Part shown: positions 1 through 37,731 of the stretch, piece by piece | Position numbering within the stretch: the stretch's first letter is position 1 | Layout of the letters: each line of letters begins with the position of its first letter | Origin: an uncultured Coriobacteriaceae bacterium | GTDB lineage: Bacteria; Actinomycetota; Coriobacteriia; Coriobacteriales; Eggerthellaceae | DNA length: 37,731 bases | Reading direction: 5' to 3' | NCBI GenBank assembly: GCA_902779135.1 | Contig: CACZAR010000013.1 | Span: forward strand, 1-37,731 | The notes under the pieces: model-generated | The model's database searches: none | Seen by the model: the letters and a program-made list of their open reading frames with translations, nothing else | Told to the model about the DNA's origin: nothing | Made by a program: the position numbers and the translations under genes

Positions 1-879
1 AACGACGGTGCCGAGAACATGCACTACTACACGTCCGACAGCGTGAACCGCCGTCTGCGCACGACCGACATCGGCCTCAAGGTTCTGGACGATCCTTACC
101 AGATCCCCGAGCGCTTCCAGAAGTACTCGAAGATCATGCTCGAGCATCAGCTCGGTCAGGTCGAGCCCGGTCAGTTCGAGAACCACCGCATCTGCGGCAT
201 GTACAGCGACCTGAAGCCCGACACCGAGATTGCAACCATCGGCATGGTCGAGTACTACGACCTGCTCGCGACGTTCTACTCCTTCCCGTACGTTTACCGC
301 AACGAGAAGGGCATCATCGAGTTCAAGGGCTCGAGCTACATCTACAACGACTTCGGCGTCATCTACCCGCTGTCGCTCATGCTCGGCGCAAACCCGATCG
401 GCGCCAACAGCATCGCCATCACGACCGACAACAAGCTCCTGATTCACAAGCAGGACGACAACGCTCACATCAACCCCAGCAAGCTCATGCCGACCGGTTC
501 CGGTTCGTGCAGCTGGCACGACTACATCGACATCGACGCCAAGCGCCTGCAGGACATCGTCAAGCACGGCGCCGAGTACAAGATGCGCCACGAGTGCATG
601 ATTCCCGAGAGCTGCACACTGACCACCAAGGTCATGGGCATGGCACGTGTGCCGATCGGCATGAAGCCCGACTTCTACTGCTTCACGCAGCTTGACATGT
701 CTTGGGACGAGCTGAAGGCAGCTGGCGCCGAGGCACACGATGTTATCGAGGCTGAGGACCAGGGCCACATTTCCGACGCTCTGCTCGCCTACATCGAGAA
801 GAAGAACGCCGAGAAGCCCGGCAGCGTTTCGATTCAGCTGTACCTCGAGGCCATGTTCCTCGCGGAGATCTGCCGCTAA
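1..879 (+). CDS. Uncharacterised protein, 5' end outside the window
   Basis: The reading frame is open from base 1, so the gene starts upstream of the window; the first internal ATG is at 19. The visible part is about 292 residues and ends in TAA at 877-879, followed by a clear terminator. I do not recognise the family. Residues around 130-150 of the visible frame (a beta-strand-like IAITTDNKLLIHKQ, then LMPTGSGS) and a later HGAEYKMRHEC loosely resemble the layout of a Nudix fold, where a strand precedes a glycine-rich loop and an RExxEE helix, but the Nudix box itself is not intact. It is soluble, with no membrane segment or signal peptide in view. The Nudix idea is inference only. Confidence 0.75.
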   Translation, partial: NDGAENMHYYTSDSVNRRLRTTDIGLKVLDDPYQIPERFQKYSKIMLEHQLGQVEPGQFENHRICGMYSDLKPDTEIATIGMVEYYDLLATFYSFPYVYRNEKGIIEFKGSSYIYNDFGVIYPLSLMLGANPIGANSIAITTDNKLLIHKQDDNAHINPSKLMPTGSGSCSWHDYIDIDAKRLQDIVKHGAEYKMRHECMIPESCTLTTKVMGMARVPIGMKPDFYCFTQLDMSWDELKAAGAEAHDVIEAEDQGHISDALLAYIEKKNAEKPGSVSIQLYLEAMFLAEICR

Positions 880-909
880 ACGAGCGACTGACACATTGAT
901 TTGATGCGG

Positions 910-940
910 AGCGGGCCGAAAGGTCCGCTTCGTTTTGTTT
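910..940 (+). terminator. Rho-independent terminator after the first gene
   Basis: AGCGGGCC (910-917) and GGTCCGCT (922-929) form an 8-bp stem with one G-T pair, closed by a GAAA tetraloop and followed by the T-rich tract 929-940. It lies 31 bases after the stop at 879. Confidence 0.85.
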
Positions 941-1083
941 CGTCGAAGAACGAAGCCCGACGAAACGCGACTTTCGTAACCTCTAGATAAAAAACCTCAT
1001 GACTGTCATTGGCGGCAAACTGCTAGATTAAAGTGAAAGCATCAGGCAAACGAACGTCCCGCCAGAGCAAGGAGGCAGAGCGC

Positions 1084-2247
1084 ATGCTGTATACGCCCAT
1101 TACCAAGAAGGCCCTGCGCTATTGCTTCGAATCCCATGATGGGCAGTTCGATAAGAGCGGGATTCCGTACGTCAACCACCCGCTCCACCTCGCAGAGCAA
1201 ATGGAAACCGAGGACGAGACCGTCGTCGCGCTGTTGCACGACGTAATGGAAGACTGCGGCAAGACCCCCGATGACCTGCGCGCATTGGGCATATCGGGAC
1301 AAGCCATCGAAGCACTTGAAATGCTTACCCACCCAGAGGGAGTGCCCTACCTCGATTACGTGCGCGCTCTCAAGAACAACCCGCTCGCAACCAAGGTGAA
1401 GCTAGCAGACTTGAAGCACAATTCGGATCTGACGCGTCTCGACGATGTGAGGGAGCGGGACATCGAGCGCCTGTGCAAATACCGCGAAGCACGCGCGATA
1501 CTCGGCGCTCCAATGACTCCGCGCGAGGAGAACGCGCAGATGATCGACGCGCGCATCGAAGCGGGCCTCTCGCTGTTGCGCAAGCATTACGCTGTGAACG
1601 AGCAGGCGGTCGACCAAGTCCTCGCCAGCCCGGTCATCGGCGGACGCCCGCACCATGCACGGCGTTTCGACATCGAAGGCGTTGGCAACCTGCTTGTCAT
1701 GACCGTCAAAGAAGCCGATGAGAACCAACTGAGCTCGTTCGTAATCACGCCGTACGCGAAAAACCTGCCCCTGTTCTCGACCGACTACGTGTACTCGGGC
1801 GACAAGCGCTTCTTCCTCATCGAGCTCTACGATTTGGCCGTGCATCGAGACGGCGCATATCGCCATGGTATCGAGTCGTTCGCATCGCTTGCTTCGAGCT
1901 GGGACAACATGCCCGACTTCCCCACGCGACCATGTTGGTACGACGACATCCGCCCCGTGTGCATCGCGAAAGCGCCAACCCGTGAACAAGATGAGCTCGC
2001 GCTGCGTCGGTTCCTCGAGGCCTTGCAGCTGTTCATAGACATGGAGCAAAACGCACCGGCGCTTTCGGGCGGCGACCTTAAACGCAAGTGGCAGCTCAAC
2101 AAAGACTACGCCGATCGGCTCATCGACGAGGGCGGCGTATCGACTGACCTGTTCACCGAGGCATTGGGCGCCGAGAACACGCGTCGCTTCTTCGACGAGG
2201 TGTTTTTTGCACCTGCGTGCTATCGCAGCTCGGCAAGAATCGACTGA
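1084..2247 (+). CDS. HD-domain protein related to the SpoT/RelA hydrolase domain
   Basis: The protein has 387 residues. The N-terminal third carries the SpoT-type HD hydrolase pattern: H32 in PYVNHPLHLA, the paired HD at residues 52-53, ED at 56-57, and a later KLADLKHNSDL that matches the LADRxHN motif. Such domains hydrolyse (p)ppGpp or related nucleotides. No synthetase, TGS or ACT domain follows, so a full Rel protein is excluded. The C-terminal half (about residues 185-387) is not recognised. The start is ATG 1084, since AAGGAGG lies at 1069-1075 with eight bases between; an upstream GTG at 1033 has no such site. The 3' end overlaps the convergent gene at 2220-2738 by 28 bases. Substrate is inference. 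Confidence 0.85.
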   Translation: MLYTPITKKALRYCFESHDGQFDKSGIPYVNHPLHLAEQMETEDETVVALLHDVMEDCGKTPDDLRALGISGQAIEALEMLTHPEGVPYLDYVRALKNNPLATKVKLADLKHNSDLTRLDDVRERDIERLCKYREARAILGAPMTPREENAQMIDARIEAGLSLLRKHYAVNEQAVDQVLASPVIGGRPHHARRFDIEGVGNLLVMTVKEADENQLSSFVITPYAKNLPLFSTDYVYSGDKRFFLIELYDLAVHRDGAYRHGIESFASLASSWDNMPDFPTRPCWYDDIRPVCIAKAPTREQDELALRRFLEALQLFIDMEQNAPALSGGDLKRKWQLNKDYADRLIDEGGVSTDLFTEALGAENTRRFFDEVFFAPACYRSSARID

Positions 2248-2738
2248 GTCGCAGAGTAAGAAATCTCGTAGATTCCCGGGTATTCGCTTGCGCGGGGGCC
2301 GCCGATGCCCAGCACGATAGCGTCGTTGTCAAACGCACGCAACCAGTCGCAAGCGCGTTCGATTTGCTGGTCAATCGAGTCGGGACCATCAAGCCAGATG
2401 TCGAGATGAGGAATACCATACTTCTCGTTGAACTGATACCCGGCACTCGTCCCTGGCGACATGTCTGATGAACGAGCGTTGAACACGATGCAGCACGTCG
2501 AATCGCGGATGTTCCACTCGGTCCGCTGAATGACATCGGATGACGGCGTTTCAACCATCTCGGGATACAGCGCCAAAACGCCAGGCGGGTCGGGATAGTC
2601 TTCTGCCCAACCGCCTGCTGGGCACCAACCGGATACGCGAACGCCGCAGTGATGCGCCGCGTCCATGGCGCCACGATCGGCGCCGCTCTGTCCACCGCTG
2701 CGAATCTCGATTATCTTGCTCATCGATTGAACTTTCAT
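2220..2738 (-). CDS. Putative molybdenum carrier protein (YpsA/LOG-like fold)
   Basis: The protein has 172 residues. Its N-terminus, IRSGGQSGADRGAMDAA, is the characteristic glycine-rich nucleotide-binding turn of the putative molybdenum-carrier family (Rossmann-like, related to the LOG/DprA group). A second conserved region, SPGTSAGYQFNEKYG, is also typical. The family name comes from a resemblance to an algal molybdenum-cofactor carrier, and no activity can be read from the sequence. The start is uncertain: ATG 2738 gives five extra residues, while ATG 2723 (MSKIIEIRSGG) looks more like the usual family start; neither has a strong ribosome site. It is the second gene on the minus strand after the DUF1232 gene, from which a terminator separates it. 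Confidence 0.8.
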   Translation of the reverse strand: MKVQSMSKIIEIRSGGQSGADRGAMDAAHHCGVRVSGWCPAGGWAEDYPDPPGVLALYPEMVETPSSDVIQRTEWNIRDSTCCIVFNARSSDMSPGTSAGYQFNEKYGIPHLDIWLDGPDSIDQQIERACDWLRAFDNDAIVLGIGGPRASEYPGIYEISYSATQSILAELR

Positions 2739-2746
2739 CTGTTACG

Positions 2747-2789
2747 GAAAAGCTCCGGCCGGTTCGGCTTTTATCGTCGAACCGGCCGG
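2747..2789 (-). terminator. Rho-independent terminator of the DUF1232 gene
   Basis: A perfect 12-bp inverted repeat (CCGGCCGGTTCG at 2755-2766 and its complement at 2778-2789) with an 11-base loop. Read on the minus strand it is followed by AGCTTTTCC. It sits just downstream of the stop at 2838. Confidence 0.75.
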
Positions 2790-2837
2790 TAGGATTTGCA
2801 TCGTTGAATTAACTGGATCGGCTACACCTTCAGTTCG

Positions 2838-3350
2838 CTATGCCTGCACCGACGGCTGGGTCGGCTGAGCAGGCTGTGTGGGTTGAGCCTGGTCAGCAGG
2901 CGCAGCGGGCTCGAGCGATTCCACGGGAACGAGGTCGATCGGTTCGCCAACCTTGTCTGCCTTCCATGCTGCAAACGCGGTCAGCTCGGGCTCGTTGATC
3001 GCCATCGCGACCGTGGCGACGGCCAAGTCGTCAGCGAAGCCGATAACCGGAACGTTATCGGGGATGATGTCGTTCTTCTTCACCAGGTAGACGAATGCGC
3101 CGACGAGCGAAATGATGACCTTGGGAGAAACATCGGTGTATTCGCGAGTCACGTAGCTCTTGACCATGTCGGCCATGACCGGCACGTTGTTGAATGCCTT
3201 CGAGACCGTGTCGGGTAGCCCCTCCATCTTCGCCTGCAGCTCCTCGAGCAGACCGTTGATCTGCTCCGGATCGTCGATGAAGGTCTGCGCCTTCTGCACG
3301 TTGTCGTCGATGATGCCCTTCGCCCACTCCAAGCTAAACTGCTCTGCCAT
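2838..3350 (-). CDS. DUF1232 (YkvA-like) membrane-associated protein
   Basis: The protein has 170 residues. The central stretch (about 82-120) reads VGAFVYLVKKNDIIPDNVP then a GFADDLAVATVA helix, the YkvA/DUF1232 signature in which a short hydrophobic helix is followed by a conserved D-x-I-P-D and a DD pair. The N-terminal 70 residues are helical and charged. The C-terminal 25 residues are a low-complexity Pro/Gln/Thr tail containing repeated QPTQPA. ATG 3350 is chosen because GAGGAAGGA lies just upstream; an in-frame extension to 3431 lacks a site. Function of the family is unknown; association with the membrane is likely. Confidence 0.85.
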   Translation of the reverse strand: MAEQFSLEWAKGIIDDNVQKAQTFIDDPEQINGLLEELQAKMEGLPDTVSKAFNNVPVMADMVKSYVTREYTDVSPKVIISLVGAFVYLVKKNDIIPDNVPVIGFADDLAVATVAMAINEPELTAFAAWKADKVGEPIDLVPVESLEPAAPADQAQPTQPAQPTQPSVQA

Positions 3351-3447
3351 GATGCATCCTTCCTCGTGTGAGAAACCTTGCTCAAAGTAAACCATATTGC
3401 AAAGTCGTTTTCCACGAGAATCGCTGAGCAACTACGCCCGATTATCC

Positions 3448-3548
3448 GCAACTAAATCATGCTGGCTTCGTAGGGCTTGTCCGCTGCTTGGGGCGATGCG
3501 ACATGCCCGTGCATCGCAACTAAATCAAACCAGCTGCGTAGGGCTTGT
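3448..3548. repeat. 33-base direct repeat at the 3' end of the DUF4405 gene
   Basis: Bases 3448-3480 and 3516-3548 share 28 of 33 positions: the outer 12 bases at each side are identical and the middle 9 differ at five places. The period is 68 bases. The copy at 3516-3548 holds the stop codon and last codons of the DUF4405 gene; the other copy lies just after the gene and encodes a similar DKPY..stop tail in another frame. It looks like a partial duplication of the gene end. Confidence 0.75.
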
Positions 3549-4461
3549 CGCACTTCGGCGCGCTCAGCGGGCACTGCTTGCGGCAGAGCGTGCAGATGGC
3601 GGCCGAAGTCGTCGCGCTCTCAGAGGTCGATTGCGACGGAGCAGTCGTTGTAGTCGCGCTGCTCGATCCATCCGTATCGGCCGCGTTAGTCGATTCGGAT
3701 GCCTGGGGCGCAGCTGACGAGCTGGACGATCCGGACGATCCAGGTGCAGAACTTGACGCGCTCGAAGACGCCCCGCTGTTGCCCGACTTCTTGCTGCGTT
3801 CACTCGACTGGACCTCGACCTCGTTCGTCGCCTGCACCGAAGCCGTCTCGGCAACATCGCTCAGCTGGTCACCCGAAAAGCCCGTCGATTCCCTCTCGAC
3901 GACAGAGCTCGCCACCTGCGGCAACGTCTTGCCAGCTACCGTCACGCCAAGCGCAACAACGCCAAGGGCGGCAACCGCATTCACACCAGTGCTGATGGCA
4001 CGACGACGGGATGGGTCGTACGGAACCTTGAAAGCGTTCGCAAGAAACGCCCAGTGCATCGCGAGGTGCACGACCACAAGCCCGCAGAGCGTGTACGACG
4101 AAACGGTGTGCACAGTCGCCCACATCGCATACGTGCCGATGGGCCACACGAAACCAGCCGACGCGAGCAGCCCGCTGATTGCAATCGAACTGACGGCCAG
4201 CACCACCGTCGCAACCGCAAGCAAAATGCCCACGACCGCAAGTCCGGTACGCCGCGCGGTGAGCTTTCCGGATTTCGCGACGCGCGCGGTGCTCTTGACC
4301 CACGACATCGACAGCAGGATGTGCGCAATGATCGTCGCGAAGAACACGAACCCGATCACTTCATGCAGAAACTCGCCCGTGAACTGGATGAGCATCTCGA
4401 AAACTATCATGAGCGTCAGCGCCACGTCGAGCGCCACGCGAATTGCCTTCTTGCCTTTCAT
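3520..4461 (-). CDS. DUF4405-type cytochrome-b-like membrane protein with Ser-rich stalk and Cys-rich tail
   Basis: The protein has about 313 residues. The N-terminal half has about four or five transmembrane helices with paired histidines (GEFLHEVIGFVFFATIIAH and VHTVSSYTLCGLVVVHLAMHW), as in DUF4405 proteins thought to bind haem like the b-type subunits of membrane redox enzymes. After residue 200 comes a long Ser/Ala/Thr-rich linker, then a C-terminal CTLCRKQCPLSAPKC, which recalls an iron-sulfur CxxCxxxCP motif although only four cysteines are present. It may pass electrons between the membrane and an exported partner; this is inference. ATG 4461 has GAGG at a good distance; ATG 4473 is the alternative. 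It is divergent from the DUF975 gene. Confidence 0.75.
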   Translation of the reverse strand: MKGKKAIRVALDVALTLMIVFEMLIQFTGEFLHEVIGFVFFATIIAHILLSMSWVKSTARVAKSGKLTARRTGLAVVGILLAVATVVLAVSSIAISGLLASAGFVWPIGTYAMWATVHTVSSYTLCGLVVVHLAMHWAFLANAFKVPYDPSRRRAISTGVNAVAALGVVALGVTVAGKTLPQVASSVVERESTGFSGDQLSDVAETASVQATNEVEVQSSERSKKSGNSGASSSASSSAPGSSGSSSSSAAPQASESTNAADTDGSSSATTTTAPSQSTSESATTSAAICTLCRKQCPLSAPKCDKPYAAGLI

Positions 4462-4670
4462 CTGCACCCTCATCTCTCTCTTTCAGATTTTCCATATCGT
4501 GAAACCAGAGTAAACACGCAAGCTGAAAGCACGCTGAAACACCATGCGCAGCGCGCTGCCCCGCCCGGCATGTTTAAGAAAACCGAAAGGTTCGCCTTTA
4601 GGTTGACGAAAGGTTGCCGCCGTATCGTGTCATCATGCCGAAACGCACAAGACCTATCAGGAGGCAGACC

Positions 4671-6041
4671 ATGTGGACTAGAAAAGAACTCAAAGATAAA
4701 GCGAAGATCGCCTTCAAGGCGAACTATTGGAAAGCGGTGCTGGTTGGACTACTGCTTGCCGCGCTCATGGGCGGGTATGGCAGCTTCGGCTCTGTTCCGA
4801 GCACGATGGCCAACAGAACCAACGCAGCAACGTACTATAGCGACACGTCATACGACAGCGACGCGCCGTCTTCGGTGCACGTACATGTGGACGGCACCGA
4901 CGATTCCAACAGCGACGCAATCGACATCGTCATCGACGACCTCGACGAGAAGCTCAGCATCCAGGACGAAGAAGGCAATGCAGTAGAAATCGAGAACCCA
5001 TCCCCTGCTGCGACCGGATTCGGAGCGTTCTTCTTCGGATTGAGTTTCCTGTTCTTGTTCCTGGTCATCTTCGCTTTAGTGTTGGCTCTCGACGCGTTCA
5101 TCTTCAACCCACTCGAAGTGGGTTCGCAGCGATTCTTCCTGCGCAACCTCAACCAGCCCTCCGAAGTGAAAGAAGTGGCGCACGCTTTCGACACCAACTA
5201 TAAGAACACCGTGAAAGGCCTGTTCATCCGCGACCTTTGCATCATCGCTTGGAGCTTGCTGTTCATCATCCCCGGCATCGTCAAGTCTTACGAGTACCGT
5301 ATGATGCCCTACCTGTTCGCCGACGATCCCACCATGACCAAGGAGCGTGCGTTTGCCGAGAGCAAGCAGATGATGACCGGTCAGAAGTGGAACGCGTTCG
5401 TCCTCGACCTCTCGTTCCTCGGCTGGAACATCCTGTCGGCTATGACGCTGGGCATCCTGGGCCTGTTCTACGTGAACCCCTACCAATGCCAGACCAACGC
5501 CGCCCTGTACGAGAAGCTGCGCTACGGTCTGCCGGCCCCCGCACCTGTAGCTGCGGTCGGTCCGCAAGGCTATGCGCCTTACGCACCTAACGGCCAGCAG
5601 CCTTACGCACAGTACGCTCCTGCCAGCACGCAAGCGTATGCTCCCTACGGGCAGACTGGCTACCAGCCTGAACAGCCGATGCAAGCAGCTCCAACTGCAC
5701 CGTTGCAGCCCACGACGCCTGCGCAAGCTGTACCCGAGTTGCAGCATACCCAGCCCGTGGCTAGCGCAGGTACCACTGCTGTCGCCCCGGTAATCGTGCC
5801 TGACTCCCAGCCGCCCATCCCGCCGTTCGCTGCTGCTGACGCCCCCGCCCCCGTATGGGACGACGCCGAGACTGAAGAGATTGCGGCCGACGATATCGCA
5901 TCAGACGAGATCGAGACCGACGCACTTGCCGAGGCTGCAACCGTCGAGATCGCGACTGACGAACCTGCCGAAGCTGCAGCCGATGAAACCGAGCCAGCCG
6001 AAGAATCAGCGGCTGACGAAGCCGAGGCAGCTGAAGAATAG
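4671..6041 (+). CDS. DUF975 family membrane protein with long Pro/Gln and acidic tail
   Basis: The protein has 456 residues. It opens with MWTRKELKDKAK followed by FKANYWKAVLVGLLLAALMGG, the typical start of DUF975 proteins, whose hydrophobic helices resemble ABC-2 or glycerophosphodiester-type membrane domains. Further helices lie at about 120-150, 205-225 and 265-290, with the conserved GLFIRDLCIIAWSLLFIIPGI and YRMMPYLFADDP blocks. From about 305 the protein becomes low-complexity: first Tyr/Ala/Pro/Gln repeats, then Ala/Glu/Asp repeats (365-456), probably on the cytoplasmic side. AGGAGG at 4659-4664 fixes the start. It lies 93 bases before the response regulator on the same strand and may be part of the same unit. 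Function unknown. Confidence 0.85.
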   Translation: MWTRKELKDKAKIAFKANYWKAVLVGLLLAALMGGYGSFGSVPSTMANRTNAATYYSDTSYDSDAPSSVHVHVDGTDDSNSDAIDIVIDDLDEKLSIQDEEGNAVEIENPSPAATGFGAFFFGLSFLFLFLVIFALVLALDAFIFNPLEVGSQRFFLRNLNQPSEVKEVAHAFDTNYKNTVKGLFIRDLCIIAWSLLFIIPGIVKSYEYRMMPYLFADDPTMTKERAFAESKQMMTGQKWNAFVLDLSFLGWNILSAMTLGILGLFYVNPYQCQTNAALYEKLRYGLPAPAPVAAVGPQGYAPYAPNGQQPYAQYAPASTQAYAPYGQTGYQPEQPMQAAPTAPLQPTTPAQAVPELQHTQPVASAGTTAVAPVIVPDSQPPIPPFAAADAPAPVWDDAETEEIAADDIASDEIETDALAEAATVEIATDEPAEAAADETEPAEESAADEAEAAEE

Positions 6042-6080
6042 CCGCTCGCATTGCGCCAAAAGCACTGGAAGCGTAGTATC

Positions 6081-6118
6081 GAAAGCGAACCAAGAGGGCA
6101 TCCTTTTGGTTCGCTTTC
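6081..6118. other. Perfect 13-bp stem-loop ahead of the response regulator
   Basis: GAAAGCGAACCAA (6081-6093) is exactly complementary to 6106-6118, with a 12-base loop. No T-run follows on either strand, so a standard terminator is not supported. It sits between the DUF975 stop (6041) and the regulator start (6135), three bases before the ribosome site at 6121. It could be an attenuating hairpin, a processing site or an operator. Confidence 0.7.
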
Positions 6119-6134
6119 ACAGGAAGGAACAGAC

Positions 6135-6827
6135 GTGGCATACAAGATCCTGGTCGCCGACGACGAGAAGGACATCCGCAGCGTTCTGAGACTGTATTTG
6201 GAAGACGCTGGGTACGAAGTGGTCGAGGCAGCCGATGGACTGCAGGCGCTCGAAGCGCTCGAATCCCAGGAAATCGACCTGTGCCTGCTCGACATCATGA
6301 TGCCCGAACTCGATGGCTACCAGGTGCTCAAGCGCGTCCGCGAGGCCGACGACGTGCCCATCATCGTGGTGAGCGCCAAGGGGCAGGACCCCGAGAAGAT
6401 CCTGGGCCTGAACCTCGGCGCCGACGACTACATGGTCAAGCCGTTCAACCCGCTTGAAGCCGTCGCGCGCGTCAACACCAACATCCGCCGTGCCAAGGGC
6501 ACCCTGCCTCAGCGGCAAACCCAGCGCATAACGCCCACGCTCAAGTGCCGCGACCTCGAACTCGATCCCGAAGCGTGCCTGCTCACGAAGGCCGGACAAC
6601 CTATTGAGCTGACCTCTGTCGAATACCGCATCATGGCCTTGCTGATGGAGCATCCTGGCCGCGTGTTCACCAAACAGCAGATCTACGAATGCGGGTGGGA
6701 CGAAGACTACATCGCGGCCGAGAACAGCGTCATGGTTTGTATCAGCAAGCTGCGCTCGAAACTCGCCGACGATCCCCAGGCCTACATCAAGACCATCCGC
6801 GGCCTTGGCTATCGGCTCGAAAGGTAA
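6135..6827 (+). CDS. OmpR/PhoB-type response regulator
   Basis: The protein has 230 residues. The receiver domain (1-120) has the acidic pair D9-D10, the phosphate-accepting D53 in LLDIMMPE, S80 and K102 in MVKPF. The C-terminal half (about 130-228) is a winged-helix DNA-binding domain ending in YIKTIRGLGYRLE, the usual PhoB/OmpR ending. GTG 6135 is chosen because AGGAAGGA lies at 6121-6128; it gives the canonical start YKILVADDEKD. The next gene, the histidine kinase, starts five bases after the stop, so the two are surely cotranscribed partners. Target genes are unknown; the upstream DUF975 gene is one candidate. Confidence 0.95.
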   Translation: MAYKILVADDEKDIRSVLRLYLEDAGYEVVEAADGLQALEALESQEIDLCLLDIMMPELDGYQVLKRVREADDVPIIVVSAKGQDPEKILGLNLGADDYMVKPFNPLEAVARVNTNIRRAKGTLPQRQTQRITPTLKCRDLELDPEACLLTKAGQPIELTSVEYRIMALLMEHPGRVFTKQQIYECGWDEDYIAAENSVMVCISKLRSKLADDPQAYIKTIRGLGYRLER

Positions 6828-6832
6828 CGACG

Positions 6833-7969
6833 ATGGCGAGGAAAGGCAGAGCGAAGGACAAAGCTGGCGGCGACCTCGCAACCCGCTCTGGCAAGAACAA
6901 CCTCGCGTTCTATCTCATCAGCCGCTTCATAGTCGTGCTGTTGCTCGTCATGCTCGCCGAATCGGCAGTCGTTTGGCTCGAAAGCGTCACGTTCATACCC
7001 TTGCTCCAAGCGCTCGCCGCCACCAACAGCCCCCAATCGTACGAGACGACCTCCGTCATATCGCTCATTCAGTGGACCATCTCGCTTATCCAAGCCATGT
7101 CGCAAGCAGACTACGCCCAAGTCGGCAGCCTCGTCTCACAGTCGGTTGCGGTAGGCCTATTCATCGCGATGTTGCTGCTGCTGGCCACCCCTGTAGTGGT
7201 GGGAGCCCTCGTGTTCGCACGCATGGTGACGCGCAAAGTGCGCGGCTTGCAGGAACAACGCGAACGTGAGTTGGCGCAAATCGAACAGCAGCGCAACCAG
7301 TTCATCACCGATGTCGCCCACGATCTGCGCACACCGGTCATGGCGATCTCGGGCATGGCGCACGCGCTGTCGGACGGCCTCGTGCGCGACGAGGCCATGC
7401 GCGATGAGTACCTGCAATCGATTTGCGACAAGTCCGACAAAATGGGCGACCTGGTTTCGTCGGTGTTCGATTACACGAAGCTCGGTGGCGGAAACTTCAC
7501 ACTGCAGCGCGAGCCGATCGACCTCCCGCAGCTGCTGCTCAACGAGGCGGCCGTGGCCTACACCGACATCGAGGATGCGGGCATGCACTTCTCGGTGCAC
7601 GTGCCCGAGGACCGCTGTGTCATCGATGCTGACAAGCTACAGTTCTCGCGCCTCGTCGCGAACCTCATCGCCAACGCCATCAAGCACAACGGCCCCGGCA
7701 CCGAGATCGCGCTGATCCTCGTGCGCCAAGCCGGCGTCGCTTACGTCATAGTCGCCGACACGGGTGTTCCCATCATGCAATCGCCCGACGACCTGTTCCA
7801 GCCGTTCATGCAGGGTGACGCGTCGCGCTCGTCCTCTGCTGGCGGCAGCGGTCTGGGCCTCTCGATCTGCAAGCGCATCGCCGACATGCATGGCTTCAGC
7901 TTGTCGATCGCACAACCCTACGGCCGCTTCACCAAGGCGTTCGTCTTGCAGTGCGGCGTTTTGGACTAA
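6833..7969 (+). CDS. Membrane sensor histidine kinase
   Basis: The protein has 378 residues. Two transmembrane helices (about 25-47 and 104-127) flank a roughly 55-residue external loop, followed by a charged coiled-coil segment rich in Glu/Gln/Arg (about 130-155). The dimerisation and phosphotransfer domain has H163 in the H-box DVAHDLRTPVM. The ATPase domain shows the N-box NLIANAIKHNG, the G1 region VIVADTGVPI and the G2 region GGSGLGLSICKRIADMHG. The D-x-G in the G1 box is followed by V rather than the more common I/P. The start ATG 6833 directly follows the regulator stop. It phosphorylates the regulator encoded upstream; the signal is unknown. Confidence 0.93.
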   Translation: MARKGRAKDKAGGDLATRSGKNNLAFYLISRFIVVLLLVMLAESAVVWLESVTFIPLLQALAATNSPQSYETTSVISLIQWTISLIQAMSQADYAQVGSLVSQSVAVGLFIAMLLLLATPVVVGALVFARMVTRKVRGLQEQRERELAQIEQQRNQFITDVAHDLRTPVMAISGMAHALSDGLVRDEAMRDEYLQSICDKSDKMGDLVSSVFDYTKLGGGNFTLQREPIDLPQLLLNEAAVAYTDIEDAGMHFSVHVPEDRCVIDADKLQFSRLVANLIANAIKHNGPGTEIALILVRQAGVAYVIVADTGVPIMQSPDDLFQPFMQGDASRSSSAGGSGLGLSICKRIADMHGFSLSIAQPYGRFTKAFVLQCGVLD

Positions 7970-8335
7970 TTCGCGCATCTCGGCAGTTGGAAGCGCCTGA
8001 GTCGTGCGTTTGAGCACGGGGCAACTCTCCTGAAGATAACGAGACAGCAACGCACGCCCGCGCGGCACCCGGGCGATCGCAATAGTCGACGAAACATTTC
8101 TCCCGTTCAAATGACAAGCTTCTGAACAGGCGTTTTCCGCAAACGGTGAACCCGATATGCCCGAATTATGCCCATTGGCCGCATATGGCGTGAAAGAGAT
8201 GTGCCCATTCCGAGCCGATTTCATGCCCTTCCTTTGACCGAAATGTACCTGGTCGATGAAGTTCATAGAGCACGCACAAATGCTGGGTAAAGTAGCCACC
8301 CATACCTCGCGAAGAGGTGGAAGAAGGTGATACAC
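7970..8335. other. 366-base intergenic region, no confident gene
   Basis: No gene with coding support is seen. The minus-strand frame is open across the whole stretch and could encode a short peptide beginning at an ATG near 8224, but the same frame continues antisense through the kinase, so openness is weak evidence. Short related strings gggcacat, gggcataat and gggcatat recur on the minus strand near 8140-8205. A 5-bp hairpin with a GCGAA loop (8303-8319) precedes the ribosome site of the next gene. Confidence 0.45.
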
Positions 8336-8920
8336 ATGACTATGAAACACACTACTGAACGAACTACTCGCTACACGTACGCCGACTGCCTGCGCGACTC
8401 GGTGCCCACACCGACGGGCGCAAACGGCACGACGCTTTACGGACTGCTCATGGTCGGTGGTACCGTCGCGCTCATGACCACTGCGAGCGGCATCCAAGAG
8501 TCGGGTACCGACTTTTTGGATCAGCCCCACTGAAACTATCCGCTCATCTTCTGCATCGCGTTCCTCACGCGCGTGTACATCAGCTCGCCGCTGGTCACGC
8601 TTTTGAAACGGCACCTGATCGATGGACGTTTCTTCGGGTTCGCGCGTGGCATCGCAACCACCGTACTGGGTGTTTGCGTGACCTCACCTATTACAGCCGC
8701 CATCGTGGCGCTGCTGTTCACCAGACCGGATGATTTGCTGGACACGTATGCTCAAACACTCGCAACAACCATGCCGATAACGCTGCTGATCAGCCACTTC
8801 ATCGTTGGCCCTGCTGTGAAGATGCTCTTCAACAACCGCATCACTCCCGATGGGGGCCTCAGGTTGTTGCGAAGCCTCGACCAGCACGCCTTATCGCTTC
8901 TGAAGCTGTTCGGCATGTAG
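8336..8920 (+). pseudogene. Small multipass membrane protein interrupted by an in-frame TGA
   Basis: Two open segments, 8336-8533 and 8534-8920, are in the same frame and separated only by TGA at 8531-8533. Read through, they give one protein of about 194 residues with helices near residues 35-50, 65-80, 100-125 and 140-155. The context FLDQPH-stop-NYPLIFCIAFLTR suggests that a tryptophan codon TGG became TGA; this would fit the pattern of small DUF2798-like membrane proteins, but the family assignment is tentative. AAGAAGG precedes ATG 8336. Both halves keep good codon use, so the change is recent, or the TGA is read through, or it is a sequence error. Confidence 0.7.
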
Positions 8921-8924
8921 TGGA

Positions 8925-8953
8925 ATGAGTCGGCGCCTTGGTCCCCGACTCAC
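8925..8953. repeat. Palindromic ATGAGTC element, copy 1
   Basis: TGAGTCGG (8926-8933) and CCGACTCA (8945-8952) form a perfect 8-bp stem around an 11-base loop. The full 29-base string matches the reverse complement of 18006-18035 almost throughout, including the loop, so it belongs to a dispersed family. Confidence 0.7.
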
Positions 8954-8954
8954 C

Positions 8955-8996
8955 CAAAATAAAGAGGGGTGGGAAGCGATTGGCTTCCCACCCCTC
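8955..8996 (-). terminator. Strong Rho-independent terminator of the radical SAM gene
   Basis: A perfect 14-bp stem (8964-8977 with 8983-8996) and a 5-base loop; on the minus strand it is followed by TTTATTTTG. It lies 34 bases after the radical SAM stop at 9031 and may also block transcription from the convergent membrane-protein gene. Confidence 0.92.
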
Positions 8997-9030
8997 CAGT
9001 TGCATGCAGTGCGCTTTGCGAAAGGCGAAT

Positions 9031-10590
9031 CTATTCTGCGGAGACTTCGTCCATGGCCTTCTTGATGCGGGCGAAATCGGCATCGCGTTCAGCCAGCGGA
9101 ACGTTGCCCACGCGGCCGTTGCGTTCGTATTTGGCGATATCGGCATCGGACTGGGCCACATAACGGCGTGCACGCCACTTGGCACGGCCGTCCTTGCCGT
9201 TGTACCACAGGCGCTCGGCAACGGGGTCCCATGCGCGGGCGCGCTCTTCGAACTTGGCGCCGAGCTCGCGCGGGTCTTCGGTGTGCTCGAGATCGGTGGA
9301 TTTGGCGCCGGCGGCTTCCACCATTTCGGCCAGCTTGCCCGTGTTCTCGTAAATGGGGCAGGGGCGCAGCAGGTTGTTGCCGTCGAAGGGCTGGTTGTCG
9401 TAATACTGCATGAACAGCGGGCTGCGCAGTGCGTCGAGCAGCGACACCTCGCGGATGTTGGCGTTGGAGTAGTGCGCGAACACGCACGGCTCGACATCGC
9501 CGTTGGCGTTGATGTGCAGGTAACGTCGCCCGCCCGCGATGCAGCCGCCTACGAATTCGCCGTCGTTCTGGAAGTCAAGCGTGAACAGCGGCTTCTTTTC
9601 GCGCATTTCGCGGATGAAGTGGAACAGGTGCTCGCGCTGCTCGGGCGTGGCCATGAGCTCGGACGTGGAGTTGTAGCCGACGGGCATGAACGTGAAGATC
9701 CAAGCGAACAGGGCGCCCTTTTCGATGAGCCAGTCGAAGAACTCTTCGGAGGCGATGGAATCGGCGTTCTGGGACGTGTGGCAGCACGACACGCCGAACG
9801 GCAGCTGGTACTTGCGCAGAAGCTCCATGGCCTTGTCAATCTTGGCGAACGTGCCGTCGCCGCGACGCACGTCCGTAGCTTCGCCGATGCCTTCAACCGA
9901 GATGGCGGGGACGAAGTTCTTCACGCGAATCATTTCCTTGCAGAAGTCCTCGTCGATGAGCGTGGAGTTCGTGAACGAGAGGAACGCACAATCCTGGTGC
10001 TTTTCGCACAGGCGCATGAGGTCTTTCTTGCGCACGAGCGGCTCGCCGCCGGTGTAGATGTAAACGTGGGTGCCGAGTTCCTTGCCCTGGCAGATGATGG
10101 AATCGATCTCGTCGTACGTGAGCTGGATGCTGTGCCCGTATTCCGCCGCCCAGCAACCGGTGCAGTGCAGGTTGCAGGCGCTCGTGGGGTCGAGCAGGAT
10201 GGCCCAGGGCACGTTGCAGCGCAGCTTCTCGCGGTTGGCTTCCTGCATGGGCCAGGCCAAGAGGTTGCCGTCGACGAGGAACGACTTTATGAGCTGGGGC
10301 ATGACCTCGGGGTTGAGGTGCATAAGCTTGATGAGCAGCTGATACCAGTTGTTTTCTTCGGCGATGAGCTGCCTGAACGAGCTACGCTGGTTGCCGAAGA
10401 GGTTCTTGGGGAGAATGCGGTCGGAGATGTCCATGATCCGCTTCATGTTGGCCTCGGGGTTGGCTAGGAGCCAATCGACCATCTTGAACAGCACAGCGCG
10501 CTTGATACCGGTGGTAGCACCAGGCTTGGCGATTTCATCCATTGAAATCATGTTTGCCTGCTTGAGCTTCCTTGCGGTAACGGGTGTCAT
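9031..10590 (-). CDS. Radical SAM enzyme with C-terminal SPASM-like cysteines
   Basis: The protein has 519 residues. The radical SAM motif CNLHCTGC (C139, C143, C146) ligates the 4Fe-4S cluster that cleaves S-adenosylmethionine, and YTGGEPL (179-185) is the GGE motif. Additional cysteines at 350 (FVGGC), 369 (DVEPC) and 411 (LRPC) match the layout of a shortened SPASM region that holds auxiliary clusters, as in peptide-modifying and anaerobic sulfatase-maturing enzymes. The N-terminal 125 residues are helical and not recognised; the last 90 are charged. ATG 10590 follows GGAGG by five bases. The gene diverges from the TetR regulator, with an operator-like palindrome between. The substrate is unknown; no peptide precursor is adjacent. 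Confidence 0.9.
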   Translation of the reverse strand: MTPVTARKLKQANMISMDEIAKPGATTGIKRAVLFKMVDWLLANPEANMKRIMDISDRILPKNLFGNQRSSFRQLIAEENNWYQLLIKLMHLNPEVMPQLIKSFLVDGNLLAWPMQEANREKLRCNVPWAILLDPTSACNLHCTGCWAAEYGHSIQLTYDEIDSIICQGKELGTHVYIYTGGEPLVRKKDLMRLCEKHQDCAFLSFTNSTLIDEDFCKEMIRVKNFVPAISVEGIGEATDVRRGDGTFAKIDKAMELLRKYQLPFGVSCCHTSQNADSIASEEFFDWLIEKGALFAWIFTFMPVGYNSTSELMATPEQREHLFHFIREMREKKPLFTLDFQNDGEFVGGCIAGGRRYLHINANGDVEPCVFAHYSNANIREVSLLDALRSPLFMQYYDNQPFDGNNLLRPCPIYENTGKLAEMVEAAGAKSTDLEHTEDPRELGAKFEERARAWDPVAERLWYNGKDGRAKWRARRYVAQSDADIAKYERNGRVGNVPLAERDADFARIKKAMDEVSAE

Positions 10591-10658
10591 GTAAACCTCC
10601 ATTCGCGACTGTAAACAATACCAGGGGATTATACTCCTATTGTAGAAATAGCCACAAG

Positions 10659-10682
10659 TGTTGAATAATTATATTTACAACA
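10659..10682. promoter_or_regulatory. Operator-like palindrome between the radical SAM and TetR genes
   Basis: TGTTG and CAACA (10659-10663 and 10678-10682) are inverted around an AT-rich 14-base core, in the only AT-rich part of the 154-base divergent region. The half-site spacing would suit a TetR dimer. Promoters for both genes must lie here, but no convincing -35/-10 pair was found. Confidence 0.4.
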
Positions 10683-10744
10683 GGCGTAGAAAAATGGACA
10701 ACATATGCTATTGTGCGTATTGAAATGAGTAGAGAGGGAGAGCA

Positions 10745-11335
10745 ATGTCAGACCAGGAGAAGCGCCTCGACAGACGTATCGTGCGCACGCGAAAAGCTAT
10801 CATGGAAGCCTTCGACAAGCTTCTTGCCATCTACAGGCTCGACAAGATCACGGTGAGCGCCATCGCGCGCGAAGCCGACATCGACCGCAAGACCTTCTAC
10901 CTCCATTACTCGTCTGTCAACGATCTGGCAAACCACAAGACCGAGGAATCCATAGACCGCATTGCCCAGGCGATCAGGGAAAAGGGCGCGAGCAAATCGT
11001 CGGCCGAGCGCATACACATTGCACTCGTCGAGGTGAACGACATCCTGACCGAGCATTTGGACGTATACGAAAAGATTGCCTCCACGCTGTCGGTGGACCA
11101 GTTCATCGACCAGTTCTCGGAAACGCTGCAGACAAGCTTGACCCGTCTGGGCGTTGATCCGCACTTCATGAGCGATCCTGTGCAGCGCATGCGGCTGCAG
11201 TTCTACCTGGCGGGGGCGCTTTCGCTGTATTCCACGTGGCTTACATCCGACCATTCCATGCCCATCGAGCTGGTGTCCGACACCATAGAAAGCGCTATAG
11301 AGTCGTCGGTGTTTCCCTCGGTGGTGATTGCGTAG
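10745..11335 (+). CDS. TetR/AcrR family transcriptional regulator
   Basis: The protein has 196 residues, the usual TetR size. The N-terminal helix-turn-helix is clear: RIVRTRKAIMEAFDKLL, then ITVSAIAREADIDRKTFYLHY (about 35-56), with the F-Y-x-H-Y ending typical of the recognition helix. The C-terminal domain is a helical ligand-binding and dimer region with no recognisable ligand signature. GAGAGGGAGA lies just before ATG 10745. It is divergent from the radical SAM gene and ends five bases before the convergent YhgE gene, so likely targets are its own promoter, the radical SAM gene and the YhgE pair. TetR regulators beside YhgE/Pip genes are common. Confidence 0.92.
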   Translation: MSDQEKRLDRRIVRTRKAIMEAFDKLLAIYRLDKITVSAIAREADIDRKTFYLHYSSVNDLANHKTEESIDRIAQAIREKGASKSSAERIHIALVEVNDILTEHLDVYEKIASTLSVDQFIDQFSETLQTSLTRLGVDPHFMSDPVQRMRLQFYLAGALSLYSTWLTSDHSMPIELVSDTIESAIESSVFPSVVIA

Positions 11336-11340
11336 CGCGC

Positions 11341-13524
11341 TTACATAAGCTTTGAGCGCTCGATGCGCGCGACGAGCTTCGGCACGATTCTCGAAAGGGG
11401 GCCGTTTAGCGCGAGCCCCATGACGAGCAGCGGCACGGCGAACAGCGCCAGCGTGCCGATTTCAATCCAGAAATCGTTCATGTACACGCCGAACATGGCT
11501 GCACGCATGGCGTTCACAGCATGCGTGATGGGCAGAAACGGGCTGATGTTCTGGAAGAACTCGGGTAGCAACTTCAGGGGGAAGCTGCCGCCTCCTCCCG
11601 AAACCTGCACGATGAGCAGCACGACGCCGAGCGCCTTGCCGAAGTTCGCGAACAGCGCCACCAAGGTGTAGATGATGAACGTGAACACGAGGCCCGCCAC
11701 CCAGAAGCTCACGAGGTACAGCAGCGGGTTTTCCGCCTGAACACCCAAGAACAGCAAGTTGCCCGCGGCGACGGTCGTGCTCTGCAGAAGCGAGATGATA
11801 CTTATGACGCCAAACCGGCCCAGGAACAGCTGCTGGCCAGTGGGGTTGTCGAGCGCTTCTACCTGACGGCGCGAAGGAGCCACCTTGAGCGTCACCATGA
11901 CGAGCAAGGCGCCTATCCACAACGCCAGCGTCGTGTAGAGCGGCGCCATAGCCGAGCCGAAGTTGTCCACCGGGAAAACGGCGATGCGCTCCAGTTGCAC
12001 GGGGGCGGAAAGCGCCGCGGCCAGAACAGCGGGGTCGGACCCCAGGATCGAGCGCACTCTCTGGATGTCGTTGGACGCCAACGCCTCTGTTATGCTCGTT
12101 CGGACGGCGGAGAGCTCGGCGGCCGCCTGCTTCAATTCAGCCGTTGCGCTGTCGAGTTTACCTTTTGCGCTGCCGATTTTCTGGTCGAGCGAGCTGGCGG
12201 ACCCCGCCATGCGGCTACCAGTGGAATCCAAAAGCGCCGCCGTGTCCGACACCGCCGTGCTGGTATCGGAAAGGGAATTCGAAAGCTCCTCGAGCTGGGG
12301 CTGCACGTTGGATTCGAATTCGGTTTTCACGTTTGAAAGCCCAGCGCAGGCCTGCTCGGCCTGTTGCTTTATGCTATCGCGTTCGGCCTGGGCATCTGCG
12401 CTGCCCGTTTCGATTTTCGTTGCTGCCTCTTCGAGCGAAGCGGACAGCTGTTGCAGGACGGCGATGGATGCGTTCAGCTTGTCTATGAGCGCATCCGGTG
12501 TCGAGCGATGCCCTTCGGGTAGGAAATCGCGCAGGGCAGTCACCTTCGACACGAGCGAATTCAGATCCTCAATTTGCGCGTTCACGGTTGCGGCGTCGCC
12601 CCGCAATGCGCTCGCGGTGTCTGCCGCAAGCGATCCTGCAGCCGCAAACGCGTTGTCTATGGCAGCGGGCACGTCTTGATAGCTGTCGGCGCTGTTCTGG
12701 AGTGCTTCCGAGAGTGCATCGCTTGCCTGGGATAGTGCGTCGGCGGTTGTGAGCGCCGTTTCCTTGGCGTCGGCAGCAGAGCCGACAACCTCGTCGGCCG
12801 AGGCCTTCGTCTGCGAGATGAGCGCGCTGGAATTGGAGAGCAGCGACTGCGACGACGTCAGGATGTCGGAATACAGCGCTATGACTTCGGCCGAATCGTT
12901 CATGTGGGTGCAGAGGCGGTCCATGTGATTGCACAGATCGCCGATGCGGCTGTTCAAATCGGAGCTGTTCAACTGGTCTATGAGCGTCGACGAGATGCCG
13001 ATGGCAATTTCGGAGAGGGCCTCCGCGAACGCCCGGTTCACCTGGTTGGCGATGCGGTCGGCTCCCTGGTCGGTCATCTTTGGCGCTATGGCGCTTTTCT
13101 TCTGGTTGGAGTAGTACGTGATGCGGGCGTGTTCGACGTCGCTGGAGTAGAACGACATCATGTCCGAGCTGAAGCTTGCGGGAATGACGACAGCCGCATA
13201 GTAGCGGCCCGACCGGGCGCCGTCTATGGCATCTTCTTCGTCGGTGAACACCCACTCCAACTGGTCGTTTGCCCGTAGGGCGGAAACGACCCGCTCTCCT
13301 ATGTTCACCTTGACCGGCACGAGGCTGCTTTCGTAGCCTTCGTCCACGTTGGCGACGGCCACTTTCAGGTTGCCGGTGTTGTCGAAGACGTTCCAGCAGG
13401 CCAGGATGTTGTACCAGGAAAAGATGGAAGGCAAGATGACCAATCCGAGCACGATGATGATGGTGACGGCGTTGCGCCCGATTCGCCTGATATCGTCTGT
13501 GAAGAGGCGCACGATGTTGTTCAT
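11341..13524 (-). CDS. YhgE/Pip family membrane protein (first of a pair)
   Basis: The protein has 727 residues with the family layout: one N-terminal transmembrane helix (about 18-38, VTIIIVLGLVILPSIFSWYN), a large external region, and five or six helices from about 515 to the end. The family hallmark FSWYNILACWNVFDNTGNLKVAV follows the first helix. The external part (about 170-490) is rich in Ala/Ser/Thr heptads and is probably a long coiled coil. The C-terminal part resembles ABC-2 permeases. Family members include phage-infection protein Pip and the T7SS-associated YueB. It overlaps the upstream 886-residue paralogue by four bases (ATGA), so the two are translationally coupled and may form a heteromer. 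Confidence 0.92.
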   Translation of the reverse strand: MNNIVRLFTDDIRRIGRNAVTIIIVLGLVILPSIFSWYNILACWNVFDNTGNLKVAVANVDEGYESSLVPVKVNIGERVVSALRANDQLEWVFTDEEDAIDGARSGRYYAAVVIPASFSSDMMSFYSSDVEHARITYYSNQKKSAIAPKMTDQGADRIANQVNRAFAEALSEIAIGISSTLIDQLNSSDLNSRIGDLCNHMDRLCTHMNDSAEVIALYSDILTSSQSLLSNSSALISQTKASADEVVGSAADAKETALTTADALSQASDALSEALQNSADSYQDVPAAIDNAFAAAGSLAADTASALRGDAATVNAQIEDLNSLVSKVTALRDFLPEGHRSTPDALIDKLNASIAVLQQLSASLEEAATKIETGSADAQAERDSIKQQAEQACAGLSNVKTEFESNVQPQLEELSNSLSDTSTAVSDTAALLDSTGSRMAGSASSLDQKIGSAKGKLDSATAELKQAAAELSAVRTSITEALASNDIQRVRSILGSDPAVLAAALSAPVQLERIAVFPVDNFGSAMAPLYTTLALWIGALLVMVTLKVAPSRRQVEALDNPTGQQLFLGRFGVISIISLLQSTTVAAGNLLFLGVQAENPLLYLVSFWVAGLVFTFIIYTLVALFANFGKALGVVLLIVQVSGGGGSFPLKLLPEFFQNISPFLPITHAVNAMRAAMFGVYMNDFWIEIGTLALFAVPLLVMGLALNGPLSRIVPKLVARIERSKLM

Positions 13525-16181
13525 CGGCCGCCTCCTTCGGTATCTTCCCCTGCGTGTTTGTCCTGGGGTTCTTCCGATGCAGCGTCGTCTTTCCGGTGGC
13601 TGGACTCTGCCAGGGGACGGACCTTCGTGAAACGGTTGCGCTCGCTGTAGAGCGTGCGCACCTCGGCGTCGCTCATGGATTCCAGCGAGACCAGGTGGTC
13701 GAGGTTGTCATGCCAGAACTCGACGACGATGAAGAACACGGCGGCCGCAAAGAACCAGATGAGCCACGAGGTCAAGATGACGACCTTTTCGGCGCTGAAT
13801 GCGGCGAGAATGCATGTCAAGACGATGGGAAACAGGACGGCAATTGCAATGGAGCCGACTCTGAGGCGCGGGTACAGCGCCAGGAACCGCTCCATGCGCC
13901 CGTTGATGGCCGTGCGGTATTCCTCGCGGTTGGCCAGCGTGCGGATGATCTGGGAAAGGCGGTAGCGGCGGGCGGGCAGCTCGACCGCTTCGCCGGTAAT
14001 GATGTCGCTTTCTTCGATCTGGCGTGCGAACAGGCGGTTGAGGTTGGCGAGGTACGTGCGCGCTACCGCGCCCAGCACGGCAAAGGCCACAAGGAAGCCC
14101 ATCAGGACCGCCATGTTGCCATGCCATGCCGTGCCGTAGAATCCCGATATGGTTTCGCGGATGGCGTTGATGCCATATGTGAAGGGGAACATGGGATAGA
14201 TGGTTTGGAAGAAACCGTTTGTCATCTCGATGGGATACAAGCCCGTTGCAGCTGGGATCTGCACGAACACCAGAATAACGCACAGGCCTTTGCCCACATG
14301 CTGCAGCGACGAGGACAGCGTGTACTGGATGGACAGGTAAGAGAGCGAGGCCCCTATGGCCGTCAGGTAGAACAGGGGCACGCTGGCCGTTTGAACGCCG
14401 ATGACCAGGCAGCCCGTGCAGCACACGGCGGCTTGGATTGCCGCAAGCGGGGCCAAAAGCAGCGCTCGGCCGAAGAATCGCTGCGCAACTGTGAGGCGCT
14501 CAAGCCCCTCGTCGTCCACCTCGAGCCGCACGATGACCATGAGCATGAACACGCCGATCCACAAGGTGAGGTTGATGAACAGCGGCGCCATGGCCGATCC
14601 GTAGGCGTTCAGCGGATAGAGCTCTTCGGTTTCCACCTGCGTGGGCGCCATCATGAAGTCGGCAATCTTGGACGAGTCCAGCCCGTCTTCGCCCACGAGC
14701 TGCGCCAATGCGCCCGACGCCCGCAGTGCCGAGAGGTCCGTTTCCACGCTGGCAAGTTCGTTTTCGAAATCGGAGAGCAGCTTGCTCGTCTGATCGAGCG
14801 CCATTGCGGCCTGCAGGAGCGTTGCGTGCAAACCGTCAAGGGCGCCGGACGCTTCGTCCACGAGCGACTGTTGCCGTGCAATGGCCATGCCCAAATCGCC
14901 CGACAGCGAAGCTGTTCGCCCGATGCCTTCGCTCAAGGTGGGCACGGTGTTGTTGGTGAGGAAGGTGCGGTACGCATCCACATTGCCGAGCGAGGTGCGC
15001 ACCGCGGCGTCGATGGCAGACGAGGCGTCGGCGGTGGCTTTCGCTGTGGTCGAAAGATCGGTCGCCTGTGTGCCGAGATTGTCCATGACGCGCGTCAGCT
15101 CGGCATCGACCTGTTCGACGGGCGCCACGATACGTTCGATGGCCTCGTCCGCTTCGCTGGTCTGCGTGTACTGCTTGAGTTCCCTGAGCTGTGATATGAC
15201 CTGCTCGTTTTCCTGCACGACGGCGCGACCGCGCTCGAGCGCGGCGCTCACGGTGCCTTCGGCCGCTCCGATTTTCGCGGACGCGTTTCCCAAGGCGAGC
15301 GCGGCGCTTGCAGAGGTTTGCGCAAGGGACGCCGACCCTTCGTCGAGCGCGGTTCCCGTGGAGGCGGTGAGTTTTCCCAGTTCGGTGTTGGCGCTTTCGG
15401 AAAGCGACGCAACGTTTTCGAACGTGGTCGAAAGGGCCGCAAGCGACGAGCGCGCGCTGTCCAGGGTGTCTTTTGCGGACAGGGCTTCGTCAGCGGCGCC
15501 TGACGAGGTGGTGGCCAGTTCGGCAAGGGCCGCACGCGCCTCCGCGATATCGGCGCGCGCATTGCCCACGCGGCCCGCCGCGCCCGACCGCGCGGCGTCG
15601 AGTTTCGTTCCCGAAGCGGCGAGGAAGTCGTCCAGCGCGTCGGCGACGGCGCCGCTCACCGTGGAGAAGAACGTCTCGTTGATGGTCGTGTCCAGGGTGT
15701 TCGCACCCGTATCGGTTATCTTGGGAGCGACGGGCCCCGTTTTCTCGTTCACGTAGTACAGCAGCTGGGGCTGCTGGAAGTCGCCGCTTGCAAGCGTCGC
15801 GACGTCGGCGCTGAAATCTTCCGGCACCACAAACGCAGCGTACGCTTCGCCCGCGCTGACTTCGCGCATGGCTTCCTCGCGGTCGACGAATGCCCAATCG
15901 AGCTGGTCGTTGTCGCGCAACTGGTCGGCTATCTGATCGCCCATGTTCAGCTGCCCGAGGTTTTCGTCGTAAGCGCCCGCGTCCTCGTTAACCATACAGA
16001 CACGCAGGTTTGACGTGTTGTCGTAGGGATTCCAGAACCCGATGATGTTGAGCCAGGAATACAGCGAGGGCAGCACCATGAGGAAGATGACCACCAGCCA
16101 AGCCGGCGGCACCTTCGCAAGGCGCTTGATGTCGCGCAAGAATATCCTGAACACGTTTCCCAAAGAGGCGCTTCTTTCCAT
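13521..16181 (-). CDS. YhgE/Pip family membrane protein, longer paralogue
   Basis: The protein has 886 residues. It repeats the architecture of its downstream neighbour: N-terminal helix (about 24-44), the LYSWLNIIGFWNPYDNTSNL hallmark, a long Ala/Ser/Thr-rich coiled-coil ectodomain (about 175-520), and a C-terminal ABC-2-like membrane domain (about 545-720). It also has an extra C-terminal part of about 130 residues with two more helices (about 805-850) and a charged, Glu/Asp-rich tail. ATG 16181 has no clear ribosome site; the N-terminus still matches the family, so the start is probably right or a few codons off. First gene of the two-gene unit on the minus strand; possible control by the nearby TetR protein. 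Confidence 0.9.
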   Translation of the reverse strand: MERSASLGNVFRIFLRDIKRLAKVPPAWLVVIFLMVLPSLYSWLNIIGFWNPYDNTSNLRVCMVNEDAGAYDENLGQLNMGDQIADQLRDNDQLDWAFVDREEAMREVSAGEAYAAFVVPEDFSADVATLASGDFQQPQLLYYVNEKTGPVAPKITDTGANTLDTTINETFFSTVSGAVADALDDFLAASGTKLDAARSGAAGRVGNARADIAEARAALAELATTSSGAADEALSAKDTLDSARSSLAALSTTFENVASLSESANTELGKLTASTGTALDEGSASLAQTSASAALALGNASAKIGAAEGTVSAALERGRAVVQENEQVISQLRELKQYTQTSEADEAIERIVAPVEQVDAELTRVMDNLGTQATDLSTTAKATADASSAIDAAVRTSLGNVDAYRTFLTNNTVPTLSEGIGRTASLSGDLGMAIARQQSLVDEASGALDGLHATLLQAAMALDQTSKLLSDFENELASVETDLSALRASGALAQLVGEDGLDSSKIADFMMAPTQVETEELYPLNAYGSAMAPLFINLTLWIGVFMLMVIVRLEVDDEGLERLTVAQRFFGRALLLAPLAAIQAAVCCTGCLVIGVQTASVPLFYLTAIGASLSYLSIQYTLSSSLQHVGKGLCVILVFVQIPAATGLYPIEMTNGFFQTIYPMFPFTYGINAIRETISGFYGTAWHGNMAVLMGFLVAFAVLGAVARTYLANLNRLFARQIEESDIITGEAVELPARRYRLSQIIRTLANREEYRTAINGRMERFLALYPRLRVGSIAIAVLFPIVLTCILAAFSAEKVVILTSWLIWFFAAAVFFIVVEFWHDNLDHLVSLESMSDAEVRTLYSERNRFTKVRPLAESSHRKDDAASEEPQDKHAGEDTEGGGR

Positions 16182-16367
16182 GTGGATGCTGAGCTGTCAG
16201 GAGGACAGCGTATACGAATACTGAATTGTAGGACAGCACAGAGCCGCTTGCGCGAACGAGCTTTGTTTCCACACAATAGGAGGGGCGTTTTCGGACCAAT
16301 TGTTTAAGAATGATTTCAGCATGCGCAGGTACCATGGGGTCATGCAAGATGCGAGAAAGGAACGATC

Positions 16368-17625
16368 GTGCGCGAACATGTTTCAGTATCAAGGCGGCAT
16401 TTCCTCGGATTGATGGGCGTTACGGGCGCAGCGGGCGCTGCCCTCGGGTTGTTCGGATGCGGTCAATCGGCGCAACAAAGCGCGTCGTCCTCGTCCGAGA
16501 GCAGCGCATCAGCGCAGAGCGTAAGCGCTTCGGCATCGAGCGCGGCTGGTGGTGTGGCCATAGATTCGGCCGCATGGAGCTACGACGCCGAAAACGATGT
16601 GTATTACCAGATAGGTTTGCAGTACTGTGAAAACCCGCAAGCGCCGGCCTACGAGAGCATGGGCGTGTACGTGCCCGGCGCCTACTTCGATGCGAAGGAC
16701 AACGGCGACGGCACGTACACGTGCACGCCGAGTTCCAACGGCAAGGTGGGCGATTACACGGCCAAGACCGCTCCCATTGTCATGCCCATCAACACGGCCG
16801 GCTACTCTGCGCAGGAAGCTCCCACTTCGTATAGCGCGAACGGGCTTTCGAGCTATCTGGAGGCGGGATTCGTGTACGTGTACGCCGGATGTCGCGGTCG
16901 CAAGATGGACGGCGATGCCTGCGGTGCAGCGCCTTGGGGCGTGACCGATTTGAAGGCGGCGGTGCGCACGCTGCGCTACAACGCGTCTGTGCTTCCCGGC
17001 AATACGGACCGTATTTTCAGCTTCGGGCATTCGGGCGGTGGCGCCCAGAGTGCCGTGCTCGGCGTGTCAGGCGATGCTCCTGGCTACGACGATTACCTTT
17101 CCGCTATCGGCGCGCCGTCGAAGGATGCCGATGGGAAGTCGCTTTCCGATGCCATCTTCGGAGCCATGTGCTGGTGTCCCATCACCTGCCTCACGAGCGC
17201 CGATGCCGCATACGAATGGAACATGGGCCAGTTTGCTCAGCGAAAACGCCGATGCGTACGCGGCGCTTTCCGATTGGGACAGCTCATACCCGAGCGCCTA
17301 CAAGGAAGATCGTGCCTACGTGGACGCTCAAGGCCATGACGTCGATTTCCGTCAGGACATCTACGATCCGCTGTACTTCTTGAGCGACGCGTACGAAGGC
17401 GCAGGTACTTCGAGTCCGGCTGCGCATTGGCGCATTCGCACGGGCATCACGCAGGGCGATACGGCCAGCGCGACCGAAATTAACCTGGCGTTGGCGCTGG
17501 CTGCCAGGGACGCCGTCAAGGACGTGGATTTCGCCACCGTGTGGGGCCAGGGCCACACCATGGCGGAACGCACCGGATCGAGCGCCGAGAACTTCATCGC
17601 CTGGGTAAACGACTGCTGCAAATAA
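16368..17625 (+). pseudogene. Tat-exported tannase-like lipoprotein esterase, frameshifted
   Basis: The 5' frame gives an N-terminus with a twin-arginine motif (SRRHFLGLMG, R9-R10) and a lipobox ending in C31 (GLFGC), then a Ser-rich linker and an alpha/beta-hydrolase with nucleophile S222 in FGHSGGGAQSA. This pattern, with SGDAPGYDDYLSAIGAP after it, fits subtype-B tannases and related feruloyl-type esterases that hydrolyse galloyl esters of plant phenolics. Near 17231 the frame changes by one base: the segment around CAGTTTGCTC carries an apparent extra T, and the downstream frame continues with LLSENADAYAAL and the catalytic histidine in WGQGHTMAERTG. GTG 16368 follows AAAGGA. A single-base lesion, so a sequence error is possible. 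Confidence 0.8.
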
Positions 17626-17628
17626 CGG

Positions 17629-17940
17629 GAAGCTTGCCACACTGGACAGGTACCCGATTTCGAGCACTGCATCGTTGCGCGCCTTGATGTCTTTCATGCG
17701 CTCGACGAAGCTGTTGTGATCGTTGACCAAGATGAGCGCGCCGTCCAGGAACACCGAGCCCGCCTCCGTGAGCTGCAGGGTATTTCCGAGCCTCTTGAAC
17801 AAATCGACATCAACCTCGTCTTCGAGCGCCGCGATATGCTTGCTCAAAGACGATTGCGAAATGTGCAGTATTTTAGCCGCCTCGCTGAAATTGCGCGTCT
17901 TCTCCAGGATCAGGAATTCGCGTAGGTGCTCGATTTTCAT
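17629..17940 (-). pseudogene. LysR-family regulator, truncated after the DNA-binding domain
   Basis: The N-terminal 60 residues are a classic LysR winged helix: MKIEHLREFLILEK, then FSEAAKILHISQSSLSKHIAALE and LFKRLGN. The linker helix follows, and the effector domain begins with VLEIGYLSS, where LysR proteins normally have LxIGyl. Just after this point (about 17630) the homology stops; the frame runs on only as antisense of the tannase-like gene, to 17284. A normal protein would be near 300 residues, so about two thirds is missing. GGTGGAG lies before ATG 17940. It was probably the divergent or adjacent regulator of a neighbouring transporter or esterase. Confidence 0.8.
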
Positions 17941-17958
17941 AGCTCCACCCCCTCTTTG

Positions 17959-18035
17959 TGAGTCAGGGGACGTAGCACTAACTCATGCAGGCAGCTGCTT
18001 TGCCAGTGAGTCGGGAGGCCAGGGCGCTGACTCAT
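17959..18035. repeat. Two palindromic TGAGTC elements between LysR and MFS genes
   Basis: The second unit, TGAGTC at 18007-18012 with GACTCA at 18029-18034, matches the reverse complement of the element at 8925-8953 including most of the loop. The first, TGAGT at 17959-17963 with ACTCA at 17981-17985, is looser. They lie between the start of the truncated LysR gene and the stop of the transporter. Confidence 0.6.
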
Positions 18036-18046
18036 CCAACTTGTCT

Positions 18047-19247
18047 CTACCAACCACGATGCCCGATGGCATACAGTGCGGCGGCAACGGCGCCCGAACA
18101 GGCGGTCAACACCACAAGGCCGAACGTGAACGTCGGCCACGGAAACGCGGCCGCCACGGTCGCGAGCGCGGTGATCACGCCATACGAGAAGTTGCCGAAC
18201 GCCGAGGCCGTGCCGACCACATTGGACGGCTGGTCGAGCAACACCAGGAAGGCCGCCGGACGGGCCATGCCCTCCGCAAGCGCATACGGCACGAAAGCCG
18301 CCAGCAGCAGGGCGGGATGGAGCGACCCGACCATGGCAAGCAACACGGCAGAAGCCAGAACGAAAGCGATGACCAGCTTCATGATCTGCGCCGTGTACCA
18401 CGTCCTGGACAAGCGCATGTAGAGGAACGGGGCGACCATGTTCGTCAGGCACGCGCCTGCGTAGATGAAGCTGTACCCCAGATAGCTCAAACCGAAATCG
18501 TCCAGCAGGATATAAGGCGACACCGCAATGAACGCGAAGAACGGAATGCCGGTCACACCAATGAACAGCGCAAGAGCCGTGAAGCTGCGGTTCGCGAGCA
18601 ACGTCTTCGCACCTTTGAGCATGGAGACCAACGTAGCACCGAGCTTCTTCCCCGCGTTGGCCGCAGCGTCGTACGTCTCGTCGATCAAGCCGGCTAGCAC
18701 GACCGTCACCACGCCGCCCACGGTAAGGCCCCAGAAAATGCCGCGCCAACCCACGTGCGACACCGCGAACGACCCCAAAAACGGCGCGAGCACCGGTCCG
18801 GCGATCACGAGCGACTGCAGGAGGGTCATCGCGAGCTTCAGGTCGTCGCCTTTATAAGCATCCTGCACCAAAGCGGCAGACAGCGTTATGGACGAGCCGC
18901 AGCCAAGCGCCTCGATGGCGCGCGCTGCTATGAGCACCTCCACGCTCGGGGCCACCGAGCACAGAAACGAGCCGGCGGCGAACAGGGTGCATCCTGACAG
19001 GAAAACAGGCTTGCGCCCGAAACGGTCGCTGATCGGCCCGGCCAGAACCGTGGCGAGCGTAGAGAAAAGCAGGAACGAAAACACGGTGTTGTTCAGATAC
19101 AACGCCGTTACGCCGAACGCCTCGGCCATCGACGGAAGCGCAGGCGCATACATGTCAATCGCCAGTATCTGGATGAGCTCCACACTCATCACGCAGACGA
19201 AGAACGCGCGTGGTCCTAAACGTCTCTGTTCGACTGCAAGTTTCAAT
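18047..19247 (-). CDS. MFS exporter of the Bcr/CflA type
   Basis: The protein has 400 residues and twelve hydrophobic helices, the usual size of a Bcr/CflA drug exporter. The loop 2-3 motif of the major facilitator superfamily is clear (GPISDRFGRKPVFLSG), and the first helix ends in IDMYAPALPSMAEAFG, a hallmark of the Bcr/CflA group. It probably exports a small toxic compound by proton exchange. TTG 19247 is preferred: the residues between it and the internal ATG 19190 (RAFFVCVMSVELIQILA) are part of the first helix. The TTG lies five bases after the stop of the upstream lipoprotein gene, which suggests coupling. The drug specificity cannot be read. Confidence 0.88.
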
Positions 19248-19251
19248 ACGC

Positions 19252-20088
19252 CTAGCTCTTGGAACGATTCGTCAACAACTTGTTCAGGTATGCGGCAACT
19301 TCGTCCCAAAGCAGGGTGCCATGCTGCTGGCCCATCTTCACCGTCGAACCAGGCGTATCGGTGCCGACGTTCTCGATGTGAACGACTTGCCCGCTTTTCA
19401 TGTCGACAACCAGGACGAGTGTCGTGACGCTTGTGCGATTGATGCTGCCGAAGTAGTAGTTCTCGTCGACGTGGGAAGCAACCTCGTCGTACACGATTAG
19501 GAAGTCGCAATCGTCAAAACTGTCGGCGAAGGCTTCGGCAGGGACATCCGCCAAAATGATTTTGGAACGCTCTTCGTCGAAATGGCCGTTGAGGCTCTCC
19601 GGATAAAACAGAGGCACGTCCTCGCCCACAGCTTCGTTCACCCAGTCGCCGTCTGCGTACTCGGGATAAACCGTCATGAACGGAGCCTCTTTGGCACCGG
19701 TGGTCCGCGTGCGGCAAAGAATCACCTTGCCGTTCGGAAGCGTGTACGCGCCCGAAAGCTCCTTGCCCAGTGCTTTGTCCTTGAACGCAATGCCGTAGCC
19801 GTTATCGATTTTCTCATACTCGAACGCGTCAACCAGCAAATCCGCCGTTTTAGAAACCTTGCCAATCGCCCCTTCATCTGCAAGTTTGTCCAACGCACTG
19901 CGCACAACCCCATCCGCCCACGCGTCTTTTTGCTCGATCATCTCTTCGGGCGTCAACTTCGGGGCGGCAGGTTCTGAGGCGCAACCTGCGAAGACCAGCG
20001 CAGCGAACAGACAGCAAACCGAAGCGACGACCACCGAGAATGTTAACGAGGCCGTCCTTTCCATGCCATCTACAACGAAGCCCGCCAT
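19252..20088 (-). CDS. Uncharacterised lipoprotein
   Basis: The protein has 278 residues. A hydrophobic segment ends in the lipobox LVFAGC (lipidated cysteine near residue 37), followed by SEPAAPKLTPEEM, so it is anchored to the outer face of the membrane. The body is soluble and mixed alpha/beta, with a VTTLVLVVDMKSGQVVHIENVGT segment near the C-terminus; I do not recognise the domain. ATG 20088 is chosen since GAGAGG lies upstream; 20121 and 20064 are in-frame alternatives. It is directly upstream of the Bcr/CflA exporter on the same strand with a four-base gap, so joint expression is likely; a shared role is inference. Confidence 0.8.
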   Translation of the reverse strand: MAGFVVDGMERTASLTFSVVVASVCCLFAALVFAGCASEPAAPKLTPEEMIEQKDAWADGVVRSALDKLADEGAIGKVSKTADLLVDAFEYEKIDNGYGIAFKDKALGKELSGAYTLPNGKVILCRTRTTGAKEAPFMTVYPEYADGDWVNEAVGEDVPLFYPESLNGHFDEERSKIILADVPAEAFADSFDDCDFLIVYDEVASHVDENYYFGSINRTSVTTLVLVVDMKSGQVVHIENVGTDTPGSTVKMGQQHGTLLWDEVAAYLNKLLTNRSKS

Positions 20089-20283
20089 ACGCCACCACCT
20101 CTCGATGTTCGTCAACGACATTGTCTTGCTGACATAGTACCGTCTAGCGCTCCTTCTTCAACCGCCAACGACGACAAAATCGAAGCTATATAAGGGGTCG
20201 TTTACCATTGGCGCGTAAATTGCAGGGCGCGCACCACCGATTTTGGGCGTAGCGCGTAAAAAACTCTCCCTTTTTGGCGGAAA

Positions 20284-20788
20284 ATGACGTTCACGACAAA
20301 GCTGCTTATCGACAACTACATCAACGCCTACGATGTCGACGGCAAGTTCTGGTACTACGACCTCATGTTCGCCCCAGGCGGAATGGACAGCAACAATACA
20401 GAAATCGAAACCGAGGCGTCGCTACGTGATCGGCTACCTTGCGACCTTGTACCTGAGCGATCCCGCCGTGCGCTACAACTATGATAACAAGGCATCGTCG
20501 GTGAAGGTTGTGGACAGCGCGACCACCGTGGATGCCCTCAAGCTGCCCGAAGGCAGCCATCCCAGCAGGTCCATCCTTGAAGACTTCAGCGTGTATTTCA
20601 CATCGCTGATCGATCAGAGCAAGAAGGAATCCTCGAACTGCATGACAATCATCAACAGCAACGACATGATTCCCTCCACCGTGAAGAGCGACACGGCTTA
20701 CATTGGCGCTGGAAAGTCCAACCCAGATAAGGCGAAGGCGACTTGCAACCGCCTAAAACAACCATTCATTGCCGCAGGCGAGGCATAA
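20284..20788 (+). pseudogene. Unrecognised gene fragment with a frameshift
   Basis: The frame from ATG 20284 reads TKLLIDNYINAYDVDGKFWYY and LMFAPGGMDSNNTEIETEA, then loses sense near 20410. The next frame picks up RYVIGYLATLYLSDPAVRYNY and continues to TAA 20786-20788. Both parts are plausible, compositionally ordinary protein, so one gene has suffered a one-base shift between about 20402 and 20420. The 3' end overlaps the end of the Nif11-leader gene on the other strand by 36 bases. No domain is recognised. Either a decayed gene or a sequence error. Confidence 0.6.
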
Positions 20789-21028
20789 GAACATATAGGT
20801 CCTATAGTCAACTGTCACGTGCGTGCTGCCGCATTTCGGGCATTTGATCGGATCCTTGCAGCCTCCCGCCTCTGGGTCGTCGCCGCCGGCGATGGCCGCC
20901 AGAGCCTCGTCGGGCAGCGGCACCTTGGCCTCCTTGGCAAGCGCCATCAGCTCCCCGACGCTGCCGCAGGCGCGGGCCTTCTCCTGCAGTTCGGGGCTTA
21001 GGTCCTTGATGTGGCTCTCGATGTCCAT
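20753..21028 (-). CDS. Nif11-like leader peptide fused to a zinc-ribbon core
   Basis: The protein has 91 residues. Residues 8-47 have the Nif11 leader pattern (LSPELQEKARAC, then GELMALAKEAKVPLPDEALAAIAGG) and end in a double glycine at 48-49, the usual cut site of C39 peptidase/ABC exporters. The part after GG has C57 and two pairs, C63-x2-C66 (CPKCG) and C82-x2-C85 (CLACG), which would form a treble-clef-type zinc ribbon rather than an obviously modified peptide. Such Nif11-leader proteins are known as precursors of ribosomal natural products, but zinc-ribbon cores are atypical. AGGGGG lies before ATG 21028. No maturation enzyme or exporter for it is adjacent; a degraded zinc ribbon lies just upstream. 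Confidence 0.8.
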   Translation of the reverse strand: MDIESHIKDLSPELQEKARACGSVGELMALAKEAKVPLPDEALAAIAGGDDPEAGGCKDPIKCPKCGSTHVTVDYRTYMFLCLACGNEWLF

Positions 21029-21081
21029 GATCTACCCCCTCTTTATCTGGGCGATGGTTCGAGGCTTTCGCCTTCCGTCAT

Positions 21082-21087
21082 ATTATA
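21082..21087 (-). promoter_or_regulatory. -10 element for the Nif11-leader gene
   Basis: Read on the minus strand the bases are TATAAT, 54 bases before ATG 21028. The -35 region is poor (GAAACG at 18 bases, or TTTACA at only 12), so the promoter may be activator dependent. Confidence 0.5.
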
Positions 21088-21114
21088 CGTTGAGTGAAAT
21101 GTAAACGTTTCAGG

Positions 21115-21243
21115 GAACAAAGCCCGAAAAGCCAGCTGCAGGGCATTCACGTCGCAACCGATAAGAGCGATCTTGTCTGGCTGGGCATCATCCATTACAG
21201 CTGCAGAAGCTGCGGCCGCAAATGGGATGAGGCTATTGACTAG
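21115..21243 (+). pseudogene. C-terminal relic of a zinc-ribbon protein
   Basis: The plus-strand frame ending in TAG 21241-21243 reads GIHVATDKSDLVWLGIIHYS then CRSCGRKWDEAID. The CRSCG and following KW-D/E match the second half of a zinc ribbon, as in the neighbouring 20753-21028 protein (CLACGNEW). There is no start codon and the expected first CxxC is missing, so only the 3' end of a gene survives. Confidence 0.55.
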
Positions 21244-21268
21244 CCAACCTGCACGATGACCCACCTCA

Positions 21269-22624
21269 TCATCGAGTAAGGTCATGCACCCAGCGGAAAC
21301 GGTTCACAACGATGGCGTTGGGGATGCACTTCAGCACCTGATCGCTCTTGAGAATCGCGAAGGTCACGAGCGGAGGCCAGCCGAACACGAAAGCACTCAA
21401 GAAGGCGCCGACAACCGCTACGCCCAACGTGAAAATCAAGTCCATCACAAACGCGAACATCGTGTTGCCACCCGCTGCAATGACGCCGCACATGCACGGG
21501 TACTCATAGCAGCTGCAAACGACCGTGAAGCACAAGATGTGCATCATCGACGCGGCCAGCGCGCTGGCCTCCGCGCTGATGTCGTAGAACCCCAGCACGA
21601 AATCGATGCTGAAGAACAGCACGGCACTCGTCGCCAGGCCAATCGCCAAGTACAGCAGCTGCATGGTGCGCGCGTAGCTCTTCACGAGGTCCATGCGGCC
21701 CGAGCCGATGGCGCGACCGATCATCACCGAGCTCGAGTTCGCTGTGCCGAAGCCGAACACCGTGACGATCTGGTGCATCGTGACAGCAATCGAATTCGCA
21801 GCGATAACCGGCTGGGTCAGCCGCCCCAGGATAGCGATCTGCAGGATGTTCGCGATACCGAACGCGACGCCCTCGCCGACAACGGGCAAGGCGACCTTCA
21901 GAAAATCTTTGAGGAAATATCCGTCAGGCGCGATGAAGCTGCCCAACCGCAACGGCAGCCTCTTGTTTCGCACCGCAAAGACGAGGACGATTGTGACCTC
22001 GAATATGCGGGCGATCAAGCTCGACCACGCAGCACCCTCGATGCCGAGCTCCGGTGCACCGCAGTTGCCAAAAATGAACAGCCAGTTACCTATCACGTTC
22101 AAAACAAGACTGACGAGCGACACCACGGGCCCGAGCCGCGTGATACCCACCCCGCGCAGGCACAACACGAGCGCCGCCTGCATGGGGAAGATGAGGTATG
22201 TCACCCCGATAACCCGCAGGTAGCGCACCGCATCTGCCGCCACAGCCGTCTCGTCCGTGAGCAGGGACACGACGCCTTCGGGCGCAGCCACGCACACGAC
22301 GCAAAACAGCACGCCGGCACCGATCGCGAACTTCATGGTGAGCGCAATGATGCGTCTCACCGATTGGTGGTCGCCTTTGCCCCAGTATTGCGCGATGAGG
22401 ATCACACCACCCGCACCCAGCCCGTTCACGCTGGTCATCTGCAAGAGGTATTGAATCTGGTTGATTATGGAAGATGCTGCCAGCGACGTCTCGCTGTATT
22501 GCCCGAGCATCATGTTGTCGGCGAGGTTCACCGAATACGACAGCAAGTTCTGCAGTCCCATCATGGCCGTCAGCCAGAGGAACTCGCGGTAGAACGCCGG
22601 GTCTTTCACCAGGAATCTTTGCAT
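21269..22624 (-). CDS. MATE family efflux transporter
   Basis: The protein has 451 residues and twelve hydrophobic helices in two similar halves, matching the MATE family. The first half contains NLADNMMLGQYSETSLAASS and QYWGKGDHQSVRRI; the second has IANILQIAILGRLTQPVIAANSIA and GRAIGSGRMDLVKSYARTM, the corresponding repeat. It probably exports cationic drugs or metabolites with sodium or proton exchange. ATG 22624 lies nine bases after the stop of a truncated radical SAM fragment, so the two were once neighbours in an operon. The start has only a weak ribosome site (GTAGGCG). Substrate unknown. Confidence 0.92.
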   Translation of the reverse strand: MQRFLVKDPAFYREFLWLTAMMGLQNLLSYSVNLADNMMLGQYSETSLAASSIINQIQYLLQMTSVNGLGAGGVILIAQYWGKGDHQSVRRIIALTMKFAIGAGVLFCVVCVAAPEGVVSLLTDETAVAADAVRYLRVIGVTYLIFPMQAALVLCLRGVGITRLGPVVSLVSLVLNVIGNWLFIFGNCGAPELGIEGAAWSSLIARIFEVTIVLVFAVRNKRLPLRLGSFIAPDGYFLKDFLKVALPVVGEGVAFGIANILQIAILGRLTQPVIAANSIAVTMHQIVTVFGFGTANSSSVMIGRAIGSGRMDLVKSYARTMQLLYLAIGLATSAVLFFSIDFVLGFYDISAEASALAASMMHILCFTVVCSCYEYPCMCGVIAAGGNTMFAFVMDLIFTLGVAVVGAFLSAFVFGWPPLVTFAILKSDQVLKCIPNAIVVNRFRWVHDLTR

Positions 22625-22633
22625 GCGACGCGC

Positions 22634-22774
22634 CTACGACGCGGGCGTTAACTTCACGTCCCGGTACATCGAGCAGAACCTGCACTTGTTGTGGCTACAC
22701 CCCATGCTCGCCTGCAACAGCAGCGATCTCTCTTCGAAAGGTGGCCTGAACGTAACGCCCGTGTAGTGCATCAT
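22634..22774 (-). pseudogene. N-terminal stub of a radical SAM gene
   Basis: From ATG 22774 (or 22771) the frame reads MHYTGVTFRPPFE; after a one-base shift in an A-run near 22734 it continues as ERSLLLQASMGCSHNKCRFC then SMYRDVKLTPAS and stops at TAG 22634-22636. The CxxxCxxC cluster motif and the RPPFE..SLLLQ start are characteristic of a radical SAM family. Everything after the motif is lost. AAAGGA lies upstream, so the short transcript may still feed the MATE gene. Confidence 0.7.
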
Positions 22775-22831
22775 GATGTGCCCCCTGTTCCTTTTGGCAG
22801 CATTATAACAAGCGATGCGGCGTCGATATCT

Positions 22832-22961
22832 TCATGAAGCCGCCTTGAAAGAAGCCGCGATCGCACGAAGGTCGGGCAAGACGTATGTGATGCCTGCAGC
22901 CGCTTCCACCAAAGCCGCATCATGCGACACAAGCAAGAGTGCTCCAGGATACGCGGAAAGA
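22832..22961 (-). pseudogene. C-terminal relic of an ABC-transporter ATPase
   Basis: The minus-strand frame ending in TGA 22832-22834 reads LSAYPGALLLVSHDAALVEA then AAGITYVLPDLRAIAASFK. LLLVSHD is the region around the switch histidine (H-loop) of an ABC ATPase, most like ABC-F proteins. All preceding parts (Walker A, signature, Walker B) are missing, and the fragment begins exactly where a palindrome (22962-22990) ends, so the gene has been cut there. Confidence 0.6.
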
Positions 22962-23039
22962 ATGAGCCACTCCCCAGGAGAGTGGCTCATCGAGGGCAAC
23001 CCATCGAGGGCGGCTCATCGAGAGCGACTCATCGAGGGC
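22962..23039. repeat. 11-bp palindrome followed by a 14-base tandem repeat
   Basis: ATGAGCCACTC (22962-22972) is complementary to 22980-22990 with a 7-base loop. It runs directly into four 14-base units (22984-22997, 22998-23011, 23012-23025, 23026-23039) of consensus GGCTCATCGAGGGC, differing by one to three bases, with a partial fifth unit. No coding frame is preserved. Confidence 0.8.
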
Positions 23040-23156
23040 GACCCGTTCACGCCGAGCCATCTGAGAAGCAAGAGAGCACAGACGTGCATTGTTGTATCGC
23101 GCCATCTGCGCAATACATCAACTACAGGTCTCCTTGGAACAAGACCCAAGTCGGCT

Positions 23157-23699
23157 TTACTTGGTTAATTGACTCACTACGATTTGCTCGAGGTCGTCCA
23201 ACTCGATGAGCAAAGCAATCGCAACAAGTTGGCACTGCGTGTCGGAGTCCAAGAGCAAATCGGTATCTCCCTCGCATGCGGGCGCATGCTGTGCGTCGGT
23301 AGCCGAAGCATGCGCGAACGAATCGCCCATGCGCGCGTAAGCCTTGATGTGGCCGACAATGGCGCCAGCAGACTCGACCTGCTGTGCGACACCTTGCAAA
23401 GCCTCGACGAGCGTCTCGAACGTCACACTCGAGCCCGACTGCGCATGAATGGTCGCAGACACGGTCGAAGCCTGGTCATGCACGTGTGACTCAAGAGTGG
23501 CTGTGCCCCACCCAATTTCGACCTCGCGCTCGTGGGTATGCTCGTGGTCGTGGTGATGGTGGTGATCATGGCCATCACCGTGCTCGTGGGCATGTTCGTG
23601 CGCATGGCTATGCTCATGGTGTTGATGCGCGTGCTCGTGATCGTGATCGTGGCATCCGCAGGTGCAATCCGGACTGTGATCTTCGCGAATCTCACTCAT
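23157..23699 (-). CDS. His-rich metal-binding protein next to a CobW-type GTPase
   Basis: The protein has 180 residues. After DCTCGC (11-16) comes a block of about 45 residues made almost only of His, Asp, Glu, Ala and Gly (about 17-58), with runs such as HDHHHHHDHEHTH, which should bind several zinc or nickel ions. The C-terminal part (60-180) is soluble and holds further His and Cys, but no known domain. ATG 23699 is used, one base after the stop of the GTPase gene upstream, so the genes are coupled. With the GTPase it probably stores or hands over a metal; the metal cannot be told. The longer frame to 23753 lies inside the neighbour and is rejected. Confidence 0.85.
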   Translation of the reverse strand: MSEIREDHSPDCTCGCHDHDHEHAHQHHEHSHAHEHAHEHGDGHDHHHHHDHEHTHEREVEIGWGTATLESHVHDQASTVSATIHAQSGSSVTFETLVEALQGVAQQVESAGAIVGHIKAYARMGDSFAHASATDAQHAPACEGDTDLLLDSDTQCQLVAIALLIELDDLEQIVVSQLTK

Positions 23700-23700
23700 G

Positions 23701-24306
23701 CTAGTCACCCACAATCTTGTCGAGCAGAGCAGCGTCAACGGGTTCGCTGGCACTCATCCGCACAATGGGCACATCTGGGTTGATTGCGTGCACGTCGTCT
23801 TCGATTTCATCAAGCACATCGTCCTCAGCCAGATCGACCTTGTTCACGCACACGATATCCGCGGGTTCAATCTGAGCCGTGAGCAGAATGGACAGGGCCA
23901 ATTTGATGCGCTGCCAGCGCGCCGCGTCCACGAGCGTCACAATGCGCACGGGATAGCCATCGTACTTGCGCAGATTGTTTGCCATGGAATCAGGCGTCGC
24001 CACACCCGTCGCTTCCAGGATAACCAGATGCGGTTCGAGCTCCTCCTCGAGCTTTTGCAGCGCGGGAATGAGCTGGCCAATCAGCGTGCAGCACACACAT
24101 CCCGACAGCATCTCGGTCACCGAATAGCCCGCTTCTTGGATGATGCTCGAGTCGACCGACGCCGAACCGATCTCGTTCTCGACGATTGCAATGCGGAAAC
24201 CTGCGCCCTCGCGCTCGCGCAACCGCTCGATCATGCGCACGAGAACAGTCGTCTTGCCCGAACCCAGAAAACCGCTCAGGATAATGACCTTTGGTTTCTC
24301 TTGCAT
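23701..24306 (-). CDS. Short CobW/COG0523-type GTPase (metal chaperone)
   Basis: The protein has 201 residues. It has the Walker A motif GFLGSGKTT (12-20), the CobW metal-binding GCVCC (C70, C72, C73), the EATG switch-like region and VNKVD for guanine binding. COG0523 proteins use GTP to insert zinc, cobalt or nickel into target proteins. This one lacks the usual C-terminal CobW_C domain (typical length about 320), like the shorter UreG/HypB-like types; the separate His-rich protein downstream may replace it. AGGAG lies before ATG 24306, and a promoter is seen at 24341-24368. No Zur-type operator was recognised. In-frame extension to 24489 is not supported. Confidence 0.88.
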   Translation of the reverse strand: MQEKPKVIILSGFLGSGKTTVLVRMIERLREREGAGFRIAIVENEIGSASVDSSIIQEAGYSVTEMLSGCVCCTLIGQLIPALQKLEEELEPHLVILEATGVATPDSMANNLRKYDGYPVRIVTLVDAARWQRIKLALSILLTAQIEPADIVCVNKVDLAEDDVLDEIEDDVHAINPDVPIVRMSASEPVDAALLDKIVGD

Positions 24307-24340
24307 ATCCGCTCCTGTCGTTACAGTTACTTCAAACCTT

Positions 24341-24368
24341 ATTGTAGTTGAAAGCATGACTGCCTCAA
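24341..24368 (-). promoter_or_regulatory. Promoter of the CobW-His-rich unit
   Basis: On the minus strand, TTGAGG (24368-24363) and TACAAT (24346-24341) are separated by 16 bases, about 35 bases before ATG 24306. Good sigma-70-type match. Confidence 0.6.
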
Positions 24369-24483
24369 CCATCTCGAACGCAAGCGGAAACATGCCCCGA
24401 TCATCTCCCACGCGAGACGAAACATGCCTCAAGCATTCGGAATGCAAGCACAAGCAATCCTCGACACCCCAGAAGCACTCGCC

Positions 24484-24678
24484 TTGCACAAAGTTGAAGC
24501 AAAAATGCCAAAAAATCGAGGATATCTGAGGATTTTTCGAGGTGACATTTGTTACCGATTTTTTTCACTGGCTCTGAACTGGGCGTTTACGAGTCAAGTA
24601 TTTCCCAGAGTGCGGAAAATGACCCCAAATCCTCAGATATCCTCGATTTTTTGGCATTTTTACTTTAAAACCGTGCAA
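24484..24678. repeat. 195-bp MITE-like element, copy 1
   Basis: The element begins TTGCAC (24484) and ends GTGCAA (24678). Inside, 24501-24535 and 24627-24661 are a perfect 35-bp inverted repeat, so the RNA or single strand would fold into a long hairpin. A copy of exactly the same length lies at 29638-29832, with the same ends, arms and similar middle. The middle holds a smaller palindrome, GGTGACATTTGTTACC (24541-24556). It fills most of the 406-base gap between the CobW gene and the next gene. No target-site duplication is clear. A short frame across it is conserved only because the sequence is. Confidence 0.88.
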
Positions 24679-24712
24679 ACACTTTCCTGAACACCAGGAG
24701 TACCATACCCCT

Positions 24713-24910
24713 ATGGACGACAGAACCAAACAGCTTGAAATGACAGTTGCCGACCTCATGGGCCATGATCCCGCGGAGCTTGCGTGCAACCAATGCGGCG
24801 GCGCGTTCTGCGGGCTGCGCGTTGGTCGCGTTTACCAGGGCAAACCGCTCATCATGTGCTCGCGTAAAGACGAGGTGAAAGACATCCTCGAGCATCTATC
24901 TCGCCGATAA
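24713..24910 (+). CDS. Small cysteine-containing protein
   Basis: The protein has 65 residues, starting MDDRTKQLEMTVADLMGHDP. A CNQCGG pair and a later C (GAFCGL, and MCSRKDE) suggest a small zinc-binding or redox knuckle. The C-terminal 20 residues are a charged helix. AGGAG lies 12 bases before ATG 24713, a rather long gap, and the region upstream is the 195-bp element. No family is recognised. Codon use is ordinary for the window, which supports a true gene. Confidence 0.6.
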   Translation: MDDRTKQLEMTVADLMGHDPAELACNQCGGAFCGLRVGRVYQGKPLIMCSRKDEVKDILEHLSRR

Positions 24911-25018
24911 ACAGACATCGCGTTGACATGCCTTCCGAAATGATGGAACGCTCGAGCGGCAACACGTGCTCTCGTCTAAACTGTAAACGCACGCAAACAC
25001 GCGGGAAAGGAACCCACC

Positions 25019-25366
25019 ATGACAGACGAGCGTATTTTCACGATGTCCGAAGTGGCAAAATCGAGCGACGAGGCAGCGGTCAAGACGCTGTTCGCCAGCC
25101 ACGAGCATTCCAACAGCGTTGTCTGGGCGGTCAAGCCCGGTCAGGAAGTCGCTTGCCACAAGCACACGACCTCGGACGACATCTGGATCGTCATGCAGGG
25201 CACGGGGCTGTTCCATCCGGAGCCTGGTCAGGACGTGCGCGTGTCAGCAGGCCAGGTCATCGTGAATCCTGTGGGTACCTGCCACGGCGTCACGAACGAC
25301 GGCGACGAGGACTTCATCTTCGTGGGCGTCATCGCGCCCGTGCCGTCCGATTTCATCGCACTGTAA
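25019..25366 (+). CDS. Cupin-domain protein
   Basis: The protein has 115 residues and is a single cupin barrel. The first cupin motif is VACHKHTTSDDIWIVMQGTG, with histidine metal ligands and the expected glutamate replaced by aspartate; the second is NPVGTCHGVTNDGDEDFIF with a ligand histidine. Small cupins bind a divalent metal and serve as isomerases, oxygenases or sensors. AAAGGA lies before ATG 25019. It stands between small genes on the same strand. Reaction unknown. Confidence 0.85.
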   Translation: MTDERIFTMSEVAKSSDEAAVKTLFASHEHSNSVVWAVKPGQEVACHKHTTSDDIWIVMQGTGLFHPEPGQDVRVSAGQVIVNPVGTCHGVTNDGDEDFIFVGVIAPVPSDFIAL

Positions 25367-25375
25367 TCGTAGAGC

Positions 25376-25469
25376 GCGTCAAGGAACCAATTCCCAGACC
25401 GACGAAGAGCGCGAATGGCTTGCCAAGCAGGACTTCTCGAACTCGGCCGAAGACGCCTACACAGGCTAG
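25376..25469 (+). pseudogene. Possible C-terminal gene relic
   Basis: The frame ending TAG 25467-25469 reads GTNSQTDEEREWLAKQDFSN then SAEDAYTG. It looks like genuine protein, not random frame, but has no start codon or ribosome site and follows the cupin stop at once. Either the tail of a lost gene or chance. Confidence 0.3.
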
Positions 25470-25483
25470 CGAAGGAAAGCTCG

Positions 25484-25678
25484 ATGGAATACAGGCTGAT
25501 GAACGACCCGGGCGACCATAAAGCATACGAAGAGGCGCGAAAGCGCGGCGAGGACGTCTACCTCATGAAGCTTGGGAAAGGGCCCCTCGTCATCGCGAAC
25601 ATGCCCGAAGAGCCCAAAGACCGCCATAGACACCCCGACCCTTCAACCTGCGGCTACTACGAAGGAGACGAGGTGTAA
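25484..25678 (+). CDS. Small uncharacterised protein
   Basis: The protein has 64 residues, MEYRLMNDPGDHKAYEEARK at the start and a charged, hydrophilic body with KLGKGPLVIANMPEEPKDR. No domain, membrane segment or signal is seen. GAAGGAAAG lies six bases before ATG 25484. It follows the cupin gene on the same strand. The product resembles no family that I can name. Confidence 0.6.
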   Translation: MEYRLMNDPGDHKAYEEARKRGEDVYLMKLGKGPLVIANMPEEPKDRHRHPDPSTCGYYEGDEV

Positions 25679-25725
25679 GTCCAGGCGGCGATTTTGGGAA
25701 CTCCCGAAATCGCCGCCGTTGCGTT

Positions 25726-26655
25726 TTAGCAGCGACTCTTCCAATCGCCGAGGCCTGCCGCATCGAGCTCGTCATAGGGCACGAAGCGCAGAGCAGCGCT
25801 GTTGATGCAATAGCGCCGACCACCCGCCTCGGCGGGACCGTCGTGGAACATGTGGCCCAGATGGCTGTCGGCACCCGAGCTGCGCACCTCGATGCGGTGC
25901 ATACCGAAACTGCGATCGTCGCGCATCGTTACCGCATCGTCGCTGATGGCACGGCTGAACGCTGGCCAACCGCACCCCGAATCGTACTTGTCGGCCGACG
26001 AAAACAGCGGCTGACCCGTGACGACGTCCACATAGACGCCGCGCTCGAAATGCATGTCGTACTCACCCGTGAACGCGCGCTCGGTGCCCGCGTGCTGCGT
26101 GATGGCGTATTGCTGCAAAGTAAGCTGGCGGCGCAGCTCGGCATCGGTAGGCTTGGGCCACGCTTCCGCCGATGTCTTGGCCGATGTCTCAGCCGGTGTC
26201 TCAGCCGACATCTCAGCCGGCGTCTCAGCCGGCATCGCATCCGCGCCGTCTGCCCCGCCTTTCTCGGTGCGCACATCCGACAAGCTGGCGAAGTTCACAT
26301 GGCAGTAGCCACCCGGGTTCTTGCGCAAATAGATTACTGGTTCGTCCGCCGCATCGACATAGTAAACGCCCGTACGATACTGGCTGCCCACGTCATTGCC
26401 CTGACGGTTGAAGCTCAGCGGATCGATAATTGCGAACAGCTGCTCGACCAGCGTCTTCAAGCTCACGATAGTAGGGTCGTAGGTCACGTGCACCGTCTCG
26501 ACATGACCGGTCGCGCCCGTGCACACTTGCTCGTAGGTCGGGTTGGCAACGCTGCCATTGGCGTAGCCGTTCACGGCGTCGACCACCCCAGGCACGAGCG
26601 AGAAATACTCCTCAGCGCCCCAGAAGCAACCGCCAGCAAGAAAGATTTCCTTCAT
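25726..26655 (-). CDS. msrAB: MsrA-MsrB fusion methionine sulfoxide reductase with an internal MsrA deletion
   Basis: The protein has 309 residues. The MsrA part (1-130) has the catalytic C10 in [17 protein letters not shown] and continues to [20 protein letters not shown], but then jumps to [12 protein letters not shown]. In ordinary MsrA about 35-45 residues lie between, including the NFYxAExYHQ substrate-site motif, which is missing in frame. A low-complexity linker made by six 12-base repeats follows (about 139-162). The MsrB part (about 175-305) has [16 protein letters not shown] and [11 protein letters not shown] with the catalytic cysteine. MsrB repairs Met-R-sulfoxide; the MsrA half is probably crippled. 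GGAGG precedes ATG 26655. Confidence 0.88.
26168..26239. repeat. 12-base tandem repeat inside the msrAB linker
   Basis: Six units of 12 bases (26168-26179 through 26228-26239), each starting GCC and mostly ending TCTCA. On the coding strand they give the [20 protein letters not shown] linker between the MsrA and MsrB parts. The copy number can vary without breaking the frame. Confidence 0.85.
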
Positions 26656-26706
26656 CGCGCAACCTCCAGCAAGAGACGGCATCAGACGCAACGTTTCGCG
26701 CTCGTG

Positions 26707-27027
26707 CTAAGCGTTAGCTGCCGCCTGTAAAGGCTCGATTGATTCAATCAAATCGCGTTCTGAATCAAACGAATCCCAGATGTCGACATTACGCTGCATG
26801 TTCAACCAATACTGCGGCGAGGTACCAAATAGGCGCGCTAGGCGCAACGCCATGCTGGGGCTCAACGCACGCCGCTCACTCACAAGCTCGTTGACCGTCT
26901 GTCGCGACACGCCGATTCTCGACGCCAGCTGCGCCACCGACAGCCCGAAGTCAGGCATAAACTCCTCGCGTAGCATCTCACCTGGATGCGTGGGTCTGCG
27001 CCCGATTGTCATCATGCGATCAGACAT
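26707..27027 (-). CDS. higA: HigA-type antitoxin
   Basis: The protein has 106 residues. It carries the HigA signature RPTHPGEMLREEF followed by a helix-turn-helix (LSVAQLASRIGVSRQTVNELV, then RRALSPSMALRLARLFGTSPQYWLNMQ), the VapI/HigA pattern. It neutralises the toxin encoded upstream and represses the operon by binding its promoter. AGGAGG overlapping the toxin stop leads to ATG 27027; the gap to the toxin gene is 11 bases. As in the classic higBA order, the toxin gene comes first. The C-terminus has an extra IEPLQAAANA stretch. Confidence 0.92.
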   Translation of the reverse strand: MSDRMMTIGRRPTHPGEMLREEFMPDFGLSVAQLASRIGVSRQTVNELVSERRALSPSMALRLARLFGTSPQYWLNMQRNVDIWDSFDSERDLIESIEPLQAAANA

Positions 27028-27038
27028 GTTGGCACCTC

Positions 27039-27320
27039 CTAATGGTAGTCGCAAAACTCGACGTCAAATGCATCTTCATCCTCGAAACGAAAGCAGATGC
27101 GCCACTGATCGTTCACCGAAATCGCCCATTGACCTTCCCTGTTGCCCGTCAGTGCGTGCAGCTTGTTTCCAGGTGGCACTCGAAGGTCCTCGATGCGGTA
27201 TGCACTGTCAATCATGTCGAGCTTGCGCACAGCGCGCTTCGCGACCTCATTTGGAACTCGCTTGGCTTTGCCCGTCGCAAAAAGGGCTTCCGTGGTTTTG
27301 TCGGCGAACGACTTAATCAT
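27039..27320 (-). CDS. higB: HigB-type RelE-family toxin
   Basis: The protein has 93 residues. It has the RelE/HigB fold pattern: MIKSFADKTTEALFATGK at the start, AKRAVRKLDMIDSAYRIEDL, then RVPPGNKLHALTGNREGQW, and WRICFRFEDEDAFDVEFCDYH at the end, where the basic and aromatic residues of the active site (H, R, F-x-D) are in place. Such toxins cut mRNA on the ribosome. It is the first gene of the two-gene higBA unit. Confidence 0.92.
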   Translation of the reverse strand: MIKSFADKTTEALFATGKAKRVPNEVAKRAVRKLDMIDSAYRIEDLRVPPGNKLHALTGNREGQWAISVNDQWRICFRFEDEDAFDVEFCDYH

Positions 27321-27367
27321 GTTGAAGATTGTAACGCGTCACGTGACGTTTTACAACTCGCAATCAG

Positions 27368-27784
27368 TTAACCCGACGCCGCCTTCCGCGCGTCCGCAGC
27401 CTTCGAGGACATCGAGCCGAGCTCAGACTCGTATTCTTGCATCCGCTGGGCGCATGCATCCGCCTTGGCGTCATCACCCGTCGTGCGGTACGCATGCTCG
27501 AGAACCGCCTGCTCGTAATAGAACGCGAGCGCACGGCACTCGGCCACCTCGGTGCTGTAGGTGGTGTGCTTGTCCATGTCTTGCACCGCCGTCTCGTACA
27601 GATCGCCGAACCGGCCAGCCTCGGCCTCGTAGAGGTAATCGCGCGAATCGTAACTGACCGTATGGCCTTGCGACACTTCCCTGATTTGATACGTTGCCGC
27701 CACGAAGATAATGACCACGATAACCGCAACGATTGCCGTGATCACCTTCAGCGGGGATCGGCTGCTTTTCCCAACTTGCGTCAT
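27368..27784 (-). CDS. Membrane-anchored protein, third of a cluster
   Basis: The protein has 138 residues: a short basic N-terminus, one transmembrane helix (about 12-33, KVITAIVAVIVVIIFVAATY) and an external soluble domain that is helical and rich in Ala, Glu and Tyr. Its start overlaps the stop of the upstream zinc-ribbon gene by four bases (ATGA), so it is coupled. The external part resembles the external parts of its two neighbours in composition (DYLYEAEAGRFGDLYE here), which suggests that the three are related. Function unknown. Confidence 0.75.
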   Translation of the reverse strand: MTQVGKSSRSPLKVITAIVAVIVVIIFVAATYQIREVSQGHTVSYDSRDYLYEAEAGRFGDLYETAVQDMDKHTTYSTEVAECRALAFYYEQAVLEHAYRTTGDDAKADACAQRMQEYESELGSMSSKAADARKAASG

Positions 27785-28524
27785 GATGCGATTCCCTCCT
27801 CGATCATCGCGGCCAGCTTTTTCTTGGAGAGATTCGGAATGTCCTCGATGTCTTTATCCGTAAGCCCGAAATACGCCTTGGCGATTGCGGCCGTGCGATT
27901 GCACAGGTCGTCGTAATAGACGCGCTTGTCGGGCGGCAGGTATCGATCGATGTCGTCGGAATACCGATCCTCGAGCGTGTAAATGCGGTTGAGGTCCTCG
28001 GCTATGTACTCGCACGTGTCGCCGATGCGATTCGGCTTGTACCAAAAACTCGAGGAGTCGTTGAGCGCGGCGACGTACCGCATTAGGTCGACGTATGCGT
28101 AAGCGGCCATCTCAAGCCCCTGGTATGGGTTTTCGTAAACAATCCCGATGTCGTTTGCGCTGTAGTACCCGACGAATTTCCCGTAATCGCCCTGCTCGAG
28201 ATAGGAATCCATCACCTGGTAGTCCTCGGCTGCGGTGCGTTCCACGTTCTTCTCGCGGATCGAATAGCCGATGTCCCAGGAGTTCGCCAGCAAGATGACG
28301 CCAGCAACCAACGCCACAAGCAGGATCGACAAAACGACGAGCCAGCTTCCCTGGCGCTGCAGGAAGGACGTCTTCTCCAGGACGCTCTCCTGCGTGCGCT
28401 GGTACTCTTGGCGGTAGCGGGCCATGTCGGACTGGTGCTGGACCGCCATCGTGTTGGGCGTGTTGCAATAGGGGCAGACTGCGTCCTCGATCCCCATTTG
28501 CCCACCGCAGTTCGGACACTTCAT
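27781..28524 (-). CDS. Zinc-ribbon membrane protein, second of a cluster
   Basis: The protein has 247 residues. The N-terminus is a zinc ribbon, MKCPNCGGQMGIEDAVCPYC (CxxC...CxxC), in the cytoplasm. A charged linker leads to one transmembrane helix (about 62-83, WLVVLSILLVALVAGVILLA) and a 160-residue external domain that is helical and acidic (for example YLEQGDYGKFVGYYSAND). GGGAG lies before ATG 28524. It overlaps the next gene by four bases and follows the other zinc-ribbon gene by 13 bases, forming an operon. No function is known for this layout; a role in envelope sensing is inference. Confidence 0.8.
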   Translation of the reverse strand: MKCPNCGGQMGIEDAVCPYCNTPNTMAVQHQSDMARYRQEYQRTQESVLEKTSFLQRQGSWLVVLSILLVALVAGVILLANSWDIGYSIREKNVERTAAEDYQVMDSYLEQGDYGKFVGYYSANDIGIVYENPYQGLEMAAYAYVDLMRYVAALNDSSSFWYKPNRIGDTCEYIAEDLNRIYTLEDRYSDDIDRYLPPDKRVYYDDLCNRTAAIAKAYFGLTDKDIEDIPNLSKKKLAAMIEEGIAS

Positions 28525-28537
28525 GCTTGGATGCTCC

Positions 28538-29368
28538 CTATCGGATCGTTCCGAGCTCACGCAAGCGCGGCTCGAGATTGCGTTTCAACTTGTTGTCGTC
28601 GACGCTGCCCTCGTCATCTAGTACCGATGCAGCAAAAGCGGCAACCTCGTCCTTGTTCATCTGAAGCGTATCCTCGAGGAATTCCCACGCGAAGGCACGG
28701 TACTCGGCAGCCCGCTTTTCTTCCACATCCGTGAGCTGATCGTAAGCGCGTTGCCCGCTTTCGTCGAGTCGAGCGAGCTCGATTGCCAGCGAAACCGTCC
28801 AGACATAGTCGTCGATGTCGCCCTTGCCTTCGTGGAATTCGGACTGGGCGAACTTGATGGTCTCCCAATCGTTGTAAACCTCCAGGTAGTCGACATGCTC
28901 CCACGAGAACAGCGCATCGAAGCCCGGCTCGTCGGTCAAGCTCCAGGCATATTCGCTCAGGGCAGCGTCATCGCCCGCCTCGTACAGGCGGTCGAGCTCT
29001 TGGAAGTGCTGCTGCCTGAAAGATTCGCGCGCTTGATAGCTTTTAACTTCCTGACGCTCATCATGCCGCTCCATGCAGTTGTAGGCGAAGAACATCACGG
29101 CGATCGCGGCAACCACAGCAACGACGATGAGGACGATGCGCTTGGCGTTACTTTGCACGTTGTCGCCGAAATCGTCTTCCGCGTCTTCCGCAAGCTGGTC
29201 GGTCTCGTCCTTCAGGTCGTCGAGCTCGTTCATGTATGCTTTCTCGGCACCAACTGGGTTGAGCGCGCCGCAGTAAGGGCAGCGCGGATCATCGACTGAG
29301 TGAACAGCCCCGCAATTGAAGCATTGGACTTGCCCGTCGGGTATGTATTCGCTGTTGTCGTTTTGCAT
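28538..29368 (-). CDS. Zinc-ribbon membrane protein, first of a cluster
   Basis: The protein has 276 residues with the same plan as its neighbour: an N-terminal zinc ribbon (VQCFNCGAVHSVDDPRCPYC, about 14-33), an acidic linker, one transmembrane helix (about 76-98, RIVLIVVAVVAAIAVMFFAY) and a long external helical domain rich in Glu, Asp and Trp/Tyr (FRQQHFQELDRLYEAGDD and others). The two proteins are probably paralogues. The start at 29368 has only a weak ribosome site. First gene of the three-gene unit on the minus strand. The 503 bases upstream hold repeats but no gene. Confidence 0.8.
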   Translation of the reverse strand: MQNDNSEYIPDGQVQCFNCGAVHSVDDPRCPYCGALNPVGAEKAYMNELDDLKDETDQLAEDAEDDFGDNVQSNAKRIVLIVVAVVAAIAVMFFAYNCMERHDERQEVKSYQARESFRQQHFQELDRLYEAGDDAALSEYAWSLTDEPGFDALFSWEHVDYLEVYNDWETIKFAQSEFHEGKGDIDDYVWTVSLAIELARLDESGQRAYDQLTDVEEKRAAEYRAFAWEFLEDTLQMNKDEVAAFAASVLDDEGSVDDNKLKRNLEPRLRELGTIR

Positions 29369-29871
29369 GTTGCGCTCGATTGGCGTGTTTTCAGGACATC
29401 ACAAGGATACGCCAGCGACGCAGATGTGTCATGCATGCTGCGCGAAGGAAAAGGCGGCCTGTAGCGGGAAGCTGTCCTCTTGTCGCAAGCTTTGTTGTTC
29501 GGGACTAAACCCCGAACAACACAATAGCTGAATCGAGAGAATCGCCCCCATGACACAGGGCTGTTTCACCTGGATCCAACCAAATCGGACGCAAAAACAG
29601 AACGCCAGCCCTTCAAGCGCAGCACTCAACGACTGGCTTGCACGAATTTAAAGTGAAAATGCCAAAAAATCGAGGATATCTGAGGATTTTTCGAGGTGAC
29701 AAATGTTACCGATTTTTTTCGGCATCTCTGAACTGGTCATTCGTTGGTCAAGTATTTCCCAGGGTGCGAAAAATGCCCCCAAATCCTCAGATATCCTCGA
29801 TTTTTTGGCATTTTTACTTAAGAACTGTGCAACAGCAGCCCAAACCGTCCTCGGCACAAGCCAACACCGTT
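29369..29871. other. 503-base gap with a stem-loop and a 195-bp element
   Basis: Between the zinc-ribbon gene and the TIR gene. A perfect 11-bp inverted repeat lies at 29494-29504 and 29512-29522 (TGTTGTTCGGG and complement, 7-base loop), with no T-run. The 195-bp element, copy 2, fills 29638-29832. No gene is supported; short frames across the element are shadows of its sequence. Confidence 0.6.
29638..29832. repeat. 195-bp MITE-like element, copy 2
   Basis: Begins TTGCAC (29638), ends GTGCAA (29832). Arms at 29656-29689 and 29781-29814 are a perfect 34-bp inverted repeat; with one mismatch they extend outward to the ends through TTTAAAGT. It matches copy 1 at 24484-24678 in length and arms and about four fifths of the middle, including the GGTGACAAATGTTACC core. 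It lies 40 bases beyond the end of the TIR gene. Confidence 0.88.
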
Positions 29872-31455
29872 TTACAGAACCGTGTCACCCGTTCCGTCGA
29901 CGTTGATCATATGGTTCTGATGGTCCTCGCCACGATAGAACACGTAGTCGCCAACGATGCAGACGTTATCCACGCTCTCGTCCACCAGCAGGTTCATACC
30001 CGATGAGCCAAGCTGCGCACGATACAGGTGCAGGTCGTTGTTCATCTTCGAGATCACGCCGTGCTCACTGATGGTCGGGTCGGTGAATCCGCCGGGGAAC
30101 ACCGTGAAGCATTCGTTCGTCTCAAGGTTGATGGCGCGCTCCTCGTACTTGTTCATGTCGTAGTACAGGATCCATCCGTCCGTAACGCACAGCTTCTCGG
30201 CCGACGAAGTGGTCAGGATCTTCATGTCGCTGCCGTCGAGGTTTGCGCTGTAGAGCTTGCGCGCGTCTTCGTTGTTCGACCAGTAGATCCTGCCGTTCCA
30301 CAGGTTGAGGTGGTAGGTCTCCTCGAGCTCGTTTTCGCGTTTGACGTCCGTGCCGTCCATGGCCATGCTGTAGAGGCGCAACTTGTCCTCGGCCGACTTG
30401 AAGTAGATGCGCCCATCCGCAATCATCATGTCCTCGGTCGTGCCCATGAAGATGTTCGTCGAATTGCCTCCGTTGGTGTCCATGCTGTAGATGCCCGAGG
30501 CAGTCCGATAGTAAATCACCCCGTCAATCAAGCCGATCTGGCTGCTGGGCTGATCGTTGAGTTTGGTCTTCTCGGAACCGTCAAGGCGCATCTTGTAGAT
30601 GCTCTGCGCATCGTTGCTCTGGTAGTAGATCCACGTGCCGTCGGAAGCAGCGATGCCGCCGTTGAGGTAGTTGCACTGGAGGTTGCCCTCGGTGCCCGAA
30701 TTGGTGGGGTCGTCGATGGTGACGCGCCCGCCTTCCTGATACGTTGCAACTGCCTCGGTCACGCCGCCTGAAGAAGTGGCACTCGTCGCCGACGCACTTT
30801 GCGAGCTGGACGAAGACGCATTCTGGCCGCCGAGGACGACAAACCCCACGATTGCCGCCACGACGAGGAGCGCAATTGCGATGGCAATGGGCACGATAGG
30901 TGCCTTCTTCTGTGCAGCTTGCCCACCGGATGCGCCTTGCTTTCCATAAGCGGGAGTTGCCCCAGGGGCCGACGCCGCACCAGAAGTAGCGGCGTTCTCG
31001 CTCCCCTTCGGCGCAGCCTCCTTAAACTCCTTTTCGCTCGCCAATGGAGCAGAGCCCGAAAGGGTCGCCTGCACGAGCGTCGACAAATCGCCGATGCTCT
31101 TCTCGAGCGGATCGTTCATCGCATCAAGCCAATGCACCACGCCGAGGTAGTACTGCATGCTGCCCGAGGGAAGGGTCTCGGTGAGCTTGAAGGGAATGAT
31201 GGTCAAGCCGTTGCTCACGGCATTGCCGACCTCGCGCAACACTTGGCTCGAAGCATTGGAGAAGTCGGTGAAGATGAGCACCATAATCTTCGCCGACGCA
31301 ATCGCGTCGATGATCGAACCGGCCCAGTCGGACCCGGGCGCGATATCGCGGGGGGCGTACCAACAGCGGACGCCGTCTCCCTCCAGACGCGAGCAAATGG
31401 CATCGGCCACGCTCTTGTCCTTGTGAGAGTAGCTGATAAAGACGTCGTGCGCCAT
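29872..31455 (-). CDS. TIR-domain membrane protein with C-terminal beta-propeller-like repeats
   Basis: The protein has 527 residues. Residues 1-130 are a TIR domain: MAHDVFISYSHKDKSVADAI, a BB-loop region WYAPRDIAPGSDWAGSI, and the candidate NADase glutamate E75 in QVLREVGNA. A low-complexity linker (135-185) and one transmembrane helix (about 187-209) follow, then a Ser-rich stalk and, from about 255 to the end, repeated blades (IYYQSNDAQSIYKMRLDGSE; IYFKSAEDKLRLYSMAMDGT; IYWSNNEDARKLYSANLDGS) typical of DUF5050/propeller sensors. The propeller should lie outside the cell with the TIR inside. GGGGGG lies before ATG 31455. It may signal envelope damage; enzymatic activity is not shown. Confidence 0.88.
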   Translation of the reverse strand: MAHDVFISYSHKDKSVADAICSRLEGDGVRCWYAPRDIAPGSDWAGSIIDAIASAKIMVLIFTDFSNASSQVLREVGNAVSNGLTIIPFKLTETLPSGSMQYYLGVVHWLDAMNDPLEKSIGDLSTLVQATLSGSAPLASEKEFKEAAPKGSENAATSGAASAPGATPAYGKQGASGGQAAQKKAPIVPIAIAIALLVVAAIVGFVVLGGQNASSSSSQSASATSATSSGGVTEAVATYQEGGRVTIDDPTNSGTEGNLQCNYLNGGIAASDGTWIYYQSNDAQSIYKMRLDGSEKTKLNDQPSSQIGLIDGVIYYRTASGIYSMDTNGGNSTNIFMGTTEDMMIADGRIYFKSAEDKLRLYSMAMDGTDVKRENELEETYHLNLWNGRIYWSNNEDARKLYSANLDGSDMKILTTSSAEKLCVTDGWILYYDMNKYEERAINLETNECFTVFPGGFTDPTISEHGVISKMNNDLHLYRAQLGSSGMNLLVDESVDNVCIVGDYVFYRGEDHQNHMINVDGTGDTVL

Positions 31456-31521
31456 TTCGGTCGCCCCCCAACTGGTCTTGATGCCTATTCCAACTGGTTC
31501 CGTTGCTTACAAACTGGTCCC

Positions 31522-31590
31522 GGCGCCTGCTCGAACGAGCCCAGCGCCAACACCAACTAAGCTTGGCGCCTGCTCAAAGTGCTCGGCGCC
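31522..31590. repeat. Two similar GGCGCC hairpins between the lipoprotein and TIR genes
   Basis: 31522-31548 and 31565-31590 share GGCGCCTGCTC and each folds with an outer GGCGC/GCGCC and inner GCTC/GAGC pairs. On the minus strand they follow the lipoprotein stop at 31612. No T-run follows, so termination is not proven. Three copies of AACTGGT are seen at 31468-31520 nearby. Confidence 0.55.
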
Positions 31591-31611
31591 AAACTCCAAA
31601 AAGCCCGAACG

Positions 31612-32460
31612 CTACTGTTTCGTGATCTCGCCCGTGGCTACGTCGTAGATGAACTTGCAATACTCGCCATCAAGGGTGAGCTCGACCTCGACCTTCTGAG
31701 CGCCGCCCTCGGTAGTGGGCGTCAGCATGATGTCCTGGGCATCTTTGTTGCCAACATAAACGTTCCAGACGGCATCGAGGGCCATGCCCGTGGCCTCGTC
31801 GTCGCTGAGCATCTTCGTCCCGTTTTCGGTTGCCGCTGCAGCTGCAGCCTTCGCCTTTTCAATTTCAGCAGCCTGCTTGTCAGCAGCTTCCTTTTCGTTG
31901 GCCGCCGCCTCGACGTCGGAATTGTACTCGGTGATCTTGCCAGTCGCGACATCATAGTCGAGGTCGTAATGCTTGCCATCGAAGTCAAACTCCACGCGCA
32001 CCTTCTGAACGCCGTCGTCCGTGCGAGGCGCGCACTTGACGTTAGTTTCCTTTCCATTTGTCTTGTATGCATTGAGGCAGGCAGTCGTCGCAAGCGTTAT
32101 CGGATCCTTGTCGAGGGGATTCAGCCCCGCTTTCTCAAGAGCCTCCGTCGGCTCGGTCTTGTCGACCACCTCGCCCGTGTAGGCATCGATGGTGTACGAG
32201 AAATCGCCGTACGGGGAGCTGAAGGTCACCACTGCGACCCCATCGTGCACTGCACTGACCGCGACGTCGAATGCCGAATTCTCATCGATGGGGCAAGCGG
32301 CAAATGCGGCGTCGATCATCTGATCGCCAGTCAACTCGGTTTTCTGGGAGGAAGCGGAGCTCGAGCTGGCGCTGCTAGCACCGCCGCCACCGCAGGCTAC
32401 AAGTCCGAGGCTTAACGCAAGTCCAATCGATGCTATCACTGCGATGATTTTGGTGTTCAT
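31612..32460 (-). CDS. PepSY-like lipoprotein
   Basis: The protein has 282 residues. The signal peptide ends in the lipobox GLVAC (C23), followed by GGGG and a Ser-rich stalk, so it is anchored outside the membrane. Three repeated units follow (VAVSAVHDGVAVVTFSSPYG; VKCAPRTDDGVQKVRVEFDF; LTPTTEGGAQKVEVELTLDG), each ending in an aromatic-D-x-A-T/Y-GE/K motif (YDVATGKITEY, YDVATGEITK), which is the PepSY pattern. PepSY domains often inhibit proteases or shield other proteins. AAGGGGGC lies before ATG 32460. It is upstream of the TIR gene on the same strand and might be a partner. Confidence 0.8.
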   Translation of the reverse strand: MNTKIIAVIASIGLALSLGLVACGGGGASSASSSSASSQKTELTGDQMIDAAFAACPIDENSAFDVAVSAVHDGVAVVTFSSPYGDFSYTIDAYTGEVVDKTEPTEALEKAGLNPLDKDPITLATTACLNAYKTNGKETNVKCAPRTDDGVQKVRVEFDFDGKHYDLDYDVATGKITEYNSDVEAAANEKEAADKQAAEIEKAKAAAAAATENGTKMLSDDEATGMALDAVWNVYVGNKDAQDIMLTPTTEGGAQKVEVELTLDGEYCKFIYDVATGEITKQ

Positions 32461-32771
32461 GGTAGAGCCCCCTTTTCCCTCTTCAGATGTTGGGTCCATG
32501 TGGCATGCCGACCGAGTCAAGCAAGCCAACATGCATAGCTGAATTCAGTATAACCCGTATCTTGTGTCATCGATGAGTCAACCTCAAATACTTGTTTGGA
32601 GAGGTCAACGTATGTCCAGATGTCGGGCCAAGAAACAACAGCGTGACATCATGGCCTCATGAGACACCTCGACACCAACCCCGTATAATTGCTTGTAAGT
32701 TTCATTGGCGAAAGTAGTACTGGAAGCTCCTCTCACCGCACTGATTCGGAATCGAGGGAAAGCGAGAAATC
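32461..32771. other. 311-base divergent promoter region
   Basis: Between the lipoprotein gene (minus) and the HExxH gene (plus). It holds the plus-strand promoter at 32661-32689 and an AT-richer stretch near 32535-32560 with TATACT on the minus strand. No gene or strong repeat is seen. Confidence 0.5.
32661..32689 (+). promoter_or_regulatory. Promoter of the HExxH gene
   Basis: GAGACA (32661-32666) and a perfect TATAAT (32684-32689) are 17 bases apart. The 5' leader to ATG 32772 would be about 75 bases. Confidence 0.65.
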
Positions 32772-33653
32772 ATGGCGAGCAAAGAGCCACTCAAAGGAAC
32801 GGATGCGCTGGAAGCATTGGCCCTGCGCTTTCCACAGCTTTACGTGGCGCCAGCCGAAGGAGCGCAAGATGCCCATCGCGCTGCAGCCGGACATGGCATC
32901 GCACCCGAGGGAGCGAGCCTCGATCACTTCGAGGGAAGCCCGCAAGACGAACTGCGCGAAGTCGACACGCCAGCGGGCCCGGTCGAGGTGTTGTTCTTGG
33001 AGCATCGTCGCGATTTCGAGACGTTCCTGCAGATCATCGGCAACAAGTCTGCTCCTGTGCCCATCGCACGCACGGTGGGCGCCATCACATACAGGGGCTT
33101 GGCCGACTGGGGCAAAGTGGCAGCTGCGCACGCCGCATACCTGGCATCAGGCGGCGACGATTGGAACAGCGAATTCATGCGCTTGGCGAAGGAGCCGGGT
33201 GCGTTCCGCAGCGAGATCATAATCATCTCCGAAGGACCTTACAGCAACGTTGCCGCAGAGGACACGTCGTACTCGGCTGATGAGTGGTTGCACATCTCGC
33301 ACGAGATCCGGCTGCACCACGAATGCGCGCACGTCGTGTGCCGTCGCACGATGCCCGACGACGTGCTGCCCGTGTGGGACGAAGTGACTGCCGACGTGGT
33401 GGGCTTGCTGGCCGCCATCGGGCACTACGATGCCGCGCTGGCCACACGCTTTTTGGGCGTTGGCGAAAGCGGCTTCACCGGCGGACGCCTCGCGGAGTAT
33501 CTGGATGAAGAGCAAACTGCCCGCATCGATGAAATCGCCGCCGAAGTGCACGCTGCTTGCGTTCGCATCGAGGAGATGAGCGGCCCTGCCGAGGCTGCCG
33601 ACCCGTTCGCATTCTTGCTCGACCTCAAACGCGAGCCCCTGATTTCGTATTAA
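32772..33653 (+). CDS. Uncharacterised protein with an HExxH zinc-protease-like motif
   Basis: The protein has 293 residues, soluble, without signal peptide. Residues 183-187 are HECAH in the helix LHHECAHVVCRR, the classic zinc-metallopeptidase motif, and E204 in WDEVTADVVGLLAA lies 17 residues later, at a fitting distance for the third ligand of a gluzincin-type enzyme. The rest of the protein matches no family that I can name; the first 90 residues contain DTPAGPVEVLFLEHRRDFET. The promoter is clear and GGGAAAGCGAG precedes ATG 32772. It lies divergent from, and close to, a double-glycine leader peptide gene, so peptide processing is a possible role. A protease activity is inference. Confidence 0.75.
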   Translation: MASKEPLKGTDALEALALRFPQLYVAPAEGAQDAHRAAAGHGIAPEGASLDHFEGSPQDELREVDTPAGPVEVLFLEHRRDFETFLQIIGNKSAPVPIARTVGAITYRGLADWGKVAAAHAAYLASGGDDWNSEFMRLAKEPGAFRSEIIIISEGPYSNVAAEDTSYSADEWLHISHEIRLHHECAHVVCRRTMPDDVLPVWDEVTADVVGLLAAIGHYDAALATRFLGVGESGFTGGRLAEYLDEEQTARIDEIAAEVHAACVRIEEMSGPAEAADPFAFLLDLKREPLISY

Positions 33654-33697
33654 GCGAAGGCGTGCGAGCGCTCGGCTCGATCGAATTCGCAAAAGGA

Positions 33698-33723
33698 ATG
33701 GCCGGCGGAGTTCTGCCGGCCAT
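33698..33723. terminator. Stem-loop after the HExxH gene
   Basis: ATGGCCGGC (33698-33706) pairs with 33715-33723 over an 8-base loop. It follows the stop at 33653 by 45 bases. No T-run follows, so it is only a likely 3' end. Confidence 0.5.
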
Positions 33724-33756
33724 CATCGTGCGCTGGGCTTTATCGTTGCGCGCTAT

Positions 33757-33809
33757 TGCAACACGCTGGCACCAAAACGCACTGCTGCAACACGCTGGCA
33801 CCAAAACGC
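33757..33809. repeat. 24-base direct repeat
   Basis: TGCAACACGCTGGCACCAAA plus ACGC at 33757-33780 and 33786-33809, identical, period 29. It lies between the stem-loop and the end of the leader-peptide gene; no coding role. Confidence 0.8.
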
Positions 33810-33830
33810 GCTGACGCCAATCGACTACGC

Positions 33831-34088
33831 CTAAATCGAATCCCAAATCTCGCGAAGGTAGTCCAGTTCTTCCTGGGGCGCCTGGTCGTTGCGCCGAATA
33901 GCGAGGGTTTGCTCAAGCGAGTTGCCAGTACCTTTGTAACATATCGCTATAACCTTAATATACCTCTTGTGGCTGTCGTCAAGCACACCGCCCGCAACAG
34001 CATCCAACAGCTCTTCGGGAATCTCGAAAGCTTCACCTTGCTCGATTGCCTGCTTGGCCAGCTCTTCATAGTTAATATCGGATGCCAT
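33831..34088 (-). CDS. Small protein with double-glycine leader (possible RiPP precursor)
   Basis: The protein has 85 residues. The N-terminal half is acidic (INYEELAKQAIEQGEA) and reaches FEIPEELLDAVAGG with the double glycine at 33-34, the same ending seen in Nif11 and other GG-type leaders (hydrophobic-rich helix then A-G-G). The 51 residues after GG (VLDDSHKRYIKVIAICYKGT at the start) contain one Cys, several Lys/Arg and an acidic end. AAAGGGG precedes ATG 34088. It lies between the HExxH gene and the unknown gene at 34302-35321, the latter on the same strand. Precursor status rests on the leader alone. Confidence 0.65.
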   Translation of the reverse strand: MASDINYEELAKQAIEQGEAFEIPEELLDAVAGGVLDDSHKRYIKVIAICYKGTGNSLEQTLAIRRNDQAPQEELDYLREIWDSI

Positions 34089-34301
34089 GGTCGCCCCTTT
34101 CGACTGTTTGCTCCTGCGCTTCGTTTCTATTAACGATACGCTATCAGAACCATGTTTGTCCCATCTTTTCGGATGAACAAGAGACGGAGTCAGCGTTCGC
34201 GCACCCGGGTATGTCGAATTTTGCTGGGTGCGTGGTGTGAATGCTAAGCCTATTCGCTGCCGCAGCTAACTTAGCACGGCGGCACCCGCCAAATGGTGCA
34301 G

Positions 34302-35321
34302 CTAACTCAGCACGTCGGCATGGGCTAGGTGGTACAGCTTGGCGGGATGCAAAACCCCATCCTTCCAACGGGCCTTTGCCCAGTGGGGCATGATCGTGAA
34401 GGCGAACTTTCCGGCCTTGCCATCGTCGAGCTCGATGGGAAGAGACCGCGCGAATGCCGATTCAATCGCCATCTTCCACCGCTCGTCGGCTGCGCCCCAT
34501 GCTTCGAGCAATCCCATGATGTCAGCACCTGGACCCGACTCGAAAGAGGCGTGCACAGCCTCAGGCAGCTCGATGCCGAATTGGACGTCGATGGCGAAAA
34601 CGTTGCCCAGCGTTCCATCGGGGTAGACATCGAACTGGAAGTCAACCGTGCCAGCGGCAGCTGCCATCAGTGCTGAAACCTGCTCGAGCATCGCGTCGTT
34701 GTATGCATGAAAGCCAATCGAATCGAAAACCGGAACCAAATGACCGGGATCTTGCGCACATGCTAACTTCTCAGCATCCGCGAGGTAGCCGCAAACGCGC
34801 AAAGGCGAACCGGGCCGCCCCCTGAACATGCCGAAGAACGACAGCGGCCAACCTTGTGGCATGCGAGCGGCCAAATCAAGGTAGAGATCCGCACGCTCGG
34901 GCTCGCCCACGATTTCGCAGAACGGCCGCACGAGCTCGATGTGCGCTCGAGGTTGGAAATGGATGGCCGCGGTAGGCAGCGCATCCTCCTTGGTATCGAG
35001 CTCGAAACCGCAGTTAATATCATTGTGCTGCTTTCCCACTTCGGAGAACCAATCGAACATCTCGCCATGATCCCCCGCCACCGACGACGAAATGCGCGTG
35101 CCGCGTTCGGCTTGGCCATATAGCACGGTGACATCGAGAAACGGGTCGCCCACGAGCGGATGCTCGAGATAGATGCTGGGGAATTTTTCACCCACCAGGA
35201 AAGGCAACACCGCATCTCGCGCGCGCCCGACACTCTCCCCGAACAGCGCGGGGCCCCGCCCCTCGTCAGCGGCCTGCAAAAGCAGCACCTGATATGCATC
35301 TGAATGGGATAGGGCCTTCAT
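34302..35321 (-). CDS. Unrecognised 339-residue protein beside the GG-leader gene
   Basis: The protein has 339 residues, soluble, no signal peptide or membrane helix. It starts MKALSHSDAYQVLLLQAADE. Notable stretches are GEKFPSIYLEHPLVGDPFLD, LPTAAIHFQPRAHIELVRPF, PLSFFGMFRGRPGS, VDFQFDVYPDGTLGN and the end KARWKDGVLHPAKLYHLAH. The alternation of beta strands with FDVYPDGT-like turns could suit a barrel-shaped enzyme, such as an ABBA-type prenyltransferase of peptide pathways, but I cannot confirm any family. AAAGGTGG lies before ATG 35321; the frame extends upstream to 35528 without a site and into the tandem repeats. It is 213 bases upstream of the leader gene on the same strand. Confidence 0.75.
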   Translation of the reverse strand: MKALSHSDAYQVLLLQAADEGRGPALFGESVGRARDAVLPFLVGEKFPSIYLEHPLVGDPFLDVTVLYGQAERGTRISSSVAGDHGEMFDWFSEVGKQHNDINCGFELDTKEDALPTAAIHFQPRAHIELVRPFCEIVGEPERADLYLDLAARMPQGWPLSFFGMFRGRPGSPLRVCGYLADAEKLACAQDPGHLVPVFDSIGFHAYNDAMLEQVSALMAAAAGTVDFQFDVYPDGTLGNVFAIDVQFGIELPEAVHASFESGPGADIMGLLEAWGAADERWKMAIESAFARSLPIELDDGKAGKFAFTIMPHWAKARWKDGVLHPAKLYHLAHADVLS

Positions 35322-35418
35322 CACGCGAGACCACCTTTCATGCGTTCGTCTTCCTATTGTACGCGCGAAAAGCGCTTTCATCCTTCTCAGAGTTTTTGGG
35401 GACAAGATGGGGGTTCCT

Positions 35419-35618
35419 TGCCGGAAATCGAAAGGTTGGGAACGAGGAGCCCTAGCCTTTGCTAGGAACCGAGGGGTTGGGAATAAAACACCCAGCGCCC
35501 TTGCTGCAAATCGGGGCGTTGAGAGCAAGTCATCCTGTCCTTTGCTGCGAAACCGACAGTTGGGAACAAAACGCCCGGCACCCGTGCTACGAAACCGACG
35601 GTTTGGGAGCAGGGCCCG
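35419..35618. repeat. About 42-base tandem repeat, 4.7 copies
   Basis: Units at 35419-35462, 35463-35504, 35505-35545, 35546-35587 and a partial 35588-35618. Each has a GAAACCGA-like start, GTTGGGAA in the middle and CCCTTGC-like end; sequence identity is moderate. The array fills nearly the whole gap between the lipase stop (35619) and the 34302-35321 gene. Confidence 0.75.
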
Positions 35619-36698
35619 TTATTTCAAGCTGGAAATCAGTTTCACGAGGTCCAGGTAGAACTGGAACGGGTCGCTCTTCTTCATGAAGCCACCTTGGAAG
35701 AAGCCGTGATCGGCATGGCGGTCGGGCAAGACGTTCCAGACGCCACGCTGGATGTCGGACCGATCGAACGGCTTTTGGGGCGCACCGAACGGAGCACGCG
35801 CAGAAATGGTGTTCACGAGGCCGTCGTTCGCGTGCCAACTATCATCCACCACGCAACCGTTCTTGGTCGTGCCGCTGTATCTTCCCATGAGCGTCGACTT
35901 CTTCACGAAGAGCGGATCGGTCGCTTCGAGGTCGGGCGTGCACGTGCCGTCGTCTTCATGCTCCGTCGAGTCGGCAGCAACTGACAGGTAGTAGACGTGC
36001 GGCAGCGTCGAGATACGCTGGTTCAGCGCTTGGGCGTTGTCCAGCTGCATGTCCCAACTCGCCCAGTCGCGGACGTCCCTGCCATCCATCTTGATCTTCG
36101 TTCGCGCTACCACCAAACGGTCGAGCAGCCGGTACTTCAAAGGCAGCTTCACTCGCTTGGTATCAAAATTCGGGTCGAACACCATGTCGTACGCCGTGGT
36201 CCCGTTGGTGGGGGCAGCGAGCGTCACAATGGCGAAAATGCGCTCAGCCATGCCGCCCTCGAAAAGCGCCGAACGCTCCCCCGCTGGCGTCATGGCGCGC
36301 TCTTCCTCCCATCCGTTGGCAAGCAGCTCGCTGAGCAGGCGAATCGTCGCCCCGCCGAAGGAGTGCCCAATCAGAACAAGCCGCGTGTTGTCGTTCCAAA
36401 TAGGGATGAGCGGCTCGCCCGAAAAGTCGCGCCCGAAGCGGTCGTGCTGGTACTCCTTGCTATGCGCCTCTCCGTAGTCGACTCGCACACCGGCAATCTG
36501 AGCATACAGCTCGCATGCACGGTCCCAAGCGCTCCCTTGAGGGGCAACGCTTGCCTCGCAAGTGTCATAGCCCAGGTCGCGCAGCTTCTCAGCCACGTTG
36601 CCGGACTGCCCTCCCCAGTAAGACGACTTCTTGTACTGCTCGTCGTATTGCCCCCAACCGTTGAGGCCGTGGCAGAAAACAAATGTCAAATGCTGCAT
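35619..36698 (-). CDS. Staphylococcal/Geobacillus-type lipase (alpha/beta hydrolase)
   Basis: The protein has 359 residues. It begins MQHLTFVFCHGLNGWGQYDE, with YWGG after it, then WDRACELYAQIAGVRVDYGE, the family I.5 lipase pattern. The nucleophile is S113 in LVLIGHSFGGATIRLL. The aspartate is likely in HANDGLVNT and the histidine in DRHADHGFFQGG, both near the end as in that family. Such lipases cut ester bonds of lipids or small substrates. Unlike the secreted staphylococcal enzymes it has no signal peptide, so it may be cytoplasmic. GGAGAG lies before ATG 36698. An in-frame extension to 36779 is not supported. Confidence 0.9.
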   Translation of the reverse strand: MQHLTFVFCHGLNGWGQYDEQYKKSSYWGGQSGNVAEKLRDLGYDTCEASVAPQGSAWDRACELYAQIAGVRVDYGEAHSKEYQHDRFGRDFSGEPLIPIWNDNTRLVLIGHSFGGATIRLLSELLANGWEEERAMTPAGERSALFEGGMAERIFAIVTLAAPTNGTTAYDMVFDPNFDTKRVKLPLKYRLLDRLVVARTKIKMDGRDVRDWASWDMQLDNAQALNQRISTLPHVYYLSVAADSTEHEDDGTCTPDLEATDPLFVKKSTLMGRYSGTTKNGCVVDDSWHANDGLVNTISARAPFGAPQKPFDRSDIQRGVWNVLPDRHADHGFFQGGFMKKSDPFQFYLDLVKLISSLK

Positions 36699-37001
36699 GT
36701 CAGCTCTCCAATGTCCTTGAAACCTCGCCATAGCGCGCCAAAAAGCAGTTTGCGCAAAAATCGAAGTCGGATTTGACAAAATGTAACAGATTTAGTGCGA
36801 AAACGGCAAAATTGGCGCTGATTTGAGCCGCGAGCAATGAGATGCAATTTTTGCGACTTCTTGCGACCTGGGGAAACGTTTTCGACGAACAACTAAGACG
36901 CCCGATTTTGCGCCAAAAAGATCGCGTGCCGAACGTTGGTGTCACGGGCCGCTTTGAGACGGAAGCGGCCATTGCCTAGAATCACATTTTGCGGAATGTA
37001 A
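36699..37001. other. 303-base non-coding region with a motif shared with the 195-bp elements
   Basis: No gene is supported. TGACAAAATGTAACAGATTT (36774-36793) resembles the core of the two 195-bp elements (TGACAAATGTTACCGATTT). GCGCAAAAATCGAAGTC near 36751 is echoed in inverted sense near 36847, and GCGCCAAAAAG occurs at 36736 and 36909. It may be a distant or decayed element of the same kind. The right part, next to the transposase, should hold the left end of the insertion sequence, but its terminal repeat is not identified. Confidence 0.45.
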
Positions 37002-37731
37002 GATTCGAGAGAAAGGCACCTCCCGTTCCGCGAGGGCGGGACGATAGACCTCGTCGAGCTTGCCAGGCGGCAGCTCGAGGCGATGGTCAACCAGATCATG
37101 GACTGGCAGGCCGACGAGCTGCGCGGCGAGGGCAACAGGCGCAACGGCTACCGCGAGCGCGGGCTGCTGACGCCGGTCGGCGAGATCACGCTGCGCATAC
37201 CCAAGCTGCGCGAGGGGACGTACTTCCCCGACGAGCTGATAAGGCCGTACTCCCGCGTCGACCGGGCGATGGTCGCCGTCGTCAAGGAGGTCTACGTGCG
37301 CGGACTCTCGACCCGCAAGATCGAGAAGGCGGCCGACGCGCTGGAGTTCGCCTCCCTGAGCCCCTCGCGCGTCTCGCGCATGACCTCCGACCTCGACGAG
37401 GAGGTGGCGGCGCTCAACGCCGAGCGCTTCGACGGCACGTCGTTCCCGTACCTGTGGCTCGACGCCACGTACCTGAACTGCCGCGACGAGGGCCACGTGC
37501 AGTCCAAGGGCGTCGTCACCGCCATAGGCTGCGGCGACGACGGCTCGCGCCGGTTCGTCGGCTTCGGCGTGGTGGACACCGAGTCCGCGGTGTCGTGGAA
37601 GGCCTTCCTGCGCGGCCTGCGCAAGCGGGGCGTGGCGGACGTCAAGTGCGTCGTCTCCGACGCGCACGAGGGGCTCGTCCACGCGGTAGCCGAGGTCTTC
37701 CAGGGGGCGGCGTGGCAGCGCTGCATCGTGC
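37002..37731 (+). mobile_element. IS256-family transposase, 3' end outside the window
   Basis: The frame is open from just after TAA 36999-37001 to the window end, about 243 residues. It shows the IS256/mutator pattern: TIDLVELARRQLEAMVNQIM, NGYRERGLLTPVGEITLRIPK, VYVRGLSTRKIEKAADAL, the first catalytic Asp in LWLDATYLN and the second in VVSDAHEGL. The third catalytic Glu would be beyond the window. No ATG precedes the conserved REGGTIDLVEL part; the first ATG is at 37083, so either a rare start codon is used or the 5' end is damaged. GC is higher than in the flanking sequence, as expected for an inserted element. Confidence 0.85.

Follow-up and report, generated by a model that had tools for sequence, protein, structure and literature searches.

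What is made by three neighboring genes of a rumen bacterium that encode a HExxH protein, a small protein with a leader of the GG type and a 339-residue protein of no recognised family? The genes lie in a 37,731-nt stretch of DNA (the window), contig C13 of a 2.17-Mb MAG of rumen Coriobacteriia that is 83% complete. An initial annotation had proposed a ribosomal peptide pathway, and all three open reading frames are present exactly where it had placed them (Table 1). They are not all on one strand, as it had also remarked: the DUF7005 gene is on the forward strand, while the genes for P0001 and P0003 are on the reverse strand, separated by 213 nt. The P0003 frame starts with the ATG at 35321 and runs down to 34302. 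We favor, with a probability of about 0.7, a reading of this locus as a satellite of a prenylated-RiPP system whose maturase and exporter would be supplied in trans.

Table 1. Features of the three-gene locus (positions in the window).
Feature	Position	Strand	Basis
P0002, 293 aa, DUF7005 (PF22541) with HExxH motif	32772–33653	+	Pfam E 4.6e-42
HExxH motif, DUF7005 residues 183–187	33318–33332	+	H183, E184, H187 invariant in 13 homologues
E204 to D208 of DUF7005, possible third zinc ligand	33381–33395 (D203, 33378–33380)	+	D203, E204, D208 invariant
P0001, 85 aa, candidate precursor/GG-exported peptide	33831–34088	-	GG leader motif
P0001 leader, residues 1–34, ending IPEELLDAVAGG	33987–34088	-	Sequence, alignment
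P0001 tail, residues 35–85, conserved, helical-looking; no Trp after GG, Trp at 82	33834–33986	-	Alignment
P0003, 339 aa, predicted ABBA/DMATS-fold prenyltransferase, clade I, unannotated family	34302–35321	-	AlphaFold model, tree

The three genes are found together in other genomes as well. The nearest relative found, the uncultured Coriobacteriaceae MAG RUG12647 (93–95% DNA identity to the window), has the same order of DUF7005, GG peptide and 339-aa gene, with the GG gene split between two contigs. In UBA3686, DUF7005, a Nif11 peptide and a prenyltransferase-like enzyme are collinear within 2.4 kb, some kilobases downstream of an NHLM-type exporter. A segment of 288 nt (33682–33969, covering intergenic DNA and the P0001 tail) is 100% identical between the window and RUG12647, while the 2.9 kb before it match at only 95% and some 75 nt at the junction are found in RUG12647 but not in the window; a recent exchange and a co-assembly chimera are candidate readings of this segment. 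Short tandem duplications with units of 29 and 36 nt flank the P0001 gene (33749–33806 and 34262–34333), and five degenerate repeats with a spacing of 41–42 nt are located just upstream of the P0003 gene (35418–35606).

The locus does not bring precursor, modifying enzyme and exporter together in one cluster. No RiPP-type maturase or C39 exporter is found beside the three genes, and both occur elsewhere in the genome. The initial annotation had seen no exporter with a C39 peptidase in view; there is none in the window, and the two in the genome are both on another contig, C2. This absence of an adjacent maturase and exporter counts against the satellite reading. A radical-SAM (rSAM) gene at 9031–10602 of the window was considered as the maturase and rejected, as it is 22 kb away and far below every peptide-maturase cutoff, and also because the window has no strict GG peptide elsewhere. 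Two other genes of the window are of separate note. The gene at 29872–31455 encodes a protein in which an N-terminal TIR domain is combined with DUF5050 and a hydrophobic segment that probably spans the membrane, an unusual architecture for a membrane TIR protein, and a gene for a Mutator-family (IS256-like) transposase (37083–37731) runs off the window end.

P0003 has no match among Pfam, NCBIfam and PDB sequences, and the prenyltransferase models of Pfam and NCBIfam, including PF11991, Trp_DMAT, give none at E values up to 1. Its AlphaFold model, calculated with 90 sequences, has a mean pLDDT of 97.0 and a pTM of 0.93. The leading matches to this model by Foldseek and VIA are all ABBA/DMATS aromatic prenyltransferases, with nothing else of note. 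The description as an unrecognised family therefore holds for the sequence but not for the fold, which is the antiparallel barrel with alpha-beta-beta-alpha repeats of these enzymes (VIA Z scores of 14–17 to many of them). The Z score is 17.2 for CymD (rms distance of 4.0 for 289 aligned residues), 16.6 for PriB, 15.3 for FgaPT2 and 14.7 for PatF. At the level of sequence, an hhalign comparison of the P0003 family profile with a DMATS profile, which is shallow (two proteins), gives a probability of 0.7%. P0003 is kept out of the named prenyltransferase sequence families because of the lack of a Pfam or NCBIfam match, its fold class being a separate question, and the missing sequence-level link to known prenyltransferases weighs against the prenylation view. 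From the model, P0003 is a predicted prenyltransferase whose family has no annotation so far.

Conserved residues of the barrel strands are consistent with this prediction. Glu53, Asp63, Arg175, Lys328 and Tyr330 are invariant among the 90 family sequences, and Gln229 and Lys316 are nearly so; these residues are on barrel strands. Polar residues are found with i, i+2 spacing in several strands: Arg175 (together with Tyr179 in clade I); Asp227, Gln229 and Asp231; Lys316 and Arg318; and Lys328 and Tyr330. Arg175, Lys316, Lys328, Tyr330, Glu53 and Asp63 are candidates for diphosphate binding. We take this set to resemble the diphosphate-binding barrel of ABBA enzymes, and Asp63 may correspond to the Mg2+-binding Asp of NphB.

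Of the 137 genomes of the host family, 23 have relatives of P0003, often several each, and the window's own genome has five. A scan of species genomes finds 80 loci, mainly in animal-gut MAGs. The hosts are Coriobacteriia (Olsenella, Atopobiaceae, Eggerthellaceae and others) and Lachnospiraceae, together with a small number of other Firmicutes and Synergistota; a single genome of rumen or gut Coriobacteriia, or of some Lachnospiraceae, can have as many as 11 matches. Cultured carriers include Olsenella intestinalis KCTC 25379 (locus L153) and Lachnospiraceae bacterium AC2029 (L163). The tree of the family has two clades, I and II, and P0003 belongs to clade I. Other copies in this genome that have only 26–27% identity to P0003, a level also seen for clade II, are on contigs C27 and C55. 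Wherever two full-length family genes lie within 350 nt of each other, one is of clade I and the other of clade II, in either order (since the loci are related to one another, these cases do not count as independent), and several of these pairs overlap by a few bases. Such strict pairing points to a heterodimer, or else to two steps in succession. P0003 has no adjacent clade-II partner, unlike the usual arrangement, and this is a further point against the satellite reading.

The pairing could also mean that the ABBA fold has been kept and catalysis lost, at least in clade II, with the proteins serving to bind the leader or a partner. The close pairs, often overlapping, do look like obligate partners, and clade II lacks Tyr179, Gln123 and Arg125 of clade I. 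On the other hand, Glu53, Asp63, Arg175, Lys328 and Tyr330 are invariant in both clades, and we consider this loss of function unlikely.

The neighborhoods of the family support its association with Nif11-like GG precursors, radical-SAM maturases and NHLM/C39 exporters. Within 1 kb of family genes there are 1.96 GG peptides per 10 kb, compared to 0.11–0.49 farther out. For GG peptides with a Nif11-like leader this is a density some 4 to 18 times that of the more distant bins, and several of the peptides pass the Pfam Nif11 cutoff. A RiPP-type rSAM is found in 18 of the 80 loci and an NHLM-like ABC exporter in 13. The rSAM maturases are nearest to TIGR04463, Clo7bot or CefB, all below the curated cutoffs, while a C39 exporter member in each of loci L163 and L174 passes that of TIGR03796. 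Precursor, rSAM, prenyltransferase-like enzyme and exporter occur together in L163, L167 and L174, and L180 has the last three of these. In the window's genome, C27 carries two family enzymes with a Nif11 peptide and an rSAM next to them, C55 has, besides a family enzyme, GG peptides and an rSAM with 34% identity to the query maturase, and C5 has a family enzyme and a Nif11 peptide. The family at large therefore shows what is expected of a RiPP cluster, precursors with a conserved leader and a variable core beside a modifying enzyme. A 9.6-kb contig (G118:C237) has five family genes or fragments in tandem, with interspersed Nif11-like peptides and an rSAM maturase.

The precursors near the family genes have similar leaders and widely different cores, among them short Cys/Trp peptides (DSWWCPTATSCPNYEVMR, SWYNCMNETW) and zinc-ribbon-like tails. 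In the window's genome, the core of the Nif11 peptide on C27 begins SDWYCASVCPQN, and that of a peptide on C73 is TWYNCMNETW. Cores of the zinc-ribbon type (CxxC...CxxC) follow GG/Nif11 leaders in L135 (9723–9986), L108 (4785–5171) and L102 (6855–7148). A Trp residue is found within six residues after the GG in 29 of 43 distinct cores, with P of about 1e-22, a value that assumes a background of 1.3% and is indicative only, as many loci are related. The enrichment is as strong for GG peptides of the same genomes located more than 2 kb from a family enzyme (14 of 19), and it therefore tracks the genomes and not adjacency to the enzyme. The only Nif11 peptide from genomes lacking the enzyme (G115) has no such Trp, too small a sample. 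The placement of this Trp after the GG is the basis for proposing it as the prenyl acceptor.

A different acceptor is conceivable. P0003 might prenylate a small molecule such as free Trp, an indole or a phenol, with the peptide genes being neighbors in a shared variable region, since its closest folds are mostly enzymes for free Trp or indoles. The linkage with precursors, maturases and exporters is systematic across Coriobacteriia and Lachnospiraceae, however, and Trp sits after the GG site. This gives the small-molecule reading an outside chance, lower than that of lost catalysis.

The window's own peptide is the most difficult part. The GG-type leader ending claimed for P0001 is present, at the end of an acidic leader as in other exported peptides. 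P0001 is the sole ORF in the window that passes a strict GG-leader filter, and none passes in 40 dinucleotide-preserving shuffles. It has no match in Pfam, NCBIfam or PDB sequences, and the Nif11-like leader models TIGR03798 and PF07862 do not match it. Searches by tblastn found no match to P0001 in plasmids and phages, and alignments of P0001 and DUF7005 found no relatives on viral contigs. Four relatives of P0001 share its leader end and a similar tail pattern, with Leu36, Lys52 and Gly55 invariant and an aromatic residue near the C-terminus. P0001 lacks a Trp after the GG, and its tail shows conservation where a variable core would be expected; both count against the satellite reading. The leader agrees with the idea of a cleaved precursor, while the conservation of the tail in five homologues is a sign that had been named in advance as speaking against it.

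The relative in Olsenella SIG37 (locus L128) follows a clade-I enzyme that is 67% identical to P0003, with a gap of about 220 nt, compared to 213 nt in the window; that enzyme is itself preceded by a clade-II copy. Based on this order and spacing, P0001 is taken as a member of the prenyltransferase-linked system. Alternatively, P0001 could be a class II (GG-leader) bacteriocin, or a signalling protein, that carries no modification and whose tail is folded into helices; P0003 and DUF7005 would then act on other precursors, of the Nif11 type. The helical-looking tail, kept in all five homologues with no Trp after the GG, is consistent with this alternative, as are the two of the five P0001-type peptides that have no family enzyme close by, and the relatives give weak, sub-threshold matches to Bacteriocin_IIc and class IIb families. 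It accounts less well for the shared order and spacing in the window and L128, and in UBA3686 a Nif11 peptide occupies the slot beside the enzyme. The alternative falls only slightly short of an even chance, and the odds that P0001 is prenylated are about even.

P0002 contains the sequence HHECAH at residues 182–187. The initial annotation had pointed to the HExxH motif and to Glu204, and His183, Glu184, His187, Asp203, Glu204 and Asp208 all prove invariant in 13 homologues; the protein therefore has the HExxH and the conserved acidic candidate for a third ligand that are expected of a zinc metallopeptidase. DUF7005 is present in 12 of the 137 genomes, all of which also have the P0003 family (some as fragments). 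A different sample, of 396 genomes of the phylum and thinner for the host family, gave no further carrier (E 1e-5). In eight of 14 loci its neighbors include a prenyltransferase-like gene, a GG peptide, an rSAM or an exporter. In S24M_St_71, the DUF7005 gene is between an exporter pair and a prenyltransferase-like gene, on one strand, and in UBA3686 it is downstream of the exporter pair, directly followed by the Nif11 peptide and prenyltransferase-like genes. It is plausible that DUF7005 belongs to the peptide system. That it is a peptidase is a guess, based on the HExxH motif and the downstream acidic residues. A structural or regulatory role in the cluster has an even chance of being correct, as no match to a known peptidase family was found, the structure model from four sequences is too poor for use (pLDDT of 51.6), and cleavage at the GG is already supplied by the C39 exporter; such a role leaves the invariance of the HExxH and downstream D/E residues unaccounted for. 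Overall, the ribosomal peptide pathway first suggested for these genes is upheld for P0003, plausible for DUF7005 and least certain for P0001.

Leader-dependent prenylation by an ABBA enzyme is already known for a Nif11-leader RiPP. MppC of Moorena producens geranylates a Trp residue in a lanthipeptide precursor with a Nif11 leader (PMC12715784). Like the predicted enzymes of the P0003 family, MppC is a soluble ABBA-type prenyltransferase in a RiPP cluster, with a Nif11-like leader and a Trp-bearing core. Its cluster is of the class II lanthipeptide (LanM) type, from a cyanobacterium, whereas the P0003 family, compared to MppC by description, has rSAM maturases, NHLM exporters, two paired clades, DUF7005 and gut anaerobes as hosts. 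The system here would share the enzymatic idea, with a different enzyme family, partners and hosts. The cyanobactin prenyltransferases PatF, PirF and PagF share the ABBA fold and RiPP substrates, but they are leader-independent and act after core excision and macrocyclisation (PMC12715784), and PatF has about 6% identity to P0003. The DMATS-type Trp/indole enzymes CymD, PriB, IptA and FgaPT2 are the best fold matches (Z scores of 15–17 over about 280–290 residues), but their identity is 8–14%, there is no sequence-profile match, and the substrates known for them are free Trp or small indoles. Nif11/NHLM radical-SAM RiPP clusters (TIGR03798, TIGR04064, TIGR04463, TIGR03796/03797) have the same leaders, rSAM maturase and C39 exporter architecture; the P0003-family loci add the ABBA prenyltransferase pair and DUF7005, and their rSAMs are below the cutoffs of the curated maturase equivalogs compared. 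A literature search, with most subscription journals and preprints outside its scope, found no report that links prenyltransferases and RiPPs with Olsenella or the rumen, links Nif11 and radical SAM with Coriobacteria, or names DUF7005.

In the satellite reading, P0003 would be a soluble ABBA barrel that takes its isoprenoid from an allylic diphosphate and attaches it to the side chain of an aromatic residue in a GG-leader peptide before the leader is removed; its activity, prenyl donor, acceptor and leader dependence are inferred. Across the family, the Trp following the GG site would be the likeliest acceptor. Radical-SAM maturases may modify some of the same precursors, and C39 ABC exporters of the NHLM type, whose genes are elsewhere in the genome, would cut after the GG and secrete the product. 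P0001 would be the GG peptide of this locus; it would belong to a divergent class whose helical tail is longer, and its processing and export would take place in trans. DUF7005 would serve the pathway in an accessory role and might be a zinc peptidase.

A broader proposal, which we make tentatively and at somewhat less than even odds, is a new RiPP branch of gut anaerobes, in which the GG-adjacent Trp of Nif11-leader peptides would be prenylated by obligate clade I/II pairs, with rSAM modification, NHLM export and DUF7005 as a dedicated protease. A prenyltransferase-like family that has no Pfam or NCBIfam model is now tied to exported peptides. If the proposal is true, the branch would yield secreted prenyl-Trp peptides, which are comparable in principle to the ComX pheromones. 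Prenylation alters the membrane behavior and activity of peptides, and the products could therefore act in the gut community as antibiotics or as signals.
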